A DNA stretch of 64,000 bases from a virus. The stretch's first letter is position 1. Each line of letters starts with the position of its first letter. The stretch is taken from the IMG/VR virus record IMGVR_UViG_3300042862_000198, positions 1-64,000 of that record; one strand, written 5' to 3'. Of this stretch, positions 1-64,000 are shown one piece after another. Made by a program: the position numbers and the translations under genes. The notes under the pieces are model-generated. The model did no database searches, was not told where the DNA came from, and saw only the letters and a program-made list of their open reading frames with translations.

Positions 1-205
1 TTTTACCATCTGAATTTATAAATGAATTACCAAATACTTTTTCACATTCAAATATACCTTCACTATGATGTCTAAACATTCTGTGTTTACTGTGTCCTAT
101 CCAAGCCTTAGTTTCATCAAACCAATCATGAATAGGTTGGTAATCAGATAACTGACCACCCCATTTTCTAACTGAGGATTTGCAATGTTGCATTGGATGT
201 GCCAT
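1..205 (-). CDS. DUF6915-like protein (partial, 3' end outside window)
   Basis: The first 68 codons of a minus-strand gene that runs off the left edge. The start is an ATG at 203-205 that overlaps the stop of the upstream gene by one base (TAATG), so the two are translationally coupled. The protein begins MAHPMQHC and contains the run PIHDWFDETKAW, followed by a His-rich stretch ending RHHSEGIFECE. I recognise this pattern as the DUF6915 family of small phage and bacterial proteins. The clustered His and Cys residues suggest metal binding (inference). No function is known to me. Confidence 0.7.
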   Translation of the reverse strand, partial: MAHPMQHCKSSVRKWGGQLSDYQPIHDWFDETKAWIGHSKHRMFRHHSEGIFECEKVFGNSFINSDGK

Positions 206-372
206 TACATCTTATATTTTATTTGATAAATAATTTCATTTTTAGCATCACCATATCCTTCACCATAAGCATCTTCATGTATATCTTCTACTTTTTCAAG
301 TATTTCTTTTATTAATTCATCTGTTAGTGTTTTATTCTTCAAAACTTCTAACCACTTTTCAAAATCTATCAT
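205..372 (-). CDS. Small acidic hypothetical protein, 55 aa
   Basis: A short gene, MIDFEKWLEVLKNK..., ending in YKM. It is coupled to its downstream neighbour by a one-base stop/start overlap. The sequence is mostly charged and probably alpha-helical, and lacks membrane segments or cysteines. Codon use matches the neighbours and the gap it fills is otherwise empty, which supports it as real. I do not recognise the family. Confidence 0.65.
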   Translation of the reverse strand: MIDFEKWLEVLKNKTLTDELIKEILEKVEDIHEDAYGEGYGDAKNEIIYQIKYKM

Positions 373-378
373 ATTTTT

Positions 379-822
379 TTAATTTAAACTTTTACTAATT
401 AAATCTCCATCATGTTCAAATTCTTCAGTATCAGTAACATAAATAGTATTAGTTATTTCATATTCACCTGAAGGAATTTTAATGAGCATTACTCCATAAC
501 CACCATCATTATTCCACCAATCTTCTATATCATTTAGAATTTTTTCATTTGCAAAGTCTGTTAGTTCATCTTTAAGTTCACCATCAAGATCTGCTAAATA
601 AAGAATATCTTCTCCATAAGTACTTAAATTTATAATATCATAAAAACTAACTTCTTTAGTTGTAGTATATAAAACATCATCAATTTCTCCATCATCTCCT
701 CCACCTGAGTATAATATCTTAACTCCGGTCACACCAAGGTCAGCCAACTTTAATAGAAGGCCTGTCATTTCATTTTCTGTCATATTATTTTGTTTTGTAA
801 AATCTGCCAAGGATATTGGCAT
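379..822 (-). CDS. DUF6878-like acidic hypothetical protein, 147 aa
   Basis: An acidic protein rich in Asp/Glu with a glycine/aspartate loop (GGGDDGE) near residue 40 and several aromatic beta-strand-like stretches. It resembles DUF6878-type phage proteins; this is a weak recognition. The ATG at 822 overlaps the upstream gene by 38 bases. The internal ATG at 783 (MTENEM) would leave one base between genes and is a reasonable alternative start. The gene at 8853-9104 starts with the similar MTEND. Confidence 0.6.
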   Translation of the reverse strand: MPISLADFTKQNNMTENEMTGLLLKLADLGVTGVKILYSGGGDDGEIDDVLYTTTKEVSFYDIINLSTYGEDILYLADLDGELKDELTDFANEKILNDIEDWWNNDGGYGVMLIKIPSGEYEITNTIYVTDTEEFEHDGDLISKSLN

Positions 823-1210
823 TTAAATAATTTTCTTTCTCAAGCACTTCATATTTAAACTGGTGCTTTACTTCTTGATAAGTTAATTCTGTAGCAGAAT
901 AACAAATTAACAAGATCTCTCTTTTAATAATAACTCCTGCTTTGTGAGCTTCTTTTAATTGTTGATTACTACTGTAGTAATTTTCAAAATTAGCTTTTTG
1001 TTCTTTAGTATATTTCTTTAACCTTTTATCAGTAACTAATGCTAAAGCTTTTTTACCAAGTTTCTTTTTTACATTTGAAAAGAAATTCTTTTTACCAATA
1101 TAGGCATAAGTATTTCCATTTAATATCACTGACATGTGATAAATAAACCCAATACCATTTTCTGGTATATTTGTTTCAGTAAACTTTTTACCTTGGTATA
1201 TCCAACTCAT
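785..1210 (-). CDS. GIY-YIG-like putative endonuclease, 141 aa
   Basis: The order of motifs fits compact phage GIY-YIG nucleases of the Seg type: an N-terminal strand with YAYIGKK, a basic helix, YYSSNQQLKEA, then REILLICYS and a C-terminal EVKHQF/YLNANILGRF region. Key elements are Tyr-x-Tyr-Ile-Gly-Lys near residue 36, the later Arg-Glu and the Asn near the end. It sits between the primase and a small acidic gene. A role in DNA cleavage or homing is inferred. The first GIY element (GFIYHM) is degenerate, so activity is not certain. Confidence 0.6.
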   Translation of the reverse strand: MSWIYQGKKFTETNIPENGIGFIYHMSVILNGNTYAYIGKKNFFSNVKKKLGKKALALVTDKRLKKYTKEQKANFENYYSSNQQLKEAHKAGVIIKREILLICYSATELTYQEVKHQFKYEVLEKENYLNANILGRFYKTK

Positions 1211-2190
1211 AATGCTTGTTTTAGTAAAGGTAATAATATATCTCTAACTTTATCAATACCATGCTTTGCTACTGAATCAGATAAGTCTTTTTCCATAGGA
1301 AGAACAACATAACTAAAATTATATTTATGTTTATATCTTTCAGCAGCTTTGATACCAGGTTCATCATTATCAAACAGTACAATTATAGATTTATATTTTT
1401 TACTAAGTTTGTTGATTGTAGACTCTGGAATCATAGTATTCTCACTATCTGGTGCTATAGATTCTGCATTAACTATTCTAAGTTTTTGAAATACCATAAG
1501 ATCTTTTAAAGAAGAAGTTATAATTAAATAATCTTTTTCAAAAGTTAACTGCTCATGTCCTTGTGGATAGTTTTGTATTTTAATAAATTTTTTATTTAAG
1601 TTTTTTGGCATATAAACTTTATACAAAGATCCATCATTTCTGAAATAACCATACATATATGGTTTCTCAAACTTAAATAAAATTATACTATCATCTATAT
1701 CTTTTTTTTCCATTGTAAAATAGCTCAATGGTGATACATTATAATGTTCAAGTAATGTTGATCCAATTTTATATCTTGTCCAATATTGTTGATCTGATGT
1801 ATTCCAATGTCTTATTTCATGGTCAACCACTTTAAATTTATCATGAATTTTAAATTCTCTTTTTTCAAAAAAAGTATTATTATTTATATATTCTTGATAA
1901 TCAGAAAGTATTTTGCTTGTAGCATGAGATCTAGTTGGCATATTATATAATGCTTTAACTAACTCTATGTTATCACCTTGATTTCCAGATGAAAAATCTT
2001 TAAATTTATAATATCCTGATGTTGCATCAATATAAATACACATAGAAGGAATCTTATCCTTTGAATTAAAAGCAGATAATATTTTAATATCTTGTCCTGT
2101 GAGTTTTTCTTTTAAGTTAAGATAATTCTCAAAAACCCATTCTCTTGGTACATCTCTTAAATCAGAAATTAAATTTTTAGTTGAAATCAT
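1207..2190 (-). CDS. DnaG-type primase with TOPRIM domain
   Basis: A 327-residue protein expected to make RNA primers at the replication fork, working with the DnaB-type helicase at 4307-5308. The first third has a primase-core-like strand pattern (YYKFKDFSSG, as in DnaG-type N-terminal domains). The C-terminal third is a TOPRIM fold, with the acidic residue in NAES near residue 250 and a clear LFDNDEPG motif (Asp-x-Asp) near 280. The start at 2190 is chosen because an upstream in-frame ATG at 2247 would place a transcription terminator hairpin inside the gene. No zinc-binding domain is visible, so this is a short primase. Its stop overlaps the next gene. Confidence 0.85.
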   Translation of the reverse strand: MISTKNLISDLRDVPREWVFENYLNLKEKLTGQDIKILSAFNSKDKIPSMCIYIDATSGYYKFKDFSSGNQGDNIELVKALYNMPTRSHATSKILSDYQEYINNNTFFEKREFKIHDKFKVVDHEIRHWNTSDQQYWTRYKIGSTLLEHYNVSPLSYFTMEKKDIDDSIILFKFEKPYMYGYFRNDGSLYKVYMPKNLNKKFIKIQNYPQGHEQLTFEKDYLIITSSLKDLMVFQKLRIVNAESIAPDSENTMIPESTINKLSKKYKSIIVLFDNDEPGIKAAERYKHKYNFSYVVLPMEKDLSDSVAKHGIDKVRDILLPLLKQAL

Positions 2191-2208
2191 GATATAATTT
2201 TTAATAAC

Positions 2209-2240
2209 AAAAAAAGAGGAACCATTTCTGATTCCTCTTA
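2209..2240 (-). terminator. Intrinsic terminator after the SSB-like gene
   Basis: Read on the minus strand, AAGAGGAA pairs with TTCCTCTT across a loop of about ten bases, followed by a run of T residues. It lies between the SSB-like gene and the primase, so it should limit read-through into the primase and raise SSB output relative to it. Confidence 0.75.
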
Positions 2241-2254
2241 ATACCAAATAAAAT

Positions 2255-2935
2255 TTAGTCTAATGAAAAATCAGAAGATGATTTAGAAGGAATTGAGAAA
2301 GAATCATCATCCCCAAAAGCTTTAACATCTTTTATTTCAGTTTTTCTTAAGTGTAATGCTTCAGTATATTGTATAACCTTGCCACCTTCAACTTCACCAT
2401 ATGCATACTTACCTTTTTCTGATTTTGGTAAATACATATCATAGTTAGTATATCCTGTTTTGCCAATATATTCTTTACCAGCAACACAAAATTCTAGATA
2501 GTTATCTTTAAAGTCAGCAGTTTTATTAAAAGCTATAATAAGATCATCAATTGTTTGATGTAAACCATCTTGAGCAATAAACCAATCATTAATATCTAAT
2601 GCTTTACATAAGTTCTGCATAAAAATCATCATAGATCTATCTCTCTGAATTTTAATTCCAGACTTAGTCTCTCCATCAGCAAATGCATATTGACTAGCTT
2701 TTACTCTACCAATCTGACCATTATGTTTGCCTTTACTTTCATCATCTTTATCAACCCAGAATCCTTCAAAACCACTAATTGGTTCTGTTTCTACATTTAA
2801 TACTAAATGTTTAGCACCATCTATAAATTGAAAATCTTCTAGCATAAGGCTATTAATTTTTAATACATGATTGCCTGGTGCAATTGTTTTTGGTTGGCCT
2901 GTTCCTGTACCTAGGTCTGTTGTACTTAATCCCAT
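2255..2935 (-). CDS. Putative single-stranded DNA-binding protein
   Basis: A 226-residue protein in the replication cluster, beside the Sak4-like ATPase, primase and helicase. The body looks like a beta-rich OB-type core with aromatic residues (FEGFWVDKD, YLEFCVAGKEYIGK). The tail is acidic and Ser-rich, ending DFSLD. An acidic tail with a hydrophobic residue near the end is the usual partner-recruiting tip of bacterial and phage SSBs. The gene has its own downstream terminator, consistent with high output. The call rests on context, tail and general pattern, not on an exact family match. Confidence 0.6.
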   Translation of the reverse strand: MGLSTTDLGTGTGQPKTIAPGNHVLKINSLMLEDFQFIDGAKHLVLNVETEPISGFEGFWVDKDDESKGKHNGQIGRVKASQYAFADGETKSGIKIQRDRSMMIFMQNLCKALDINDWFIAQDGLHQTIDDLIIAFNKTADFKDNYLEFCVAGKEYIGKTGYTNYDMYLPKSEKGKYAYGEVEGGKVIQYTEALHLRKTEIKDVKAFGDDDSFSIPSKSSSDFSLD

Positions 2936-2954
2936 TTTTATTTTTTTTTATTTG

Positions 2955-3677
2955 TTACACATATATTTTATCCCAGTGAAAAATAATTTCACCTTTATCA
3001 TTCATTTCAGAAACTACTATCTCTTCATTTCTTAGGTGTTCTGGCCTTGCACCACAAGTTACTTCTTCACTAGTTTTAAAAGATAAAATTGTTTTATCAC
3101 CCTTTCTAAACATATAGCCTATTGCATCAGCATTGGCACATATTAAGGATTTAATTTTACCAGTTAAATCTATGTTAGCTGCCATTACCATTTCACCTTT
3201 ATCATCTACCTGTTTGTCTTTAATATGACCAGATAAAATAATATGGGGTGCTAAGGTATCAATAAAATCTAAAACTTGAAAAAAAGCTTGTCTTAAATAT
3301 AAATATCCTGCACCATTAGGTAATGATAATACATTGTCTCCATCATAGTGTTTACCCATAGATGTTTCTTTGTATAACTTTATTGCTAAAGGCATTACCA
3401 TATCTTCTAATGCAGTTACTGTATCTATAGTAAGATACTTATATGGACTATTTGCTTCTTTAATTGCTTTACCAGCATCTAGAAGTTCTTTAAGACTTGA
3501 AATTTTAATTTTCATAGCCTCTACATAATCAGAACCATTTTCTAAATCCATTAATAAATTATTTTCTAAACCAGAAAAAGCAGTTGTTTTTCCTGTTTTA
3601 GGCTTTGAATAAATAATTAATCTTTTAGGATTAAATCTTGTTGGTTTTTCTTTCTTTGTTGGAAGTACTATACTCAT
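2955..3677 (-). CDS. Sak4-like RecA-fold ATPase (recombination/annealing)
   Basis: A 240-residue P-loop protein with Walker A SKPKTGKT at about residues 24-31, a DLENG strand, a Walker-B-like strand LTIDTVTALEDM, and IILSGHIKD further on. This is the layout of the phage Sak4 / AAA_24 family, which assist single-strand annealing and recombination together with the phage SSB. The SSB-like gene lies directly downstream, which is the usual association. It is part of a closely spaced replication operon. Confidence 0.85.
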   Translation of the reverse strand: MSIVLPTKKEKPTRFNPKRLIIYSKPKTGKTTAFSGLENNLLMDLENGSDYVEAMKIKISSLKELLDAGKAIKEANSPYKYLTIDTVTALEDMVMPLAIKLYKETSMGKHYDGDNVLSLPNGAGYLYLRQAFFQVLDFIDTLAPHIILSGHIKDKQVDDKGEMVMAANIDLTGKIKSLICANADAIGYMFRKGDKTILSFKTSEEVTCGARPEHLRNEEIVVSEMNDKGEIIFHWDKIYV

Positions 3678-3678
3678 G

Positions 3679-4296
3679 TTATTTAATTATTAGTGCTAAT
3701 TTTTGAAAATCTTGAGCTATCCTTAATAATATATCTGAAGCTGATTCATTATTACTTTCTAAATTAATTTCTACTGTAGTTGGAAATTGTTGTTCAAAGT
3801 CAGGAAATAAACTTAGACTTTTTTGTAATTTAGGAAGACCATCTTCTTCTATTTTTAATTTAGTATCAACATCAGATTTTCTTTTTTCATAAAGAGCATA
3901 TGTTATCTCTGTACCATCTTTAAGAACAGCTGATATCTCAGAAACTGGAACAGTATAAGTAGAATAACTTTCACCTTTTCCATTTGTAGTTTCTCTTACA
4001 TCATATTCTTCATAAAAAAACGGATTGTTTTTAAACTTAAACAGTTGTCTATCACTATTCATTGGTACTACATCTACATCTATGCCTTGACTGTCTTTTA
4101 CATTATCATAGAACTCTATGTAAATGTCTTCATTCTTTTTTAACTCCCATTCAAAAAACTGAACATGTCTTCCATATTTTCCTTTTTGAAAGAATGCAGT
4201 TTTTATGGTAAAGAAAGGTTCATCAATTTTAAGATTTTTAAAAGTTTCTAAGTGTTTAACATAGAAATCTTTTTCTTTTTCTTTTCTAATACTCAT
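3679..4296 (-). CDS. Hypothetical replication-cluster protein, 205 aa
   Basis: I do not recognise this protein. It is charged and mixed alpha/beta with strong strand motifs (FFTIKTAFF, HVQFFEWELKK, IYIEFYD) and no cysteines or membrane segment. It lies one base upstream of the Sak4-like gene and just downstream of the helicase, so it probably acts in replication or recombination. A binding or adaptor role is possible, but nothing in the sequence proves it. Confidence 0.75.
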   Translation of the reverse strand: MSIRKEKEKDFYVKHLETFKNLKIDEPFFTIKTAFFQKGKYGRHVQFFEWELKKNEDIYIEFYDNVKDSQGIDVDVVPMNSDRQLFKFKNNPFFYEEYDVRETTNGKGESYSTYTVPVSEISAVLKDGTEITYALYEKRKSDVDTKLKIEEDGLPKLQKSLSLFPDFEQQFPTTVEINLESNNESASDILLRIAQDFQKLALIIK

Positions 4297-4306
4297 TTGT
4301 TTGTTT

Positions 4307-5308
4307 TTAAATTGCTATTTTTTTTGTTGCTTGGGGTGGTGTGTCTATTTCAACAATTCTCATAGTACTTCTATCAAGCTTAAAAAAACTTATTCTAGTT
4401 GTACCATTTCTAGACTTTAAGAAATGAAAGATTAACATGTCCTCATCATTTATAATAAATCTTTCAGGCCCATACTGTCTAATTTTTCTAATTGAAGGTT
4501 TGTTAATTCCCATAACTACATCTGCATGTTGCAATAAGGCATCTGACCCATATATATCAGAATCTAATACATAATTTCCATATTCACCATCTCTCTGTCT
4601 ATCAGGAGAATCAATATTTCTATTAAGCTGGCTTAATACTACAAAAGCAATTGGATATTTCTTTTTCATAATGGTGAGAGCCTCACCTAAGCTATTTAAC
4701 ATCTCAAATTTATCTTTTTGTCCTCTGCCAACTCTAAATAGTGCTGAATGATCTATAGTAATCAACATGTTTGTAAATTCACCATCTTCTTGCCTGTGTT
4801 TTTCCATTTCATAATGAATGGTAGCACACATTTCATCAACGGTACATGAATCATAAACTACATTTATAAAGTCTTTATCAATAGACTTTTCATAATACTC
4901 AACACATTTATAAAATACTTTCTCATCTACAGGATTACCACCCTTGCTCATTAATGTATTGTAATCAGAACCTGTATTCAGACTTAATTTTCTTATTCCA
5001 TTGGTTTCATCAACCATTTCCATCTGGAACTTTAAAACTCTAAATTCTTGGTCAGTGTTGTGTTCTATAATATCACTAATCAACTGTTCCATAAATAAAG
5101 TTTTTCCTGTTCCCGGTCTAGCACCTACTATAGTGATAGTTCTCCATTCTAATCCATCACAAAAAGCATCATTAAACTTAGGCCATGCACTTCTGAGAGA
5201 TTTAACATCTCCTTTTCTTCTTGCCTTAATTTTGATGATAGCTTTTCTTAAAGCATCTCTCTCACTTACAGGCATTAAAGGCCTGGCACCATTAAATAAT
5301 TCTGCCAT
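4307..5308 (-). CDS. DnaB-type replicative helicase (RecA-like domain)
   Basis: A 333-residue protein that matches the C-terminal motor domain of DnaB helicases. Walker A GARPGTGKT is at residues 62-70, and a Walker B strand (LITIDHSAL) follows. A FVVLSQLNR motif and the stretch GSDALLQHADVV are typical of DnaB motifs H3/H4. The DnaG-interacting N-terminal domain of bacterial DnaB is missing or reduced to about 50 residues. It should unwind DNA ahead of the replisome and pair with the primase encoded 2 kb downstream. Final residues are basic. Confidence 0.9.
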   Translation of the reverse strand: MAELFNGARPLMPVSERDALRKAIIKIKARRKGDVKSLRSAWPKFNDAFCDGLEWRTITIVGARPGTGKTLFMEQLISDIIEHNTDQEFRVLKFQMEMVDETNGIRKLSLNTGSDYNTLMSKGGNPVDEKVFYKCVEYYEKSIDKDFINVVYDSCTVDEMCATIHYEMEKHRQEDGEFTNMLITIDHSALFRVGRGQKDKFEMLNSLGEALTIMKKKYPIAFVVLSQLNRNIDSPDRQRDGEYGNYVLDSDIYGSDALLQHADVVMGINKPSIRKIRQYGPERFIINDEDMLIFHFLKSRNGTTRISFFKLDRSTMRIVEIDTPPQATKKIAI

Positions 5309-5313
5309 AAAAT

Positions 5314-5490
5314 CTAAGTATTATGTATTTTTGCTTTGTTATACATAGCATGTAGAATGCTAATAATTATCTCAATTAAAATATATTGTCCAATTGTAAC
5401 ATGAACAATAAAAGTATTAACTATAAAATAAGCTATAATACTCCCCAAAATTGCCAACACACTTAACTTTATAGTTTTATTCCATTTCAT
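5314..5490 (-). CDS. Small membrane protein, 58 aa
   Basis: A short gene filling the gap between the helicase and the gene at 5490-6077, to which it is coupled by a one-base stop/start overlap. It begins MKWNKTIKLSVLAILG. There are two hydrophobic segments at roughly residues 9-27 and 34-48, separated by a short polar turn. It is probably an inner-membrane protein. I do not recognise a family. Confidence 0.6.
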   Translation of the reverse strand: MKWNKTIKLSVLAILGSIIAYFIVNTFIVHVTIGQYILIEIIISILHAMYNKAKIHNT

Positions 5491-6077
5491 TATACTATCC
5501 TTTCTTTAAAATATGTTTCAGGTTCATCAAACCCATTATTAAGCAATTCACAATATGTTGCTAAATCAGACTCAAAGGATTTATCTATGTTTTGTTTTCT
5601 TATAAAATACTGAGAAGTTCTCATGAACTCATAATTCCTTATACTGTAGTCATCAACATACTTTTCAGTAGCTTTGATTATTGTTTCCCAATCATAACTG
5701 TAATTTTCAAAAAACCATTTAAAACTGGTTTCTAAATTTTTAGAAGTTGTTCTTGCATATTTTCCAGAAGATAGTTTCCTGTTAGGAAATAATTCAATAT
5801 ATTCTTGGATTCTGTCAATAAACTTTGTTCCTAATAAATCTTGTAATGTTTTTGCTTTAGTCTTTTTGAAAAAACTATTTATTTCTGCCATGAATATAAG
5901 ACTTTTATTAGTTAAAGTCAAATCTTCATTGAGCCAATCATACCTTTTTAATTTAGTTACTTGTAAACTATTATTTACAAAATTATTTGGTACAATCTTT
6001 TCTTTAATACAATGAAGAACATAATATCCATCAGGAGTAATATCTTGTTGCACAAATTTATTAAATATTTCTGTCAT
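5490..6077 (-). CDS. Hypothetical protein, 195 aa, coupled to uracil-DNA glycosylase
   Basis: The ATG at 6075-6077 overlaps the stop of the glycosylase gene (TAATG). Upstream in-frame codons only offer a weak TTG. The protein is helical and charged with many aromatic residues (SFKWFFENYSYDWE) and begins MTEIFNKF. Its place between UDG and the helicase suggests a replication accessory job, for example helicase loading, but this is context only. I do not recognise the family. Confidence 0.75.
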   Translation of the reverse strand: MTEIFNKFVQQDITPDGYYVLHCIKEKIVPNNFVNNSLQVTKLKRYDWLNEDLTLTNKSLIFMAEINSFFKKTKAKTLQDLLGTKFIDRIQEYIELFPNRKLSSGKYARTTSKNLETSFKWFFENYSYDWETIIKATEKYVDDYSIRNYEFMRTSQYFIRKQNIDKSFESDLATYCELLNNGFDEPETYFKERIV

Positions 6078-6757
6078 TACCAAATTATTTTTTTATGTAA
6101 ATTGATTTTATTAAACAAATCTTTTGAATCCCACTTAGAACCATTATAAGCTGCACTTGCAGGATGTTTTACAAAATATTTTATATTAGTATCATCTGTC
6201 ATAGATGACCACTCTTCTGCTTTTTTACCCATATAAACATATACAAGTTCAGATTTATTTATATTCAACCAATCTAATAAATATGTAGTAAACGGCCTCC
6301 ATATATCATAATGACTACCAATATTACCTACTTCAGTTGTCAGAGCTGTATTAAGCATAAGAATACCTTGATTTGACCATATTTTAAGGTCCAGGTCTTC
6401 AATTATAACTTCATTGTCATATACAGTTCTATTGACTTCTTCTAGAATAAATCTTAAACTTGGTTGTAATTTATTTGTATTACTACAACTAAATGATATA
6501 CCATCAGCAACTCCTAATTGAGGATAAGGATCTTGTCCTATTATTACAACTTGAAGATTATCATAAGGACATTCTTCAAATGCTCTAAATACTTGTTTTA
6601 ATGGTGGAGTAAATTTTTTATCATCATTGCTTAATTCCCATAATTTTGTTATTATATTATCAAAATCAGAACTAAAAACAAATGATCTGAAAACTTTGTC
6701 CCACCCATTAATTGCAAATTTATTAAATAATTTTTGTTTTATTTCTTGTAAATTCAT
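6077..6757 (-). CDS. ung: Uracil-DNA glycosylase, family 1
   Basis: A 226-residue enzyme that removes uracil from DNA to start base excision repair. Motif A is VIIGQDPYP near residues 71-79, with the catalytic Asp. FSCS and LNTALT follow, and the C-terminal motif is HPASAAY near residue 200. Standard family-1 enzymes read GQDPYH and HPSPLS, so both motifs carry substitutions, including Pro in place of the His after DPY. The intercalation loop is therefore unusual. The protein has the usual length. Phage UDGs protect AT-rich genomes from deaminated cytosine and misincorporated dUTP. The gene lies in the replication operon. Confidence 0.92.
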   Translation of the reverse strand: MNLQEIKQKLFNKFAINGWDKVFRSFVFSSDFDNIITKLWELSNDDKKFTPPLKQVFRAFEECPYDNLQVVIIGQDPYPQLGVADGISFSCSNTNKLQPSLRFILEEVNRTVYDNEVIIEDLDLKIWSNQGILMLNTALTTEVGNIGSHYDIWRPFTTYLLDWLNINKSELVYVYMGKKAEEWSSMTDDTNIKYFVKHPASAAYNGSKWDSKDLFNKINLHKKIIW

Positions 6758-6773
6758 TTTTTTATTATATTTG
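6746..6773 (+). promoter_or_regulatory. Bacteroidota-type promoter for the plus-strand island
   Basis: A TTG at 6746-6748 and TATATTTG at 6766-6773 are separated by 17 bases and match the -33 TTTG / -7 TAnnTTTG promoter pattern of the Bacteroidota. They lie just upstream of the first plus-strand gene (start 6789), which otherwise has no transcription source in a minus-strand arm. Confidence 0.5.
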
Positions 6774-6788
6774 TTAAAAAATTATATT

Positions 6789-7154
6789 ATGCCACAAACA
6801 CTTACAGAAATAGCAGATAATGCTATTATAGATATTAAAGTAAATAAAAGTTTTTATTTTATGGTAAAAAACTTAGGTTTTACATTGTTTAAATTAATGA
6901 GTACTGAAGAAAGTAATATCTTTAATGAAATTATGCTCAAAAAAGATAATAGTCTACTTCCTGATTATAATACTTTATCTGAACCTCAAAAAAATTTTTA
7001 TACAGTAATGTTATTATTGGCAGAAATTGAAAAAGAAGCAATTAAAAATAATTTAACTCAATCTAAAGAAGTATTAATGCCTGAAGATGAAGATTTTAAA
7101 GTTGAAGATATTCAAAAAGAATTTGATATTCCAGATCCAACTACTCAAGATTAA
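6789..7154 (+). CDS. Hypothetical protein, 121 aa (start of plus-strand island)
   Basis: Begins MPQTLTEIADNAIIDIKV. The reading frame is open further upstream, but the ATG at 6789 follows the promoter-like box and avoids overlap with the glycosylase gene. It is helical with an acidic C-terminus (EDEDFKVEDIQKEFDIPD). Its 3' end overlaps the convergent gene at 7141-7515 by 14 bases. I do not recognise the family. Confidence 0.65.
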   Translation: MPQTLTEIADNAIIDIKVNKSFYFMVKNLGFTLFKLMSTEESNIFNEIMLKKDNSLLPDYNTLSEPQKNFYTVMLLLAEIEKEAIKNNLTQSKEVLMPEDEDFKVEDIQKEFDIPDPTTQD

Positions 7155-7515
7155 TATTATACATTTTTCCAATTTCTATACAAGCTTGTATAGTTAACAT
7201 TATCTCATCTTTAGAACAATCTGCAAAAGATTTACATATTGTTCCTTCTTCTGTACTATAGCATAATCCTGATTGTTCTTTTACTAAAGTTTTCATTTCT
7301 TCAAATGTATAACCAGATTCTTTAGCTAATTCTCTTATACATGCATATACTTTTGCAAGTTGTGCAACACTTTTATTACTTGTTGCTAAACCTATAAATA
7401 TTTCTATTTCCTGACCTTCAGGTAATTTTTCTAGAAATAATTTATAATTTAATTTTGATTTATCATCTAGATAAACTAACTTTCCATTTTCTTTTATTAA
7501 TTTTGATGTAAACAT
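7141..7515 (-). CDS. Hypothetical protein, 124 aa (NinB-like possibility)
   Basis: A basic N-terminal half (LIKENGKLVYLDDKSKL) is followed by a helical core (VAQLAKVYACIRELAKESG) and a C-terminal helix. The pattern of short strands and then helices with a conserved Ala-Lys-Val-Tyr-Ala helix loosely recalls NinB/YqaN-type recombination proteins. I give that as a possibility only. It is divergent from the metallophosphoesterase gene with 29 bases between starts, and convergent with the gene before it. Confidence 0.65.
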   Translation of the reverse strand: MFTSKLIKENGKLVYLDDKSKLNYKLFLEKLPEGQEIEIFIGLATSNKSVAQLAKVYACIRELAKESGYTFEEMKTLVKEQSGLCYSTEEGTICKSFADCSKDEIMLTIQACIEIGKMYNINLE

Positions 7516-7544
7516 GATTTTTTTTTATTAAATATAATGATTAT

Positions 7545-8579
7545 ATGTCAATTATAAAACAGCCAAGTGCTAAAAAAAGTAATACTAATATTATTTTTGA
7601 ATATCTTGAAAAGTTTCCTAATGCACCCTCTAAAACTTTAGCTAGAAAAGTATATTCTGAACAATCTGCATTTTTTGAAACATTTGAACATGCTTATAGT
7701 AGAATAAGATATTATCGTGGACAAAAAGGTTCACACTTAAGAAAAAAATTAAGTAATAAAAACTCTAAATATATACAAGAATTAAAATCTACATTTATGT
7801 CAAATAAATTACAGTTACCTGAATCACATACAAAAGTAAGAAATTCATTTACATTTCCTACAGGATGTAAAAAACTAGGAGTATTTGGAGATGTTCATAT
7901 ACCTTATCATGATAATACTGCTTTAGAAGTAATGTTTAAAAAGTTTGAAGAAGAAAAAGTAGACTCTATATTTATTAATGGAGACTTATTAGACTTTTAC
8001 CAACTATCTTTTCATGAGAAAGATCCAAGAGAAGTTCATTTTAAGGGTGAGATAGAAGCAGGAAAAGAATTTCTTGCATATATCAGAAACAGATTCCCGG
8101 ATATTCCTATTTACTACATTACAGGTAACCATGAAAATAGATTTGAAAGATACTTAAGAATAAAAGCATCTGAACTATTAGACATAGATGAATGTAGACT
8201 AGATGTAATACTACATGTTGCAGAATACAGAATAGAATACTTACCATTCAGAAGTAAAGTAGTATTTGGAGATTATACTATTGAGCACGGTGATAAAATA
8301 CCAGGTGCTGGTGGTGTAGTACCTGCTAGAACACTTCTAATGAGACTTAAGTCTAATTCCATAGTAAATCACTTCCATAAGTCTAGTGAGAGTTCTCAGA
8401 GAGTTTTTGGAGTAGGAGAACCTACAAATATTAGAGCCTATAGTTTAGGTTGTATGTGTGACTTAGCTCCGGAATACATGGAAATCAATGAATGGAATCA
8501 TGGTTTCTGTATAATGAGTAAGATTAAAGACAAAGTATCAGTATCTAATTATAAAATAGAAGGTAATACAATAATTTAA
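7545..8579 (+). CDS. Calcineurin-like metallophosphoesterase with N-terminal basic domain
   Basis: A 344-residue protein. The first 100 residues are basic and helical, a possible DNA-binding part with a KTLARKVYSEQ helix. The metallophosphoesterase domain starts near residue 110: GDVHIPYH (Asp and His metal ligands near 116-118), INGDLLDF (bridging Asp), ITGNHENR (Asn-His) and later EHGDKI and VNHFHKS. All ligand motifs are intact, so it should be an active phosphoesterase, possibly on nucleic acid or a nucleotide. It lies on the plus strand inside the minus-strand arm and is coupled to the next gene. Confidence 0.88.
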   Translation: MSIIKQPSAKKSNTNIIFEYLEKFPNAPSKTLARKVYSEQSAFFETFEHAYSRIRYYRGQKGSHLRKKLSNKNSKYIQELKSTFMSNKLQLPESHTKVRNSFTFPTGCKKLGVFGDVHIPYHDNTALEVMFKKFEEEKVDSIFINGDLLDFYQLSFHEKDPREVHFKGEIEAGKEFLAYIRNRFPDIPIYYITGNHENRFERYLRIKASELLDIDECRLDVILHVAEYRIEYLPFRSKVVFGDYTIEHGDKIPGAGGVVPARTLLMRLKSNSIVNHFHKSSESSQRVFGVGEPTNIRAYSLGCMCDLAPEYMEINEWNHGFCIMSKIKDKVSVSNYKIEGNTII

Positions 8580-8893
8580 TGTTTCTACCAATAACTCTCA
8601 AAGATAAAGAAGGTTCTTATATTGAGCACTTAAATGTGACTCACATAACTAGAACTGCATTTATTAATGTTATGAACCCAGATGCGGGAACTAAAATATA
8701 TTTAAGAACTGGAGAAGTATTATCTACTATGGTTCCTATGGATATATTACAACAAGAAATTGATGAGTGTTGGAAATCAGCTTCTGCAATGATTATATTT
8801 AACATCATTGCAGAAAAAACAAGAGTTCTCTCTGCAAGTGAAGAACCTGATATTATTGATGATTATACTGAGAAATCCTCTTTAACTCAATAA
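8579..8893 (+). CDS. Hypothetical protein, 104 aa, coupled to metallophosphoesterase
   Basis: The start overlaps the phosphoesterase stop (TAATG). Begins MFLPITLKDKEGSYIEHLNV and has strand-rich N-terminal and helical middle parts. The segment IYLRTGEVLSTMVPMDILQQEI looks like a small beta-barrel followed by a helix. The 3' end overlaps the convergent gene at 8853-9104. It may modulate the phosphoesterase because of coupling (inference). Confidence 0.65.
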   Translation: MFLPITLKDKEGSYIEHLNVTHITRTAFINVMNPDAGTKIYLRTGEVLSTMVPMDILQQEIDECWKSASAMIIFNIIAEKTRVLSASEEPDIIDDYTEKSSLTQ

Positions 8894-9104
8894 TACTTTC
8901 TTTTGTAGGAAATAAGGCTGCTGGCCAATCCCAATTCTTAACTTTCCAGTTACCATCTTTAGTTTCATCACTGTCTGTGGAAACTAAATGTAATCCAGGC
9001 ATTATTAATAATTCATAATAATAGTATTCTCTTTCATTATCACTTTCTTTAGTAGTAACTACTATTTTATCAAAGTTTAATTCTTTTAAGTCATTTTCTG
9101 TCAT
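8853..9104 (-). CDS. Hypothetical protein, 83 aa
   Basis: Begins MTENDLKELNFDKIVVTT. Acidic with several Tyr and Trp residues (EREYYYYELL, WKVKNWDWPAALFPTK). It resembles the gene at 379-822 only in its MTEN start. It overlaps the plus-strand gene tail-to-tail by 41 bases. No family recognised. Confidence 0.65.
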   Translation of the reverse strand: MTENDLKELNFDKIVVTTKESDNEREYYYYELLIMPGLHLVSTDSDETKDGNWKVKNWDWPAALFPTKESIIELKRISQYNHQ

Positions 9105-9105
9105 G

Positions 9106-9249
9106 TTATTTACTATTTAATTTTTTAGACTTTACTTTAGTTGGTTTATCATACTTGTCTAAACATGCATTACATACCCATACTCCAATTTCCTTCATGT
9201 CACTAATATTTTTAATAATGTGACAATTATAACAAGATTTTTCTTTCAT
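9106..9249 (-). CDS. Small zinc-ribbon protein, 47 aa
   Basis: The start overlaps the upstream stop (ATGA). It contains CYNCH followed about 20 residues later by VCNAC, a CxxC...CxxC arrangement for one zinc ion, and ends in a Lys-rich tail (KPTKVKSKKLNSK). Such proteins usually bind nucleic acid or a protein partner. Fills the gap between its neighbours. Confidence 0.65.
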   Translation of the reverse strand: MKEKSCYNCHIIKNISDMKEIGVWVCNACLDKYDKPTKVKSKKLNSK

Positions 9250-9698
9250 TTTTCATTTTTTAATGCATTCTGAAACAATGTTGTATTTAATATTTTAGAA
9301 GCATAATCTGGAACAAGATCCATATAAACTTTACTTCCTTGACTAAATGCTCCATGTTCTTTAATTCTTTTGTTTCTTAAAGACTCTAAAGATAAATATC
9401 CAAGATAAAAGTTATCTGTATCTTCTGACTTAATCATTTCATTAAGATTTTTAATATCATCATTTTCCATATAACCCATTTCTTTAAGTAAATGCATTTC
9501 TGCCATAAATATAAATGGTCTATATACTCCAGAATTTACACCTTTATAATACATATACCATAAATAATTTAATGAATGATTAAGACCTGTAGTATCATTA
9601 TCTTGTGAAGTCATATTATAATGTTCTTCTATAATACTATGTAAAAACTTTTTAAATTTTTTAGTAAGTACAATATCATTTGTTGCTGTTTTTTCCAT
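9246..9698 (-). CDS. Hypothetical protein, 150 aa
   Basis: Largely helical and charged with many aromatics (SLNYLWYMYYKG, YRPFIFMAEMHLL). The middle phrase FMAEMHLLKEMGY echoes the FMAEI phrase in the gene at 5490-6077, so the two may share a fold. No family recognised. Its stop overlaps the start of the downstream zinc-ribbon gene. Confidence 0.65.
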   Translation of the reverse strand: MEKTATNDIVLTKKFKKFLHSIIEEHYNMTSQDNDTTGLNHSLNYLWYMYYKGVNSGVYRPFIFMAEMHLLKEMGYMENDDIKNLNEMIKSEDTDNFYLGYLSLESLRNKRIKEHGAFSQGSKVYMDLVPDYASKILNTTLFQNALKNEK

Positions 9699-9938
9699 TT
9701 AGTCTTCTAAGTTTAAATTATGTTCATCTAATATCTCTCTTATGGCTTCTCTTACTTTATCAGCCATATCTTGTTCAGCTGCTGTTGCTTCTCTTTTTTC
9801 AAAAACAGCATACTTTGTTGTACTTCTAAGTAGTTGGTCTAATTCCCACATAGCATTTTTCCATTTATAGCCATCTAATGCTACTCTTACATCACTTTGT
9901 TCTTCAATAGAGTCAAACTCCAGTATTATTTTTCCCAT
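9699..9938 (-). CDS. Conserved phage hypothetical protein, 79 aa
   Basis: Has the recognisable pattern LEFDSIEEQSDVRVALDGYKW, WELDQLLRSTTKY and DKVREAIREILDEH. I know this layout from many unrelated tailed phages, where it is a small conserved protein of unknown function. Acidic and helical. Its start overlaps the upstream gene by 26 bases. Confidence 0.8.
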   Translation of the reverse strand: MGKIILEFDSIEEQSDVRVALDGYKWKNAMWELDQLLRSTTKYAVFEKREATAAEQDMADKVREAIREILDEHNLNLED

Positions 9939-10305
9939 CTTTTCTATATTCTATTTCTTTATTCATTAATTCAAGATGCCAATCATCACCACCATACTCA
10001 AGTACTGCTTTTAGGTAGTCATCATCCATATCAGCTATAGTTATCCAAGTTAATGGTGTTTCACCATACTTACCTCTGCTTCCCCTTACTGCATGTTTTC
10101 TTACAACTTCAAAGTCATCATCTGCATAGACATAGTGAGTTTCAATCTTGTCCATATCCATTGCACCATACCTTTCATACTCGTTACCACCATCTGCCAT
10201 AGCATCATTGGGGCAACCACAGGTTACATAGTCATGTCTGTGTCTACTTACTAATACCTTGTTACACTCAAGGCATTTTACTGAGTTATATACTATCTGT
10301 CTCAT
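9913..10305 (-). CDS. DUF7695-like zinc-ribbon protein, 130 aa
   Basis: Starts at MRQIVYNSVKC; the upstream in-frame codons belong to the shared tail of a neighbouring TAVEWL gene, so the ATG at 10305 is preferred. It has CLEC near the start and TCGCPND further on, a zinc-ribbon pair, followed by AMADGG and an acidic body. This matches the small phage family with the phrase CGCPND.AMADGG (DUF7695-like). A nucleic-acid or protein-binding role is likely, otherwise unknown. Confidence 0.75.
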   Translation of the reverse strand: MRQIVYNSVKCLECNKVLVSRHRHDYVTCGCPNDAMADGGNEYERYGAMDMDKIETHYVYADDDFEVVRKHAVRGSRGKYGETPLTWITIADMDDDYLKAVLEYGGDDWHLELMNKEIEYRKDGKNNTGV

Positions 10306-10306
10306 C

Positions 10307-10555
10307 TTATTCTGATTTAAAGGTTTCGTTGTAGTATTGTTCAGCATCTAATTTACACTCTATTCCATCAGGCACATTTGATTTCCAACATTCTACAAAT
10401 GCATCTTTCATCTGCTCCTTTTCCATTTCTTTGGCTTGATTAAGTATTAAATCTAAATAATATTTATACTCAGATATTTCAATTTCATTTATTTCTAATT
10501 GATTAAATAGATGTGCTTGTTGTTCTTCCAACCATTCTACTGCTGTTTGTTTCAT
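10307..10555 (-). CDS. TAVEWL-family small protein, copy A, 82 aa
   Basis: One of five intact paralogs in this window. All share an N-terminal (K)QTAVEWL helix, a middle helix AKEMEKEQ, and usually the C-terminal tail YYNETFKSE. Here the middle holds extra helical residues (HLFNQLEINEIEISEYKYYL). The start is MKQTAVEWL at 10555; longer in-frame starts would only read through the tail of the upstream copy. The family occurs in many Bacteroidota phages and prophages, function unknown to me. Confidence 0.8.
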   Translation of the reverse strand: MKQTAVEWLEEQQAHLFNQLEINEIEISEYKYYLDLILNQAKEMEKEQMKDAFVECWKSNVPDGIECKLDAEQYYNETFKSE

Positions 10556-10556
10556 C

Positions 10557-10778
10557 TTATTCTGATTTAAAGGTTTCATTGTAGTATTGCTCAGGATTAT
10601 ATAAATCTCCCTTACCACCTCCTATAACATAGCCAAATGTGTGTGCTTCAGTAATCTGCTCCTTCTCCATTTCTTTGGCTTGTTCAATCAATTCAGAAGT
10701 TATAACTCCATTAAAGATAAAATCTCCTTTGACATGAGCTCCTCTTAATTCTTCTATCAACCATTCTACTGCTGTCAT
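10557..10778 (-). CDS. TAVEWL-family small protein, copy B, 73 aa
   Basis: Begins MTAVEWLIEELRG, lacking the usual Lys-Gln after Met. Contains QAKEMEKEQITEAHTFG and ends YYNETFKSE. It is separated from copy A by one base and from copy C by one base, each junction carrying the same sequence around TTTAAATCAGAATAAGATG. Tandem duplication is the simplest origin. Confidence 0.8.
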   Translation of the reverse strand: MTAVEWLIEELRGAHVKGDFIFNGVITSELIEQAKEMEKEQITEAHTFGYVIGGGKGDLYNPEQYYNETFKSE

Positions 10779-10779
10779 C

Positions 10780-10977
10780 TTATTCTGATTTAAAGGTTTC
10801 GTTGTAGTATCTATCACCATCTCCATCACAATGTGGCTCACCATTAAAAGCATCCATTATCTGCTCCTTCTCCATTTCTAATGCTTTATCCCAACAATCA
10901 CTGTTGTAATTAAATTCTTCTTCACTATATGGTTCTGAGTTTAAGTTTTCTAATAACCATTCTACTGCTGTTTTCAT
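10780..10977 (-). CDS. TAVEWL-family small protein, copy C, 65 aa
   Basis: Begins MKTAVEWLLENLNS, contains ALEMEKEQIMDAFNGE and ends YYNETFKSE. It is the first of the three tandem copies in transcription order. A poly-T/A leader lies upstream. The middle, between the conserved blocks, is specific to this copy (DGDGDRYYNET). Confidence 0.8.
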   Translation of the reverse strand: MKTAVEWLLENLNSEPYSEEEFNYNSDCWDKALEMEKEQIMDAFNGEPHCDGDGDRYYNETFKSE

Positions 10978-11040
10978 ATTTTTTTTTAAATTAAACTGTC
11001 CCAAATATTAGCTAAATTTGGGACAAATGGGTGTAAATAG

Positions 11041-11430
11041 CTAAGATATGAATCCTTTTCCATTTTTTATCATGTTTAACACTTCTAATTTTTCCTCATC
11101 TGTTAGTCTAACAGGTAGCTCATACTCTTTTGTATTGTCCAACCTACACTGCTCTACCTCTTCCCATAATGACTTAATATCATAACAAATAGGTAAGCCG
11201 TCATTAGTAGTTGCTTGGTCAATTGTTCCAACAGGGTCTCTCTCATATAGATACCAATAAATCCAATCTGTTCCCTCCTTACCATAGTAAACATCTAACA
11301 AAATATTTATCACTGAGGCATAATTATCTGAGAAATTAATAGTGTCTATATCTAATACATACAATGCATGTTCCTTATCTGATTGCTTCCTAAGTTTGTT
11401 TAGGATTTCTGTAAATACTTCTAGTTTCAT
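11041..11430 (-). CDS. Hypothetical protein, 129 aa
   Basis: Begins MKLEVFTEILNKLRKQSDK. Rich in aromatics in the middle (DWIYWYLYERDPVG) and acidic at the C-terminus. The phrase DGLPICYDIKSLWEEVE resembles conserved small phage proteins of unknown function. Base composition is slightly less AT-rich than neighbours, suggesting a separate origin. Confidence 0.75.
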   Translation of the reverse strand: MKLEVFTEILNKLRKQSDKEHALYVLDIDTINFSDNYASVINILLDVYYGKEGTDWIYWYLYERDPVGTIDQATTNDGLPICYDIKSLWEEVEQCRLDNTKEYELPVRLTDEEKLEVLNMIKNGKGFIS

Positions 11431-11638
11431 GTTGTTAAATTTTTAAATGTTAATCGGAAATATGTCTATTATGTAAAGCATAACTAACAAAAATGTAGAT
11501 TTTTGTAAACTTTATTTAGCATTATCTCTATAATCTATTACAAATCCAATGGCTACAATAATGTTCATACCACAGGACATTAGTATCTCATGGATATCAG
11601 CATACACATTTGTTGAAAGATGTACATGACCTACCATC

Positions 11639-11674
11639 CAAAAAGGTATGGACAAGTTTTGGCTTATCCATACC
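11639..11674 (-). terminator. Intrinsic terminator downstream of the 182-aa membrane protein gene
   Basis: On the minus strand GGTATGGA pairs with TCCATACC, with an inner AAG/CTT pairing, followed by TTTTT. It lies 28 bases after the stop of the gene at 11702-12250. The rest of the 11431-11701 gap shows nothing I can name. Confidence 0.75.
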
Positions 11675-11701
11675 AATAGATATTTTGTAAAATGTTTCAG
11701 T

Positions 11702-12250
11702 TTAACTATTTAAATATTGTTTGTTTTTGTTTCTTGCATAAATACCAAGAGGTAAAATAAGAAAACCTATTAAAAATGGTAGTGTAACAACACCTAAAAT
11801 TATATATGCTGTAGCAACATGCTTTTTTGCATACCAAGGTTTATCATTTTCTTCTTTAGCTTTATTAATATTCTCTATAATAGCACTGTATTTTTTATCA
11901 AAGTCAGAATCAGATAATACTATAACTTGAGATAAATGTTCTATTAAATCTTTAAAATGATAATTTGCATTTTGTACTTCTACATCTGTATCAAAAGAAC
12001 CTATCTTTCTTCTTATTTCCATTGTAATTTCTGTTGAAGTATCAGATTTCTTTACTAAATTAAAATCAATAAATACACCTAAAGATAAGAATTCTAAACA
12101 TTCTAATATTACTTGATTAAATATTGGATTAACTTCTGTTAATTTATATTTACTATCTGAAACAACTTGAACTTTTGGTATACTTTTCATTACTTGTTCA
12201 ATTGAAAATTCAATTGTAACTGTTTTCTTTGGATTTGGTATTGTAAACAT
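11702..12250 (-). CDS. Membrane-anchored hypothetical protein, 182 aa
   Basis: The N-terminal 130 residues are a soluble alpha/beta region (KTVTIEFSIEQVMKSIP...) followed by a charged helix (ENINKAKEENDKP). The C-terminus has a strong hydrophobic segment near residues 148-172 (IILGVVTLPFLIGFLILP) and a basic end. It should sit in the inner membrane facing the cytoplasm. No family recognised; anti-defence or superinfection roles are only possible. Confidence 0.75.
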   Translation of the reverse strand: MFTIPNPKKTVTIEFSIEQVMKSIPKVQVVSDSKYKLTEVNPIFNQVILECLEFLSLGVFIDFNLVKKSDTSTEITMEIRRKIGSFDTDVEVQNANYHFKDLIEHLSQVIVLSDSDFDKKYSAIIENINKAKEENDKPWYAKKHVATAYIILGVVTLPFLIGFLILPLGIYARNKNKQYLNS

Positions 12251-12275
12251 ATTTTTTTATTTATTTAATTATTAA

Positions 12276-12536
12276 TTATTTATTTATTTCTTTATAATAT
12301 AGCATTTCTTTAAGAAGTTTATTTTCTTCTAATAGTAAATTGCATCTTTCAGCATCTCTATACATAAAAATGCTTGTAAGTATACCCATAGTAAGTCCTA
12401 TTACTACACCTATAAATGCATAAGTATATTCTGAACTTTTCTTTACTGGTTTCTTTTTAGATGTAATAGGTTTCCAACCATATTCTTTTTCTTGTCTATG
12501 TTCATTAAGACTGCTCCCATTCAATATTTCCTTCAT
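12276..12536 (-). CDS. Single-pass membrane protein, 86 aa
   Basis: Starts at MKEILNGSS; longer in-frame starts would overlap the upstream gene far more. A basic stretch (SKKKPVKKSS) precedes one hydrophobic segment (YAFIGVVIGLTMGILTSIF), and a helical Glu/Leu-rich tail follows (LLLEENKLLKEM). The tail looks like a short coiled coil. Function unknown. Confidence 0.6.
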   Translation of the reverse strand: MKEILNGSSLNEHRQEKEYGWKPITSKKKPVKKSSEYTYAFIGVVIGLTMGILTSIFMYRDAERCNLLLEENKLLKEMLYYKEINK

Positions 12537-12687
12537 TTTTTGGTTTTTTAATATTATTTTGAGACCTTTCATATTCTCTCCATTCATAAATTTTTAGATC
12601 ATTCATCTTTGCTAAGTCAGCTATAGTAGCTTCCTGTGGTATTTCTCCATTATTTGCATGTAATAACTCATAATATAATTCTTTCAT
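12505..12687 (-). CDS. Hypothetical protein, 60 aa
   Basis: Starts at ATG 12687, overlapping the upstream stop (ATGA). Sequence is MKELYYELLHANNGE followed by EATIADLAKMNDLKIYEWREYE. The helix pair and the phrase TIADLAKMNDLKIYEW look like a small helix-turn-helix, possibly DNA binding (inference). Confidence 0.6.
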   Translation of the reverse strand: MKELYYELLHANNGEIPQEATIADLAKMNDLKIYEWREYERSQNNIKKPKNEGNIEWEQS

Positions 12688-13136
12688 TTTCCCCATAACT
12701 TTAAACTATTAGTTACCAATCTTTTTATTGTTTTTGCTGTAGATTTTTCATTTATAATATCTCTGTAAGCTCTTATTTTTTCTAAAGTTTTAATATCAAA
12801 AGATATTGTAATATATTTATCTTTTTTATATTTATTACTAAAACTTGGAAAATCATACGGATATTTAATTAAATATTCTTTGGCATTTTCTTTAAATACA
12901 TTATCACCATATTCTAATAAAGTATAAGGAAGTTTTTTAGATACTGAAACTGATACTCTTTTTATATTATATATAGTAGAAATTTTTTCTTCAGTATAGC
13001 CAAACTTGTAATACAATATAGCAATTAGATAATTTCTTTTATCTAACATTGGTCTTAATCTTTTTTTAGGGGAATTTTGAAATTCATATACTAAAGCATC
13101 ACACTCTTTTAGAATGTCATTAACTGTATATTCCAT
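12684..13136 (-). CDS. DnaA-domain-IV-like DNA-binding protein, 150 aa
   Basis: Residues 29-66 (RPMLDKRNYLIAILYYKFGYTEEKIS, continuing IYNIKRVSVSVS) follow the pattern of the DnaA C-terminal helix-turn-helix domain or related Trp-repressor-like folds. A basic region and a C-terminal helical part follow. It probably binds DNA, as an origin-binding or regulatory protein. There is no AAA domain, so it is not an initiator ATPase. Bacteroidota phages often carry small genes of this shape. Confidence 0.6.
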   Translation of the reverse strand: MEYTVNDILKECDALVYEFQNSPKKRLRPMLDKRNYLIAILYYKFGYTEEKISTIYNIKRVSVSVSKKLPYTLLEYGDNVFKENAKEYLIKYPYDFPSFSNKYKKDKYITISFDIKTLEKIRAYRDIINEKSTAKTIKRLVTNSLKLWGK

Positions 13137-13141
13137 AATTT

Positions 13142-13318
13142 TTATATAAAAAAAGGAAAGAATATTCCTTTAATCTCTGATATTAGTACGCCTAATGTTA
13201 TAGTATTTAAAAAGCCATGATTATTAGACCATAAATATAAGAAATAAAGAGCCATTATCTGACTCATTATTAGATATATAACTGATATTAAACCTATAAT
13301 GTTTATAAATTTATACAT
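13142..13318 (-). CDS. Small membrane protein, 58 aa
   Basis: Begins MYKFINIIGLISVIYLIM. Two long hydrophobic stretches (residues 5-32 and 38-58) with a short polar loop (WSNNHGF). The last codons form part of a terminator hairpin. No family recognised. It resembles the 58-aa protein at 5314-5490 in layout, but not clearly in sequence. Confidence 0.6.
   Translation of the reverse strand: MYKFINIIGLISVIYLIMSQIMALYFLYLWSNNHGFLNTITLGVLISEIKGIFFPFFI
13148..13171 (-). terminator. Terminator overlapping the 3' end of a small gene
   Basis: On the minus strand AAAGGAA pairs with TTCCTTT over a short loop and is followed by a T-run that encodes the last Phe codons of the 58-aa membrane protein. Coding and termination signals share the same bases. 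Confidence 0.55.
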
Positions 13319-13336
13319 AAACTTTATTTATTTAGA

Positions 13337-13792
13337 TTAACAGCAGCTTGTCCCAGGTGTACAACAAGATTTTACTTTTTCCTTATTTATTTCTAAGGTA
13401 GGAATACCACATTTATCTAAAGCAAGGCAAGCTGTATTTGTACTAATTAATTGAAAGATACCATTAGTAAATACAACTCCATACTTTTCAATAGTTTCTC
13501 CTTGATATTCCATTTCAATTTCATAATTTCCAATTTCTAATTTTTTTTCAGAAAGTTCAATAATTGAATTGAGTTTACTTGGTTCTAATCTATGCAAAAA
13601 ATCTATACTTTGCCAAAGTTGCATAGAAATAACTTCTACATTTCTAATAGTTCCTCCACAGTCAATAAATTTTTTACTGATTTGTCCCACTTCTGTAATG
13701 TGAAAATGTTCTGGAATCTTATTTCCGTTTGGTTTTAAAAAGGTTACTTCTGAAACTACTTTTAAAGATTGTTTAAATTCTGATAATATCAT
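13337..13792 (-). CDS. DUF6428 family protein, 151 aa
   Basis: The N-terminus (MILSEFKQSLK, then FLKPNGNKIPEHFHITEVG and FIDCGGTIR) is diagnostic of DUF6428, a family found on bacterial chromosomes, often near ars-type genes. The C-terminus ends SCCTPGTSCC, two cysteine pairs that could bind a soft metal or arsenite. Length matches the cellular family, so the gene looks intact. Its presence in a phage suggests acquisition from a host. Function is not established. Confidence 0.8.
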   Translation of the reverse strand: MILSEFKQSLKVVSEVTFLKPNGNKIPEHFHITEVGQISKKFIDCGGTIRNVEVISMQLWQSIDFLHRLEPSKLNSIIELSEKKLEIGNYEIEMEYQGETIEKYGVVFTNGIFQLISTNTACLALDKCGIPTLEINKEKVKSCCTPGTSCC

Positions 13793-13806
13793 TTTAATTT
13801 ATTTAT

Positions 13807-14088
13807 TTAGATTAATTCAAGACATGCTTCTTCAATATTTACTTCTTCTTTTGTTTCTTCTTTCATATTAGATAAAAGTTCAATTGGTAAAAATCTTGAT
13901 GCATCATAAAGTTCATAAGGAAATGATCTGCTTGATAGTTGTACTTCTTTAAGTAAAAAACCATAAGTTTCTTTTTGTAAACCCATTCTAACAATTCTGG
14001 TTACAGTATAAGTATCACCTTCTTTTACCCATTCTTCAATAGGTACATTTTTTGGCTTTTTATCAGCATCAATACAAATCACTTTCAT
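13807..14088 (-). CDS. Conserved small hypothetical protein, 93 aa
   Basis: Begins MKVICIDADKKPKNVP and has EGDTYTVTRIVRM, a small beta-barrel-like layout, then RFLPIELLSNM and an acidic tail. I have seen this N-terminal pattern in small Bacteroidota phage proteins of unknown function. It overlaps the ClpS-like gene by 20 bases, so the two are co-expressed. Confidence 0.75.
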   Translation of the reverse strand: MKVICIDADKKPKNVPIEEWVKEGDTYTVTRIVRMGLQKETYGFLLKEVQLSSRSFPYELYDASRFLPIELLSNMKEETKEEVNIEEACLELI

Positions 14089-14323
14089 ATTCTTCTAATT
14101 CAACTTTAATATTTAAGTTATCAAAGGTAGTTTTTAATTCAAACATATCCATAAAATCTCCATGTTTTATTTCACACTTGCCTTTGTTATGTGCTATTAG
14201 AGCACACTGTTCTGCCTGTACTACTTCATGTTTACATAGACCTATTAAACAGGCCATAATATATTCATGTGAGTTTACATTATCATTATATAACATAATC
14301 TTATGTGTTTGTATATCTTCCAT
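14069..14323 (-). CDS. clpS-like: ClpS-like adaptor protein, 84 aa
   Basis: Host ClpS binds ClpA/ClpC and delivers substrates carrying N-degrons to the ClpP protease. This protein has the family pattern: a strand then LYNDNVNSHEYIMACLIG at residues 11-28, AEQCALIAHNKGKC at 37-50, a FDNL helix, and a final strand IKVELEEY. The NDN at 13-15 replaces the usual NDD of the recognition pocket, and His45 corresponds to the conserved His in the ALIxH motif. The wording is closest to Bacteroidota ClpS. The gene overlaps its downstream neighbour and is 18 bases from the helicase gene. It could redirect host proteolysis (inference). Confidence 0.85.
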   Translation of the reverse strand: MEDIQTHKIMLYNDNVNSHEYIMACLIGLCKHEVVQAEQCALIAHNKGKCEIKHGDFMDMFELKTTFDNLNIKVELEEYESDLY

Positions 14324-14341
14324 ACTTTTAATATATACAAA

Positions 14342-15433
14342 TTATACGGAAATATTATAATTTTTCCATACAATTTTAGTTTGATCAAAATCTTCTAAGG
14401 CTTCTTTAACCCATTTTTCATCTACAGTATTCATATAACATAGTATATGTACAATAGCTTTATCATCAGGATTTAACCGGAGTAACCTACCTATTCTTTG
14501 ACTAGCTTTTCTTTCATTACCATATGAATGCATAATAATACCTTGTTTAAGATTAGATATATTTACACCTTCATTTAACTGCATAACAGTAGAAAGTTTT
14601 AAAATAGACCCTTCTTTAAACATTTCAAGATTTTCTTCAGATTTAGGATTATTACTATGATAACTATGAGAACATAATCTATCAGCTTGATCTTGTGTAT
14701 TAGCAAATACAATACACTTAGTATTAATGCTATCCATTAACTTTTTAGTATATTTTTCTTTACTTCCATACTCCATCATTGCTTTCATTCTCATTACTCT
14801 AAGAATATGGACAGGTCCAGAACCAGTTTCAAGTCTTTGACCCCAATAATTATAGTTTTGTACTTCAGAACTCATAAAACTTTTATTCTTCATTACTACA
14901 GAATAATTTTTTTCATTACTAAGTTCTAACTCATGTACTATAATTTGGTAATCATTTAGTATTCCTTGTTCTATAGCAGAGTCTGCTTTAAAAGTATATA
15001 TTACAGGACAAAATTCCTGTATTAATCTACCTTTTTCAGAATCTTTATATCTTGGAGGAGTACCAGTAAGACCAATTATCTTTCCTTTATATAGTTGTAG
15101 AAATCCTCTATGACTATCTAATAAACTATGAGCTTCATCTAAATACACTGCATCATAATCAGCAGGATTATGTTTATTTAAACTTAGATAAGTTGTAAAT
15201 GTAATCCTACTTAATTGTTCAAGCATATCAAACTTTGTTGCATCATCTTTCCAAGATTGAAAAATAGATTTTTTAGGAGCAACTACTAATGTCCTCATAA
15301 GAGGTGTAGTATAAAGTTGCATATGTTTTAGGCCAACAAGGGTCTTACCTACACCAGTTCCAAGCACAATGCTACATCTTTGTTTACCTTCAGTAGCTTT
15401 TAATGCTTCTACTTGTATTTCTTCTCTATTCAT
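14342..15433 (-). CDS. SF2 DEAH-box helicase (UvsW/SNF2-like)
   Basis: A 363-residue two-domain helicase. Motif I LGTGVGKT is at residues 24-31, motif II LDEAH at 98-102, motif III GLTGTPP near 121, and motif VI QRIGRLLR near 325. This is a compact SF2 enzyme of the type used by phages for branch migration, recombination-dependent replication or fork restart. The DEAH form and motif VI favour the UvsW/RadD-like group. Its stop side adjoins the ClpS-like gene, and it is coupled to the 73-aa gene upstream by a 4-base overlap. Confidence 0.88.
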   Translation of the reverse strand: MNREEIQVEALKATEGKQRCSIVLGTGVGKTLVGLKHMQLYTTPLMRTLVVAPKKSIFQSWKDDATKFDMLEQLSRITFTTYLSLNKHNPADYDAVYLDEAHSLLDSHRGFLQLYKGKIIGLTGTPPRYKDSEKGRLIQEFCPVIYTFKADSAIEQGILNDYQIIVHELELSNEKNYSVVMKNKSFMSSEVQNYNYWGQRLETGSGPVHILRVMRMKAMMEYGSKEKYTKKLMDSINTKCIVFANTQDQADRLCSHSYHSNNPKSEENLEMFKEGSILKLSTVMQLNEGVNISNLKQGIIMHSYGNERKASQRIGRLLRLNPDDKAIVHILCYMNTVDEKWVKEALEDFDQTKIVWKNYNISV

Positions 15434-15651
15434 TTTTTAAGTGCTTTAAATTCTGCATTCATTTTAAGTTTTACATCTGTTGCAATATGATCTTTTACTG
15501 TAAATGAAGTTTTAGTTAATTTAATTAACCAACTATTTGGCAACCAAATTTCTATTTTAGGTATAATTTCAAATAATGTAGCTTTTTCTGTTTTTGTTAC
15601 AATTCTTTTAAAACTAAATTTACTATAACCTTGATTAAAATATTGTCTCAT
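15430..15651 (-). CDS. Hypothetical protein, 73 aa, coupled to SF2 helicase
   Basis: Starts at MRQYFNQGYSKFSFK (15651). An upstream in-frame ATG is rejected because a strong hairpin lies between. Basic and beta-rich (FEIIPKIEIWLPNSWLIKL). The stop overlaps the helicase start, so it may act with it. No family recognised. Confidence 0.65.
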   Translation of the reverse strand: MRQYFNQGYSKFSFKRIVTKTEKATLFEIIPKIEIWLPNSWLIKLTKTSFTVKDHIATDVKLKMNAEFKALKK

Positions 15652-15666
15652 AATGTTTATATTAAG

Positions 15667-15696
15667 AATCCAAGCATTGTTGCCTTTGCTTGGATT
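15667..15696 (-). terminator. Hairpin after the ParB-like gene, probable terminator
   Basis: AATCCAAGCA pairs perfectly with TGCTTGGATT over a ten-base loop. The minus-strand tail (TTCTTAATAT) is only moderately T-rich, so termination may be partial. It separates the ParB-like gene from the helicase operon. Confidence 0.55.
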
Positions 15697-15707
15697 CATT
15701 ATTTATT

Positions 15708-16460
15708 TTAAATTAAATTAAATACATTTTTTTGTATAAATTCATTAGCAGAAGAAGGATCTGACATAACTTTAATTGTCTTGATATGTTCTTCAATGTT
15801 AGCTAAAGTTCTTTTATGATCATATGTAGCATATGCTTGAATAAATACACTTAAGAATTGTTTCTTAACCCATCTATCAGCAACACCAATTTTAATAAAC
15901 AAATCACTAAATGCTTTACACATTTCTGCAGCTTTTGGATTAGTAATTTGAAATTCTCCATTTTTAATTTTAGTACTTGCTGCAAATACACTGTTATAAG
16001 ATGATCCATTATTACAAATTGCTGCAATCATTAAAGATTCTAAATTATATAAACCCATATACATTGAAAGAGTAACATAATCTGGATTACAAAATGAAAA
16101 TGCATGTATGTAATCTTTTAATTGCCATGCTTTAGATGAATTATTATAATAAGCCATCTTTTTAATAAGATCATCCTTATCAACTACTTCTATATATTCA
16201 TATCTTACTGGAATCTGTTCTCTTCTACAACATTCTAATAAATGGTCACCATCTATTACATATGTTAATTTTGATCCAGTAAAGAAATCTACTTTACAAC
16301 AAATAACTTGTCTTGTTAATCCTGAATAACGTATACTTTCTACTAATTCTTGTGTATGCTTAGATAATGTTGGTCTTTGCATTGGTAACCTATTAAACAT
16401 ATTATAATTTGTTGTAATAGGAATTTTAATAAAATCATTTTTTGTGTCTTTCATAATCAT
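15708..16460 (-). CDS. ParB/Srx-fold DNA-binding protein, 250 aa
   Basis: Residues 20-90 follow the ParB N-terminal domain: RPTLSKHTQELVESIRYSG, then YVIDGDHLLECCRREQ, matching the usual (I/V)DG(N/H)(H)R box where the Arg is replaced here by Leu. The next part (KKMAYYNNSSKAWQLKDYI) resembles the region after the ParB box in phage relatives. The C-terminal half is helical and unrecognised. Such phage proteins act in partition, replication control or nucleotide-dependent DNA binding. No ParA gene is in the window, so partition is unlikely. Confidence 0.75.
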   Translation of the reverse strand: MIMKDTKNDFIKIPITTNYNMFNRLPMQRPTLSKHTQELVESIRYSGLTRQVICCKVDFFTGSKLTYVIDGDHLLECCRREQIPVRYEYIEVVDKDDLIKKMAYYNNSSKAWQLKDYIHAFSFCNPDYVTLSMYMGLYNLESLMIAAICNNGSSYNSVFAASTKIKNGEFQITNPKAAEMCKAFSDLFIKIGVADRWVKKQFLSVFIQAYATYDHKRTLANIEEHIKTIKVMSDPSSANEFIQKNVFNLI

Positions 16461-16475
16461 AAATTTTAAATCATA

Positions 16476-16517
16476 TTATTTTAAAAATCCAAGTATTCTA
16501 GCCTCTTCAGGATGTTC
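16476..16517 (-). pseudogene. Remnant of an HNH endonuclease C-terminus
   Basis: Read on the minus strand, the last 13 codons before the stop at 16476-16478 encode EHPEEARILGFLK, nearly the same as ENPEQARILGFLK at the end of the intact HNH gene at 18621-19055. The rest of the gene is missing; upstream is low-complexity AT sequence and fragments of TAVEWL junction repeats. This is a decayed second copy left by duplication or recombination. Confidence 0.7.
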
Positions 16518-16593
16518 ATTTTATTATTATTATTGTTCTTGTTATTTAAAGGTTAGACCATTTTGTTGGCTTCAACAATATGGTTATTCTGAT

Positions 16594-16950
16594 TTAAAGT
16601 TTAATTATTTCTCTTACAAGGAACTGAATCAGATAAGCATACACCTCTTCTGTCTCAAACCCTGGTTGTACTCCTATTTTATTAAGAACAGCATATGCTG
16701 CATGATATGCTTCATGAGCTACCAAACCAAGTGTATCAGGTTCCTTTTTAATTTTACCTCTAAACCTAACTATTATAAAACCATCACTATGTGTCACAGT
16801 TCTAGCATCTGACTTCCAATCATCAAATGCTAGATCAAATTGTTCTCTTGTAAATCTATGACATAGGCGGTCATATAACTTATCATCAGATTGGTTGATG
16901 GATACTAATACATCAGTAGAAAACACATCAACAGGTATTATTTTAAACAT
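16594..16950 (-). CDS. Small zincin-like metallopeptidase, 118 aa
   Basis: Starts at MFKIIPVDVF. The motif LVAHEAYHAAYAVL at residues 77-90 carries HExxH (His79, Glu80, His83), the catalytic zinc site of zincins. A later TEEVYAYLIQFL offers Glu as third ligand. The front third is a strand-rich domain. It has no signal peptide, so it acts in the cytoplasm. It sits between TAVEWL copies and is flanked on both sides by the family's TTTAAATCAGAATAA tail sequence, so it seems to have been inserted into that tandem array. Proteolytic activity is inferred. Confidence 0.75.
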   Translation of the reverse strand: MFKIIPVDVFSTDVLVSINQSDDKLYDRLCHRFTREQFDLAFDDWKSDARTVTHSDGFIIVRFRGKIKKEPDTLGLVAHEAYHAAYAVLNKIGVQPGFETEEVYAYLIQFLVREIIKL

Positions 16951-16951
16951 T

Positions 16952-17146
16952 TTATTCTGATTTAAAGATTTCATTGTAGTATTGTTCAGGTTTAAATTGT
17001 TTTTCTGCCATATCATAACTACCCATTATATAGGCATCGGTTATCTGCTCCTTCTCCATTTCTTTGGCTATTTCTGCCATACTAATAGAAATACCACCAA
17101 CTTTCTTGTACTGTTCAACCAACCATTCTACTGCTGTTTGTTTCAT
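16952..17146 (-). CDS. TAVEWL-family small protein, copy D, 64 aa
   Basis: Begins MKQTAVEWLVEQYKK, contains IAKEMEKEQITDAYIMGS, and ends EQYYNEIFKSE. One base separates it from the zincin gene, with the same junction repeat as the 10.3-11.0 kb tandem copies. Confidence 0.8.
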   Translation of the reverse strand: MKQTAVEWLVEQYKKVGGISISMAEIAKEMEKEQITDAYIMGSYDMAEKQFKPEQYYNEIFKSE

Positions 17147-17151
17147 ATCCT

Positions 17152-17319
17152 TTATTTTAAAATTTCTTTTAATTTTTCAGTTAATATAACAATTGCTCTA
17201 CATTCACCCCCCGGGAATGTGTGATTGAATTTAATTTCCTTAGCATATGCTGCAATCTTATCAATAACCTCTGCCGTTGTAGTCTCTGGCATGTCATATG
17301 TGGTTAATTCCTCTTCCAT
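17152..17319 (-). CDS. Hypothetical protein, 55 aa
   Basis: Starts MEEELTTYDMPETTTAEVID; the longer frame upstream is poly-Lys from A-rich leader sequence and is not used. The helix EVIDKIAAYAKEIKF is followed by FPGGECRAIVILTEKLKEIL. A small helix-strand-helix protein, not recognised. A GC-rich run (CCCCCCGGG) lies within. Confidence 0.55.
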   Translation of the reverse strand: MEEELTTYDMPETTTAEVIDKIAAYAKEIKFNHTFPGGECRAIVILTEKLKEILK

Positions 17320-17371
17320 AACTTTTTTCTTTTTTTTAATTAATAATTTATTTATCCTTTTTCTTATACTT

Positions 17372-17422
17372 TTATGATATATCAAGTTCTTTTCCTAACC
17401 ATTCTACTGCTGTTTGTTTCAT
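17372..17422 (-). pseudogene. Truncated TAVEWL-family copy
   Basis: An ATG at 17422 opens MKQTAVEWLGKELDIS and stops after 16 codons. Only the N-terminal block of the family remains; the middle helix and tail are gone. Confidence 0.65.
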
Positions 17423-17616
17423 TGTTCTTGTTGTTTAATATGTTCAAATACAATTTCTTTATTCTCAACTCTTACACAACACCCATCATAGATTAATTTT
17501 CCACTTTCTTTATGTGTATAAAAAAAGTATTCTGATTCTTCTGAATCTTTAATTACATAGCCATTATTATCTGTTGGTGTAATTTTAATTGGTAATTTTA
17601 AATTTAATTGTTCCAT
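17419..17616 (-). CDS. Hypothetical protein, 65 aa
   Basis: Begins MEQLNLKLPIKITPTDNNGY. A beta-rich domain with EYFFYTHKESGKLIYDG and CCVRVENKE, ending in a short Gln-rich helix. It overlaps the truncated TAVEWL remnant by 4 bases. Not recognised; shape is like small phage proteins of the beta-sandwich kind. Confidence 0.65.
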   Translation of the reverse strand: MEQLNLKLPIKITPTDNNGYVIKDSEESEYFFYTHKESGKLIYDGCCVRVENKEIVFEHIKQQEQ

Positions 17617-17628
17617 TTTTATTTGTTT

Positions 17629-17676
17629 TTAAGTTATACTTTTTCTTTTAACCATTCTACTGGTTGTTTGTTTCAT
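17629..17676 (-). pseudogene. Frameshifted TAVEWL-family remnant
   Basis: The DNA from 17676 reads like the 5' end of the family, but one base is inserted after the fourth codon (ACAACCAG in place of ACAGCAG). The frame becomes MKQTTSRMVKRKSIT and stops at 17629. In the correct frame the DNA still encodes VEWLKEK. Confidence 0.6.
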
Positions 17677-17680
17677 AATC

Positions 17681-17941
17681 TTATTTCTTTTTATATTGTT
17701 CAAACATTCTAATTGTAAAGTCTTTTATTCTCATATATGGAATTTTAACTTTATCATTTATAGTTCTTTGAATTAACATTCCTTCTTCACAAGAAAGTTT
17801 AATTATTTCTATTACTTCTTCCTCACTATAACCTTGTTGTTGCTTCTCCATTTCTTTGGCTTTGTATTCTATTGCCATTGGAATAACTGTTCCATTAATA
17901 TTTAATTGCTCTATTAACCATTCTACTGCTGTTTGTTTCAT
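17681..17941 (-). CDS. TAVEWL-family protein, copy E, 86 aa
   Basis: Begins MKQTAVEWLIEQLNINGT, then YKAKEMEKQQ, followed by a different C-terminal half (YSEEEVIEIIKLSCEEGMLIQRTIND...RMFEQYKKK) and no YYNETFKSE tail. This is a divergent or recombinant member, with a new tail joined to the common head. The upstream junction has CAACAAGAACAATG, shared with 17422. Confidence 0.75.
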   Translation of the reverse strand: MKQTAVEWLIEQLNINGTVIPMAIEYKAKEMEKQQQGYSEEEVIEIIKLSCEEGMLIQRTINDKVKIPYMRIKDFTIRMFEQYKKK

Positions 17942-17957
17942 TGTTCTTGTTGTTTAA

Positions 17958-18584
17958 TTAATTACTAAAATTCCATTTAAAACCACCTGCTGTTTTTCTA
18001 TTACCTGATGCACATTTACTAATTGATGCTCTATCAATGTTTGTTTCATTACTTGCAAATTTCATAGAAGAATACTCTTTAATGAAAATATCATCTTTTG
18101 TGTATTGTTTTATAGGTATTCTTTTTTTTTCATAAACACTTTCAACAAAAGGAATACCCTTCATTCTTTGTCTAGCAGATTCTTTTCTTTCTTCTGTATA
18201 AGGAATTGTAGGGCATCTTGCAAGTTTACTTGAATTGTAACTAGGATTTAATAGATCTAAATAATATTGTTCTCTTTCAAGTATATAAGCTCTATTTGTT
18301 GAATCAATAACTTCAATAATCTCAAACCTTAAGCCTTCAATACCATATTTATTTACAACATTTTGTAAATATCTAGAGTTATGTTTATTTTTTTCTAAAC
18401 TTCTTAAATGTTCTCTAAATCTTTTATAAAATCCAAGCTCACATTTTTTTTTACCCATTGTTCCTGAAGCACTACCAATATAAAATATATCAGTTTTAGA
18501 AACATGATATATTTTATATATACCCAAGCTTGTCAATTGCTCTAACATTGCTGGTGTAGAAATTTTGTTTGTTAATCTTCCCAT
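17958..18584 (-). CDS. GIY-YIG homing-type endonuclease, 208 aa
   Basis: The N-terminal GIY-YIG domain has LGIYKIYHVS and IFYIGSASG (residues 21-40), KRFREHLRSL with the catalytic Arg, and YILEREQYYLDLLNPSYN with the catalytic Glu and Asn. The C-terminal third (PIKQYTKDDIFIKEYSSM through GGFKWNFSN) is a NUMOD-type DNA-binding repeat. This is the domain order of free-standing homing endonucleases. It is near an HNH gene and broken copies. No interrupted host gene is seen beside it. Confidence 0.9.
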   Translation of the reverse strand: MGRLTNKISTPAMLEQLTSLGIYKIYHVSKTDIFYIGSASGTMGKKKCELGFYKRFREHLRSLEKNKHNSRYLQNVVNKYGIEGLRFEIIEVIDSTNRAYILEREQYYLDLLNPSYNSSKLARCPTIPYTEERKESARQRMKGIPFVESVYEKKRIPIKQYTKDDIFIKEYSSMKFASNETNIDRASISKCASGNRKTAGGFKWNFSN

Positions 18585-18620
18585 GTCACAAATGTAACAT
18601 AAATTAATTAAAAATCAAAA

Positions 18621-19055
18621 TTATTTAAGAAAACCTAGTATTCTTGCTTGTTCTGGATTTTCGTGCAGCCAAGTATGACAAGGTCTACAAGTTGATATCC
18701 ATGTTAATTGGGTTAATGTTTTTTCACCTCTTCCTTCCATGTGATGTATATCAGTAGCATTAAAGAAACAATCTTTTGATACTTTAACATTACATAAAGG
18801 ATTCTTATTCATATATTCTTTTCTCATTAATAAATAAGCCTTATCTAAAGCTTTTTGCTTTTCAGATTTTAGCTTTATTCTTGGTCTTTTCTTTACATTA
18901 GGAAGAACCACAGGGATTAGGTTTTCAGTTGGTTTCTGAGCAACAAGATTGCTTTGGTGACAACTCCAGCAATTTTTGCAATATCTAAATCCCTCATGGT
19001 TTTTCCAAATTATGGATGGTTTCATACATCCATAACATTCTTTCAATTTTACCAT
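18621..19055 (-). CDS. HNH endonuclease with N-terminal zinc ribbon, 144 aa
   Basis: Starts MVKLKECYGC at 19055. A zinc ribbon (CYGC...CKNCWSC) at residues 7-33 is followed by a basic linker (KKRPRIKLKSEKQK) and an HNH core: DIHHMEGRG with the His-His pair, TWISTCRPCHTWLHENPEQAR with the final His and zinc Cys. It fits small phage HNH nucleases used in packaging or homing. Its C-terminal 13 codons are duplicated, with changes, at 16476-16517. Confidence 0.85.
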   Translation of the reverse strand: MVKLKECYGCMKPSIIWKNHEGFRYCKNCWSCHQSNLVAQKPTENLIPVVLPNVKKRPRIKLKSEKQKALDKAYLLMRKEYMNKNPLCNVKVSKDCFFNATDIHHMEGRGEKTLTQLTWISTCRPCHTWLHENPEQARILGFLK

Positions 19056-19059
19056 ATAA

Positions 19060-19275
19060 CTATTCTTTTGGTTTAGGTACACCTTTTGCAATATAATAAC
19101 TTATAAGATCTATTTTTTCATATTTAGGTCTAGGTATTTGTGCACCTGTAAATATACAGGTAGTCCACCAATAGTTTTCATCTCTCATAGTTCTTAAATC
19201 TTCTAAATCTAATCCAGAAAGCAAATCATAAAATTCTTGATCTAATGGTGTTAACTTTGGTGTATAGTTATTCAT
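19060..19275 (-). CDS. Hypothetical protein, 71 aa
   Basis: Begins MNNYTPKLTPLDQEFYDLLSG. Acidic helix (LDLEDLRTMRDENYWW), then CIFTGAQIPRPKYEKIDLI. It is 5 bases from the HNH gene. Not recognised; small helical protein with conserved-looking Trp-Trp. Confidence 0.65.
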   Translation of the reverse strand: MNNYTPKLTPLDQEFYDLLSGLDLEDLRTMRDENYWWTTCIFTGAQIPRPKYEKIDLISYYIAKGVPKPKE

Positions 19276-19747
19276 TTTTTAGTCTTGGTAATTGAATCAT
19301 ACTTACTTGTGGTCCTTCTAAACTTAAAAAGTTTTTTGGAAGGATTCCTTCTGATATAAAGATAGTAATAATATCACTTTTATTAATATTTAAATCTTTA
19401 AAATTTAGAGTATTAATGATGCTTACATCTGTTTCAGTTTCAGTTAGTAAAAATTCTGTAATTGGACTGTTTGGAAATAAAGATTTAAAAAGAAAATTAC
19501 TATAAGATATAGTAGCTTGTTGTTTAAGTTTATTAATTACAACTTGAGCTCTCTTATATACATTAATAATTCTTTGTTTCTTTTTACTACACATAGTAGC
19601 TATTTCTTTTTCAGTCATTGCACTAAGACCATGCAATGCTCTTTTGTACAAATAGTTTTGGTATTGATTATACCCATCAGTATCATACTTAATGTATGTT
19701 TTACTGCTTGTTTGATACTCTTTAATACTTTGTTTTAGCTTTTCCAT
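19268..19747 (-). CDS. Hypothetical protein, 159 aa
   Basis: Begins MEKLKQSIKEYQTSSK. The first half is basic and helical, with a MTEKEIATMCSKKKQRI helix-turn-helix-like segment near residues 45-60. The second half is strand-rich. Similar proteins (YKRAxHGLxxMxxxE) occur in Bacteroidota phages next to HNH genes, in my recollection. A DNA-binding role is possible. The leader upstream is a long AT dinucleotide run. Confidence 0.7.
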   Translation of the reverse strand: MEKLKQSIKEYQTSSKTYIKYDTDGYNQYQNYLYKRALHGLSAMTEKEIATMCSKKKQRIINVYKRAQVVINKLKQQATISYSNFLFKSLFPNSPITEFLLTETETDVSIINTLNFKDLNINKSDIITIFISEGILPKNFLSLEGPQVSMIQLPRLKNE

Positions 19748-19776
19748 TATATATATATATTAATTTTAAATAAAAT

Positions 19777-19803
19777 AGAGAGGGACATCAGTGTCCCCCT
19801 CTG
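19777..19803 (-). terminator. Terminator after the 157-aa gene
   Basis: On the minus strand AGAGGG...ACA pairs with TGTCCCTCT across CTGA, followed by CTATTTTATTT. It lies directly after the stop at 19821, so this gene is a transcription unit with its own end. Confidence 0.7.
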
Positions 19804-19820
19804 GTAACATTCTTTACAAA

Positions 19821-20294
19821 TTAGATTGTAAAGTCCTCATTTGCACTAACTGTAGTAGTTGATACTCTTTGTATAGCATATGCTTCACGTAACTCTTCTA
19901 TATTATCATGCTGAATAGTTATATCTGCAGCATTACTAGAAGTATTATACACAGTTTTACGGTAAATAGGTTCATCTCCTACTTTACATAGTATACCTGT
20001 TTTACCTGCAATTTTTAAATCTCTTTCTGGAGACTTTTTATTAAATGGAACTAAAGATTCTTTAATGATAATCTTACCTTCAAGAATTTGTCCTGCATAA
20101 TAGCCCATTTCTTGTAGAATACCTACAGGAGCCTGAATTAGTGCAGACATATTTTGTCTCCTTAGAAATCCATTGTCATCTACAAGTGTTCTAACTTGTT
20201 GTAATTTTACATACCCATAGTCTGGGTTATTTGCAGAGACATATATCACTGCACCGGTAGTAGCATCAGGTACTACAACAACTTTTGATTGCAT
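19821..20294 (-). CDS. Hypothetical early protein with own terminator, 157 aa
   Basis: Begins MQSKVVVVPDATTGAVIYVSANN, then LQQVRTLVDDNGFLRRQNMSALI and VGILQEMGYYAGQILEGKIIIKES. A beta-rich, soluble protein, not recognised by family, though the layout is reminiscent of small single-domain phage DNA-binding proteins. It lies in a unit with a hairpin leader (ATTACAG/CTGTAAT at 20342-20364) and its own terminator, and is encoded with less biased codons. These signs suggest high early expression. Confidence 0.75.
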   Translation of the reverse strand: MQSKVVVVPDATTGAVIYVSANNPDYGYVKLQQVRTLVDDNGFLRRQNMSALIQAPVGILQEMGYYAGQILEGKIIIKESLVPFNKKSPERDLKIAGKTGILCKVGDEPIYRKTVYNTSSNAADITIQHDNIEELREAYAIQRVSTTTVSANEDFTI

Positions 20295-20394
20295 AATTTT
20301 ATGTTTTAAATAAATAAATAGATTATATGAGTAGATACTCTATTACAGTTACTCAAGCTGTAATAAGTTATTTATATTATATTTTACTATAATA

Positions 20395-20667
20395 TTATAT
20401 ATCTGAGGGACCGGACAAATCTATTATTTCATCAAATGGATCATCATCTGAAATAATATCATTAACATCACTTTCATCATCTGCTAGATAATCAAAGTCA
20501 TAATACTTTTCTTTAGTATTTTTAGATATTGCTGAGTCTGCAAAAGGATTAATTATATGTTCACCATAGTCAATAGACATTAAGTACTGAATATCTAAAT
20601 CTGTGAGATCTAGATACTGATCAACACTTAAATATATTACTTTGCCATTTGGCAGCTGATATAACAT
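20395..20667 (-). CDS. Acidic hypothetical protein, 90 aa
   Basis: Begins MLYQLPNGKVIYLSVDQYL. Most of the C-terminal half is Asp/Glu (DFDYLADDESDVNDIISDDD). It could mimic DNA, as many small phage anti-host proteins do, but this is inference. A conserved-looking N-terminal domain YLxxDLxxYLxxIDYGE is similar to a common small Bacteroidota phage family in my recollection. Confidence 0.7.
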   Translation of the reverse strand: MLYQLPNGKVIYLSVDQYLDLTDLDIQYLMSIDYGEHIINPFADSAISKNTKEKYYDFDYLADDESDVNDIISDDDPFDEIIDLSGPSDI

Positions 20668-20761
20668 TTGTAATGATTCATATAATTAAGTAAATATATT
20701 ATATTATATTTAACATAGCTTTATTAAAAATCAAAATTATTGTAATATATAGCTAATACAA

Positions 20762-20786
20762 TAAAAAGGGGTCATTATAACCCCTT
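20762..20786 (-). terminator. Terminator after the 70-aa gene
   Basis: AAGGGG pairs with CCCCTT around a ten-base loop; on the minus strand it is followed by TTTTTAT. It lies 35 bases downstream of the stop at 20821. Confidence 0.7.
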
Positions 20787-20820
20787 ATTATTTTTAGGAA
20801 AAGCAATCCTAATTAAACTT

Positions 20821-21033
20821 TTATAGATTATATTTTTGATAATCTCTAATTTTATCTAACAAACCTGTATTAAAGTTAGTCCATTTGTTATAATAATCTA
20901 CATTAAATATATACTCAGGTTTTTCTTCAGGTATATAATTACAAGTAGTTCCGGAAGGTATAACATTTCCTTCATTATCTGTAATTTCTGCATCAAGATC
21001 AAATCCTAATACAGAAGTAATAGTATTACACAT
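20821..21033 (-). CDS. Hypothetical protein, 70 aa
   Basis: Begins MCNTITSVLGFDLDAEITDNEG. Two cysteines and a run of aromatics (YNKWTNFNTGLL). The start shares one base with the upstream stop. Not recognised. Confidence 0.65.
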   Translation of the reverse strand: MCNTITSVLGFDLDAEITDNEGNVIPSGTTCNYIPEEKPEYIFNVDYYNKWTNFNTGLLDKIRDYQKYNL

Positions 21034-21263
21034 TAGGCAAGAATAGCATAAATAATTAATACTATACTTGTAATTATAAAACCATATAGCATAATTTTAA
21101 GAGGTCTCATCATTTTGTAATGATGTATATCTTTTTCTAATATATATAACTCATAGTCTATATCATTAATTGCTTGAAGTTTAAAGTCATAATCTGAATC
21201 TGATCTTCTTGCTTCATCAAGTAAGATTAATAATTCTTTTCTTCTTTTTAATAGTTTTTTCAT
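21033..21263 (-). CDS. Single-pass membrane protein with coiled coil, 76 aa
   Basis: Starts MKKLLKRRKELLILLDEARR at 21263. A charged helical N-terminal half could be a coiled coil. A hydrophobic segment near residues 55-74 (IMLYGFIITSIVLIIYAIL) follows. It should be C-terminally anchored in the inner membrane. Not recognised. Confidence 0.65.
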   Translation of the reverse strand: MKKLLKRRKELLILLDEARRSDSDYDFKLQAINDIDYELYILEKDIHHYKMMRPLKIMLYGFIITSIVLIIYAILA

Positions 21264-21267
21264 AAGA

Positions 21268-21336
21268 TTAAATTTGAGCAAGCATCCAACATATAAAACT
21301 TGTATACATTATAGCTAAGATTAATATTAGTTTCAT
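21268..21336 (-). CDS. Possible 22-aa membrane peptide
   Basis: A very short reading frame, MKLILILAIMYTSFICWMLAQ, hydrophobic throughout, ending 4 bases before the next gene. Length and position fit an operonic small membrane peptide, but it could be chance. Confidence 0.35.
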   Translation of the reverse strand: MKLILILAIMYTSFICWMLAQI

Positions 21337-21363
21337 AATTATTTTAAATAAATGATAAATTAT

Positions 21364-21386
21364 AACAGTTTTACCAACCTACTGTT
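21364..21386 (-). repeat. Hairpin element, copy 1 (covarying pair)
   Basis: On the minus strand AACAGT pairs with ACTGTT over an 11-base loop, in the context ACCTTA...TTATA. It overlaps the stop codon of the gene at 21385-21696. A second copy at 22052-22074 has AGCAGT/ACTGCT with the same loop length, so one base pair has changed on both sides. Confidence 0.55.
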
Positions 21387-21696
21387 AAGGTATTGAATAA
21401 AATAGTTGTTTTAATTCTTCTTGTTGTTTAATATTTTTTATAGCATGAATAAATTTGAAATAGTTATTTTTATCACTAGTTCCATATACAATTAAGTTGC
21501 CAGAAACTGAATATTGATATCTAATATTACAACCTAAGTTATTATATTTTTTTATTAATAATGATAGTTTATCAATATTCATATCTTTATATTTTAACTT
21601 AAATTCTACATCATTCATGTATATATTTGCTCCAAATTCTCCATTGTAATACAAATTATCAAGAGCATAATTTTCTAACATATTTTCTAGGTTCAT
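21385..21696 (-). CDS. Hypothetical protein, 103 aa
   Basis: Begins MNLENMLENYALDNLYYNGEFG. Tyr- and Asn-rich alpha/beta protein (KYNNLGCNIRYQYSVSGNL). Its stop lies in a conserved hairpin. It is coupled to the neighbouring gene by a 4-base overlap. Not recognised. Confidence 0.65.
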   Translation of the reverse strand: MNLENMLENYALDNLYYNGEFGANIYMNDVEFKLKYKDMNIDKLSLLIKKYNNLGCNIRYQYSVSGNLIVYGTSDKNNYFKFIHAIKNIKQQEELKQLFYSIP

Positions 21697-22028
21697 AGTT
21701 CATCAAGATTAGCAATATTTAACTCAAAATTTGCTTGATTTAATAATGATTGATTTTTATCAATCAACTTATTAATCTTATAATCATTAAGTTTTAATGC
21801 AAGACTTAATTTAAAATCTTCAAGTTTTGTATAACAATAAAAATTATCTTTTTTTGTATTAAAACAACCTTCAATTCTATATCCATTTCTTGTTTGCATT
21901 ATACAAATTTCATTGTACTCTTTTTCTAAACTTGTTGCATCTGCAGATGATAGTTTACAATTTAATTTTACAAGGATATTATATCCTAATTGGGAATACC
22001 CAAATTTTAATTGGTGGTTCATAATCAT
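21693..22028 (-). CDS. Hypothetical protein, 111 aa
   Basis: Begins MIMNHQLKFGYSQLG; the second ATG two codons on may be used. Similar in style to the next gene (lysine- and tyrosine-rich, RIEGCFNTKKDNFYCYTKLEDF). No family recognised. A hairpin repeat lies just upstream. Confidence 0.65.
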   Translation of the reverse strand: MIMNHQLKFGYSQLGYNILVKLNCKLSSADATSLEKEYNEICIMQTRNGYRIEGCFNTKKDNFYCYTKLEDFKLSLALKLNDYKINKLIDKNQSLLNQANFELNIANLDEL

Positions 22029-22051
22029 ATTTTTTATAAGTAATAAGTATA

Positions 22052-22074
22052 AGCAGTTTCACCATCCCACTGCT
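22052..22074 (-). repeat. Hairpin element, copy 2 (covarying pair)
   Basis: AGCAGT pairs with ACTGCT over an 11-base loop, inside the context GACCTTA...TTATA. It lies between the stop at 22089 and the start at 22028. Compared with copy 1 the loop and flanks are conserved and one stem pair switches from A-T to G-C. Confidence 0.55.
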
Positions 22075-22088
22075 AAGGTCAATTAATT

Positions 22089-22307
22089 TTACAAATCTTC
22101 ATTGTACTCAAAATCTCCGGAATCTATATATTCCAGAATCTCTTCCTTGTAAGCATAGTCAACAGTATAACCTATAAACTTTTTATCACCTTCTGTAATT
22201 ATAGTAAGTTCATCAAAGTTTATTCTATATGTATCTCTACCATCTACATCCTTTTGAAATACTATGGTACCTGTAATCAGATACCATAGAAATATTAATG
22301 TATTCAT
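22089..22307 (-). CDS. Hypothetical protein with N-terminal hydrophobic segment, 72 aa
   Basis: Begins MNTLIFLWYLITGTIVF, a likely membrane anchor or uncleaved signal, followed by a soluble acidic part (DELTIITEGDKKFIGYTVDY and EEILEYIDSGDFEYNEDL). Overlaps the upstream gene by one base. Not recognised. Confidence 0.65.
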   Translation of the reverse strand: MNTLIFLWYLITGTIVFQKDVDGRDTYRINFDELTIITEGDKKFIGYTVDYAYKEEILEYIDSGDFEYNEDL

Positions 22308-22474
22308 TATGCAGAAACTAATTTCTCTGCAATGTAAGATTCTCTCAACATAACAATTGTTTGTATGTCTAGCTCATAAAGTGCATCTATGTATTCCTGA
22401 GTTAAGAATACATTTTGTTTCTGTGCTGATGTTACTAACTTAGTAATCTCAGTAATCATAAATTGTGTAATCAT
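22307..22474 (-). CDS. Hypothetical protein, 55 aa
   Basis: Starts at MITQFMITEITKL (22474). An upstream in-frame ATG at 22561 would translate through the terminator at 22503-22532 and is rejected. A helical protein with EYIDALYELDIQTIVMLRES. Not recognised. Confidence 0.6.
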   Translation of the reverse strand: MITQFMITEITKLVTSAQKQNVFLTQEYIDALYELDIQTIVMLRESYIAEKLVSA

Positions 22475-22502
22475 ATATATAAATTTTAATTGGTTACAGT
22501 AT

Positions 22503-22532
22503 AAAAAGAGGAGTAATCTTATTACTCCCCTT
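22503..22532 (-). terminator. Strong intrinsic terminator
   Basis: On the minus strand AAGGGGAGTAAT pairs with ATTACTCCTCTT (12 base pairs with one G-T) around a 3-base loop and is followed by TTTTTAT. This is the best terminator in the left arm. Nothing of normal protein-coding size precedes it for 480 bases, so it seems to end an RNA made from 22533-23014. Confidence 0.85.
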
Positions 22533-23014
22533 AAGTTTAATGCTAATAACTTTCTACCCATGAACCTCTAAGCATCACCTGTTCATATGCACCAATAAGG
22601 ACTACAATCATTAGTTCATGTATCTTATGTTATTGGATTTCAAGGTCTTTCAACCTATATGTATGATAATAAGTATCATATACTTGCATTGACTCATCAC
22701 CACTTATGCTATGGTATCCCTCTGTACTCAGTTGTAATACACATACATTGTTACCTTTACACTACCTACAAGTCTATGGACTTTTTAATATGAAGGTTCA
22801 GTAAGAATACCCATAACAGGATTTCCATTAACAAGCATAAAATGCATAGTGGTTTCCACAAATCATTAGCTAAATGATTGAAGTGTTAGCATACCAGACA
22901 TAACTATACCACCTCGGAGTTAATTAAACTCTGTATGGATTTATAACTACAACTGTAGTCTTATGCCTATGTATTACAATTGCCTGACCTTGGGAATCAG
23001 GAATGGTACATTAA
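22533..23014 (-). ncRNA. Candidate structured non-coding RNA (no conventional gene)
   Basis: This 480-base stretch lacks a gene of normal length on either strand but holds an unusual density of hairpins and ends at a strong terminator. Stems seen on the + strand: 22662-22680 (TATGATA/TATCATA), 22771-22782 (AGTC/GACT), 22849-22859 (GTGG/CCAC), 22861-22879 (AATCATT/AATGATT), 22917-22931 (GAGTT/AACTC), 22946-22959 (ACTAC/GTAGT), 22983-23001 (CCTGA/TCAGG). GC content is above that of the flanks. It may be a phage large RNA of a type not yet described. The rival view is a cluster of tiny peptides: MIVVLIGAYEQVMLRGSWV... at 22543-22611 has good codons. No tRNA-like or tmRNA end is visible. Confidence 0.4.
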
Positions 23015-23242
23015 TTAATGAAAATCATTATAATCTTCAGGAGCATAATCTTCTTCAAGCATTTGCTCAATGAAGTTTTGTGCTATATCACCTTGTATTT
23101 CAAACTTAGGTTTTACAGGTGTAGCTATTACTCTTGCTTTATTATTAATAATAAGCTTAAGAGTATTTCTTAAATGTTGTATATCCATAGTATCAACATT
23201 AATCTTTTGACCATTTTTCATAGTCCAATAAACATTTTCCAT
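23015..23242 (-). CDS. Hypothetical protein, 75 aa
   Basis: Begins MENVYWTMKNGQKINVDTMDIQHLRNTLKL, followed by IINNKARVIATPVKP and an acidic C-terminus (LEEDYAPEDYNDFH). It resembles small phage proteins with the phrase TKxGxKIxVxxMxxxHLxNTLKxI, where the helix HLxNTLK is conserved; function is unknown to me. The next coding region upstream is 440 bases away. Confidence 0.7.
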   Translation of the reverse strand: MENVYWTMKNGQKINVDTMDIQHLRNTLKLIINNKARVIATPVKPKFEIQGDIAQNFIEQMLEEDYAPEDYNDFH

Positions 23243-23513
23243 AAGTATAATTTTAAATTTTAAATATTCCGGAAATACTAACCTTGCTTTCCCTATAGAG
23301 AGAGAACCTAATAGTATATATAGTCAATACTAATGATTAGCTATATAAATATATATTATAAGGCTTTATTCCCAATCTGTTAACACACAAACTGCCAATA
23401 ATATGGTGATAGTTTATCACTTTATCACACTTTCACCCTCTTTCTCACTATTTTCAAAAATATAACTACTTGATTTACAGTATCAAAGTCACATTGTTAC
23501 ACAGGCTGGAGAC

Positions 23514-23600
23514 TTGCTACAAATAACAGATAATTATATCTTGCAAACAGTTTTTATAAAAACATTTGCTACAAATAACAGTGATTGTTACCTTGCAAAC
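23514..23600. repeat. Direct repeat pair (iteron-like)
   Basis: Two copies of a 35-base unit, at 23514-23549 and 23566-23600: TTGCTACAAATAACAG, then a variable AT-rich core containing ATT.TA, then CTTGCAAAC. The outer blocks are identical and the core diverges. The spacing between copies is about 52 bases, five helical turns. Confidence 0.65.
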
Positions 23601-23611
23601 CTTTTAGTATA

Positions 23612-23640
23612 AAGCTGTATTAAGACTGCCGTAGGCTTTT
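23612..23640. repeat. Intergenic GCTGCCGCAGGC element, copy 1
   Basis: Pattern AAGCTGTATTAAGACTGCC-GTAGGCTT. It is a diverged copy of elements at 24017-24045 and 24166-24194. The core can fold into a small GC stem. Confidence 0.6.
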
Positions 23641-23682
23641 TAAACAAAACACACCCAATTAAGGGTGTGCTTGTGTGGTTTG

Positions 23683-23970
23683 TTATACAGTAAGACCTGC
23701 AAACAAGTGTGCAAAATCTGCTTTGGTAGCAATCTCTGCACTACTGCCGTTTAATACAGTCAACCAAACTGTATCACCGTCCAACTGCATTTCAACAGTA
23801 TATGTGTCACCTACTGTAACACCATTTTGGAAGCTCTTCTCCCAAATTTTGGCAAAGTATGTCTTGCCTGAAACCTCAACTGTACAAGTTCTAAACATTG
23901 TACCATTGCTATTAGACTTAACTAAATTAGCAACACTTTTCAGGATACCCTGAACTTTAACATTTTCCAT
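23683..23970 (-). CDS. OB-fold-like early protein, 95 aa
   Basis: First gene left of the divergent region, so probably among the first expressed. Begins MENVKVQGILKSVANLVKSNSNG, followed by RTCTVEVSGKTYFAKIWEK and VTVGDTYTVEMQLDGDTVWLTVL. The five-strand layout with small turns looks like an OB fold, and the charge is near neutral. The base composition is much less AT-rich than neighbouring genes. It may be a nucleic-acid or protein-binding early factor; no family match is claimed. Confidence 0.7.
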   Translation of the reverse strand: MENVKVQGILKSVANLVKSNSNGTMFRTCTVEVSGKTYFAKIWEKSFQNGVTVGDTYTVEMQLDGDTVWLTVLNGSSAEIATKADFAHLFAGLTV

Positions 23971-24016
23971 TAGTTTATTTTTTTAATGAATTAATAATAA
24001 TTATCCCTAACAGTCC

Positions 24017-24045
24017 TAAGTTGTATCTAAGGCTGCCGCAGGCTT
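24017..24045. repeat. Intergenic GCTGCCGCAGGC element, copy 2
   Basis: Pattern AAGTTGTATCTAAGGCTGCCGCAGGCTTA. Upstream bases CCCTAACAGTCC are also related to copy 3, so the repeat unit is about 40 bases. Confidence 0.65.
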
Positions 24046-24165
24046 ATGTAAAAAAAGGGGAATAAACCCCTTAATAATATAAGTATACTACTGAACTGAA
24101 CCGTATAAACCCTGCTTTAAATGTGGATAGGACAACCACTTTACCTTAATATCCTTAATAGTCTG

Positions 24166-24194
24166 AAGCTGTATCTAAAGCTGCCGCAGGCTTT
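24166..24194. repeat. Intergenic GCTGCCGCAGGC element, copy 3
   Basis: Pattern AAGCTGTATCTAAAGCTGCCGCAGGCTTT. It is the best-preserved copy and lies 120 bases from copy 2. AAAGC and GCTTT can pair around TGCCGCAG. Confidence 0.65.
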
Positions 24195-24626
24195 ATATAT
24201 AGAATATAATATACTATACTATATATATAGTGTGGTGAGCCAAGACCTTTGACATCCTTCTAGTATATACTATACAATACTATACTACATAGCATAGCAT
24301 AGTTACTAGCTATTCCATAGTAATACTAAAACTATTTCCTGGTAGAATTTATTTTAGAAAATAATTCCTGTTTAGTTTTAAGTTGTATGAAACAATGGGG
24401 GGTACCCCGGCTGGCTGAGAGTGGGGGGATGTGTTTTATAGGGACCCTCCTTCCTCCCTTATATATTAAAAACCCAAATAACTTTGTCCAGTTTTTAGTG
24501 CAACAAACTTGACATCCTGGGGGCTACATCTGAGACAGAATGTACCCGGGGGTATAAACACCTACCCTAAATTTTATATATTGGTGATGTCAAAGATGTT
24601 ATCTATATTTGTGTAAGTAATAAATT

Positions 24627-24647
24627 ATTTGTATATTATAGTATAAC
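24627..24647 (+). promoter_or_regulatory. Candidate late promoter, ATTTGTATATTATAGTATAAC
   Basis: This box lies 15 bases upstream of the first gene of the right arm. The same core, TTTGTATATT, sits before the genes starting at 27671, 37727 and 50307. Each marks the start of a new apparent transcription unit. Confidence 0.5.
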
Positions 24648-24661
24648 TTAAAAATATAAAA

Positions 24662-25315
24662 ATGGATATTTTAAATTTTATTTCCTGGATAAAAGCAGGA
24701 AAATATACTACGACTGCACCACTTGATGCAGTTACTGTAGTTGGTGTTCCTAATCCAACAAGAGGAGATGCATATTTACCAGCTACTGTTCCTATATCTG
24801 CTTTACAAACTAATATAGGTAAATTTATTGGAGGAGGAATAGTTGTAAGTGAATGGTTTGAAAATGGAGTTCATAAAGCTCTTATAGTATCATTACAAGA
24901 TTTATCTATTAATTCTAAGTGGACAGTAACTGCACAACAAGGTGTTAATTTACCTGGTGCTATAAGTTTTTCAGATGGTCTTTCAAATACAAATGCAATT
25001 ATAGCACAAACAGGAGCTCCTGCTACTACAGCTTATGCAGCAGGAATTGCAAGACTTTATGCAGATGGTGGTTATAATGATTGGTATTTACCTTCTCTTG
25101 GAGAGTTAACTATGTGTTATAATTCAAGAGCTATTATAAATAAAGTTTTAACAAATTTAGGAATAGGGAATGATTTTGGTAGTGCTGCCTATTGGAGTTC
25201 TACAGGATACACTGCTACTGACGCATATTCACTAGATTTTAGTGATAGTATTAATTATATAACTCTTAAAAGTTCACAAGAAGCTGTACGTGCAGTAAGA
25301 ACACACACTTTTTAA
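24662..25315 (+). CDS. Tail/appendage protein with DUF1566-type C-terminal domain, 217 aa
   Basis: Begins MDILNFISWIKAGKY, an N-terminal module shared with the gene at 27671-28138. The C-terminal part (GGYNDWYLPSLGEL, then YWSSTGYTATDAYSLDF and EAVRAVRTH) is the DUF1566 / Lcl C-type-lectin-like fold, which is used for surface binding. The protein therefore looks like a virion-attached adhesin with a shared anchor and a private binding domain. It is the first right-arm gene and has a late-type promoter box. Confidence 0.75.
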   Translation: MDILNFISWIKAGKYTTTAPLDAVTVVGVPNPTRGDAYLPATVPISALQTNIGKFIGGGIVVSEWFENGVHKALIVSLQDLSINSKWTVTAQQGVNLPGAISFSDGLSNTNAIIAQTGAPATTAYAAGIARLYADGGYNDWYLPSLGELTMCYNSRAIINKVLTNLGIGNDFGSAAYWSSTGYTATDAYSLDFSDSINYITLKSSQEAVRAVRTHTF

Positions 25316-25339
25316 TTATAAACTATAAATAAAAAAAAA

Positions 25340-25492
25340 ATGAAACAATTAATAGGATATTATAATGAACAAGGAACTTACATTGAAGAACTTGTAGAAG
25401 TTGTTGAAAAAACTAAAGAAGATTTAATAGATCAAAAAGAAAAAAGATTATTAAAATTAACTAAAGAATTAGAAAATTTAAAAAAACTATAA
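25340..25492 (+). CDS. Small charged helical protein, 50 aa
   Basis: Begins MKQLIGYYNEQGTYIEELVE, followed by a long charged helix (KTKEDLIDQKEKRLLKLTKEL) likely to form a coiled coil. Its leader is A-rich. Its function is unknown; it may be an accessory to the tail protein upstream. Confidence 0.55.
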   Translation: MKQLIGYYNEQGTYIEELVEVVEKTKEDLIDQKEKRLLKLTKELENLKKL

Positions 25493-25500
25493 AATTAGTC

Positions 25501-25638
25501 ATGGCAAAAATTAAAGATACATTTACTAAGTTAGATAAACCAAAAGTTTCTAGAACTGGTGTTCATGCAAAAACTAAAGTTTCTAAACTTAAGTCTTCTA
25601 AAAATTATAAGAAGTTATACCGAGGTCAAGGAAAATAA
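25501..25638 (+). CDS. Small basic conserved phage protein, 45 aa
   Basis: MAKIKDTFTKLDKPKVSRTG, then HAKTKVSKLKSSKNYKKLY and a Gly-Gln-Gly-Lys end. The run K.SKLKSSKNYKK.YRGQG is a pattern I recognise from other Bacteroidota phages. Strongly basic, so probably DNA- or virion-associated. Confidence 0.65.
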   Translation: MAKIKDTFTKLDKPKVSRTGVHAKTKVSKLKSSKNYKKLYRGQGK

Positions 25639-25647
25639 TTTAATATA

Positions 25648-25678
25648 TTTGTTTTTATATAAAATATTTTTATATTTG
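25648..25678 (+). promoter_or_regulatory. Bacteroidota-type promoter
   Basis: TTTG at 25648-25651, 19 bases, then TATATTTG at 25671-25678. This matches the -33/-7 TAnnTTTG consensus and precedes the CDGSH-like gene (start 25701). Confidence 0.55.
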
Positions 25679-25700
25679 TAAAAAACTAAACAAATATATT

Positions 25701-26027
25701 ATGTTAGATAAACCTAAATGTGGATGTGGAAAATCTCAAGATCCTGATGGATTTTGTGATGGATCTCATAAAAATAATGAAAATCAAGTAGCATTTAAAG
25801 AAACAAAAATTTATTCTTTTGGAGATATTTTAGTAGGATTAAATACTGAAGAATTACCAGAAGGTGTTGAATTAGAAGTAAAACAAAAATTTTCTGAGAT
25901 TACAGAAATTTTAAAAAGTACTTATACAATGTCAACACAATCTCCAGTTAAAAGTTTATTGTTTGATCATGCAGTTGGAGAAATACTAAATGCTCAAATG
26001 TCTGTTGTTAAATTACTAAAACTATAA
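25701..26027 (+). CDS. CDGSH-like iron-sulfur protein, 108 aa
   Basis: Residues 7-23 read CGCGKSQDPDGFCDGSH. CDGSH proteins bind a 2Fe-2S cluster through three Cys and one His; here Cys7, Cys9, Cys19 and His23 are in place, with one extra residue between Pro and the third Cys. The rest is a helical acidic domain of about 80 residues (FGDILVGLNTEELPEG...) without further cysteines. Either a phage iron-sulfur protein or a short CDGSH-derived zinc/iron motif fused to an unrelated helical domain. Redox or host-stress functions are inferred only. Confidence 0.6.
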   Translation: MLDKPKCGCGKSQDPDGFCDGSHKNNENQVAFKETKIYSFGDILVGLNTEELPEGVELEVKQKFSEITEILKSTYTMSTQSPVKSLLFDHAVGEILNAQMSVVKLLKL

Positions 26028-26029
26028 AT

Positions 26030-26737
26030 ATGATTTATAAAAATAGAATTATTTGTAATAGTATAGATAATTATACTTATTTGTGTTATGAAAATGATAC
26101 AATTTCAAATAGTTTATTTAATTATGGATATTGGGAAAATGAGTTAATAAAATATGCAGAAACATTTTTAAATGACAATTCTATAATTTTAGATATTGGT
26201 GCAAATATCGGAACTTGGTCAATACCTTTAGCTATAAAAAATAGAAAAGTTTATTCATTTGAACCATACGATTCTTCTTTTTATTCATTATGTGGAAATA
26301 TATTTTTAAATAATAAAGAGCATATTATTTATCCGTATCATTCAGCACTTGTTGATAATGTAAATAAAAAAACAACAATGTATTTATCAGAAACAATAAA
26401 CATAGGTGGTTGTAAACTAATTGAAACAAATGATAATAACAATAAATTAAATAGATATAAATTGATTACTTTAGATTCATTAAAATTAAAAAAAGTAAAC
26501 TTTATAAAAATTGATGTAGAGGGTCAAGAATTAAATGTAATAAAAGGTGGTACTAAAACTATTCTAAAAAATAAACCAGTAATTTTTTTTGAATGTTGGG
26601 ACATAAATAGTGAGCATTGGAATAATATACCAAACACACACAATCAATTAATGGAGTATATAAAATCTTTAGGATATACTATAAATAAAATAAACATTGA
26701 TGGAAATGATAATTATGAAGCAATACCAATAAATTAA
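26030..26737 (+). CDS. FkbM-family methyltransferase, 235 aa
   Basis: SAM-dependent methyltransferase of the FkbM type, usually an O-methyltransferase acting on sugars. The SAM site is LDIGANIGTWSIPLA near residues 53-67, then VYSFEPYDSSF with the acidic ribose-binding Glu, and LKKVNFIKIDVEGQELNVIKGG further on, the family's KIDVEGxExxVLxG motif. The N-terminal 45 residues are variable. In a tail-gene region it may modify host surface glycans or glycans on the virion (inference). Confidence 0.85.
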   Translation: MIYKNRIICNSIDNYTYLCYENDTISNSLFNYGYWENELIKYAETFLNDNSIILDIGANIGTWSIPLAIKNRKVYSFEPYDSSFYSLCGNIFLNNKEHIIYPYHSALVDNVNKKTTMYLSETINIGGCKLIETNDNNNKLNRYKLITLDSLKLKKVNFIKIDVEGQELNVIKGGTKTILKNKPVIFFECWDINSEHWNNIPNTHNQLMEYIKSLGYTINKINIDGNDNYEAIPIN

Positions 26738-26754
26738 ATTAAAAAACTATAAAT

Positions 26755-27042
26755 ATGAGCCCGTTTAAAACATTAAGAGGAAGAAGAATACTTATTGAAG
26801 TACCTGTTAAAAAAGAATCAGTAATTAAGTTATCTGAAAAAGATGAGGATGCTTTAATGTATGAAGCAATGAAACAATGGAATAGATTAACTGTATATGC
26901 TATAGGTGATAAAGTAGAAGAGATTGCTGTTGGAGATTCAGTATATATTCCTGTTGCACAATTAGAACATGCAGAAAAAGTTGACATTGATGGTAGTGTA
27001 AAACTAATGTTTAATGAAATGGACATAGCAATAATATGGTAA
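26755..27042 (+). CDS. GroES-like co-chaperonin, 95 aa
   Basis: GroES (Cpn10) caps the GroEL cage. This protein has the length and strand order of the family: LRGRRILIEVPV at the start, a mobile-loop-like region (SVIKLSEKDEDALMYE), VYAIGDKVEEIAVGDSVYIP in the barrel, and a C-terminal VKLMFNEMDIAII. The loop is longer than usual and differs from the GGIVL form, as in phage T4 gp31. Phage GroES replaces the host cap to fold capsid protein. The gene is coupled to the next by a seven-base overlap. Confidence 0.7.
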   Translation: MSPFKTLRGRRILIEVPVKKESVIKLSEKDEDALMYEAMKQWNRLTVYAIGDKVEEIAVGDSVYIPVAQLEHAEKVDIDGSVKLMFNEMDIAIIW

Positions 27043-27410
27043 ATATAACAGATGATAATCCGTATTTTTCAGAAAGAACAAGTACTGATAAAATTAACTC
27101 TAAAGAATTATCTAAAGAAGATATAGATAAAAGAATTACAAATAGTTTAGATTCAGAATATAATACTAAAAATTATGTTCATGATTTTAGAAAAGATATT
27201 CCACCATTTGAAACACGTCCTAAATACTATGGAGGAAAAGATTCAACATATGAAGTTTTTAATGTGTTAGAAGCCTGGAAGTTAGATAAAGATTTTTATT
27301 TAGGAAATGTAATAAAATATTTAGCTAGAGCTGGTAAAAAAACTTTTAACAATAAAGAAGATTTAGAAAAAGCATTAGTATATTTACAACGTAGAATTGA
27401 CACCTTATGA
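27036..27410 (+). CDS. DUF3310 protein (T7 gp1.7-like), 124 aa
   Basis: Residues 65-124 (YGGKDSTYEVFNVLEAW, then FYLGNVIKYLARAGKK and KEDLEKALVYLQRRID) are diagnostic of DUF3310, the phage nucleotide kinase family that includes T7 gp1.7. The N-terminal 55 residues are Asp/Lys-rich and not recognised. It should act on deoxynucleotides or their host control. Overlapping starts and stops tie it to the GroES-like and membrane genes. Confidence 0.85.
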   Translation: MVNITDDNPYFSERTSTDKINSKELSKEDIDKRITNSLDSEYNTKNYVHDFRKDIPPFETRPKYYGGKDSTYEVFNVLEAWKLDKDFYLGNVIKYLARAGKKTFNNKEDLEKALVYLQRRIDTL

Positions 27411-27598
27411 ATTATATATTAATGTTATTAATTTTAAGCATAGCATGTTTGTTATGGATTATAGGAAACTTTTTTAAAAGTCCCATATATAATAAACTTA
27501 AAGATGCATATGAAATAGATCATCAAAGTGATATTATTGGTTCATATTTTATTGTTGCATCTCTTCTTTTAATTTTCTTTGCTGGATCTTTTCTATAA
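27407..27598 (+). CDS. Small membrane protein, 63 aa
   Basis: Two hydrophobic segments: residues 3-19 (ILMLLILSIACLLWIIG) and 44-63 (SYFIVASLLLIFFAGSF), with a polar loop. Probably an inner-membrane protein. Coupled to DUF3310 by a 4-base overlap; no further clue to function. Confidence 0.7.
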   Translation: MNYILMLLILSIACLLWIIGNFFKSPIYNKLKDAYEIDHQSDIIGSYFIVASLLLIFFAGSFL

Positions 27599-27620
27599 TT
27601 TTTTTGTTTTTATTGATAAA

Positions 27621-27640
27621 TTTTTGTATATTATGTATAT
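27621..27640 (+). promoter_or_regulatory. Candidate late promoter, TTTTTGTATATTATGTATAT
   Basis: Same core as the box at 24627 (TTTGTATATTAT). It lies about 30 bases before the second MDILNF gene. Confidence 0.5.
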
Positions 27641-27670
27641 ATATATTATTAATACTTAAAAAACAAAAAA

Positions 27671-28138
27671 ATGGATATCTTAAATTTTATTAGTTGGATT
27701 AAAGCTGGCAATTACAGAGCAACATTACCAACAGATGTACCAAGTCTTTTAGCTGTCGGAGCTAAAGATCCAAGTAGAGATGATGGTTATTTATCATTAG
27801 CTGTTAATGCAGCACCTTTACAATCATTATATGATACAGCTAATGTAACTCAGATAACTTCAATGACTACTGCTGTTACAGTTAATGCACATAATGGAAC
27901 AATAACAACTGTTTCTTATACTTTAGGTACTACTTCTAATACATCTTTTCCTGTAAATAATAGTAAAGTAACTACAGCATCTAAAATATTATTAACTTTA
28001 GATTCAACAACTGCAGGAATGCCAATATTAGTTACTAATAATATAGCAAATGGAAGTTTTGTAATTAAAGTAATTAATGCTTCTTCTACTGCAGCATTAA
28101 ATAGTACATTAAAGATTTCTTATCTAATACTAGATTAA
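27671..28138 (+). CDS. Appendage protein sharing an N-terminal module, 155 aa
   Basis: Begins MDILNFISWIKAGNY, almost the same as the 24662 gene, followed by a different, Thr/Asn-rich beta-structured C-terminal domain (TSMTTAVTVNAHNGTITTVS). The shared first 45 or so residues are probably a virion-attachment or trimerisation module, and the rest a small knob. It precedes the collagen-like fibre. Confidence 0.75.
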   Translation: MDILNFISWIKAGNYRATLPTDVPSLLAVGAKDPSRDDGYLSLAVNAAPLQSLYDTANVTQITSMTTAVTVNAHNGTITTVSYTLGTTSNTSFPVNNSKVTTASKILLTLDSTTAGMPILVTNNIANGSFVIKVINASSTAALNSTLKISYLILD

Positions 28139-28198
28139 AGATAAAAATATATTATAAATATTTTAATCTGGGTTTACTTAAAAACTATTAATACCTAA

Positions 28199-31100
28199 AT
28201 GGACAATAATCAACCCAATCAAAATTTTTTTTGTAATGATGGGTTAACTACACCTATTTCATGTGAACCTCAATTTACATGTCCTGATCCTGAACAATGT
28301 TCAGAAGTATATGATGCAGATTGTGTTATATATTTTGGAGAAAATATTATTTGCCAAGGAACTACAATAATAACTCAGTATACTTCAGTAGCACAAGGTT
28401 TAAATGAAATAGTTAATTGGCTTTGTAATGAAGGAAATATAGGTGTCCAAGGTATTCAAGGAGTCCAAGGAGTCCAAGGTATTTCAGGTGCATTTGCAGG
28501 ACAAGGTGTACAAGGAACCACTGGTATACAAGGTAATGTAGGTATTCAGGGAATCCAAGGAATACAAGGCATTCAAGGTATTCAAGGTTTTAATGGTCCA
28601 CAAGGAATTCAAGGTTTTGTTGGAACAGGTGTTCAAGGTTATCAAGGTCCTCCTGGTATTCAAGGCCCTACAGGAGTACAAGGATTTGTTGGAATAGGCA
28701 TCCAAGGATATCAAGGTGCTCAAGGTAGTCAAGGTTTACAAGGATTTACTGGTGGAGTTGGTATTCAAGGAGTACAAGGATCTACTGGAATAGGAGTTCA
28801 AGGTACACAAGGTATACAAGGACAAATTGGTATAAATGGTGTACAAGGAAATACAGGTATTCAAGGAAATACAGGTATTCAAGGAAATACAGGTAATGCA
28901 GGTTCTCAAGGTGCAGCCGGAAGTAATGGTAGTCAAGGTAGCACTGGAAGTCAAGGCAATATAGGTTCTCAAGGTGCTGTTGGAAATATAGGATCTCAAG
29001 GATCTATTGGTACAACTGGTGCTACAGGTAGTCAAGGTAGTCAAGGTTTTACTGGTACTACTGGTACACAAGGAACTACAGGTACACAAGGTATACAGGG
29101 TTTTGTTGGTTCTCAAGGAACACAAGGTACAGTAGGTAATATTGGTTCACAAGGATCAACAGGAAGTATAGGTTCACAAGGAAGTATTGGTATACAAGGA
29201 TTTAAAGGAGATACTGGTAATCAAGGTACTACAGGTAATACTGGAATGCAAGGAGCAACAGGCACACAAGGAAATATTGGTGTTACTGGTAGTCAGGGAG
29301 CTCAAGGCATCCAAGGAACAACTGGTACACAAGGTTTAACAGGAACTCAAGGTTCTCAAGGAACACAAGGATTGTTAGGACTTCAAGGTGTTCAAGGTGT
29401 TCAAGGTGTTTCTGGTACAGGTGGTGTTGTAGCTAATTATGGATCATGGTATTCAACAGTAGATCAAACTGCTGCAGCAATCAATACAGAATACATAATG
29501 ACTGCTAATACAATTTCTTATGCTAATGGTGTAAGTCTTGTATCAGGAACCCGAGTAACATATTCAAGTGCTGGTACTTATGCTTTTAATTTTTCAGTTC
29601 AGTTACATTATACCGGAGGTGGAGGATCAGGTGATGTAATAGATATTTGGTTAAAAAAGAATGGAACTGTTGTTCCTGATTCAAATACAAAATATTTAGT
29701 ACCTTCTAATCTTGCTTTTAATGTATCATCATTAGATTTTCTATTTACAGTAGTAGCTGGAGATTATTATGAAATTGCATGGGCTACTAATAACATAAAT
29801 ATCAGATTAGAATATGATGCGGCATCAGCACCTCATCCAGCTGTTCCTTCTGTAATCATTAATACTTTCCAAGTAACTTATACTCAATTAGGACCACAAG
29901 GATCTCAAGGAATACAAGGTACTACAGGAACTCAAGGATCAATTGGAACACAAGGTACTCAGGGCATACAAGGTATACAAGGAACTACTGGTTTACAGGG
30001 TTCAACAGGACTTCAAGGTTCAGTTGGAACAACAGGTTCTCAGGGTTCTATAGGAACTATTGGTAGTCAAGGAGCCACAGGATCCCAAGGTACAACAGGT
30101 ACTACGGGAACAGCTGGTTCTCAAGGTAGCACAGGATCAATTGGAACCCAAGGAGCAATTGGTAGTCAAGGAATACAAGGATTTATTGGTAATACAGGTA
30201 CTACCGGAAGTCAAGGAACACAAGGTTTTATAGGATTAACTGGTGCACAAGGAGCAGTTGGTGCACAAGGTGCAACAGGTAGTGGAGCTCAAGGTGCAAC
30301 AGGAACCCAAGGTTCAACTGGATTAACAGGTAATCAAGGTACAACTGGAAATCAAGGTACTGTAGGTTCACAAGGTTCAGTAGGAGTACAAGGCACTCAA
30401 GGTTCTCAAGGTGCTTTAGGAAATGTTGGATCTCAAGGAACTGTTGGTGCCCAAGGATTAAATGGAACTACAGGATCCCAAGGAACAACAGGTTCTACTG
30501 GTTTACAAGGTATAATTGGAACACAAGGAACTCAAGGCACGAATGGTACAACTGGTTCACAAGGTGCTATCGGTACTCAAGGAACAACTGGAACTAATGG
30601 CTCACAAGGTACTAATGGTACTCAAGGTGCTATTGGTTCTCAAGGAACTATAGGTACAACTGGGGCTACGGGATCACAAGGAGCAACTGGAACACAAGGT
30701 AATATTGGTACTCAAGGTGCTACTGGAACTCAAGGTACTACTGGTACACAAGGTAATATTGGTACAAGTGGTAGTCAAGGTTCAACTGGTTCTATAGGTT
30801 CACAAGGAGCAGTGGGTGCACAAGGAACAACTGGTACTACAGGTAATGCAGGATCACAAGGTGCAATAGGCTCTCAGGGATCTATTGGAACTACCGGATC
30901 TACAGGAAGTCAAGGAAGTACTGGAGCAACTGGTTCTACAGGTAGCCAGGGTGCAGTTGGATCCCAGGGTACTCAAGGAGCTATTGGAACTCAAGGTAGC
31001 ATTGGAACACAAGGAACTATTGGAGCTCAGGGTGCCGTTGGATCTCAAGGTTCTGTTGGTACTCAGGGTGCACAAGGTGCACAAGGAATTTTAGGTACAA

Positions 31101-32659
31101 GTGGTAGTCAAGGTACAAGTGGTAGTCAAGGTACAAGTGGAAGTACTGGATTACAAGGAACAGTTGGATCACAAGGAACTACAGGAACAACCGGAACCCA
31201 AGGAACAATTGGTTCTCAGGGAGCTATTGGATCTACTGGAGCAACAGGGACTCAGGGAACAGTTGGTAGCCAAGGATTTATTGGATCCCAAGGAGCAACA
31301 GGAGCAACAGGAAGTCAGGGTTTTACTGGAACAACTGGTACTCAAGGTAGTATTGGTTCACAAGGTGCTACAGGAACAACTGGAGGAATAGGTAGTCAAG
31401 GAGCTATTGGCTCTCAAGGTACAATTGGGACTACTGGATCCCAAGGAACAACAGGATTTCAGGGAACCACAGGTACAACAGGAAATACTGGTTCTCAAGG
31501 AGCAATTGGTAGTCAGGGTACAATTGGATCTACTGGAAATCAAGGTACTACAGGTGGAATTGGAACACAAGGTGCTACAGGTACACAAGGTGCTAATGGT
31601 TCTATTGGAGCTCAAGGTAATACAGGTTCTCAAGGTACAAGTGGAATAAATGGCTCACAGGGAACCACTGGTAGTCAAGGTGCACAGGGAACATTAGGAG
31701 TTCAAGGTCTAACTGGTAGCCAAGGTTCTACTGGTACTACAGGTTTGACTGGAGCCCAGGGTACTCAGGGTATTATTGGCTTACAAGGAACTCAAGGAAT
31801 ACAGGGAATTATTGGTGCAGGTGGTTTACAAGGTACTGATGGTGCACAAGGTACTGATGGTATACAAGGTACAATTGGTAGTCAAGGTTCAACTGGTAGT
31901 GGTACACAAGGTATACAAGGAATCCAAGGTCTATTAGGACCTTCACCAACTGTACCTGGAAGTAATAATGAAGTTTTAACTTCAAATGGTGCTGGTGCAA
32001 TAGTTGCTGAATCTAATTTAACTTTTGATGGAAGTATACTAACAATAAATGATAGACTGTTAACTACAAGTTCTACTTACCCAAACATTGATACTCAAAA
32101 TGGTCAATTGATTACACCAAGTGGTACAACCATAGCATTTAGTTGGTTATCTGATTTTATAGCATATGGTAATTTATATTCTTTATGGTATAAAGATATA
32201 AACATACAAAGATTTTTTTCATTTAATAATGCCCTATCACCTACATTTTACTATGAGGGTGATGTCATTGAAGGAACCTATTATTCAGCACCAACCCTTT
32301 ATAGTTTGGTTTCTTTAAGAACTGATGGTACTTGGGAGATGGCTGACCAATCAACTGCCTCATCAACAAAAATGTTAGGGATATATGTTGAATCTGCTGG
32401 TTCTGGTACTATTAAAATTCTTTTAGAAGGGCATGTGCAGGTTGAAGATACAAATAATGGTTTAGCACCTTTTGTAACTGCATTAGACCACGGCCTTCCT
32501 ATCTACATTAAAGGTGCTACTACTACTGGTCTATTATCCACTACATTACCTACCAAAGATTATGTACGCATCTTGGGTTATGCTTATCATCAAAGCACAG
32601 ACACACCAACAATATGGATTATGAGATTTGATCCGGATAATACTTGGATTTTCGTATAA
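28199..32659 (+). CDS. Giant Gln-rich collagen-like fibre protein, 1486 aa
   Basis: The N-terminal 80 residues are Cys-containing and probably anchor the fibre. Residues 82-408 are Gly-x-y repeats, then 409-560 is a jelly-roll (C1q-like) domain (NYGSWYSTVDQTAAAINTE...), then 564-1248 is a second Gly-x-y tract of about 228 triplets, and 1250-1486 is a C-terminal globular tip (IYIKGATTTGLL...LGYAYHQS). The repeats rarely use Pro and nearly always have Gln or Thr at y (GSQGTTGTQG), so it is an atypical collagen that relies on Thr and Gln. Such fibres give phages an adhesive surface and are also used to bind host polysaccharide or mucus. Copy number of repeats is likely to vary by slippage. Confidence 0.9.
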   Translation: MDNNQPNQNFFCNDGLTTPISCEPQFTCPDPEQCSEVYDADCVIYFGENIICQGTTIITQYTSVAQGLNEIVNWLCNEGNIGVQGIQGVQGVQGISGAFAGQGVQGTTGIQGNVGIQGIQGIQGIQGIQGFNGPQGIQGFVGTGVQGYQGPPGIQGPTGVQGFVGIGIQGYQGAQGSQGLQGFTGGVGIQGVQGSTGIGVQGTQGIQGQIGINGVQGNTGIQGNTGIQGNTGNAGSQGAAGSNGSQGSTGSQGNIGSQGAVGNIGSQGSIGTTGATGSQGSQGFTGTTGTQGTTGTQGIQGFVGSQGTQGTVGNIGSQGSTGSIGSQGSIGIQGFKGDTGNQGTTGNTGMQGATGTQGNIGVTGSQGAQGIQGTTGTQGLTGTQGSQGTQGLLGLQGVQGVQGVSGTGGVVANYGSWYSTVDQTAAAINTEYIMTANTISYANGVSLVSGTRVTYSSAGTYAFNFSVQLHYTGGGGSGDVIDIWLKKNGTVVPDSNTKYLVPSNLAFNVSSLDFLFTVVAGDYYEIAWATNNINIRLEYDAASAPHPAVPSVIINTFQVTYTQLGPQGSQGIQGTTGTQGSIGTQGTQGIQGIQGTTGLQGSTGLQGSVGTTGSQGSIGTIGSQGATGSQGTTGTTGTAGSQGSTGSIGTQGAIGSQGIQGFIGNTGTTGSQGTQGFIGLTGAQGAVGAQGATGSGAQGATGTQGSTGLTGNQGTTGNQGTVGSQGSVGVQGTQGSQGALGNVGSQGTVGAQGLNGTTGSQGTTGSTGLQGIIGTQGTQGTNGTTGSQGAIGTQGTTGTNGSQGTNGTQGAIGSQGTIGTTGATGSQGATGTQGNIGTQGATGTQGTTGTQGNIGTSGSQGSTGSIGSQGAVGAQGTTGTTGNAGSQGAIGSQGSIGTTGSTGSQGSTGATGSTGSQGAVGSQGTQGAIGTQGSIGTQGTIGAQGAVGSQGSVGTQGAQGAQGILGTSGSQGTSGSQGTSGSTGLQGTVGSQGTTGTTGTQGTIGSQGAIGSTGATGTQGTVGSQGFIGSQGATGATGSQGFTGTTGTQGSIGSQGATGTTGGIGSQGAIGSQGTIGTTGSQGTTGFQGTTGTTGNTGSQGAIGSQGTIGSTGNQGTTGGIGTQGATGTQGANGSIGAQGNTGSQGTSGINGSQGTTGSQGAQGTLGVQGLTGSQGSTGTTGLTGAQGTQGIIGLQGTQGIQGIIGAGGLQGTDGAQGTDGIQGTIGSQGSTGSGTQGIQGIQGLLGPSPTVPGSNNEVLTSNGAGAIVAESNLTFDGSILTINDRLLTTSSTYPNIDTQNGQLITPSGTTIAFSWLSDFIAYGNLYSLWYKDINIQRFFSFNNALSPTFYYEGDVIEGTYYSAPTLYSLVSLRTDGTWEMADQSTASSTKMLGIYVESAGSGTIKILLEGHVQVEDTNNGLAPFVTALDHGLPIYIKGATTTGLLSTTLPTKDYVRILGYAYHQSTDTPTIWIMRFDPDNTWIFV

Positions 32660-32686
32660 AATAAATAAATAAATAAAAAGGATGTT

Positions 32687-32989
32687 ATGAACATTAATGG
32701 TGTACCTATAGGAGGAGGAGGAAGTTCTACAATAAGACTAGCATCTCAAACATTAACTTCAGCAAGTTGGTCACTTGTAAGTGGATACTATACATATACA
32801 TTTTCTAATACAAACATAACAGTAAATACAAGAGTAGACTTTACTCCTGATAGAGCTAGTTATCTTGAAGTAACAACTTGTGGAATGCAATCTGAAGTAA
32901 CAGTAGGTGCAGGATCATGTACATTTTATTCATTATTTCCACCTCAAACAAATATATTAGGAGAAATAACTATATTCCCAACAGTATAA
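32687..32989 (+). CDS. Appendage/tip protein, 100 aa
   Basis: Begins MNINGVPIGGGGSSTIRLASQTL. It has a beta-rich fold (SVSGYYTYTFSNTNITVNTRVDF-like) and could be a small tip or trimerising domain that works with the collagen-like fibre just upstream. Not recognised by family. An AAAGGA sequence lies 6 bases before the ATG and is one of few Shine-Dalgarno-like sites here. Confidence 0.65.
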   Translation: MNINGVPIGGGGSSTIRLASQTLTSASWSLVSGYYTYTFSNTNITVNTRVDFTPDRASYLEVTTCGMQSEVTVGAGSCTFYSLFPPQTNILGEITIFPTV

Positions 32990-32991
32990 CC

Positions 32992-35193
32992 ATGGCATTT
33001 AACTTACCATTACAAAATTATTTTAGTAGAACAACAGGTCCAGCAGTATATTCAAGACCTGCATGTTGGCCTGTAATTACAGATGTAGCTACAGAAGTAC
33101 AATTTTTATTTTGTGATCTTGGAGATGCAGCATGTCAAATTAGAACAACATTTACAAGAACATCAGGCACCCAAAATATAACTATAGATTGGGGAGATGG
33201 ATTTACTAGTACAGTTACAAATACTTTTTCAACAGATACTACTCATACATATACTCCAGGAACAGGAACACCTTGTCCATCTTTAGGTTACACAACATTT
33301 AAAATTAGAGTTTATTTTACAGGAACTGGAGTATCAGTTTTAAATAACTGTAATATAATGGCTATTCTAAATACTGCTAGTACTGCAGTTGGTAGTCCTC
33401 AAATTTGTCATGTATTAGAAGCATATTATGGAAATAGCACACAAAATGCAACTCCTGTTAATTTTTATTCAATCATAGGTAGTTCTTGTTTATCTATATA
33501 TAGCAATTTACAATTTGTAAAATTACCAGCAACAGTATCTTGGACAACATGGACTACAACTTTTAGTTATTGCTTTTCCTTACTTAAAGTTGTTATGCCA
33601 ACTTCTAATTCTGCTGTAACTTCATATGCAAGTGCATTTCAAAATTGTTGGAATTTACTAGAAATTATACTTCCTTCTAATTCAACAGGTATTCAAAATA
33701 TGAATGCCTCATTTATTGGTTGTAGTAACTTAAGATCTGTTACTCTTCCAACTACAATGAATTCTTGTACTGATTTGGGTAATTGTTTTTTTAACTGTAC
33801 TAATTTGAGATCTGTTACATTACCCTCTATTAATGCTTGTAATAACTTACAATTTACATTTTACACTTGCATGCAATTAGAATGGGTAAAATTTACAAGT
33901 ATGCCAACGGTAGGAGCTAATATGCAAAATTGTTTTCAAGACTCCGTAAATTTACAAACTGTATATTTCCCTGCTACAGTATCAAATCCTTTATCCCTGT
34001 ATTCTTTAAACAGTGCATTTAATAGTTGTCGTCAATTAAAAAACATTGTTTTACCATCAAATATGAATGTTAGTACGTTTGAGAGTGCTTTTAATAGTTG
34101 TACTTCATTAACATCTTGTATATTACCTGCAACTTCTCCAGGTTGTGGAGCATATAACAATATATTCTTAGCATGTGTTTCTTTACTTAAAATTACATTA
34201 CCTGCAGCACCAACAGCTGCTGTTACTTTTCAATCTGCGTTTAATGGTTGCATAAAATTACAAGAAGTTACAATTCCTTCTGGATATATACTTAATAATT
34301 TTAATCAAACATTTCTTAATTGTTTTAGTTTAAAAACAATATCATGGACCCCAGGTGCTCAAAATTCAATATCAGGAATGCAATTAACATTTGTTAATTG
34401 TTATCTATTAACAAGTTTTACAATGCCTACTTCTATGAATGCTTTAACAACTCTTTCATCTGCATTTAGTGGTGCAAGGTCTTTATCAAGTTTAACATTT
34501 CCTTCAAGTTTAAATGCTGTTACTACAATGGCAAATTGTTTTTCTGGTAATACAGGACTTACATCTGTTACTTTACCTACTTCAATGTCTGCATGTACTA
34601 ACTTTAGTGGTACTTTTAATAGTTGTATCTTACTTACCAACATTACTTTACCAAATACTGTAGGAGCAGTTACAACATTTAATGGATGTTTTTCCGGTTG
34701 TAATAGTCTTAAAACTTGTGTTTTACCTGGAGCTGCTCAGTTGTCTTTAGTAAATGACATTAATGCAATGATTCAAGGGTGTTCTGATTTGGTTACACTT
34801 ACAAACTTTGATAAAATTGGGTCTTTAACTGCAACACCTTTAATGTCTGCCGCTACTTTTAATAGCAATAGATTTAAAGGTGGATCAGCAATTTCATTTT
34901 ATGGACCATTAAGTTTACTTCAATTAAATGGATTAAACGTTAAAACAGATACACAAGCAGTAAGACTTTTAAATACTTCAGCAGGACAATGGACAGGAGG
35001 ATCTCCTCAAATAAATGTATCTTTTACTAATATGAGTACAGCACAAATAGTACAATTATTTAATGATATGGCACTTCAAGGAACTCAAGCAACAACAAAA
35101 ACAATTAATATAACTGGAGCAACAGGAGCAGCAGCTTTAACTACAGCAGATAGATTAATAGTAACATCAAAAAATTGGACAATAATAGGATAA
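32992..35193 (+). CDS. BspA-type leucine-rich-repeat surface protein, 733 aa
   Basis: Starts MAFNLPLQNYFSRTTGP; a longer in-frame start at 32917 overlaps the upstream gene and is not preferred. Residues 45-120 contain a PKD-like beta domain (ITIDWGDGFTSTVTN). From residue ~150 a long tandem of BspA LRR_5 repeats follows, each about 23 residues, with the pattern LxxVxLPxxxxxxxxLxxxFxxCxx. BspA proteins in Bacteroidota bind fibronectin and other surfaces, so this is probably a host-binding fibre of the virion. A helical C-terminus (TNMSTAQIVQLFNDMALQG) closes it. Confidence 0.8.
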   Translation: MAFNLPLQNYFSRTTGPAVYSRPACWPVITDVATEVQFLFCDLGDAACQIRTTFTRTSGTQNITIDWGDGFTSTVTNTFSTDTTHTYTPGTGTPCPSLGYTTFKIRVYFTGTGVSVLNNCNIMAILNTASTAVGSPQICHVLEAYYGNSTQNATPVNFYSIIGSSCLSIYSNLQFVKLPATVSWTTWTTTFSYCFSLLKVVMPTSNSAVTSYASAFQNCWNLLEIILPSNSTGIQNMNASFIGCSNLRSVTLPTTMNSCTDLGNCFFNCTNLRSVTLPSINACNNLQFTFYTCMQLEWVKFTSMPTVGANMQNCFQDSVNLQTVYFPATVSNPLSLYSLNSAFNSCRQLKNIVLPSNMNVSTFESAFNSCTSLTSCILPATSPGCGAYNNIFLACVSLLKITLPAAPTAAVTFQSAFNGCIKLQEVTIPSGYILNNFNQTFLNCFSLKTISWTPGAQNSISGMQLTFVNCYLLTSFTMPTSMNALTTLSSAFSGARSLSSLTFPSSLNAVTTMANCFSGNTGLTSVTLPTSMSACTNFSGTFNSCILLTNITLPNTVGAVTTFNGCFSGCNSLKTCVLPGAAQLSLVNDINAMIQGCSDLVTLTNFDKIGSLTATPLMSAATFNSNRFKGGSAISFYGPLSLLQLNGLNVKTDTQAVRLLNTSAGQWTGGSPQINVSFTNMSTAQIVQLFNDMALQGTQATTKTINITGATGAAALTTADRLIVTSKNWTIIG

Positions 35194-35195
35194 TT

Positions 35196-35405
35196 ATGGA
35201 AGATACATCAGGATTTTATAAATTAGAAGATAATAATTGGCAGTATGCACCTAACTTTGTATATGGTCCAAATTATGAATTAGTTAGAAATAATAAAGAT
35301 TCTTATACATATCCTGTAGAAGGATGGACTTGGTATGATAAATCACCTATAGAAGAATCATTTATAGAAGAAGCAGTTATAATAGAAGACTTAAATAGTT
35401 TATAA
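35196..35405 (+). CDS. Small acidic protein, 69 aa
   Basis: Starts MEDTSGFYKLEDNNWQY at 35196. It has the phrase APNFVYGPNYELVR and an acidic C-terminus (EESFIEEAVIIEDL). Small phage proteins with this look follow tail-fibre genes and may help folding (inference from position). Confidence 0.65.
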   Translation: MEDTSGFYKLEDNNWQYAPNFVYGPNYELVRNNKDSYTYPVEGWTWYDKSPIEESFIEEAVIIEDLNSL

Positions 35406-35428
35406 CATTAAAGTATAAATAAATTTAT

Positions 35429-35436
35429 TACATTTG
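35429..35436 (+). promoter_or_regulatory. TACATTTG box (TAnnTTTG)
   Basis: A perfect Bacteroidota -7 element 19 bases before the gene at 35455. The surrounding sequence is AT-only; the -33 element is not clear. Confidence 0.4.
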
Positions 35437-35454
35437 TAATAAAATATACAGAAA

Positions 35455-37680
35455 ATGAATAATCTATGTCAACTTGCCCTTCAAAAAGGAGGTTCTTTAA
35501 ATTACTTAATGTTACCAGCTACTATAACAGAAGGGTTAGGTTTAACTAATCCTTCTATTTTTATACATAAGGGGCATTATTTTCTTAATCTTAGACATGT
35601 TAAATATGCATTATATCATAGTGAAGGAGAACAAAAATTTCAATCTTCATGGGGACCATTAGCATATCTTAACCCAGAAGATGATCTTACTCTTAAAACA
35701 ATTAATTATTTATGTGAATTAGATCCTAATACATTAGTTATTAATAAGTATCAAAAAATAGATACTTCTAAATTAGATGTTAAACCTATTTGGCAATTTA
35801 TTGGTCTTGAAGATGCAAGAGTAGTATATTGGGATAATAGTTTATTTATTACAGGAGTTAGAAGAGATACAACTACTAATGGAGAAGGTAGAATGGAACT
35901 TTCTACAATAGATAATAAAAATAAAGAAACTAAAAGAATTAGAATTGAACCACCTACAAAAGGTTCTTATTGTGAAAAAAACTGGATGCCTATTCTTGAT
36001 TTACCATATCATTATGTTAAATGGACTAATCCTACTGAAGTAGTTAAAGTAGATCCTATTAAAGGTATTTCTGAAACAGTTTTTTTAGTAGAACAAAAAA
36101 TAAAATTTCCAAGAGATATTAGAGGTGGTTCACAAGTTATTACAATTGGAAATTATTATGTTGCTGTAACACATGAAGTAGACCTTTGGTATAATGAACA
36201 AAAAAATAAAGATTCTCACTATTACCATAGATTTATTATATGGGATAAAAAATGGAATATTGTTGCTTATTCTTCTGAATTAAAATTTATGACAGGAGCA
36301 ATTGAATTTACTTGTGGTTTAGCTTTTGATGGTAATAATATTATATTACCATTTGGATTTCAAGATTCTACAGCTTTTATTCTTAAATTTCCTATTAATC
36401 TTTTAGAAACATTATGTAATTTAAAACTTGTAAAACCTAAAATAAAAAAATCATTAATATCGGTTACTCCAAAAAAATTAGAAAACTTTATTTATCAACC
36501 ATATAATGAAGATATTACATTTGAATTAGGAGAATATTATTTTTTAAATGGTCATTATGCATCTGCAATGTCTTTTTATTTAAGAACAGCAGAATACTCA
36601 AAAAATTCAAATAAAACATATGAAGCATTATTAATGACTGCTAAATGTTTATCTAATATTAAAAGAAGAGAAGTTACTGAATTAGGGTTATGGCTTAATG
36701 CACTTAACTTTGATACAGAAAGACCGGAAGCATATTTATTTATAAGTGTATATTATGAAAAACAAAAAAAATATAATCAAATGTATAGTTATGCTATATT
36801 AGGATTAAAATATTATGCAAATGCTAAACCAGTAACTTCTAATCTAGGATATGAAGGTAGCTATCAACTTAATTTTCAAAAAGCAGTTTCTGCTTGGTGG
36901 ATTGGTAAATCAAAAGAATCTAAAGATGAGTTTATTAAATTACTTAATAAAAGTACAGAATTAAGTGAAACATACCAAAAAATGGTACGATCTAATATTA
37001 CATTTTTAGATTCTGGACCATATCCTTTTTTAAGATATTACAAAGGATTTTATGATCAGTTAAGATATAAGTTCCCAGGATCAGAGTCTATTGAAAAAAA
37101 CTTTTCTCAAACATATCAAGATATGTTTGCATTATCTATGGTTAATGGTAAAAGAAATGGAACATACTTTGAAATTGGTGCAGCAGATCCATTTCATGGA
37201 AATAATACAGCTCTTTTAGAACAATTTGGATGGACAGGTACTTCATTAGAAATTTTACCACATGAAGTTGAAAAATTTAAATTACACAGAAAAAATGAGA
37301 TTATATTATGTGATGCTACAAAGTTTGATTACTCTATACTTAAAGGTCATATTGACTACTTACAAGTTGATTGTGAACCACCAGAAACTACTTATAAGAT
37401 ACTTACAATGTTACCTTGGGATCAATGTACTTTTGGAGTAATTACATATGAGCATGACTACTATACAGATGTAACACAATCATTTAGAAAAAAGTCTAGA
37501 GAATTTTTATTAAGTAAAGGTTATATGCTAATAGCAAGTAATATATCTCCAAATGATGATTGTCCTTATGAAGACTGGTGGGTACATCCAAAACATATAG
37601 ATAAAGATATAATTAAAAAAATGTTGGCAGATAATGATTCAACTAAAAATGCAGAAAAATATATGTTTGGAAAGTTGTAA
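35455..37680 (+). CDS. Propeller-TPR-FkbM methyltransferase fusion, 741 aa
   Basis: Three parts. Residues 1-320 resemble the five-bladed beta-propeller of GH130-type proteins (GLEDARVVYWDN, RRDTTTNGEGRMEL, ALYHSEGEQKF). Residues 345-500 are helical TPR-like repeats (YYFLNGHYASAMSFYLRTAEY...). Residues ~570-741 are an FkbM-type methyltransferase (GTYFEIGAADPFHGNN, HIDYLQVDCEPPETTYKI, with the family Glu/Asp pair). A glycan-recognising or glycan-cleaving propeller joined to a methyltransferase suggests modification of a surface polysaccharide. The catalytic acid of GH130 was not identified, so the propeller may only bind. Confidence 0.7.
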   Translation: MNNLCQLALQKGGSLNYLMLPATITEGLGLTNPSIFIHKGHYFLNLRHVKYALYHSEGEQKFQSSWGPLAYLNPEDDLTLKTINYLCELDPNTLVINKYQKIDTSKLDVKPIWQFIGLEDARVVYWDNSLFITGVRRDTTTNGEGRMELSTIDNKNKETKRIRIEPPTKGSYCEKNWMPILDLPYHYVKWTNPTEVVKVDPIKGISETVFLVEQKIKFPRDIRGGSQVITIGNYYVAVTHEVDLWYNEQKNKDSHYYHRFIIWDKKWNIVAYSSELKFMTGAIEFTCGLAFDGNNIILPFGFQDSTAFILKFPINLLETLCNLKLVKPKIKKSLISVTPKKLENFIYQPYNEDITFELGEYYFLNGHYASAMSFYLRTAEYSKNSNKTYEALLMTAKCLSNIKRREVTELGLWLNALNFDTERPEAYLFISVYYEKQKKYNQMYSYAILGLKYYANAKPVTSNLGYEGSYQLNFQKAVSAWWIGKSKESKDEFIKLLNKSTELSETYQKMVRSNITFLDSGPYPFLRYYKGFYDQLRYKFPGSESIEKNFSQTYQDMFALSMVNGKRNGTYFEIGAADPFHGNNTALLEQFGWTGTSLEILPHEVEKFKLHRKNEIILCDATKFDYSILKGHIDYLQVDCEPPETTYKILTMLPWDQCTFGVITYEHDYYTDVTQSFRKKSREFLLSKGYMLIASNISPNDDCPYEDWWVHPKHIDKDIIKKMLADNDSTKNAEKYMFGKL

Positions 37681-37683
37681 ATT

Positions 37684-37707
37684 TTTTTGTATATTATAGA
37701 TATAACA
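37684..37707 (+). promoter_or_regulatory. Candidate late promoter, TTTTTGTATATTATAGATATAAC
   Basis: Closest copy of the 24627 box (18 of the first 21 bases match in outline). It sits 20 bases before the gene at 37727, right after a long gene ends. Confidence 0.55.
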
Positions 37708-37726
37708 TCATTTAATATATAAAACT

Positions 37727-38203
37727 ATGTCAGTAGGAAATTTAAAAACAGATGGTCAAAAAGGAAATAACTTTCCTTGGCAATTAAAAATGCTAAAAGG
37801 ATTACAAGGTATTATTAATGCTATTGCTTCATCAACTAATATAAATATTATAGGGCCATTAGGACAAAGAGCTTGTAGTGATTCAGTTTCTACAACTTTG
37901 TGTGATAATCAAGCTAATGTACCAATTTTGCCAGGTATAAATACAGTTACTGGACTTAAAAATATGGCCTTTTATACTGGAGGAAGTGCAAAATTATTAA
38001 CACTATCAATTTATAATCAAGACACTACTGTTTCTATTTTAGTAAGTACAGATAATGGTGTTACTTATGTTTCTGTTCCTAAAGGTGTAACAATTAATTA
38101 TGATGCCGCAGGATTACTAAATTATTTTAATCCAAGTAGAATATACATTAATCAAAATTCAGCTACATTAAATCCACTTATTATTTATACATATACATTA
38201 TAA
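37727..38203 (+). CDS. Tail-fibre module protein, 158 aa
   Basis: Begins MSVGNLKTDGQKGNNFPWQLKML. The phrase LKTDGQKGNNFPWQLKMLKGL occurs at the start of many Bacteroidota phage tail proteins. The second half is a beta-sandwich-like region (VSTDNGVTYVSVPKGVTIN). Probably a tail-tip or baseplate part. Coupled to the next gene. Confidence 0.75.
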   Translation: MSVGNLKTDGQKGNNFPWQLKMLKGLQGIINAIASSTNINIIGPLGQRACSDSVSTTLCDNQANVPILPGINTVTGLKNMAFYTGGSAKLLTLSIYNQDTTVSILVSTDNGVTYVSVPKGVTINYDAAGLLNYFNPSRIYINQNSATLNPLIIYTYTL

Positions 38204-38391
38204 TGTCTACAAGTATTAATACTAATAAAGTTCTTGGTAGTACAAGTGGCACATCAATAATAACAGATGGAGGGGGGGATGTAGTTACTAGCATTGTTGA
38301 TTCTTTTAAGACAAGGGTATTAGCTGATGGAGGTGTGTTCGAGGCTGAACCTTGTATACTAGCTCAATTAACACTTTTAAATAATATATAA
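38203..38391 (+). CDS. Hypothetical protein, 62 aa
   Basis: Begins MSTSINTNKVLGSTSGTSI. Gly-rich turn and a C-terminal helix (ILAQLTLLNN). Coupled to genes on both sides by one-base overlaps. It resembles short linker proteins of tail operons. Its base composition is a little less AT-rich. Not recognised. Confidence 0.65.
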   Translation: MSTSINTNKVLGSTSGTSIITDGGGDVVTSIVDSFKTRVLADGGVFEAEPCILAQLTLLNNI

Positions 38392-39584
38392 TGAGTTTAT
38401 TAACAGATGCAAGTTTAATTGTAACACCCAACGCTTATAAGGCAAGCAAGTTATATTCTGTTATTCCAAACACAGTTTTGGGCGATATGAATATTGTAAG
38501 AGCAACAACAGCTACAAGGGTAAATAGTGCAGGACTTATAGAAAGTGTTGCTATCAATGTTCCACGTTTAGATTATACATTAGGTAGTTGTCCAAGTATA
38601 TTGGTAGAGCCGCAGAGGACTAATTTAGTTTTATATAGTGAGCAGTTTAATAATGCAGCTTGGGATAAAGGAATAGGAGGAAGTATTTCAGCTAATTCAG
38701 TTATTTCACCAAGTGGAACTTTAACTGCAGATGCTTATACTTGGGCATCTTCAACAGTTTCATTTGCTTATTTATCACAAACTGTAGCAGCAATATCTCA
38801 AATTTCAAATACATTTTCTATATGGTTAAAAAGACCACTTGGTTCAGGAAGTCGTACAATAAGGCTTAATATTAGTGATCTATTTATTTCAACTGCACCT
38901 TCTTCTACTTTTACAGTTACAGAAACTTGGCAACGTTTTGAATTTACAAGAGCAAGTCCAAACACTACAGGAAATGTTGGGGTTGGACTTATATTTGGTA
39001 CATCAGGTACTCCTATTGCAGCAGGAGAAATCCTTGATGTATGGGGAGCTCAACTCGAAGCAGGCTCATCCCCAACATCCTATATTTCAACAACAGCAGC
39101 TACAGTAACACGAAATGCTGATGTAATTAGTAAGACAGGAATAAGTAGTTTGATAGGGCAGACTCAAGGGACTATCTATGCTGAAATCAATAATACTTTA
39201 ATGACATCTTATTCAACAGGTTATGTTATGAGAATATTTGCAGATGCTAATAATGAAGTATGGATAAGAAAAGAAGCAGGTTCAAATAAATATACTGCAA
39301 AATGGAGAGCTAATAGTGTAGATGTTTATACTCAATCAAATATATCTGTTTTAAATGGAAATAATAAGATTGCTATTGCATACAAAACAGGTGATTCAGC
39401 TGTATACTTAAATGGTACACAAATAGCAACAAGTGCAAGTACAGGAGCTTTTTCTGTAGCACCGAGTCAAATTGGTATAGGCTCTTCAAGTACTGCTGAT
39501 TTCTTTAATGACAGAATTGAATTAGCTACTCTATTCCCTACAAGATTAACGAATGCACAATTAGCAACCTTAACAACTCTATAA
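38391..39584 (+). CDS. Tail protein with carbohydrate-binding and LamG-like domains, 397 aa
   Basis: Residues 70-230 have the phrase VEPQRTNLVLYSEQFNNA, common to a phage tail module that ends in a beta-sandwich (WGAQLEAGSSPTSYI). Residues 250-397 follow with a concanavalin/LamG-like sandwich (GTIYAEINNTLM..., NGTQIATSAS). It is likely a receptor-binding protein. Codon use and base composition are less AT-rich than neighbours, as if recently acquired or exchanged. Confidence 0.8.
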   Translation: MSLLTDASLIVTPNAYKASKLYSVIPNTVLGDMNIVRATTATRVNSAGLIESVAINVPRLDYTLGSCPSILVEPQRTNLVLYSEQFNNAAWDKGIGGSISANSVISPSGTLTADAYTWASSTVSFAYLSQTVAAISQISNTFSIWLKRPLGSGSRTIRLNISDLFISTAPSSTFTVTETWQRFEFTRASPNTTGNVGVGLIFGTSGTPIAAGEILDVWGAQLEAGSSPTSYISTTAATVTRNADVISKTGISSLIGQTQGTIYAEINNTLMTSYSTGYVMRIFADANNEVWIRKEAGSNKYTAKWRANSVDVYTQSNISVLNGNNKIAIAYKTGDSAVYLNGTQIATSASTGAFSVAPSQIGIGSSSTADFFNDRIELATLFPTRLTNAQLATLTTL

Positions 39585-39862
39585 TGAACATCTACAAACT
39601 CAAATACATAACTAAAGCAGATGCTGAAAAAGACCTACAAAAAAAAGGAATCCTTGACTATTGTGAGGGTGTCCACGCAGTAGTTGAGATAGGTAAAATT
39701 ATCACTACTGATGGCATTTATGATGAAGAAGGCAATGAACTTAATGCTCCTGTATATGCTGATGGCTACCATTACGATGTGATGTGTGAGCAAGACATAG
39801 ATTTTGGAAGTAACTCAATAGAAGTAAACAACCCAAAACACGTTTTTTTAGGACATAATTAA
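39584..39862 (+). CDS. Small conserved tail-cluster protein, 92 aa
   Basis: Begins MNIYKLKYITKADAEKDLQKKG. Acidic, with EEGNELNAPVYADGYHYDVM; this layout follows tail-fibre genes in other Bacteroidota phages. It may be a chaperone or minor structural part. Overlaps the previous stop by one base. Confidence 0.7.
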   Translation: MNIYKLKYITKADAEKDLQKKGILDYCEGVHAVVEIGKIITTDGIYDEEGNELNAPVYADGYHYDVMCEQDIDFGSNSIEVNNPKHVFLGHN

Positions 39863-39880
39863 AATTATTATATTATATAT

Positions 39881-40369
39881 ATGAAATATTTATTATATTT
39901 ATTGTTAATTATTTTAGTTAGTTCTTGTTCTCTTGAAAAAAGATTAGCAAAGTATTGTCCACTATGTGTACAAAAAGATAGTACAGTAACTATAATACAA
40001 ATCAAAGATACTACAATTGTAATACCTGGAGAAACTATAACCTTAATTGACACTTTATATTGTGATTCATTAGGTAATATTATATCTAAACTAAAAGAAG
40101 ACTTAAGAGATAAAGATGGTACTTTAGTTAGTGTGCAAACTAAGATTAAAGATAATGTGTATTACACAAAAGCTAAAGTTCATACAATCTATAAAACAAT
40201 TAAAGGTAATGATGTCTATCATACCAGAGTTGTTACCAAAACTTTAAAACCAGAAAAAATTAAATACATTCCATGGTGGGTAAATTTCTTTGCTGTACTA
40301 GGGGTAATACTATTTATTATACTACTTGTATACTTTGGTTACAAGCTGATTAAACTTTATTTATTATGA
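39881..40369 (+). CDS. Unimolecular spanin (u-spanin), 162 aa
   Basis: The N-terminus is a lipoprotein signal with lipobox VSSC and Cys16. The middle is a periplasmic region with charged and Thr/Val strands (KLKEDLRDKDGTLVSVQTKIKDN). The C-terminus is a single hydrophobic segment (FFAVLGVILFIILLVYFGY, about 137-156) with a basic end. A lipid anchor in the outer membrane plus an inner-membrane helix is the signature of u-spanins, which fuse the two membranes in the last step of lysis. It overlaps the holin start by 4 bases. Confidence 0.75.
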   Translation: MKYLLYLLLIILVSSCSLEKRLAKYCPLCVQKDSTVTIIQIKDTTIVIPGETITLIDTLYCDSLGNIISKLKEDLRDKDGTLVSVQTKIKDNVYYTKAKVHTIYKTIKGNDVYHTRVVTKTLKPEKIKYIPWWVNFFAVLGVILFIILLVYFGYKLIKLYLL

Positions 40370-40833
40370 AAACACAATTATCACTATTACTAATATCTAT
40401 ACAACAAGAACTTTTGACTTTAATATCTATTTGCCTTGCATTCTTTTTACCAATCTCAGGAATACTGCTAATGATTGGAGTATTAATAGCTATTGATACT
40501 TTTACAGGGATATGGAAAGCTAATAAGTTAAATGAAAAAATTACTAGTAGAAAACTATCAAGTATAATTAGCAAATTAGCACTTTATGAGGTAACTGTAA
40601 TTATGTTTTTTCTTATAGACAAATTTATTCTTAATGATATCATACTAACTTTTTTTAGTGTACCATTTATGTTAACTAAAGTAGTAGCATTGGTCCTAGC
40701 TAGTATAGAAGTAATGAGTATTAATGAGAACTACAAAGTAGTAAAAGGCATAGACTTATGGCAATCAATGAAGTTATTATTTGCTAGAGCTAAGGATATT
40801 AAAGATGATATAACTAAAATAAACAAAAAATGA
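40366..40833 (+). CDS. Phage holin, 155 aa
   Basis: Several hydrophobic segments (LLISIQQELLTLISICLAFFLPI, LMIGVLIAIDTFTGI, then LYEVTVIMFFLIDKFI and LTKVVALVLASIEV) with the phrase IDTFTGIWKANKLNEKITSRK. This fits the phage holin 4 family, inner-membrane proteins that open lesions for the endolysin. It is placed between the spanin and a structural gene, and the C-terminus is basic, as usual. Confidence 0.8.
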   Translation: MKTQLSLLLISIQQELLTLISICLAFFLPISGILLMIGVLIAIDTFTGIWKANKLNEKITSRKLSSIISKLALYEVTVIMFFLIDKFILNDIILTFFSVPFMLTKVVALVLASIEVMSINENYKVVKGIDLWQSMKLLFARAKDIKDDITKINKK

Positions 40834-41429
40834 CTACTAAAGAACAAAGATTACAAGAATTAACTAATATTGCTCCAACAGTATCAGTCAAAATGGATAT
40901 GGAATGGTTAAGTTCAACTACTAATACTGCAGATTTTCAGATCCGGTTAACAAATACTGGAACAACAGTAGTTAAATTAAATGCTTTAATTATACGTGGT
41001 GTACATGCTCCAAAGTTAACAACAGGAGCAATAACCTGGAAAGCACTAAATGACAATACTGATCCGGCATGGTTAGGTTGGCCTAAAGTAACAACTAACT
41101 TACCGTATATCTCAGGACAAAGAAAATTAAATTTTTCTTCAGCAACAAATATCTTTACCAATGAGACAGCTCCTATTATACCTACTGACAAAGGAGTAGT
41201 AGTTGGAACTTTTAGGATTTCTACAACAACAACATGGAATCCAAATACTGACTTTAAATTTGTATGGGAAATGACAACAGGGGGAGTAGTAGGTTATGTA
41301 AATTTTGAAACACAATCTTCAACTTCATTACTACCAGTTGGTTTTATGCATTATGGACCAACAACATCTAATTCAATAGGTAAATGCTTAACAGTAACAG
41401 CACCAAGTACACAACCTTTAAGTAAATAA
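40830..41429 (+). CDS. Virion-associated hypothetical protein, 199 aa
   Basis: Beta-rich throughout (KMDMEWLSSTTNTADFQIRLTNTGT...) with few charged helices. Lies between holin and endolysin. It could be a tail or adhesion protein. No family recognised. Confidence 0.65.
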   Translation: MTTKEQRLQELTNIAPTVSVKMDMEWLSSTTNTADFQIRLTNTGTTVVKLNALIIRGVHAPKLTTGAITWKALNDNTDPAWLGWPKVTTNLPYISGQRKLNFSSATNIFTNETAPIIPTDKGVVVGTFRISTTTTWNPNTDFKFVWEMTTGGVVGYVNFETQSSTSLLPVGFMHYGPTTSNSIGKCLTVTAPSTQPLSK

Positions 41430-41435
41430 AGTTAA

Positions 41436-42029
41436 ATGTTATATACTAGAGAACAAATAGAAAAAGCAGTAAAAGAAAAAGGATACACTTATTTTAAAGG
41501 TCCTGGAAACTATGATGTTAATATAGTAGGAGTAAGAAACTCTGATACTGGTAAAACAGTAACTAATCTATTTGATGATAAGATAACTCTATCTTATAAG
41601 TTAGATGGAGTATGGCAGTATCATGAATGGGACAACACAACTGAGCCCGGTAAAAAAGGAGTTACACAATATCACAATGCTAATGGTGTAGCTAGATTAG
41701 TACCAGGACAATATAGAGGAGTATATGCCATATCTAAGCACCAAGGAAAGTATGAAGCTCTGTGCCAAAGACTAGGTAATGTGACTGTATGGAGAGATAA
41801 AAATAAAAACATGACCTTTGATGAAGTTGAAACAGATACAGGAATGTTTGGTATAAATATACACAAGGCAGGTTCAGTATCAAACTTTGTAGAGAATTGG
41901 TCAGAAGGATGTCAAGTATTTAAAAGATCAAAAGATTTTGATGCGTTCATGAAAATAATAAATAAAGCAAAAGACTTTTATGGTAATCATTTTACATATA
42001 CTTTACTAGAAAGTAAAGATATTAAATAA
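41436..42029 (+). CDS. Probable endolysin, YkuD/L,D-transpeptidase-like, 197 aa
   Basis: The core has GMFGINIHKAG with His143 and SEGCQVF with Cys159, which resembles the HG...S-x-GC active site of YkuD-fold enzymes. That His and Cys pair is the nucleophile site for peptidoglycan transpeptidases and related hydrolases. The N-terminal half is a strand-rich region. In a spanin-holin cassette, cell-wall hydrolysis is likely. The first part of the catalytic motif is degenerate, so exact chemistry is uncertain. Confidence 0.65.
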   Translation: MLYTREQIEKAVKEKGYTYFKGPGNYDVNIVGVRNSDTGKTVTNLFDDKITLSYKLDGVWQYHEWDNTTEPGKKGVTQYHNANGVARLVPGQYRGVYAISKHQGKYEALCQRLGNVTVWRDKNKNMTFDEVETDTGMFGINIHKAGSVSNFVENWSEGCQVFKRSKDFDAFMKIINKAKDFYGNHFTYTLLESKDIK

Positions 42030-42043
42030 TTAAACAAACAATT

Positions 42044-42202
42044 ATGAAATTTAGAAACAACTGGAAATCAGCAAGAAAACAATGGGATAAGATATCTATA
42101 AGACTTAGATTATCTTCAGTAGATGTATTTACTTTAGAGATAGATATCTATAGAGAATTTTACATGCTAACAATATTAAACTTAACTATTAAAAACAGAT
42201 AA
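42044..42202 (+). CDS. Small basic protein, 52 aa
   Basis: Begins MKFRNNWKSARKQWDKIS, strongly basic at first, with a C-terminal helix (REFYMLTILNLTIKN). It is too short for the usual gene finders but has good codon use and sits alone between endolysin and 42205. Function unknown. Confidence 0.5.
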   Translation: MKFRNNWKSARKQWDKISIRLRLSSVDVFTLEIDIYREFYMLTILNLTIKNR

Positions 42203-42204
42203 TC

Positions 42205-42510
42205 ATGAAAGATAGTAAAAATCAAATAATTAGATCTATGAAAAGTTATGAAACAGGAGGATCATCAGATGACCCTTGTATGGAGACTGTTATGGTAGAT
42301 GGTTGGCCAAAACGTAGAAGAAGACCTAAATGTGGAAAAACTAAAACATTTAGAGTTAGAAGTGCTGGAGAAAAATTAGGTCTTGGTGCTAAAATAGCAG
42401 CAGGAGCAGGTGCAGTAGGTTTAGGTATTGCAGAACTTACAAATAAAACTGTAAGTAATATGTTTAAGAAAAAACAAAAAAAAGGAGGCATTATTAAAAC
42501 TAAAAAATAA
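42205..42510 (+). CDS. Basic GG-motif protein with one hydrophobic segment, 101 aa
   Basis: Contains SYETGGSSDD, an Arg/Lys patch (PKRRRRPKCGKTK), a hydrophobic Gly/Ala segment (GLGAKIAAGAGAVGLGIA) and the end KKKQKKGGIIKTKK. That end is repeated exactly at the end of the gene at 54334-55026, so both belong to one set. It may associate with DNA or the membrane. Confidence 0.7.
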   Translation: MKDSKNQIIRSMKSYETGGSSDDPCMETVMVDGWPKRRRRPKCGKTKTFRVRSAGEKLGLGAKIAAGAGAVGLGIAELTNKTVSNMFKKKQKKGGIIKTKK

Positions 42511-42531
42511 AACTCTTATTTAAGCTATAAT

Positions 42532-42565
42532 AATCCAGGTAATTTAATTTATCTGGATTTTTTTT
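42532..42565 (+). terminator. Terminator ending the lysis unit
   Basis: AATCCAGGTAA pairs with TTTATCTGGATT (one G-T pair) and is followed by a run of T bases. It marks the end of the unit that carries lysis genes. Confidence 0.75.
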
Positions 42566-42596
42566 GTTTAAATATTTTTTATTTAAACTTTTATAG

Positions 42597-42604
42597 TATA
42601 TTTG
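42597..42604 (+). promoter_or_regulatory. TATATTTG promoter box for the packaging/head unit
   Basis: A perfect TAnnTTTG element 24 bases upstream of the 42628 start and just after the terminator. Confidence 0.45.
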
Positions 42605-42627
42605 TTTAAACTTTAAAAATATAAACA

Positions 42628-42897
42628 ATGGAAAATGTAAATCAACAAGAACAAGAATTAGATTTAACTCCTGAACAGTTAACAGAACGTAAGGAACAAA
42701 TGCTTTCTTTTTATACTGAATCTTTACCTTATTTAGAAGCTCAATTAAAATATGAAAGTTTACTAACTAGCATAGATGAAATAAGATTTAAAAGAACTAA
42801 TATTCAAATGCAGTATGCTATGTTAGCATCAGAAATGCAAGAAGGACCAGAAGAAGAAACTACTGAACCTACTAAAAGAACATTAAAGAAAAAGTAA
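42628..42897 (+). CDS. Acidic coiled-coil protein, 89 aa
   Basis: Very Glu-rich (EQELDLTPEQLTERKEQML, PEEETTEPTKRTLKKK end). Likely helical. First gene of the packaging unit, three bases from the next. It may assist scaffold or terminase assembly (inference). Not recognised. Confidence 0.65.
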   Translation: MENVNQQEQELDLTPEQLTERKEQMLSFYTESLPYLEAQLKYESLLTSIDEIRFKRTNIQMQYAMLASEMQEGPEEETTEPTKRTLKKK

Positions 42898-42899
42898 TC

Positions 42900-43277
42900 A
42901 TGGCTTTAGTTAACCAGGTACAGAAACGTGTAAAAATGCCCAAGTGGGACATTGTTAAATTTCAGATTTTAACTCATTGTTATGTTAATCATATAACAAT
43001 GAGTGATTCTGATCTTAACTGTCTTACTCTATTAAGTTTTAACCAACCTATAGAACTTACTCATTTTTGTTATGATGCTTCTGCAGAAGATGAAAAAATA
43101 TTTAAATCTTCTCAAACAGTAAGAAATTCTTTAAATAAATCAGAAAAAAATAATCTTATAATAAAAGATGATAGTAATAAAAAAATTATAATGTTAAATC
43201 CAAGTTTAAAAATACAAACTCAAGGTAAAATATTATTAGATTATAAATTTTTAGATAATGATTCCGAAGAAGTATAA
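42900..43277 (+). CDS. Conserved hypothetical protein near packaging genes, 125 aa
   Basis: Has KMPKWDIVKFQILTHCYVN and SDLNCLTLLSFNQPIELTHFC, followed by TVRNSLNKSEKNNLI. The middle looks like a winged helix or helix-turn-helix. I know the phrase pattern from other Bacteroidota phages, next to HU-like genes. Its 3' end overlaps the HU-like gene by 20 bases. Confidence 0.7.
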   Translation: MALVNQVQKRVKMPKWDIVKFQILTHCYVNHITMSDSDLNCLTLLSFNQPIELTHFCYDASAEDEKIFKSSQTVRNSLNKSEKNNLIIKDDSNKKIIMLNPSLKIQTQGKILLDYKFLDNDSEEV

Positions 43278-43647
43278 CATATTATACAAACATGTTGCAG
43301 AAGAATTAAATATTAGTGAAACACTTGTTGAAGATGTAATTTCTTTTTATTATAAAGAAGTAAGACAAAATCTTAGTAATCTAGTTTTTCCAAGAATTAA
43401 CATTGAAGGATTAGGACATTTTATTATAAGAACTAAACTTGTTAGAAATGCAATACCAAGATATACTAATTCACTTGAAAATCATGATACATCAACATTT
43501 GCAGCTTATTATAATAAAAAAGGTATTGAAACAAAATTAGAATTATTAATAGAACTAGATAAAATAATTCAACAACAAGAACTTAAAAAAATAAATTTTA
43601 TAAAAAATAAAAATGAAAAACCTTTTAACAACTCTGTGGAAGAATAA
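43258..43647 (+). CDS. HU/IHF-like DNA-bending protein, 129 aa
   Basis: The pattern LVEDVISFYYKEVRQNLSN, then RINIEGLGHFIIR and LVRNAI follows the HU/IHF fold: two helices and a beta arm. HU-family proteins wrap DNA and assist in packaging or gene control. A pair of IHF-like genes is a conserved feature of crAss-like phages. Only one copy is seen here. The C-terminal 40 residues extend beyond the fold as a basic helix (EKPFNN). Overlaps neighbours on both sides. Confidence 0.7.
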   Translation: MIPKKYNILYKHVAEELNISETLVEDVISFYYKEVRQNLSNLVFPRINIEGLGHFIIRTKLVRNAIPRYTNSLENHDTSTFAAYYNKKGIETKLELLIELDKIIQQQELKKINFIKNKNEKPFNNSVEE

Positions 43648-43915
43648 AAAACAAATTCTAGAAGGAGTAAAAAATTCTATTATTAGAGATGAATTTGTAG
43701 AAGAAGTAGCAAGAATAAGATATGATATCTGTAATACTTGTGAACTTAAAGGAAAAAAATGTGCAGTAAAAGGTACTGCTCCATGCTGCAATGAATGTGG
43801 ATGTTCTTTAACATTTAAGACTAGATCTTTATCTTCATCTTGTCCTCATCCAGAAGGTGCAAAGTGGGAAGCAATTATGAGTCAAGAAGAAGAAGATAAA
43901 CTTGATGCATTATGA
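43613..43915 (+). CDS. Zinc-ribbon protein, 100 aa
   Basis: Residues 38-85 contain CNTCELKGKKC, CCNECGC and a final SCPH: a double zinc ribbon. The first 30 residues are a basic helix (TLWKNKKQILEGVKNS). It lies in the packaging unit, overlapping HU-like and PD-(D/E)XK genes. Small zinc ribbons at this place could act in DNA recognition. Confidence 0.7.
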   Translation: MKNLLTTLWKNKKQILEGVKNSIIRDEFVEEVARIRYDICNTCELKGKKCAVKGTAPCCNECGCSLTFKTRSLSSSCPHPEGAKWEAIMSQEEEDKLDAL

Positions 43916-44745
43916 GTATTACATTTAATGCCATAGATCATAGTTATAATAGTATAAACACTGAAGGTATAGACTGGATTAGTGTAACAACTCTTGTTTC
44001 TCATTTTAAGAAATCCTTTGATGCTAAAAAGGTTGCTGAAAAAGTTTCTAAAAATAAAAAATCTAAATGGTATGGTATATCACCAGATGAAATTCAAAAT
44101 ATATGGAATGCTGAATCTACAAGAGCAACTACACTAGGAACTTACTATCATAACCAAAGAGAATCTGATTTATGTGCATTAGCATCTATTGAAAGAGAAG
44201 GTTTTACAATTCCAATATTTTCACCACTACCAGAAAAAGATGGTATAAAATATGCTTCTATACAAAAGTTAGAACCAGGAGTATATCCTGAACATATGAT
44301 GTATCTTAAATCAGTTGGTATTTGTGGACAATCAGATTTAGTAGAAATAGTAAATGGTAAAGTAAATATCATAGATTATAAAACTAATAAAGAAATAAAA
44401 ACAGAATCATATACAGATTGGGAAGGTAAGTCAGATAAACTATTACCACCTCTAGATAATTTAGATGATTGTAATTTTAATCACTATGCCTTACAATTAA
44501 GTATTTATATGTATATTATACTTAAGCATAATCCTAAATTAAAACCTGGAAGAATATTTATCCATCATATTTCATTTGAACAAGAAGATGTTGATAAATG
44601 GGGATACCCAATAGCTAAACTTAATTATAATAATGAACCCATTGTAAAAGAAGTACTTCCAATTGCAGTTCCTTATCTAGTTGATGAAGTAATAAGCATT
44701 ATGCATTATTTGCATGATAATAAACATAAAGTAAAAAAGAAATGA
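43912..44745 (+). CDS. PD-(D/E)XK nuclease, RecB-like, 277 aa
   Basis: The core motif (ICGQSDLVEIVNGKVNIIDYKTNKEIK, split here as ICGQSDLVEI and NIIDYKTNKE) has the Asp of the D-x-x-x motif and the DYKT motif III of lambda-exonuclease/RecB-type nucleases. Upstream helices carry a conserved GTYYH and the C-terminal helix VDEVISIMHYLHDNKH. It is likely to process DNA ends or act on recombination. Overlaps the zinc-ribbon gene by 4 bases and the next gene by 4. Confidence 0.8.
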   Translation: MSITFNAIDHSYNSINTEGIDWISVTTLVSHFKKSFDAKKVAEKVSKNKKSKWYGISPDEIQNIWNAESTRATTLGTYYHNQRESDLCALASIEREGFTIPIFSPLPEKDGIKYASIQKLEPGVYPEHMMYLKSVGICGQSDLVEIVNGKVNIIDYKTNKEIKTESYTDWEGKSDKLLPPLDNLDDCNFNHYALQLSIYMYIILKHNPKLKPGRIFIHHISFEQEDVDKWGYPIAKLNYNNEPIVKEVLPIAVPYLVDEVISIMHYLHDNKHKVKKK

Positions 44746-45257
44746 TTGTAAGATTATTTGATGTTCAGAATGGTGTGGTTATTCCTACAGAACATTGTTA
44801 TACACTAAAAGCCCTTAAAGATATAATGGATAACTATCCAGAAGATCATCTTAACATATATTTATATCTTTTTTATATGACTTGTCCTAATCCAGATTTG
44901 AATCCTTTTTTTCATACTCCTGAGATTGATAAAGAAAGTATTATTCTAAAAGAAATAAATGCTGAATTTTCTACAGAAGATGATGATATCTTTATTGCTT
45001 TACAGTTTTGTCAAAAAATGTATGAAACTCCTACATCAAGAGCTTATAAAGGAATGGCTTCTATGTTAGATAGATTAGCTAAATATATGGAGACTACACA
45101 GATTACAGCAGGAAGAGATGGTAATATTAATTCACTAGTAGCTGCAGCCAAAAACTTTGACCAGATTAGAGCATCATTTAAAGGAGTATATAAAGATCTT
45201 CAAGATGAACAATCTAGTAAAGTTAGAGGTGGAATTGGTATGGCTTATGATCAATAA
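44742..45257 (+). CDS. Hypothetical protein upstream of TerL, 171 aa (TerS position)
   Basis: Begins MIVRLFDVQNGVVIPTEHCY. Helical with MLDRLAKYMETTQITAGRDGNI and AKNFDQIRASFKGVYKDLQDE. The place directly before TerL is where a small terminase subunit would be, and the 3' half resembles a helical oligomer. No clear DNA-binding helix was found. I regard TerS as possible, not shown. Ends in a Gly-rich tail. Confidence 0.65.
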   Translation: MIVRLFDVQNGVVIPTEHCYTLKALKDIMDNYPEDHLNIYLYLFYMTCPNPDLNPFFHTPEIDKESIILKEINAEFSTEDDDIFIALQFCQKMYETPTSRAYKGMASMLDRLAKYMETTQITAGRDGNINSLVAAAKNFDQIRASFKGVYKDLQDEQSSKVRGGIGMAYDQ

Positions 45258-45259
45258 TT

Positions 45260-47461
45260 ATGAGTGAAATATATCAAGACATACCCTGTTGGGATAATGG
45301 TACATGGACAACAGTATCATTTGATTCTAGAGAAGAATTTTCTAACTCTATTGCTGAAATATTTTCTGAACCTGGAAAGTATAAATTTGATGATACAAGT
45401 TTTCTTTTTAATCAAGAAGCAGTAAGGTTTAGAGAACAAAATGTATATTGTACATTTCCATTTAGATCTAAAGATTTTATAAATTATTGGGACAATCAAA
45501 AAGAAAAATGCAGAAAAGGAGTGTTCTATATAAAAGATACCAAGAAATGGTATATTACAAGAGACTACTATATGTGGTTAAACTTTTTACCAATCTTTGA
45601 TAAAGAACAACAGAAGTTTGACTTTGCAAAAATTAGAGATGCTCAGTATCATATGGCACTATATGAACTACTTGCAGAACTTAATTATAAACATGTTGCT
45701 ATTCTAAAGAAACGTCAGATAGCATCTTCTTACTTTCATATATCTAAGTTACTTAATCAGCTTTGGTTTGAGTCAGGGGTTACACTTAAAATAGGTGCTA
45801 GTCTTAAAGATTATATAAATGAAAAAGGTTCATGGAAATTTCTTGCAGAATATGCTGCATTTTTAAATGAACATACTGCTTGGTATAGACCTATGTCTCC
45901 TGATAAAGTTTTAATGTGGCAACAAAAGATTGAGGTAAGAAAAGGGGATAGAAAAACAGAAGTTGGTCTCAAAGGTACAATGCAGGGGATGTCATTTGAA
46001 AAGGATCCAACAAATGGTGTAGGTGGACCAGTAAAATATTTCTTTCATGAAGAAGCTGGTATAGCACCAAAGATGGATCAGACTTATGAGTACATGAGAC
46101 CGGCAATGAGATCAGGTTTAACAACTACAGGAATGTTTATTGCTGCAGGATCAGTTGGTGATTTATCACAATGTAATCCATTAAAGGATATGATGCTTAA
46201 TCCTACATCAAAAGATATTTATGCTATTGAAACTGATCTTATAGATTCTAAAGGTACTGTAGGTTTGTCAGGTTTATTTATTCCTGAACAATGGTCAATG
46301 CCACCACATATTGATGAGTATGGTAATTCACTTGTAGAAGAATCATTAAAAGCTCTAGATGAACAGTTTGTTAAATGGAAAAATGAATTATCTCCAGAAG
46401 ATTACCAATTAAGAATATCTCAGCATCCAAGAAATATTGAAGAAGCTTTTGCACATAGATCTGTATCTGTTTTTCCTCCACATCTAGTAGCTGCACAACA
46501 AAGAAGAATTGAAGAAAAAGAATATTCATATGAATTTTTAGATATTTCTACAGATGAAAATGGAAAGCCTACTGTTAAACATTCTAATAAACAACCTATT
46601 AAAGAGTTTCCAATAACTAAAAAAACTGAAGATAAAACAGGAGTATTAGTTGTATGGGAAAGACCAATTAAAGATCCAACATTTGGACAGTACTATGCTT
46701 CAATTGACCCTGTATCTGAGGGAAAAACAACAACATCAGAATCATTATGTTCTATATATGTAATGAAAGCTCCAGTAGAAGTTACAAAAGTAACCGGAAC
46801 AGAGACAGAAACTTACATAGAACCAGATAAAATTGTAGCAGCTTGGTGTGGTAGATTTGATGATTTAAATAAAACACACCAGAGATTAGAATTAATTATA
46901 GAATGGTATAATGCATGGACAGTTATTGAAAATAATATTTCTTTATTTATACAGTATATGATATCTAGAAAGAAACAAAGATTCTTAGTACCTAAGAGTC
47001 AGATCATGTTCTTAAAAGATCTAGGTGCTAATGCTAATGTGTTTCAGGAATATGGTTGGAAGAATACTGGAACCTTATTTAAACAACATCTTCTTAATTA
47101 TGCTATAGAATATACTAAAGAAGAATTAGATGTAGAAACTAAAACAGATGGTACTATAGTAAGAACTAAATATGGCATAGAAAGAATACCAGATCCTATG
47201 TTATTAACAGAAATGAGAGAATATGCAGCAGGTGTCAATGTGGACAGACTAGTTTCTTTTGCAGCTTTAGTTGCCTTTATGAGAATACAACAATCTAATA
47301 GAGGTTATGCAAAAAGAGTTATTATGGATGATGCAGCAAAAAACTTGCAAAAGTCAGAAAATTTGTTTAAATTAGATAGAAGTCCGTTTCGTCACATGGG
47401 AAATAATAATCTTGCAAAAGGTAGAGGATTTAATAAATCTGCTTTTAGAAACTTAAAGTAA
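45260..47461 (+). CDS. terL: Terminase large subunit (TerL), 733 aa
   Basis: Packages genome DNA into the prohead. It has an ATPase region with YKHVAILKKRQIASS (adenine/Walker-A-like), KYFFHEEAG as Walker B with catalytic Glu, and a C-terminal RNaseH-fold nuclease with YYASIDPVSEG (catalytic Asp near residue 485). Other acidic residues follow in FDDLN and DPMLLTEMREY. The length of 733 is larger than usual, as in crAss-like and other large Bacteroidota phages. It is two bases from the upstream gene and followed by the portal gene after 5 bases. Confidence 0.9.
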   Translation: MSEIYQDIPCWDNGTWTTVSFDSREEFSNSIAEIFSEPGKYKFDDTSFLFNQEAVRFREQNVYCTFPFRSKDFINYWDNQKEKCRKGVFYIKDTKKWYITRDYYMWLNFLPIFDKEQQKFDFAKIRDAQYHMALYELLAELNYKHVAILKKRQIASSYFHISKLLNQLWFESGVTLKIGASLKDYINEKGSWKFLAEYAAFLNEHTAWYRPMSPDKVLMWQQKIEVRKGDRKTEVGLKGTMQGMSFEKDPTNGVGGPVKYFFHEEAGIAPKMDQTYEYMRPAMRSGLTTTGMFIAAGSVGDLSQCNPLKDMMLNPTSKDIYAIETDLIDSKGTVGLSGLFIPEQWSMPPHIDEYGNSLVEESLKALDEQFVKWKNELSPEDYQLRISQHPRNIEEAFAHRSVSVFPPHLVAAQQRRIEEKEYSYEFLDISTDENGKPTVKHSNKQPIKEFPITKKTEDKTGVLVVWERPIKDPTFGQYYASIDPVSEGKTTTSESLCSIYVMKAPVEVTKVTGTETETYIEPDKIVAAWCGRFDDLNKTHQRLELIIEWYNAWTVIENNISLFIQYMISRKKQRFLVPKSQIMFLKDLGANANVFQEYGWKNTGTLFKQHLLNYAIEYTKEELDVETKTDGTIVRTKYGIERIPDPMLLTEMREYAAGVNVDRLVSFAALVAFMRIQQSNRGYAKRVIMDDAAKNLQKSENLFKLDRSPFRHMGNNNLAKGRGFNKSAFRNLK

Positions 47462-47466
47462 AAAAC

Positions 47467-50217
47467 ATGCAAATAATAAATGCAATACAAGCAAAGAATG
47501 GAGTTAAAACTGAACAGAACAAACTTGGTACTGTTACACAACCTTTACAATTTATTTCTAAAAAGGATAAGACTCAAGAATGGGCAGCTTGGAATTTAGA
47601 TTGGATTGAATTACAAGGACTTAAACAGATCCGTAGAAATGCTAGAAGGTTAATGAAAAATTATAAACTAGCAAAAGGAATAATAGATAAATCAGATTAT
47701 ATTGTTGAAGAAAATAATGAATATAGAGATGTAGTAGAAATACTAACTAAAGAAGATACATCAGCTTTAGAATTAAAATTTTATCCAATAATACCTAATG
47801 TTATAAATGTTCTTGTTGCTGAATTTGCAAAAAGATCAACTAAACTTACTTATAGAGCAATTGATGAGTTTTCATATAATGATATGATTGAACAGAAAAG
47901 AGCAATGGTTGAAGAAACATTACTTGCTGATGCTCAAATAAAACTAACTGCTGCATTAATGGAACAAGGTTTAGATCCTCAATCTGAAGAAGCAGCACAA
48001 CAATTATCTCCAGAAAATCTTAAATCATTACCTGAGATAGAACAATTCTTTAAAAAGGATTATAGGTCTATGGTAGAAGAATGGGCTACCCACCAACATA
48101 AAGTTGATGTAGAAAGATTTGGTATGGATGAATTAGAAGAAAGAGGATTCAGAGATATGCTTATTACAGACAGAGAGTTTTGGCATTTTAGAATGATGGA
48201 AGATGATTATGAAGTAGAACTTTGGAATCCTGCTATTACATTTTATCATAAATCACCAGATTCAAGATATATTTCTCAATCTAATTGGGTTGGAAAAACA
48301 GATATGATGTCAGCATCAGATGTTATTGATAGATATGGTTACATAATGACAGAAGAACAATTATCTGCATTAGAAGCTATTTATCCAATTAGAGCTGCTG
48401 GATACAATATTCCTGGTATACAAAATGATGGTTCTTTTTATGATGGTACAAAATCTCATGAATGGAATACTAATATGCCATCATTAGGAATGAGACAATA
48501 TACTTCTTTTATGGGAAGCAATGCAATTAATGGTAGTGATATAATTTCTGAAATTCTTTTACAAGGTGATGAATATTTAGATGAAGGAGGAGAGTTCTTG
48601 TTAAGAGTATCTACAGTGTATTGGAAATCACAAAGAAAAATTGGACACTTAACTAGTGTAGCAGAAAATGGAGAAGTTATTAATGAAATTGTTGGAGAAG
48701 ATTATGTTGTTGAAAATAAACCTATTTATGATAATAGATTATTTAAAAATAAAACAAAAGATAATATAATATATGGAGATCATCTTGATTGGATATGGAT
48801 TAATGAAGTATGGGGTGGAGTAAAAATAGGTCCTAATATTCCATCATATTGGGGTATGAATAATCCAGGAGGCTTTACTCCTATATACATAGGTGTTGAT
48901 AAAATTAAAATTGGTCCTTTAAAATTTCAATTTAAAGGAGATTCAACATTATATGGTTGTAAGTTGCCAGTAGAAGGGGCAGTTTTTTCAGATAGAAATA
49001 CTAAGTCAACAGCTTTATTAGATTTAATGAAACCATACCAGATTGGATATAACATAGTAAACAACCAAATTGCTGACATATTAGTAGATGAGTTAGGAAC
49101 TATTATCATGTTAGACCAAAACACTCTTCCTAGGCATTCTTTAGGAGAAGACTGGGGGAAAGGAAATTTATCTAAAGCATATGTTGCTATGAAGAATTTT
49201 GGTATGCTTCCTCTAGATACATCTATAACAAATACAGAAAATGCATTAAACTTTAATCATTTCCAGAAACTAGATCTATCTCAGACTGAAAGATTAATGT
49301 CAAGAATACAAATAGCAAACTACTTTAAATCTCAGGCATATGAAGTAATAGGTGTTAATCCTCAAAGGATGGGACAACAGTTATCTCAAATGACTGCTAC
49401 CGGAGTAGAACAAGCAGCAGCTGCATCTTATGCACAGACAGAAGTATTCTTTATTCAACATTGTGATTACTTAATGCCAAGAGTTCATCAAATGAGAACT
49501 GACTTAGCTCAGTATTATCATTCAACAAAGCCATCATCAAGACTTACTTATATAACAAGTGCTGATGAAAAAGTTAATTTTCAAATTAATGGAACAGATC
49601 TATTAATGAGAGACTTAAATATTTTTTGTAGTACTACTGCAAATCATAGAGCTGTTCTTGAACAACTTAAACAAATGGCTATGACAAATAATACTGCAGG
49701 AGCTAGTATATATGATCTTGGTAAAATTGTTCAGTCTGATTCAATTGCTGAACTTAATACTGTATTAAAAACATCTGAAGAAAAAACACAACAGCAAAAA
49801 CAACAAGAACAGCAAGCTCAACAACAATTACAACAGGAGCAATTAGCTTCTCAAGAGAAACAAAAACAGATGATGATTCAAGCTGAAGCTGAAAATCAAG
49901 ACAAACAACTTCAAAATAATATTACTGTTGCTGAAATTAGATCAGCTGGTTTTGGTGCTGCTTCAGATGTTAACAAAAATGAAATGTCTGATTATCAAGA
50001 TTCAATGAAAGATATAAGACAGTCTGAACAGTATAGACAACAAACAGAACTAGCAAGAGATAAACAATCTAATGAGAATTTAAGACAATCTCAAAAAATG
50101 AGTATTGAACAACAGAAGTTACAAATGCAAAAAGAAGTTGCAGATAAACAACTTGAAATAGCAAGAATAAATAAAAATAAATTTGATTCAGGAAATGATA
50201 AGAAAAAGAAAAGCTAG
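47467..50217 (+). CDS. Portal protein, 916 aa
   Basis: The ring through which DNA enters and leaves the capsid. It directly follows TerL, starts MQIINAIQAKNGVKTEQ, and contains ALELKFYPIIPNVINVLVAEF, ITDREFWHFRMMEDDYEVELWNP and QANYFK... phrases typical of this portal family. It resembles portals of crAss-like phages (from memory). The C-terminal 170 residues are a Gln-rich coiled coil (QQKQQEQQAQQQLQQEQ, then KQMSIEQQKLQMQ) much longer than the usual barrel, ending KKKKS. That tail may contact the scaffold or inner proteins. Confidence 0.9.
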   Translation: MQIINAIQAKNGVKTEQNKLGTVTQPLQFISKKDKTQEWAAWNLDWIELQGLKQIRRNARRLMKNYKLAKGIIDKSDYIVEENNEYRDVVEILTKEDTSALELKFYPIIPNVINVLVAEFAKRSTKLTYRAIDEFSYNDMIEQKRAMVEETLLADAQIKLTAALMEQGLDPQSEEAAQQLSPENLKSLPEIEQFFKKDYRSMVEEWATHQHKVDVERFGMDELEERGFRDMLITDREFWHFRMMEDDYEVELWNPAITFYHKSPDSRYISQSNWVGKTDMMSASDVIDRYGYIMTEEQLSALEAIYPIRAAGYNIPGIQNDGSFYDGTKSHEWNTNMPSLGMRQYTSFMGSNAINGSDIISEILLQGDEYLDEGGEFLLRVSTVYWKSQRKIGHLTSVAENGEVINEIVGEDYVVENKPIYDNRLFKNKTKDNIIYGDHLDWIWINEVWGGVKIGPNIPSYWGMNNPGGFTPIYIGVDKIKIGPLKFQFKGDSTLYGCKLPVEGAVFSDRNTKSTALLDLMKPYQIGYNIVNNQIADILVDELGTIIMLDQNTLPRHSLGEDWGKGNLSKAYVAMKNFGMLPLDTSITNTENALNFNHFQKLDLSQTERLMSRIQIANYFKSQAYEVIGVNPQRMGQQLSQMTATGVEQAAAASYAQTEVFFIQHCDYLMPRVHQMRTDLAQYYHSTKPSSRLTYITSADEKVNFQINGTDLLMRDLNIFCSTTANHRAVLEQLKQMAMTNNTAGASIYDLGKIVQSDSIAELNTVLKTSEEKTQQQKQQEQQAQQQLQQEQLASQEKQKQMMIQAEAENQDKQLQNNITVAEIRSAGFGAASDVNKNEMSDYQDSMKDIRQSEQYRQQTELARDKQSNENLRQSQKMSIEQQKLQMQKEVADKQLEIARINKNKFDSGNDKKKKS

Positions 50218-50270
50218 TTTAGCTATATATTACAAAAAATTACTTTTTCTATTTTAAATTTATCAAGTTT

Positions 50271-50293
50271 AATTTGTATATTGAAGTATAAAC
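50271..50293 (+). promoter_or_regulatory. Candidate late promoter before scaffold-MCP
   Basis: AATTTGTATATTGAAGTATAAAC keeps the TTTGTATATT core of the boxes at 24627, 27621 and 37684. It would start a short unit encoding scaffold and MCP. Confidence 0.5.
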
Positions 50294-50306
50294 AAAAACC
50301 AACAAA

Positions 50307-51560
50307 ATGAGTAAAGAAATTAATGACCTCAATAAAGAGGTGAAAGATTCTACAACGGTAGATCTAGTAGATGTAAATATTGATGAGTTATTTGGAGTAC
50401 CTGGAGCAGAAAATATAATGCTTCCAAGTAATGAAGAAGACAAACCAAAATCTATGTTTTCTAAAGAAAATGTAGATACAACGTTCCTTGACAACCCTGC
50501 AAGACCTTCTAATAAAATAGAAGAAGCAGAAAAGAAAGCAGAAGTTGATGAGACTATTGCAGAGCTTGATAACTTAATTAGTCAAGAAGAAGATGCTGGT
50601 AATAAAGGAAGACCAAAGATTGATAAGTCTGGTCTTTATGAATTAGCACAGAAAATGATTGAAGAAGGAGCTTTAGTTGCTTTTGATGATGATAAACCAT
50701 TAGAAGAATATAGTACTAAAGACTTTAGAGAATTGTTTGAAGCTAACTTCCAAGAAAGAGAAGACAAGATTAAAAAGAATGTTCCAAAAGAATTTTTTAA
50801 TTCTTTACCAGAAGAACTTCAAATTGCAGCTAAGTATGTAGCTGATGGAGGACAAGACTTAAAAGGATTATTTAGAACACTTGCACAAGTAGAAGAAATG
50901 ATTCAATTAGATCCTTCAAATGAATATGATCAAGCTGAAATTGCAAGACAATATTTGCATGCTACAAATTTTGGAACAGCAGAAGAAATAGAATCTGAAG
51001 TTCAAGATTGGAATGACTTAGGTAAACTAGAACAGAAAGCTAACCAGTTTAAACCAAAATTGGATAGGATGCAAGAAGAGATAGTTGCAAGACAGTTAGC
51101 AGAACAAGAACACAAGAAAGAACAACAAGCATCTGCAGCAAAAGCTTATACAGATAATGTATATAATACACTTTTAACAGGTGAGTTAGGTGGAATAAAA
51201 ATTGATAAGAAAATACAAAGTCAACTTTATTCAGGATTAGTTCAACCAAACTACCCATCAATTTCTGGTAAACCTACAAATATGTTAGGACACTTATTAG
51301 AAAAGTATCAGTTTGTAGAACCAAGACATGATCTTATTGCTGAAGCTCTTTGGTTACTTTCAGATCCTGACGGATATAAAGGTAGAGTAAGAGAACAAGG
51401 TAGTAAAGAAGCTACTGAAAAAACAGTAAGAATGTTGAAAACAGAGGAATCTAGAAAAAATACTCCTTCTGCCCGTGATGATGAGCAGGAAGATAGAAGA
51501 TCTAGCAAACCTCAAAGAACAATTCCTAGAAATACTGGAAATATATTTAGGAAATTTTAA
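50307..51560 (+). CDS. Scaffold-like protein, 417 aa
   Basis: An acidic, mostly helical protein placed between portal and MCP, which is where scaffolding proteins are encoded. Asp/Glu-rich N-terminal part (NELNKEVKDSTTVDLVDVN-like), coiled-coil region near residues 230-300 (QMQEEIVARQLAEQEHKKEQQ), and a basic C-terminal tail (NTPSARDDEQEDRRSSKPQ). A C-terminal basic tail that binds the coat is typical of scaffolds. No cleavage site or protease domain was seen. Confidence 0.7.
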   Translation: MSKEINDLNKEVKDSTTVDLVDVNIDELFGVPGAENIMLPSNEEDKPKSMFSKENVDTTFLDNPARPSNKIEEAEKKAEVDETIAELDNLISQEEDAGNKGRPKIDKSGLYELAQKMIEEGALVAFDDDKPLEEYSTKDFRELFEANFQEREDKIKKNVPKEFFNSLPEELQIAAKYVADGGQDLKGLFRTLAQVEEMIQLDPSNEYDQAEIARQYLHATNFGTAEEIESEVQDWNDLGKLEQKANQFKPKLDRMQEEIVARQLAEQEHKKEQQASAAKAYTDNVYNTLLTGELGGIKIDKKIQSQLYSGLVQPNYPSISGKPTNMLGHLLEKYQFVEPRHDLIAEALWLLSDPDGYKGRVREQGSKEATEKTVRMLKTEESRKNTPSARDDEQEDRRSSKPQRTIPRNTGNIFRKF

Positions 51561-51588
51561 TTAGTAACAAATAAAAACAAAATAAAAA

Positions 51589-53205
51589 ATGGCAACTCCA
51601 GTAATGAACAATGGCATATTCCTTCGGGATACAGCCTATGCAGCTAGTTCCCATGTGGATTCTTACCACTTGGTGAACATGCTAAAAGACGCAGAACCAA
51701 TGGACTTAGGTCCAGTGGATTTATGGGCTATGTCCCAAAAGGTAGAAATGCCTCTTTATCAAATGTCCTCATTTGGTGGGAAAAATGTAATTAATGTAGA
51801 TAATGCTCGTGGAGAGTACAAATGGCAGACTCCTGTTGTTATTGACCTTCCATACATTATTGAAGACATTGAGTCAAGTAATACATTTAAAGGTATTGAT
51901 GGTGCAACATTCCGTATTAAACTTAACAGGAGAGAATTTGGACATGGTGATATTATCACATATGACAAATACAATGGTGTTGAGATGTACATTACAGCAG
52001 ATGATATCCTTACTTTAGGTGATGGATTTATCTATACTGTACAGTTAGTAAACAATGATAACTTCAAATACCTAGATAATAAGTATTTAGCTAATGGTAC
52101 TAAAGTATTCCGTAAGGGTTCTGCCCGTGGGGAATATGGAGAAAGATTCTCTGACATTACAACAAAAACAGGATTCCGTGAATTCTATAACTTTGTTGGT
52201 GGAGCAGAAGCTCATGTACATTATTCAGTTTCTTCACGTGCTGACTTAATGATCAAAGGTGGAATGAATGCAGATGGTACAGTTCCTGTAACTGAAATCT
52301 GGAGAACATTTGACAAATCAATTGATCCATCTATTTCTTCTTTAGAAGATATGGTTAAAGTAATGGGTAAAGATAAAGTTAAGAAAGCATTTGATAATGG
52401 TGACTTATCTAGAACTTTCCTTACTGGAATGGAAGCTGCACACTTATCTAAAATTGCTTCTGACATTGAGACTTACTTAATGTGGGGACAAGGTGGTAGA
52501 GTACGTCAGGATGGTCCAGATGATTTAAGGTTATCAGTAGGTCTTTGGAAGCAGTTGGATAACTCTTTCAAAAGAATCTATAACAAGAATAACTTTACAC
52601 TTGACCTATTCCGTTCTGAAATTTATAATTTCTTTAATGGTAAAGTTGAGTTCCAAGGTCCAGATCCAAAACGTTCACTAGTTGTACAAACTGGTATGGG
52701 TGGTATGCGTATGGTAAATGAAGCTATTAAAACTGAAGCAGTTTCTTCAGGTTTATTAATTCAAGCTGCAGACATAGGAGCTATCACAGGAAAAGGAATG
52801 GACTTGAACTTTGGATTTGCATATACTTCATATGTAATACCTTTCTTAGCAAATGTTAAGTTTGTGCTTAATCCAGCATTTGATAATGTTCATACTAATG
52901 ATATTGAAAACCCAATCATTGATGGTTTCCCATTATCTTCTTATAGCTTCATTATCTTTGATATCACTGATAATACTAATGACAATATCTTCTTATTGAA
53001 GTTGTCTTGGGATAATCAATTGAAGTGGTGGTACCAAAATGGAACTATGGACTATATGGGCCGTACACAAGGATTCCAGTCTTCAGGACAATTTAATGGA
53101 TACCGTGTAATGATGTCTCAAACAATGCCAGCTATTTGGGTAAAAGACCCAACTAAAGTTTTAAAGATTGTAATGAGAAACCCAATCACTGGTGGATCTT
53201 TCTAA
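51589..53205 (+). CDS. Major capsid protein, 538 aa
   Basis: Probable HK97-fold coat protein, encoded after portal and scaffold. The N-terminal part (FLRDTAYAASSHVDSYHLVNMLKDAEPMDLGPVDLW) and central A-domain-like part fit Bacteroidota phage coats. Codon use is distinct: Arg is often CGT and Phe/Asn/Tyr use C-ending codons, while neighbours use AGA and T-ending codons. This is translational selection for a very abundant protein. Ends at a strong terminator. Confidence 0.85.
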   Translation: MATPVMNNGIFLRDTAYAASSHVDSYHLVNMLKDAEPMDLGPVDLWAMSQKVEMPLYQMSSFGGKNVINVDNARGEYKWQTPVVIDLPYIIEDIESSNTFKGIDGATFRIKLNRREFGHGDIITYDKYNGVEMYITADDILTLGDGFIYTVQLVNNDNFKYLDNKYLANGTKVFRKGSARGEYGERFSDITTKTGFREFYNFVGGAEAHVHYSVSSRADLMIKGGMNADGTVPVTEIWRTFDKSIDPSISSLEDMVKVMGKDKVKKAFDNGDLSRTFLTGMEAAHLSKIASDIETYLMWGQGGRVRQDGPDDLRLSVGLWKQLDNSFKRIYNKNNFTLDLFRSEIYNFFNGKVEFQGPDPKRSLVVQTGMGGMRMVNEAIKTEAVSSGLLIQAADIGAITGKGMDLNFGFAYTSYVIPFLANVKFVLNPAFDNVHTNDIENPIIDGFPLSSYSFIIFDITDNTNDNIFLLKLSWDNQLKWWYQNGTMDYMGRTQGFQSSGQFNGYRVMMSQTMPAIWVKDPTKVLKIVMRNPITGGSF

Positions 53206-53223
53206 CCAGTTACTATAATAAAC

Positions 53224-53251
53224 AAGGAGGGGGAAACTCCTCCTTTTTTTT
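53224..53251 (+). terminator. Strong intrinsic terminator after MCP
   Basis: AAGGAGG pairs with CCTCCTT around a GGGGAAACT-type loop and is followed by eight T bases. It ends the high-level coat unit. Confidence 0.9.
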
Positions 53252-53304
53252 GATTTTAATTTAACTTAACCAATAATAATAATAACTAAAAACCAACAAA
53301 CAAA

Positions 53305-54321
53305 ATGGAAAATTTCACAATGGTAGAAACCGGAAAAGGATCAGCTAAAGTAACACCAATAGCTATAAGACCTTTTTTTGATTCAAGTGCTTCTAATATG
53401 GGCTTAGAAGATTATGGTATGTCTTTATTTGATGGGGTAACTCATCATGAACAATTAGCATGCTTAGAAAATAATGGAGTAGTAAGATATTTAACTGGCT
53501 TAAATGAATTTTCTCCAGAAATTAGATTATTAAATGAAGATGATAAAAATGCAAGAGTTAGAGAAATAAGATCTGCAGTATCTGAATTAGAAAAAGAATT
53601 AGCTGCAAATGTTATTGAATTAGATGATCCACAATTTTGGAATAAAGTAAAATTATTAAAACCTGATAATTCTCAATTTTGGAATAAAATTAGTATTGCT
53701 TGTGGAAATGAACCTTTATTTTTGGATCCAAAAAATCCATATGATAGAATTAAATTATATGGAATTGAAGCAGGAGGATTTTCATTGGTAGCTAAAAGCT
53801 TTGAAGATGCAAGATCAAGACCAGTTGCTCCTAAGTTTTACTTAGATAAAACAGAAGAAACAGTAATGGCTAGAACTGAATATAAGAAGTTGCGTAATAA
53901 GGCTCTTTCTGAACTTCAGAAATTATTTGATAAAAATAGTACCAAGTTATTCTACATTGCAAAAGCTGTAGATATAAATAGTACACAATATAAAAAGTCA
54001 ACACCTAATGATGTTATCTATGAAAACATGGATAACTATATCAATGGTTTAGGTGGAGAAGGTAATAAAGAACGTGCAGCTAAATCTTTTGTTGAAACTG
54101 CTAATTTAGATATGGAATCATTAAAAATCAAATCAATTGTAAGAGATTCCGTTTTTTTTAAGTATATTATAAATAAGGCAGATGGTTATATTTATCATAC
54201 TAAGTCTGATTCATTACTAGGAAGAAATGTAGCAGATGTTGGTGAGTATTTAAAAAATCCTTTAAATGAGGATATTTTAAAAGATTTAAATATTGCTGTT
54301 GAGAAATATTGGAACTCTTAA
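53305..54321 (+). CDS. Structural or head-associated hypothetical protein, 338 aa
   Basis: Follows MCP and precedes the GG-motif proteins. Contains two nearly identical short segments (DDPQFWNKVKLLKPD and DNSQFWNKISIACG), helices near residues 230-280, and an aromatic C-terminus. The leader has ACCAACAAACAAA. It may be a capsid decoration or vertex protein. No family recognised. Confidence 0.7.
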   Translation: MENFTMVETGKGSAKVTPIAIRPFFDSSASNMGLEDYGMSLFDGVTHHEQLACLENNGVVRYLTGLNEFSPEIRLLNEDDKNARVREIRSAVSELEKELAANVIELDDPQFWNKVKLLKPDNSQFWNKISIACGNEPLFLDPKNPYDRIKLYGIEAGGFSLVAKSFEDARSRPVAPKFYLDKTEETVMARTEYKKLRNKALSELQKLFDKNSTKLFYIAKAVDINSTQYKKSTPNDVIYENMDNYINGLGGEGNKERAAKSFVETANLDMESLKIKSIVRDSVFFKYIINKADGYIYHTKSDSLLGRNVADVGEYLKNPLNEDILKDLNIAVEKYWNS

Positions 54322-54333
54322 ACTAAAAATAAA

Positions 54334-55026
54334 ATGAAAGCAAAAAAAATGCAATATGGTGGTGTTAAAAAAATGCAAAAAGGTGGACCTAAAATGATTA
54401 GTACAGTAAAAGGAACCAGTGCAATAAATACAAAACTCAATCCAAAAAAAATTATTGAAACAGGTTTTAATTATAATACTGAATTAGCTAAAAAACAAAA
54501 AGCTGATACTGCCAAAAGAACTGCTGCAAAAGCAGCATCTGGTAAAAAAGTTAAAGCTGTAATTGAAGGTATAACTAGAGATAATCCTAAAAAGACTCCT
54601 ATTAAACCAAAAGCAACCACACAATATAAACCTGTCGGAAGTGCAAAAGTTTCTATAACAAATTCAAAAATAAAAATTGAACCTAATTTAGGTAAAAATA
54701 GTTCTTCTGTAAAAACTCCAGTTAAGACTCCAGTTGTAAAAACTCCTGCTGGTAAAACAGTATCTGAAATATGGAAAGAAAAAACGGGAACCTCTTGGTC
54801 TGAAGCTAAGAAAAAAGGTTTAACAGATGGTTCAATGAAAGCTAATTTAGCATTACTTGCAAAATTAAAATCTGGTTCATTTGATAAAGAAAATCAACCA
54901 CCAGCAAAAATGGAAACAAAAAAAGCAACTGATATGAAAGTATCAAGTACAGGTCCTACTGAATTAGCAGGAGTTAAGTCTCCAGAGAAAAAGAAAAAAG
55001 GTGGTATTATTAAAACTAAAAAATAA
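54334..55026 (+). CDS. Basic GG-motif protein, 230 aa
   Basis: Begins MKAKKMQYGGVKKMQKGGPKM: two KMQxGG motifs within 18 residues. A long Lys/Ala/Pro-rich disordered body follows (AKRTAAKAASGKKVK, KTPVKTPVVKTPAGK), and the end is KKKKGGIIKTKK, shared with the gene at 42205. The composition resembles histone-tail or core proteins of large viruses that condense genome DNA. The GG sites could be cleaved by a maturation protease (inference). Confidence 0.75.
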   Translation: MKAKKMQYGGVKKMQKGGPKMISTVKGTSAINTKLNPKKIIETGFNYNTELAKKQKADTAKRTAAKAASGKKVKAVIEGITRDNPKKTPIKPKATTQYKPVGSAKVSITNSKIKIEPNLGKNSSSVKTPVKTPVVKTPAGKTVSEIWKEKTGTSWSEAKKKGLTDGSMKANLALLAKLKSGSFDKENQPPAKMETKKATDMKVSSTGPTELAGVKSPEKKKKGGIIKTKK

Positions 55027-55035
55027 TAATTAATA

Positions 55036-55374
55036 ATGCCAAAAGATGCCTGTTATTCTAAAGTAAAAGCACAGTATGCTGTGTTTCCTTCAGCAAGGGC
55101 TTCTCAAGCAATTGCTAAATGTAGGAAAGGTTCTGGCGTAGTTAGAAAAACTAAAGCTGGTACAAACCTTAAAAGATGGCAAGCAGAGAAATGGCAAGAT
55201 ACAAAATCAGGTAAAGCTTGTGGTGCCGGTGGTTCTAATGAATATTGCCGGCCTACAAAAAGAGTATCAAAGGATACTCCTAAAACAAAGTATGAACTAA
55301 CTCCTTCTAAACTAGCTGCTAAGAAAGCTGAGAAGTCAAAAGTAGGTATGGGAAGAAGAGTAAAAAAAGCATAG
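55036..55374 (+). CDS. DUF5872 protein, 112 aa
   Basis: Cys- and Lys-rich: DACYSKVKAQYAVFPSARAS, KCRKGSG, KWQDTKSGKACGAGG and YCRPTKRVS. This is the pattern of DUF5872, found in large phages and nucleocytoplasmic viruses, where function is unknown. Strongly basic (ends KVGMGRRVKKA). It probably binds DNA or is packaged in the virion. Confidence 0.85.
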   Translation: MPKDACYSKVKAQYAVFPSARASQAIAKCRKGSGVVRKTKAGTNLKRWQAEKWQDTKSGKACGAGGSNEYCRPTKRVSKDTPKTKYELTPSKLAAKKAEKSKVGMGRRVKKA

Positions 55375-55376
55375 TT

Positions 55377-55649
55377 ATGGCAAAGACAGCAGCTTGGACT
55401 AGAAAAGAAGGTAAGAATAAAACCGGAGGTTTAAATGCAAAGGGAGTAGCCAGTTATAGAGCAGCTAATCCGGGATCTAAACTTAAGATGGCAGTCACTA
55501 CTAAGCCATCTAAGTTAGATCCAAATGGCAAAGCAGCAAAGAGAAGAAAAAGTTTTTGTGCTAGAATGTCAGGAATGCCTGGTCCTGCAAAAAAACCAAA
55601 TGGAGAACCTACAAGAAAAACTCTTGCTTTAAGAAAATGGAATTGTTAA
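55377..55649 (+). CDS. DUF6321 protein, 90 aa
   Basis: MAKTAAWTRKEGKNKTGGLNAKG, then SKLDPNGKAAKRRKSFCARMSG and a KW.C end. This is the DUF6321 pattern, common in marine phages as a small basic, virion-linked protein. The DNA encoding it is less AT-rich than its neighbours. It lies 3 bases after the DUF5872 gene, its usual partner. Confidence 0.85.
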   Translation: MAKTAAWTRKEGKNKTGGLNAKGVASYRAANPGSKLKMAVTTKPSKLDPNGKAAKRRKSFCARMSGMPGPAKKPNGEPTRKTLALRKWNC

Positions 55650-55665
55650 TTAAACTATATATATT

Positions 55666-56052
55666 ATGAAAACAAAATGTATGAGCTGCGGAGGTTCTAT
55701 GAAAAAAATGGCAGTAGGAGGAACTACTACTAAAAGAATAATTAAAAAAAGTACTGGTGGTATGTATGGTATACCTCAAGAAAATATGGGTACTTCTGAT
55801 CAATATGGTTTTGGACAGAAAGGTGGTACTGTTAAAAAACCTCTAAAGAAAACAAGAATTATTGATAGTAAAATTCCAATGAAAGGTCCAGGTGCTCCAG
55901 TATATAAACCTCTTTTAGCAAAAAAAGGTGGTACTGTAAAAAAAATGAAAACAGGTGGTGCAACTAAAGCAGCTAAGTTTGCAGCATTAGCTCCTCCATA
56001 TAATAAAGCAACTTTTGCTGACAAAATTGTTGGTGCTAAAAAGAAAAAATAA
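55666..56052 (+). CDS. Repeat GG-motif basic protein, 128 aa
   Basis: Carries six GG motifs: CMSCGGSM, KMAVGGTT, STGGMYG, QKGGTVKK, KKGGTVKKM and KMKTGGATK. Between them are basic spacers and short turns. This is the richest member of the set that includes 54334 and 42205. The first motif has the only two Cys residues. It overlaps the next gene (TAATG). Confidence 0.75.
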   Translation: MKTKCMSCGGSMKKMAVGGTTTKRIIKKSTGGMYGIPQENMGTSDQYGFGQKGGTVKKPLKKTRIIDSKIPMKGPGAPVYKPLLAKKGGTVKKMKTGGATKAAKFAALAPPYNKATFADKIVGAKKKK

Positions 56053-56198
56053 TGGCTGAGAAGAAGGATAAGAAGTGGATACAAAAAGCAGTTAACCCTA
56101 AACATAAAGGTTACTGTACTCCTATGTCTAAACCTACTTGTACACCAAAGAGAAAAGCATTAGCTCGGACATTTAAAGCAATGGCTAAAAATAAATAG
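56052..56198 (+). CDS. Small basic conserved protein, 48 aa
   Basis: MAEKKDKKWIQKAVNPKHKGYC, then TPMSKPTCTPKRKALARTFKAMAKN. A pattern found in marine phage genomes. Two Cys flanked by Pro/Thr; strongly basic. It is too short for standard gene finders but coding is clear, and it is coupled to the previous gene. Confidence 0.7.
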   Translation: MAEKKDKKWIQKAVNPKHKGYCTPMSKPTCTPKRKALARTFKAMAKNK

Positions 56199-56201
56199 AA
56201 C

Positions 56202-56900
56202 ATGTTAAATAGCACTATTACTATAAAAATGAAGCAAAGGCTTAATAAGCTTGACAGCAATGACTATGATAATATAGAGTGCTGGCAAATTGTTGAGTCT
56301 TTTAATAAAGCACAAGTAGAGTGGACTAGGAGACAATTACATGGAGGTAATCAATATAAAGAAGGAGATGAACAATCTACTAGAAGAAAAGATGACCTAC
56401 AAGTATTAATGAAAAAATATGATTTATCATTATATCCAAAAGATTATTATTATTTTGCAGCATTACCGGAAGATTATTTACAATGGAAAAGAACAGATGT
56501 ATTTGCCAAAAATGATTGTTGTGATAAAAGAAGAATGACAGTATATTTTGCAGAAGAATCAAATCTACAACAATTATTAAATGATAAACTAAAACAACCT
56601 AGTTTTGAATGGGCAGAAACATTTGCTACTTTAATAGGAAATGATGTACATATATATACTAACAATCAATTTAATATAGAAAGTGCAGACTTAATATATT
56701 ATAGACAACCTATTAAAATTCAAATAGAAGATTGTATTGATCCTTACACAGGTGTAGTATCTTTAACAAATGTACAATGTGAATTTAAGGATGATATAAT
56801 AGAATTACTAATTGATGAAGCAGTAAGTATATTAGCAGGAGATTTAGAGTCTAATAATCAGTTTGCTAGAGGAAGTGCAAATGCAGAAAAAAATAACTAA
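56202..56900 (+). CDS. Putative neck/adaptor structural protein, 232 aa
   Basis: Begins MLNSTITIKMKQRLNKLDSNDYDN. It contains VEWTRRQLHGGN, YFAALPEDYLQWKRTDVFA, and ends with a helix (IIELLIDEAVSILAGDLE). The order (after MCP and core proteins, before a big structural protein) and length fit an adaptor or ring protein. Not identified by family. Confidence 0.65.
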   Translation: MLNSTITIKMKQRLNKLDSNDYDNIECWQIVESFNKAQVEWTRRQLHGGNQYKEGDEQSTRRKDDLQVLMKKYDLSLYPKDYYYFAALPEDYLQWKRTDVFAKNDCCDKRRMTVYFAEESNLQQLLNDKLKQPSFEWAETFATLIGNDVHIYTNNQFNIESADLIYYRQPIKIQIEDCIDPYTGVVSLTNVQCEFKDDIIELLIDEAVSILAGDLESNNQFARGSANAEKNN

Positions 56901-56902
56901 AA

Positions 56903-57355
56903 ATGGAAAAGCCTAGACTATTAAAAAGAAATACTGAATCAACTGCATCATACTCAAGTGCTCCAGCAGGAGGCTCTATAGATACAATGACAGCAGCATG
57001 TGTATCTGAATTAATGAATGCTTCTACAAGTTTTCATAAGTTACATCTTAAAGTAACTGGTGTAGGATCATTTGCTGCTCATAAAACTCTTAATGATTTA
57101 TATGATGCATTAGTTGATCATGCTGATAATTTAGCTGAAGGATATCAAGGAGCAACAGAAAAATTACTTACTTACTCTGAGTCATCTCCTAAAACTTTAA
57201 ATAGTGTAGATGAAGGATTAAATTATATTCGTGAAATAATAAACATGGTAACTGACTTACAATCTAAAATACCATATTCAGAAATAGTAAATGAACTTGA
57301 CACAGTTAAATCAAGTTTAAATTCTGCAAAATATAAATTAAAATTCTTAAAATAG
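56903..57355 (+). CDS. Dps/ferritin-like protein (DUF5856-like), 150 aa
   Basis: Residues 44-83 (FHKLHLKVTGVGSFAAHKTL, DLYDALVDHADNLAEGYQG) follow the Dps signature LHWxxKGxxFxxLHxxLDxLYxxLxxxADxxAER. Ligand candidates are His48, His60, Asp72 and Glu79. This would form a small cage that stores iron or binds DNA. The final helix is conserved in length. Phage relatives are annotated as structural or Dps-like proteins of unknown use. Confidence 0.7.
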   Translation: MEKPRLLKRNTESTASYSSAPAGGSIDTMTAACVSELMNASTSFHKLHLKVTGVGSFAAHKTLNDLYDALVDHADNLAEGYQGATEKLLTYSESSPKTLNSVDEGLNYIREIINMVTDLQSKIPYSEIVNELDTVKSSLNSAKYKLKFLK

Positions 57356-57377
57356 TTTTGATATTTCAAAACTTTTT
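57354..57377 (+). terminator. Terminator overlapping the Dps-like gene stop
   Basis: AGTTTTGA pairs with TCAAAACT around TATT and is followed by TTTT. The 5' stem shares its first bases with the stop codon. It separates the core-protein unit from the next structural unit. Confidence 0.75.
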
Positions 57378-57422
57378 ATTATATTATATATGTATTATAT
57401 TATTAACTAAAAACTAAAAACA

Positions 57423-59138
57423 ATGAGTTATTTTAATCATGCTTTTAAGAAAGCATTCTTGGCTACAGGGCCAACACAAACAGCTGTACCTATTACTAAT
57501 CCTTTAGGAGGTTCATTAGGTACTGCTACAACATCTCTTGGCTATTTAACTACAGGTGGTTTGCCAACTTATACTCTTAATCAGTTATCTGCATTAACAG
57601 TTGCTACTTATGGTACTGCACCTACAGCTACTACAGATGGTTATATTGGATGGTTTAATCCAAGAACAAATGTATCAGTTGATATTAATGACGAAGAATT
57701 TGCTCCTTGTTGTAATTTATATCTTGCTGGTTCAGCAATTTATTCTAATGATAAAATTGGTCCATTAGCAGGTGGTTATCAAGAGACTAACAAGTCTAAA
57801 ATGATTAATCCTAAATATGTATCTAGGTTTTATTCATCAGCACCATGTGCTCCACAAAATAATGTTATTCACGTAGGTTCTACTTACTGGACTGCAGGTG
57901 GTGGTATTTTAACTGTTAATGCTGCTATTACTGGAACAAATACATTGTATGCAGTTTCTGCAACTGATGTTGTTGCAAAACCTGTAACTACTACAGGTAC
58001 TGGAAAAGGTCTTGAAATTTCTTATGATACAACTGCAGGTGGTAAAATTGCTAATAGTTCAGTTGTTATTCTTAATCCTGGAAAAGGATATGCTGTAGGA
58101 GATACAGTAACTGTTCCTTATTCAACTGGTTTACCTGGAAATGCAATTATTACTATTTTAACAGTAACTACAGCACATACTCAAACAGGTTGTGGTACAA
58201 CATCTACATGTTGTAAAGAATTTCTTTGTGGTGAAACTTACTCATTAAGAGTAGATGTAAAAGGTTCTCCTGCAATGAGATTTTTAAATCACAATGCATA
58301 TGCTACTATTGATGCTTATACTGGTTGTTGTCCAGATGGTGCTATTGCACCTACAGCTGTTGATTCAACTGGAGTATTTATTGCATGGGCAAATGGTTTA
58401 ATTACTAATCCAATTGTAGCTCCGTTTTTACAAATTGTTGTTCAAACAGAACTTGGTGATTTATTATATGCTCCAGGTACATCTGCTGCATTCTTAACAG
58501 CTAATGGTGCTACTACTTGGGATTTATATGTATCTCCAGGACACACAGCTAATGCTTGTGCAGGAATAATTATAAATGGTGCATATGTAGATACTAAGTT
58601 TGGAGATTGTTCATTCCAGATTTCTGATTTCTATGAAAAAGAGCCAGTTAGATTATATGCTTCTGAAGTAGATCTTAATGGTGATCCTTGTACATTTGAT
58701 TCTTTATGTACAGTTACTGAATGTGAAGGTCTTCAAGCTCAAGGTTTAGGTGAAACTATTTTAAGAGATCTTACTTTGTCAGAATCTTACAGACAAAATT
58801 TCTTAGCAACAGATATCCGTATCCGTGAGATTACTCAAGGAAATCAAATTGTAACTTCTATTAATAGAAATGCACAGTATTACAGATACATGTTACAACA
58901 CAATGTACCACGTAATTACAATCCATCAGGAACATTTGATTCAGATCAGTATGTATTAGAGATATATTCTTTATTACCTCTTGCAACATTTTATACTGAT
59001 ACTGCTGGATGGTTAGGGTCTTGTGGTGTATGTGAAACAGAAGAATATACATGTTCTACAACATGTGTAGTTCCTATTCTTTTCCCTGCATTACCTGTAT
59101 TTAATCCTTATAATACAGTTTCTTGTTGGGGACTATAA
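57423..59138 (+). CDS. Major cysteine-rich structural protein, 571 aa
   Basis: Begins MSYFNHAFKKAFLATGP. It has a beta-rich body with many Cys residues (CCNLYLAG, SAPCAPQ, TGCGTTSTCCKEFLCG, ECEGLQ, SCGVCETEEYTCSTTC). Flanked by its own terminator on both sides, so it is likely highly expressed. Residues 440-500 look like a tail or sheath subunit (ILRDLTLSESYRQNFLATDIRIREI). It may be a tail, collar or decoration protein. Not recognised by family. Confidence 0.7.
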   Translation: MSYFNHAFKKAFLATGPTQTAVPITNPLGGSLGTATTSLGYLTTGGLPTYTLNQLSALTVATYGTAPTATTDGYIGWFNPRTNVSVDINDEEFAPCCNLYLAGSAIYSNDKIGPLAGGYQETNKSKMINPKYVSRFYSSAPCAPQNNVIHVGSTYWTAGGGILTVNAAITGTNTLYAVSATDVVAKPVTTTGTGKGLEISYDTTAGGKIANSSVVILNPGKGYAVGDTVTVPYSTGLPGNAIITILTVTTAHTQTGCGTTSTCCKEFLCGETYSLRVDVKGSPAMRFLNHNAYATIDAYTGCCPDGAIAPTAVDSTGVFIAWANGLITNPIVAPFLQIVVQTELGDLLYAPGTSAAFLTANGATTWDLYVSPGHTANACAGIIINGAYVDTKFGDCSFQISDFYEKEPVRLYASEVDLNGDPCTFDSLCTVTECEGLQAQGLGETILRDLTLSESYRQNFLATDIRIREITQGNQIVTSINRNAQYYRYMLQHNVPRNYNPSGTFDSDQYVLEIYSLLPLATFYTDTAGWLGSCGVCETEEYTCSTTCVVPILFPALPVFNPYNTVSCWGL

Positions 59139-59163
59139 GAACAAATAATTAATTATTAACTAG

Positions 59164-59201
59164 AAAGGGGAGAAGAGTTTCATACTCCTCCCCTTTTTTT
59201 A
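59164..59201 (+). terminator. Strong intrinsic terminator
   Basis: AAGGGGAG... pairs with CTCCCCTT (with a bulged base, extended by AGAGT/ACTCC) and is followed by seven T bases. Confidence 0.85.
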
Positions 59202-59211
59202 TATAAATACT

Positions 59212-59754
59212 ATGGCAAATCATGTATTAAGTTTAGAGGTACCTACTGTGATGAACACATGTATTTTAAGTATATTTGATACAAGTGTATATTCTGAATT
59301 AATTCCTGTTAGCTGTCCATTATTAACTATTACAGTACCAGGTTTTGCATATTCTGTACAAATTCCAGTTTCACCAAATTTCAATGAAACTATAACAGCA
59401 TGTGATTTAAATTTACAAACAGAAAATTGTGGAATAAGTTATAATAATATACCTGATGGTATTTATATTATTAAATATTCAGTAGAACCATCTGATATAG
59501 TATTTGTAGAATACAATCATTTGAGAATTACAAAAGCATTAAATAGATATAATAATATTTTATGTAGAGTGGATGTTGCTGATTGTGACCCACCTTTTAG
59601 AATTAAAGAAAAATTAGAAGCACTTAGAATAATACGTATGTATCTAGATGCTGCTAAATCTAAAGTAGAAGTTTGTCATGAACCTCAAAAAGGAATGTCA
59701 TTATACAACTATGCTTTAAAACTTTTAATGAAAATGGAATGTGTAAATTGTTAA
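59212..59754 (+). CDS. Structural protein, 180 aa
   Basis: The N-terminal 100 residues are a beta sandwich (LSLEVPTVMNTCILSIFDTSVYS...), the C-terminal 70 helical (KEKLEALRIIRMYLDAAKSKVEVC). Cys at several places (SCPLLTI, CDLNLQTENCG, ECVNC end). Probably a tail or neck subunit acting with the 571-residue protein. Not recognised. Confidence 0.7.
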   Translation: MANHVLSLEVPTVMNTCILSIFDTSVYSELIPVSCPLLTITVPGFAYSVQIPVSPNFNETITACDLNLQTENCGISYNNIPDGIYIIKYSVEPSDIVFVEYNHLRITKALNRYNNILCRVDVADCDPPFRIKEKLEALRIIRMYLDAAKSKVEVCHEPQKGMSLYNYALKLLMKMECVNC

Positions 59755-59781
59755 ATTATTAAACCTTTAAAAACCAACCAA

Positions 59782-59994
59782 ATGAGTCAATGTTCAAATT
59801 GTAATCAAAAATTATCTTGTGGATGCCAAAGAAGAAATGCATCTAATGGAGTTCAAGTATGTAGTAATTGTTTAACTAGTTATGAATCTCAAATACAAGC
59901 TACTAATCAACCTTCTGTAATTACAGAAGCAGAAGTAAAAACAGAAGAACCTCTTCATAGAAGAGCAATGTTACAAAGAAGATTTACAAAATAA
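59782..59994 (+). CDS. Double zinc-ribbon protein, 70 aa
   Basis: CSNCNQKLSCGCQ then VCSNCLTSYE, a 4+2 Cys arrangement that binds one or two zinc ions. The rest is an acidic/basic linker and a basic tail (HRRAMLQRRFTK). In a structural operon, so may be a minor virion part or assembly factor. Confidence 0.7.
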   Translation: MSQCSNCNQKLSCGCQRRNASNGVQVCSNCLTSYESQIQATNQPSVITEAEVKTEEPLHRRAMLQRRFTK

Positions 59995-60003
59995 AATTAT
60001 ATA

Positions 60004-62571
60004 ATGCCTGATACTGCTTTAATTTATTTTATTCCTTGCTGTGCTCCTGGAGATACTAGTATAGTATTTAGAGGTGCTCCTATTGCTGGTATAACAAATA
60101 ATTCTTATTGGGTTTATACAGATGCAACAGCTATTCTTGGACAAGGTACATCACCATGGGATTCATTAATCCCTGGTCAATGTTATAATATATTTTTTGG
60201 TTCAACACCAGGTATTTCTACTGCTCCAATACTTACTTTAACTGTTTCTAGTTTTAGTAATAGTGCAGCTTATTTTCAAACAGATAAAACATGTACCGCA
60301 CCTTATTGTGTGAATATTTGTAATCCTTTACCACCACAAGAATTTACAAATAGATACTATAAGTTTACACCTTGTTGTGATCCTGATAATCCAGTTTATT
60401 TTAAACCTGTTACTTTAGGAACACAGATAGCAACCGGTGTTGCAATATATTCTGCAACAATTACTCCAAATCCATATCCAACAACTGATATTTTTGGAAA
60501 TCCAGATAATCCACTTATTGCTAATTTTTGTTATAGCATAACAATGGAAAATGCAGGACCTGGAATGCATGTAACAAATGCTACTGAATGGAATAATTTA
60601 CAAGAAGCTCCTAATAATGCTTCATCAAATTTTTTATATGTAAGTCAAGGTACAAGTTGTACAGCTCCACAAGTTATTAGCAGTTGTCCAAGTTGTAATC
60701 CTTTTTGTTTTACCTTATGGTCATGTGATGGTTCTCAACCTCTTTTTACAACTTATACAGATTTAACAGCTTATATCGGAACTAATATACTTGTAAGTAG
60801 TTTAGATCCAGATGATAATATAGTTGATGTTTGTGTATTTGTTCAAGACTCAACTGGTAATAATTGTACAAATGCAATTGAAGTTGTAGTAGAATCAGAA
60901 ACTTGTGAATGTGACTGTACATGTTATACTATACTTGGTGTAATTAAATCAGTAGAATGGATTGATTGTGATGGTGTCTATCATTTAGTAGCTACACCAC
61001 AAAGTCCTTTTCAAATATGTGCCGGAGCATATCCATTAACATATCCTTCAATACCAGATAACCCTTTACAAATTATAGACAATGGTTTATGTATTGAAAG
61101 TACAATTTTTAATGATGAAACATGTGAGGAAGAAACTGTATTTAATTGTGAGCCTGCTTGTTATTTATTAGAAGATTGTTTAGATAATACAAATGTTATT
61201 TATTCTAACTCACCTTCATTACTTGGTCCTGCAAATCTTGGACAAGTAGTTACTATTGCTGGTTATACAGAATGCTGGAAAATATTAATTCCTCAAATAT
61301 GTGACTGTCCAATAAATGTAACAGTATTAACAGTAAGTGACTGTTGTGAAGCATGTTTACCTAATATAAATTATAAACTTACAACCTGTAATGATTCAAA
61401 TGTATATGTTTATACATCAGATGATTTAAGTCTATATGTTGATAAAGTTATAAGAAGAGAAGACTGTCCAGATGAATGTTGGATTGTATCTCAAATTGAT
61501 GGTAACATACCAACAGATATACCTATTGTAGTTTTAGAAGATTATTTAGATTGTGAATTATGTTATAGAAAATATTATTTGCTTGAAGATTGTATAGGTT
61601 TACAAAATGATATAATAACATATACGGATCTTTCAGATTATGTTGGTAAAGTAATTACATTAGATTGGTGTCCTGAAACATGTTGGGAAATAACTGAAAC
61701 TATTGAAGATGATACTGCTGGTATTATATCAGATATTTTAAATACATATAATGTCTGTGTTGATTGTTTAACAAATGCTTCTTGTATTTGTAGTACAATA
61801 AAAAATTATAATACTATATCACAAATATATAAGTATTTAGATTGTTATGGAATATTACAAAGTATTACATTACTTCCAAATCAAAAAAGTAATAGGTTAT
61901 GTTTAATAAGATGGTATGCACCAGAACCTTGTGATGAACTTATAGTAACTATAACATCTTCTACAGGAATTGTATCTAATATTACACTATATCAAAATAG
62001 TGTAAATCATCCAGGACCTGTAATTGTAAATGATAAACCAACTTGGAAAGATACAGGAAATAATTTATATATATATTATGATGGTGCAAAATGGATATTA
62101 AGTAAAAATTTGACTCCATCGGTATTACCTTCTGTTTATACTACTATTGGTTTTATTAACTGTAATGGAGATTGTGATTGCCCAACAGGAACATGGGAAC
62201 AAAGTTCAAGCATTCCAAATCAAGATGTTTATGTAACAACTGAACTTAAATATACAATAGAATATTTTGGTAACTGTATAAATGGTGTATGTCCTCCAAG
62301 AAAAAATAGTCAAAAATCTGTTACTCCTGGTTACAATACTCCAGGGTGTGAAGCATGGAAGTATGAAGAAATTTCTTGTAGAGCTGCAGAAGCAATGTAC
62401 AAACAAGTTTTAGAATTAAGATATGGAATATCAAATTGTTGTCCTGATGAGGATGAACAATATATTGTACAAAAAGAACTTATAGATTTAGCTGCATTAA
62501 ATGATCCAGCTTATCCATGTTCTACAAATTCATGTGGATGTAATAATGATTGTAATTGTTCAACAACATAA
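60004..62571 (+). CDS. Cysteine-rich repeat structural protein, 855 aa
   Basis: Contains at least four tandem units of about 90 residues between residues 230 and 590: CFTLWSCDG...TDLTAYIG, CYLLEDCLDN...SLLG, NYKLTTCNDSN...DDLSLYVDKVI and KYYLLEDCIGL...YTDLSDYVGKVI. Each ends in a Cys-Trp pair (ECWKIL, ECWIVS, TCWEIT). The N-terminal part has other Cys-rich domains (FIPCCAP, FTPCCDP). A rigid fibre or whisker made of disulfide-linked or zinc-binding modules is likely (inference). C-terminal end NCCPDEDEQY and a Cys cluster suggest a metal site. Confidence 0.75.
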   Translation: MPDTALIYFIPCCAPGDTSIVFRGAPIAGITNNSYWVYTDATAILGQGTSPWDSLIPGQCYNIFFGSTPGISTAPILTLTVSSFSNSAAYFQTDKTCTAPYCVNICNPLPPQEFTNRYYKFTPCCDPDNPVYFKPVTLGTQIATGVAIYSATITPNPYPTTDIFGNPDNPLIANFCYSITMENAGPGMHVTNATEWNNLQEAPNNASSNFLYVSQGTSCTAPQVISSCPSCNPFCFTLWSCDGSQPLFTTYTDLTAYIGTNILVSSLDPDDNIVDVCVFVQDSTGNNCTNAIEVVVESETCECDCTCYTILGVIKSVEWIDCDGVYHLVATPQSPFQICAGAYPLTYPSIPDNPLQIIDNGLCIESTIFNDETCEEETVFNCEPACYLLEDCLDNTNVIYSNSPSLLGPANLGQVVTIAGYTECWKILIPQICDCPINVTVLTVSDCCEACLPNINYKLTTCNDSNVYVYTSDDLSLYVDKVIRREDCPDECWIVSQIDGNIPTDIPIVVLEDYLDCELCYRKYYLLEDCIGLQNDIITYTDLSDYVGKVITLDWCPETCWEITETIEDDTAGIISDILNTYNVCVDCLTNASCICSTIKNYNTISQIYKYLDCYGILQSITLLPNQKSNRLCLIRWYAPEPCDELIVTITSSTGIVSNITLYQNSVNHPGPVIVNDKPTWKDTGNNLYIYYDGAKWILSKNLTPSVLPSVYTTIGFINCNGDCDCPTGTWEQSSSIPNQDVYVTTELKYTIEYFGNCINGVCPPRKNSQKSVTPGYNTPGCEAWKYEEISCRAAEAMYKQVLELRYGISNCCPDEDEQYIVQKELIDLAALNDPAYPCSTNSCGCNNDCNCSTT

Positions 62572-62631
62572 TTTAAATATATAGCAATAAGATAATATAC
62601 TACTTTAAATAAAAATAAAAAAATACTAAAA

Positions 62632-64000
62632 ATGGAAGCAATACTTTTAAAAATTGAAGAATTAGGAAAAGAACTTTTTTTAAACAATAATTCTAGATTA
62701 AATACTTCATCTAATATAACTAGTATTTCATATGGTTATAAACATGTTAATAATATTCAAACAGATGAGTTGTGTGTTGTTTATACTGTTAAAGAAAAAA
62801 AACCAATATCAGAACTTTTACCTTCAGAAATTATTTCAAAAACAATATCAATTGATAATGCACTTGTAAAAACTGATGTAAAAGAATTACATAGTATAGA
62901 ATTATTAGTATGTAATCCAGTATGTGGTCAAGTTGCAGGTCCAAATTCTGCAGCTAACAGAGCTCTTACAAGACCATTAAAAGGTGGATTATCAATAACT
63001 TCTACTAATACAGTAACTAGTGTTGGAACAATGGGTTTTATTGCTGTTCATACTGCTACTAATACTTTAGTTGGTGTAACAAATAATCACGTTGTAATAC
63101 AAGATGCATATATTGCTTGTGATAGAGGAAATTCTACTCCATATGAAAATGAATATCAACCAATAAATAGTGTATATCAAAATGGAGAAGCAGGTGTAAT
63201 ACCTCCTCCAAATTATACAATTGGGCAAACATTAAAATATAAACCAATATATGCTAGTACAACAAATGATGTAGATTGTGCTATATTTTCATTAAGACAA
63301 CCAGATATTGATATGACTAATCCTTCAACATCTGGAATGCAAGTAGGAGAAGCTTATACTAATTGTTTACCTTTTGCAACAACTGCAGAAATAAATAATT
63401 TGCTTGTATCTAATCCTATGTTATATTCTTCAGGAAGAACAACAGGACCAAAAGGAGGGGTTGGTTGTCCACTTAGAATACTATCAACATTTAATGCTTT
63501 TCAAATAAATTATCCATTACAAGGTGTTAATGTTCCATGTACTTTTATTAATGTACTTTCATTTGTAAAACCTGAATTTGATCCTAGTTTATCAACCACA
63601 TGTTTTAATCCTATTGTTCCTGGTGATTCTGGTTCAGCATTAATTGCTGATTTTGGAGGAGTTAGAAAAATTATTGGTTTAGTTTTTGCAGGTGCAAAAG
63701 ATTCAGCTGGAAATACTATTATTGGTTATGCATGTAGAATTGATGTTGTAGCTACTCAAATGGGTATACAAGCATGGGATTGTACAAATAAAAGTTTTGT
63801 AGATGAATCATCTATTGTATATAAAACAGTACCTGGATTATCATGTATTGAAACATTACAGTGTTCTCTTTCAGATCCTATATATTATCAAGCTGGAATA
63901 ACTAATACACTTAGCAATCCTTGTCCAACTCCTCTTATAAATGATTTTACTACAACATGGGAAACTACAACTGCAAGTGAATCTATTGAACTACCTTATA
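62632..64000 (+). CDS. Trypsin-like serine peptidase (partial, runs off right edge)
   Basis: Start ATG at 62632; 456 codons in the window, no stop seen. Catalytic triad of the chymotrypsin fold: His153 in VTNNHVV, Asp215 in DVDCAIFSL and Ser333 in VPGDSGSALI. Before it (1-110) is a domain with SELLPSEIISKTIS, and after it is a Cys-containing region (LSCIETLQCSLSDPIYY) resembling the Cys-rich structural proteins upstream. It may be a virion maturation protease or a tail peptidase. Codon use matches the phage. Confidence 0.85.
   Translation, partial: MEAILLKIEELGKELFLNNNSRLNTSSNITSISYGYKHVNNIQTDELCVVYTVKEKKPISELLPSEIISKTISIDNALVKTDVKELHSIELLVCNPVCGQVAGPNSAANRALTRPLKGGLSITSTNTVTSVGTMGFIAVHTATNTLVGVTNNHVVIQDAYIACDRGNSTPYENEYQPINSVYQNGEAGVIPPPNYTIGQTLKYKPIYASTTNDVDCAIFSLRQPDIDMTNPSTSGMQVGEAYTNCLPFATTAEINNLLVSNPMLYSSGRTTGPKGGVGCPLRILSTFNAFQINYPLQGVNVPCTFINVLSFVKPEFDPSLSTTCFNPIVPGDSGSALIADFGGVRKIIGLVFAGAKDSAGNTIIGYACRIDVVATQMGIQAWDCTNKSFVDESSIVYKTVPGLSCIETLQCSLSDPIYYQAGITNTLSNPCPTPLINDFTTTWETTTASESIELPY

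Follow-up and report, generated by a model that had tools for sequence, protein, structure and literature searches.

A phage-encoded ClpS protein, located in a 64,000-nucleotide stretch of DNA (the window, positions 1 to 64,000 of the 122,176-base IMG/VR virus record IMGVR_UViG_3300042862_000198), keeps the fold and most of the binding pocket of the bacterial N-degron adaptor and lacks the N-terminal extension (NTE) expected of a delivery-competent ClpS, and this core-only form is shared by a whole clade of viral relatives. Phage ClpS as such is already known and has so far been assumed to direct host proteolysis; as a matter of sequence and structure, the finding of a form without an NTE is solid. 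With regard to function, the reading we favour is that the core-only protein would compete with or sequester the host N-degron pathway rather than drive degradation, and we give it about an even chance of being correct.

The identity of the protein as ClpS, put forward in the original prediction, was confirmed by profile search, fold and residues. Comparison with the Pfam ClpS profile (PF02617) gave an E value of 1.6e-10 and 41 bits against a curated cut-off of 23, and a search of the whole record returned this open reading frame as its sole ClpS match. The N13-D14-N15 motif and the end of the helix (ALIAHNKGKC) were also as previously described, and so was the gene neighbourhood, with an SF2 helicase upstream on the same strand and a small conserved gene, here called p93, overlapping the clpS stop (Table 1). 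An AlphaFold2 model built from 61 aligned relatives (three rows from the phage record collection were left out of the alignment) reached a mean pLDDT of 93.1 and displayed the element order E-H-H-E-H-E of the ClpS fold. Searching the PDB with this model using Foldseek yielded 38 matches at E <= 0.001, all of them ClpS or ClpS-like and many peptide-bound, including the M. smegmatis, E. coli, Caulobacter and Arabidopsis proteins, with E values down to 3e-6. The closest cellular homologues are encoded on Bacteroidota chromosomes (33–53% identity over the matched part).

Judged from more than 160 homologous loci and from dN/dS values of about 0–0.2 in most pairs, the open reading frame is far above chance. 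Such low values were obtained for 13 of 14 measurable pairs, the exception being L052/L059 with 0.65, and indicate that the core-only protein is under purifying selection. A degenerate or non-functional gene remnant might be suspected from an N-terminus that is shortened relative to all hosts; this reading is extremely improbable and is refuted by the purifying selection, the more than 160 intact loci, the conserved start and context and the confident fold. Together with the profile match, these data also rule out a chance open reading frame.

Table 1 Features of the helicase-clpS-p93 block, in window coordinates
Feature	Position	Strand	Evidence or remark
SF2 helicase (ResIII/Helicase_C), 363 aa, first gene of the block	14342..15433	(-)	ResIII 51.8 bits, Helicase_C 31.6 bits
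Six codons and helicase stop codon in the clpS frame (FVYIKS-M, stop before)	14324..14344	(-)	Caps any N-terminal extension
clpS, ClpS core domain, 84 aa, MEDIQTHKIMLYNDNVNS...	14069..14323	(-)	Pfam ClpS match, Foldseek, NTE survey
Overlap of clpS 3' end and p93 5' end, 20 nt (...YESDLY stop / MKVICI)	14069..14088	(-)	Coordinates
p93, 93 aa	13807..14088	(-)	p93 in 83/83 viral ClpS loci with room downstream

E. coli ClpS from which most of the NTE has been removed is reported to bind without delivering, and the exact minimal length of the NTE is reportedly given in Hou 2008 and Roman-Hernandez 2011. In the intact E. coli protein, residues 1–25 constitute the disordered NTE, which is bound and pulled by the pore loops of ClpA, and blocking the NTE inhibits ClpS-assisted degradation by E. 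coli ClpAP (PMC9663308). Counting the residues before the Asn of the NDx pocket motif gave 12 for the window ClpS versus 33 for E. coli. Because the NTE is absent, the earlier statement that all ClpS landmarks are present is wrong. A hidden upstream start was ruled out, since the helicase stop codon lies in frame six codons upstream of the clpS ATG and a product longer than 84 aa is therefore impossible without readthrough.

The short N-terminus was consistent among 49 unique viral relatives, all of which have the conserved ATG, with 12 (47 relatives) or 13 (two relatives) residues ahead of the NDx motif. A real extension is barred in 22 of them by an in-frame stop no more than 22 codons before the motif. 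The other 27 have a longer frame that reaches back into the final part of the helicase gene, and the start that is conserved is in every case the near ATG. A search seeded with p93, and hence independent of ClpS, led to the same count: of 73 cases that could be measured, 71 have 12 residues ahead of NDx, one has 9 and one has 13. In contrast, typical starts lie 24–45 residues before NDx in 77 unique Bacteroidota chromosomal ClpS proteins, not one of which is limited to fewer than 24.

The remark in the original prediction that ClpS is unusual in phages did not hold, and rarity was dropped as a point of interest: many jumbo phages have an annotated ClpS (PA5oct, Atu_ph07, Phosso, GAP32 and Kaldavass, among others), and the protein was discussed in 2021 by Iyer et al., who proposed that phage ClpS brings targets to host ClpAP for destruction (PMC7824862). 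Unlike the window ClpS, most jumbo-phage ClpS proteins either have at least 25 residues ahead of the pocket motif or form part of a fusion with another domain (GAP32, Kaldavass). In those jumbo phages whose gene neighbourhood was examined, clpS lies next to genes for IF-3, a heat-shock protein or thymidine kinase and not in a helicase-p93 block. In Kaldavass and GAP32 (L241, L242), the ClpS-like part is C-terminal in a longer protein of 177 aa, whose gene adjoins a phage IF-3 gene. Other phage ClpS proteins surveyed also mostly have at least 25 residues before the motif, and three phages of 635–642 kb have 26–29. An unrelated jumbo-phage ClpS, that of Vibrio phage 2.275.O (L240, 1492–1848), has about 12 residues before the pocket motif and is possibly a second, independent loss of the NTE.

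In a tree calculated from 73 columns, the core-only proteins formed one clade with a support of 100/100, indicating a single origin of the clade-wide NTE loss. Related phages whose clpS occupies the same helicase locus (L121, L324, L358, L406, L408 and L409) retain 23–25 residues before the motif, so that the short form is most simply explained as a derived and maintained state; these phages thereby provide a natural test of the role of the NTE outside E. coli. Placing the core-only ClpS as sister of NTE-bearing phage ClpS gave an AU p of 0.64 on only 73 columns, and the short form could either stem from the helicase-locus ClpS of these phages or have been captured separately from a host. In the wider helicase family, clpS is usually absent from the helicase locus.

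The gene block itself is highly constant. The helicase, which matched the PHROG_16 DNA helicase family with an E value of 1.4e-43, precedes clpS in all 76 viral loci that have enough upstream sequence to hold it, and clpS was in turn present in all 79 loci recovered by the p93-seeded search. In comparison to the bacterial protein, the window ClpS has a short C-terminal tail (YESDLY) that overlaps the p93 gene, and the 20-nt overlap was found in 62 of 83 loci. Shared strand and overlap make co-transcription of clpS and p93 plausible. Less constant neighbours are a ParB-like gene (35 of 84 loci) and DUF6428 (2 of 84). In the window, a DUF6428 family protein (13337–13792, minus strand; Pfam, 181 bits) is encoded directly downstream of clpS-p93, and the only two copies among viral ClpS loci belong to one relative (L004/L013, same contig). 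In another related phage (L331, 3630–5264), a GroEL-type chaperonin (Cpn60, 263 bits) is found right after the same helicase, for which reason the helicase-adjacent spot may collect protein-quality-control genes.

In Caulobacter ClpS, the alpha-amino group of the substrate is held by Asn47, Asp49 and His79 (PMC12493166). The window ClpS shares the fold with the E. coli, Caulobacter and Bacteroidota proteins and keeps N13 and H45 of this pocket, with N15 replacing the Asp. This third pocket residue, to which the original prediction had drawn attention, is indeed Asn in the window and yet no special feature of the clade: among the 49 unique viral relatives, position 15 is Asp in 40 and Asn in 9, while position 13 is Asn throughout and position 45 is His in 40, Asp in 8 and Glu in 1. 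Near-identical relatives (L002–L004) and a 70% identical one (L005) carry Asp at position 15, and Asn also occurs in some chromosomal ClpS proteins (4 of 79 aligned). Being polymorphic in the clade and present in cellular proteins, Asn15 was discarded as the key novelty. The hydrophobic specificity pocket is present as well, with L11, Y12, I22, A41, A44 and I72 aligning to it in a composition near that of Bacteroidota ClpS, including the Bacteroidota-type Ala41, whereas the gatekeeper is His19 instead of Met (E. coli) or Phe (Bacteroidota).

At the interface with the unfoldase, the residues Glu79, Glu82 and Lys84, which contact the ClpA N-domain in E. coli, correspond to D56, D59 and F61. The Glu82 position is acidic in 44 of 49 relatives and the Lys84 position is mostly Phe or Leu and thus hydrophobic, a site that also varies among Bacteroidota hosts. 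Docking on the N-domain of ClpA or ClpC is uncertain because the Lys84 contact is Phe61 in the window ClpS. Leptospira ClpS1 has Val at this site, yet binds ClpA with a Kd of 0.44 µM; it also naturally carries Asn at the third pocket position, and ClpA is inhibited by it (PMC12493166). It hence shares the pocket Asn and the hydrophobic replacement of Lys84 with the window ClpS, as well as a Tyr gatekeeper (many members) and the His-to-Asp exchange (8 of 49) with members of the clade, but has a 22-residue N-terminal domain (NTE) that is missing from the window protein. The hydrophobic Lys84 position in most members, the loss of the His in 9 of 49 and the strict linkage to the SF2 helicase gene would also fit a ClpS core re-purposed outside Clp proteolysis, for example as a small chaperone for phage protein N-termini or as a helicase accessory. 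Retention of the N-degron-binding residues in most members and of an acidic Glu82 position argues against such a role, which we consider quite unlikely.

Because the pocket is mostly conserved, N-degron binding is likely, and the core-only ClpS, with its fold and most of the pocket kept, probably binds proteins with bulky N-terminal residues; counting against the favoured reading, some divergent members have lost the His of the pocket, which is replaced by Asp in 8 and by Glu in 1 of the 49. The protein may in addition dock on host ClpA/ClpC through the N-domain of this unfoldase, whose pore would then find no disordered NTE to grip, making the hand-over of substrate poor or nil. By analogy with the E. 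coli biochemistry, delivery as in E. coli should fail since the NTE is absent, and the most likely effect of its lack is inhibitory: during infection, phage ClpS would compete with host ClpS for the unfoldase and/or hold N-degron proteins undelivered, ClpS-dependent proteolysis would be damped, and proteins of the phage (or selected ones of the host) whose N-degrons are exposed would be spared. Neither the ClpA/ClpC N-domain (PF02861) nor ClpP (PF00574) was found in seven records of the clade, including that of the window, although these records are possibly incomplete; any effect of ClpS would therefore most likely be exerted on the host system. We infer docking on host ClpA/ClpC, an inhibitory role in vivo and a benefit to the phage from these considerations.

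An ordinary delivery adaptor, which hands selected N-degron proteins to the ClpAP/ClpCP of the host to be destroyed, would be in accordance with the largely kept pocket (N13 in all 49 relatives, His in 40), with the existence of full-NTE ClpS in jumbo and huge phages, and with the published proposal of ClpS-ClpAP destruction (PMC7824862). The absence of the NTE from 49 of 49 unique members and from the p93-seeded set speaks against it, given that the unfoldase pulls on the NTE in E. coli, and we regard delivery as unlikely, with the caveat that the NTE rule comes from E. coli ClpAP and that a ClpC-type partner in Bacteroidota might not need an NTE. Of the two outcomes that the original prediction had offered for a phage ClpS steering host ClpAP/ClpCP, removal of proteins is weakened by an NTE that is missing clade-wide and kept in sister phages and Bacteroidota hosts, and sparing of proteins fits better.

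The missing function could come from a partner, for example p93. The p93 model (pLDDT 82.9, with the tail below 50) predicts a globular domain followed by a disordered acidic tail. Its best fold match, an SH3 domain, was weak (E 0.17); the structure search gave no match with E under 0.001, profile searches of Pfam and PHROG found no known family, and no match was present among 50,697 annotated phage records. In p93 and its relatives, a variable acidic linker leads to a conserved C-terminal tip, (D/E)L(D/E)L(I/V), which looks like a short binding motif. In a split adaptor, p93 would bind the ClpS core, and the acidic disordered tail of p93, with its hydrophobic tip, would replace the NTE. Such an arrangement would account for the reciprocal occurrence of the two genes, for their mostly overlapping ends and for the tail itself, which is lacking in p93-like proteins beside an NTE-bearing ClpS (L121) or without ClpS. 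Against this, p93 matches no known family, and in two related phages (L394, L400) the helicase has a p93-like neighbour but no clpS, and we judge the split adaptor to be improbable. These two loci also weaken the view that p93 is strictly bound to ClpS, and they imply that p93 is older than the pairing and not simply a ClpS partner.

Phage proteins are known to act on host ATP-dependent proteases, as does T4 PinA on Lon. Further examples are lambda CIII, which acts on FtsH, and the adaptor-like protein Gp53 of phage SPO1, which modulates ClpCP (PMC6873191). All three are unrelated in sequence to the window ClpS, and none is an adaptor taken from the host that has lost the segment for delivery. 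In a more far-reaching reading, to which we assign slightly less than an even chance, ClpS is dedicated throughout the clade to antagonising the N-degron pathway of the host, as a decoy derived from a captured adaptor and possibly aided by p93. With the delivery segment lost throughout the clade and the binding core under purifying selection, a role opposite to directing proteolysis becomes testable, namely a viral block on the bacterial N-degron pathway; if true, this would suggest that phages of Bacteroidota can be countered by the N-degron pathway.

The terminase, portal and major head protein of the record matched phage packaging and head families, the terminase being 23–25% identical to those of crAss-like phages and of Flavobacterium phage FpV4, and we infer a Bacteroidota host. 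Elsewhere in the window, small paralogous ORFs on the minus strand (10307–11004 and 16952–17941) share the motifs AVEWL...EMEKEQ and YYNETFKSE, and some of them also share an upstream TTxKPLNQNKM stretch, constituting a local repeated small-gene family. On the plus strand, 28199–32659 encodes a 1486-aa collagen-like protein with GxQG repeats, probably a fibre, and inspection by eye pointed to two candidate FkbM-type methyltransferase or glycan-modifying proteins at 26030–26737 and 35455–37680.

Follow-up and report, generated by a model that had tools for sequence, protein, structure and literature searches.

A modular noncoding RNA locus with a conserved junction–pseudoknot core in a crAss-like phage

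What, if anything, is encoded by an apparently gene-free interval in the leftward gene arm of a crAss-like phage? Few known phages are as abundant as the Crassvirales, and their RNA biology is, to our knowledge, almost a blank. The window—by which we mean the whole 64-kb stretch of DNA that was analysed, out of a virus record of 122,176 bases—contains terminase, portal, and major head proteins matching crAss-like or head-and-packaging families. Gene directions diverge from about 24.0–24.7 kb, with the replication genes in the leftward arm, which arm we call early by analogy with cultured crAss-like phages, and the structural genes in the rightward arm; the latter also encodes a 1486-aa collagen-like repeat protein (28199–32659). 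The interval in question (22533–23014) belongs to the leftward arm, where it is flanked by a 75-aa gene (23015–23242, minus strand), whose product found no match in a PHROG search, and a gene of 54 aa from its likely start (22307–22471, minus strand); an 84-aa frame from 22561 enters the interval solely through an upstream ATG, the likely start being near 22471. Upstream of the 75-aa gene lies a promoter-like site (TTAACA-17-TATAAT, 23355–23383, minus strand), of a kind whose frequency in this stretch is not above chance. As a separate observation, the repeat GCCTGCGGCAGC, followed by a conserved AT-rich stretch, occurs at window positions 23625, 24032, and 24180 on the minus strand (4 matches in the window versus 0.15 expected) and also in contigs L001, L213, and L217–L221; its copies tend to come after terminators near the start of the arm, and it is perhaps a promoter.

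The original prediction, that the interval is free of genes, held: no minus-strand frame of at least 32 aa lies wholly inside it, the longest being of 31 aa (TTG start), 24 aa (GTG start), and 22 aa, and the reading of TAG or TGA as sense, in consideration of an alternative code, opened no gene. As the second of two options, a cluster of short peptides had been proposed, and the 22-residue mini-frame is indeed present at 22543–22611, as is the frame of 24 residues. Inspected by eye, however, the latter—located inside the insert J described below—differs mostly by amino-acid replacements among the window, L164, and L065, its middle having been exchanged for a different hairpin, while the only homologue of the 22-residue frame is that in the near-identical L001, with one replacement. 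Conservation in the locus follows the base pairs and not the protein frames, which outcome is the opposite of the one that had been named as speaking against an RNA; we accordingly hold the peptide cluster to be highly improbable.

Folding of the transcribed strand gave a z-score of −2.21 relative to shuffled sequences, with 2 of 100 shuffles equally good, and the segment 22506–23016 gave −2.59 against 60 shuffles; but since the opposite strand also scored −1.77, the folding energy alone is weak evidence, and it is the comparative covariation, in a core A and an element H, that raises the stretch above chance. The at least seven stem-loops initially listed are mostly not conserved helices; those conserved are the helices P1, P2, and P3 of A along with its pseudoknot, the hairpins of H, and the terminator. 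This intrinsic terminator (22506–22532, minus strand; 12-pair stem, 3-nt loop, T-run, −14.0 kcal/mol) is real and as described, except that it sits just outside the interval that it had been said to end; its rank as the strongest of the arm is arguable, in that the terminator at 19802 has 11 pairs but 6 G–C pairs versus 4. Read on the minus strand from about 23013 to 22506, the composite locus consists of A with J, then H, a tail, and the terminator, and it carries a real structured RNA, the core of a family that recurs in many crAss-like phages.

Core A emerged from comparison of the locus with six contigs reached through the 75-aa protein and one reached through the 54-aa protein: two short blocks, far apart in the window and closer together in those other contigs, pair with each other. 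The resulting fold is a three-way junction of P1, P2, and P3, with a pseudoknot between CCC in the P2 loop and GGG just 3′ of P1. On the minus strand of the window, the 5′ half (22974–23013, located by cmsearch and covariation) comprises UAA, the P1 5′ strand (23010–23006), the P2 hairpin (23001–22983; loop UUCCCAAGG at 22996–22988), and the start of P3, the 5′ strand of which, CAAUUGUAAUAC (22971–22982), has one A–C mismatch with its partner, replaced by G–U in L001. The 3′ half (22718–22740) comprises the P3 3′ strand (22740–22729), an A, the P1 3′ strand GUACA (22727–22723), GA, and the pseudoknot GGG (22720–22718). The consensus helices are UGYAC/GURCA for P1, a 5-bp hairpin with loop UUCCCAAGG for P2, and CARUUGUAAUA/UAUUACAAYUG for P3. 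With R1, cmsearch matched the window at 22921–23012 (49.6 bits, E 3.9e-10) and again at 22712–22802 (E 0.07), the latter covering the 3′ half, so that the single A of this record appears as two half matches; a further, weak match at 33817–33931 (E 0.023) lies inside a coding gene and was taken as chance.

Scans of IMG/VR for each block returned at least 120 stretches, and from the fetched loci we collected 59 distinct copies with both halves. P1 was fully complementary in 58 of the 59 (shuffled-partner mean 42.6, maximum 49) and P2 in 57 (mean 13.7, maximum 23); the seed searches had prescribed the P2 loop and, in one scan, half of P1, while P2 pairing was never a condition and one scan left P1 free. 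For the alignment A1 we retained the 37 copies in which the blocks lie no more than 100 nt apart and three or more of the four P1 letters pair; because this rule left out the short copy L112 (P1 2/4), the same copy that constitutes the one failure among the 59, P1 is slightly flattered there. In that alignment 97.9% of the cells pair and 11 of the 24 pairs show two-sided changes, the covariation score being 0.352 versus 0.163 ± 0.009 in shuffles—none of 500 reached it—and 0.095 or less in slid controls. RNAalifold, when given no structure, returned the same three helices, as did four of five compact copies folded alone (the exception being L028), and in the copies with inserts of more than 100 nt, which lie outside the alignment, P1 and P2 were fully paired in 21 of 21. 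The UAA 5′ of P1 is conserved in 88 of 92 copies, and the unpaired letters around the junction–pseudoknot (UAA, CA, the loop, and GA) are invariant.

Neither the CCC of the loop nor the GGG that follows P1 changes in any of the 37 sequences, in part because the search had fixed those letters; variants came from the model search, and a later scan required pairing in P1 and P2 and left the pseudoknot free. Among the 64 copies then considered, 56 had CCC/GGG, four CAC/GUG, and two CCA/UGG, and two were broken at one pair, so that the contact was paired in 62 (shuffle mean 51.0, maximum 56). To judge from these sequences, the contact is supported by two different compensatory changes, each of which may have been inherited by several copies. 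In L001, L008, and L115 the GGG doubles as the 5′ arm of a terminator, there making pseudoknot and terminator mutually exclusive. That arrangement, together with the invariant unpaired letters surrounding a compact junction–pseudoknot, would suit a riboswitch-like or self-cleaving RNA, which would sense a ligand or cut itself, and the covariation would be alike for any rigid junction–pseudoknot, for instance a riboswitch or a ribozyme. The terminator overlap is nevertheless confined to those three, apparently related, loci, and no downstream gene is shared by the copies, the 83 frames downstream of A falling into 70 clusters and the 85 upstream into 74; since the gene neighbours differ in this way, a gene-specific switch is unlikely, and we give the riboswitch-like or self-cleaving alternative as a whole a low probability.

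P3 holds interchangeable inserts. The length of its middle ranges from 17 to 484 nt across copies, and in copies of a second type (type 2) the P2 loop is expanded in place of P3; among 23 type-2 3′ halves, 15 had a 5′ half 83–210 nt upstream that was complementary in both P1 and P2, and for the other 8 the scan gave no matching upstream half. The insert in the window, J (22732–22979, minus strand), forms a multibranched RNA domain, roughly 250 nt long, inside P3, with homologues in L164 (94%) and L065 (93%); the P3 helix marks both limits of the homology exactly (UUGUAAUAC / GUAUUACAA). In L164 J lies within an A whose 5′ half is decayed, whereas in L065 it stands alone, beside another A. An unconstrained fold of A plus J gave P1, P2, P3, and a branched J (z −2.55). 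The notion that inserts in general are specially structured was not borne out, the mean z-score being −0.94 for 53 inserts versus −0.97 for 86 control pieces. Separately, the A copies of the different contigs L015 and L038 have a related insert and different P2 letters, which sharing may be taken as a further sign of insert exchange.

Element H (22640–22715, minus strand), which in the window begins right after the GGG, consists of a small hairpin with the invariant loop AGCAUAA, a putative GCAU–AUGC pseudoknot that is unproven because it never varies and because the H search pattern fixed these letters, and two variable hairpins. The pattern occurred in 30 IMG/VR contigs; in the 26 distinct copies aligned, 99.2% of the cells of the first helix pair and three of its five pairs show two-sided changes, while the two hairpins downstream keep their place, with letters that differ in most copies. 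In several loci H comes immediately after A, and in others the two lie apart. The tail before the terminator (22533–22639, minus strand), which holds the 22-residue frame, is unconserved: beyond about 22625 similarity is found only in L001, and the tail fold has a z-score of 0.25. We are confident, to the point of near certainty, that the whole constitutes a noncoding RNA locus of a crAss-like phage, composed of core A, the exchangeable J in P3, H, and the terminator.

Other elements were seen near A. An element B, made of UACUCUCAUCCAAGCAGG, an insert, and then CAAGGGUUGCAACCUUGUGAGAGUA, the ends of which pair, occurs in the same islands in L004, L059, L065, L090, L111, and others, and repeated structured-looking elements such as ACCACAAGGUUUCAGGCAUAACCUCUCAUCCUGUAAAGCAGGGGUUGACUUGUGGU are present in L026, L054, and L004. 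Directly 3′ of A at about 2730–2775 of L157, a hammerhead-like sequence (CUGAUGAG...CGAAAC) was noticed by eye, which had no Rfam match at gathering; and L151, another A-carrying contig, has a predicted tmRNA at 887–1274 on its minus strand.

A is present in more than 100 viral contigs. R1 found it in 48 of 49 and 45 of 50 virus records, counts that are not unbiased because the records were chosen from the loci; in a less biased sample of loci, reached through a neighbouring 95-aa protein, A was present in 6 of 13, a near-identical pair among them. A crAss-like portal was encoded in 68 of the 99 records (40/49 and 28/50), many of the others being short fragments, although two records without portal measure 77 and 126 kb. 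Wherever A and the portal occurred together they were on opposite strands (62 of 62 records, being 39 plus 23 read by eye, with some near-duplicates), and in 61 of them A was divergent upstream of the portal, while the coordinates of the remaining one may wrap. In cultured phages, blastn with the locus gave no match and with a compact A copy gave chance matches only, A being absent from both phi14:2 and crAss001, each of which was searched; in cellular genomes (85k species), one of 10 pattern matches was a true A, in a 4.6-kb lake MAG contig (L180).

Each genome has one to three copies, many of only 90–150 nt and some in tandem; none was found on the arm other than the leftward one. A often lies 30–60 nt ahead of a frame, and a terminator hairpin immediately precedes it in 8 of 92 copies versus 10 of 903 control positions, a frequency about eight times that of the controls. 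Such a location near the start of the arm opposite the structural one, always in the sense of the former (62 of 62), within a stretch rich in terminators (12 found versus 2.3 expected), would fit a nascent-RNA element that makes the RNA polymerase ignore early-arm terminators, in analogy with the put RNA of phage HK022. Yet here a terminator comes directly after the element, the terminators that A follows in those 8 copies precede it, and tandem copies and confinement to one arm likewise tell against that possibility, which we consider quite unlikely, marginally below the riboswitch-like one. A role in tRNA processing was dropped, a tRNA being present within 600 nt downstream in just 5 of 149 copies; ARAGORN, applied to the whole record including the window, found neither tRNA nor tmRNA. 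Nor was a Y RNA bound by a TROVE protein, an idea taken from crAss001, retained: TROVE was encoded in none of 39 locus records, crAss001 being positive.

What, then, might A do? Our best guess, a tentative one drawn by analogy, is that core A is an RNase-resistant 5′ block that stabilises a noncoding RNA. A transcript running through the 75-aa gene would be degraded or cut up to A, whereupon the RNA would be shielded by A at its 5′ end and by the terminator hairpin at its 3′ end, so that some 500 nt of stable noncoding RNA (A–J–H) would be left; in other copies, with A 30–60 nt ahead of a gene, A would protect the mRNA of that gene. The transcription, the stability, and any nuclease in this scheme we infer; its basis is the observed fold, pseudoknot, orientation, position, modularity, and absence of a gene partner. 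We favour it because of the occurrence of A in the sense of the arm, before frames and after terminators, and because of a plan resembling that of the viral exonuclease-resistant RNAs (xrRNAs); that A starts 1 base past the upstream stop codon and that the terminator closes the unit is in keeping with such a product. As to a host 5′–3′ exonuclease, the accessible part of one review did not state how RNase J is distributed among Bacteroidetes.

Nearly as likely as the 5′ block is a stand-alone, trans-acting ornate RNA, the equivalent in crAss-like phages of GOLLD and ROOL; early in infection it may assemble or engage a host machine. This too can be held only tentatively. The phage-only occurrence, the conserved core with variable inserts, and the early-arm position of a terminator-ended unit without a gene here would be expected of such an RNA, whereas compact copies numbering one to three in each genome, many of them so short, the lack of any single full-length architecture, and the scarcity of downstream tRNAs would not. 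Returning to the 5′ block, its bolder version—that A is the DNA-phage counterpart of the viral exonuclease-blocking RNAs, a portable junction–pseudoknot that caps swappable cargoes at the start of the early arm—is rather unlikely; if it were true, crAss-like phages would build a set of stable noncoding RNAs by domain swaps via P3 and P2. Independently of function, a covariation-supported RNA class with a fixed place, a fixed orientation, and interchangeable inserts is common to many metagenomic crAss-like phages, so the intergenic islands of these phages can contain real RNA genes, and there is now a defined fold with which to ask why they retain so much noncoding sequence close to where the early arm begins.

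A structured RNA of a kind other than GOLLD and ROOL had been foreseen, and the conserved fold, the compensatory changes, and the result of the Rfam comparison then proposed all agree with it. Rfam 15 gave zero matches in the window at gathering and chance matches only at a permissive E of up to 10, tRNA matches only in 20 loci with or near A, and no match up to E 5 for compact A alone; and the accessible parts of the open-licence literature, including PMC8375218, PMC12286853, PMC5760640, PMC3071783, and PMC9378689, name no such RNA of crAss-like phages. For crAss001 early, middle, and late modules are reported, the portions seen of that paper making no mention of a noncoding RNA of this phage (PMC8375218). 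An RNA-rich start of the early arm is seen in cultured crAss-like phages as well: crAss001 has tRNAs near the start of its record, but no A; and Cellulophaga phage phi14:2 has near its first genes a gene-poor stretch with a tmRNA (L208, 4031–4500) predicted by ARAGORN and not confirmed by Rfam at gathering, again without A.

For GOLLD, the part available to us describes a 3′ region that is conserved and a 5′ region that is less so, and places this RNA close to tRNA islands of phages (PMC12286853); our RNA resembles GOLLD and ROOL in being phage-encoded, noncoding, and folded, with conserved and variable parts; it differs in matching no Rfam family and in that A is a compact core of crAss-like phages, a single genome carrying several copies. 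The HK022 put RNA, which according to the passages available suppresses the termination of early phage genes (PMC9378689), is likewise a structured RNA within an early phage operon, but A has other neighbours and terminators on both sides. The flavivirus xrRNA, finally, is reported in the accessible text to form a three-way junction whose apical loop pairs just 3′ of the closing helix (PMC5760640). A is without sequence relation to it, comes from a DNA phage, and has its pseudoknotted loop in the second helix; yet it shares both the three-way junction and the pairing of a hairpin loop with the 3′ flank of the closing helix.
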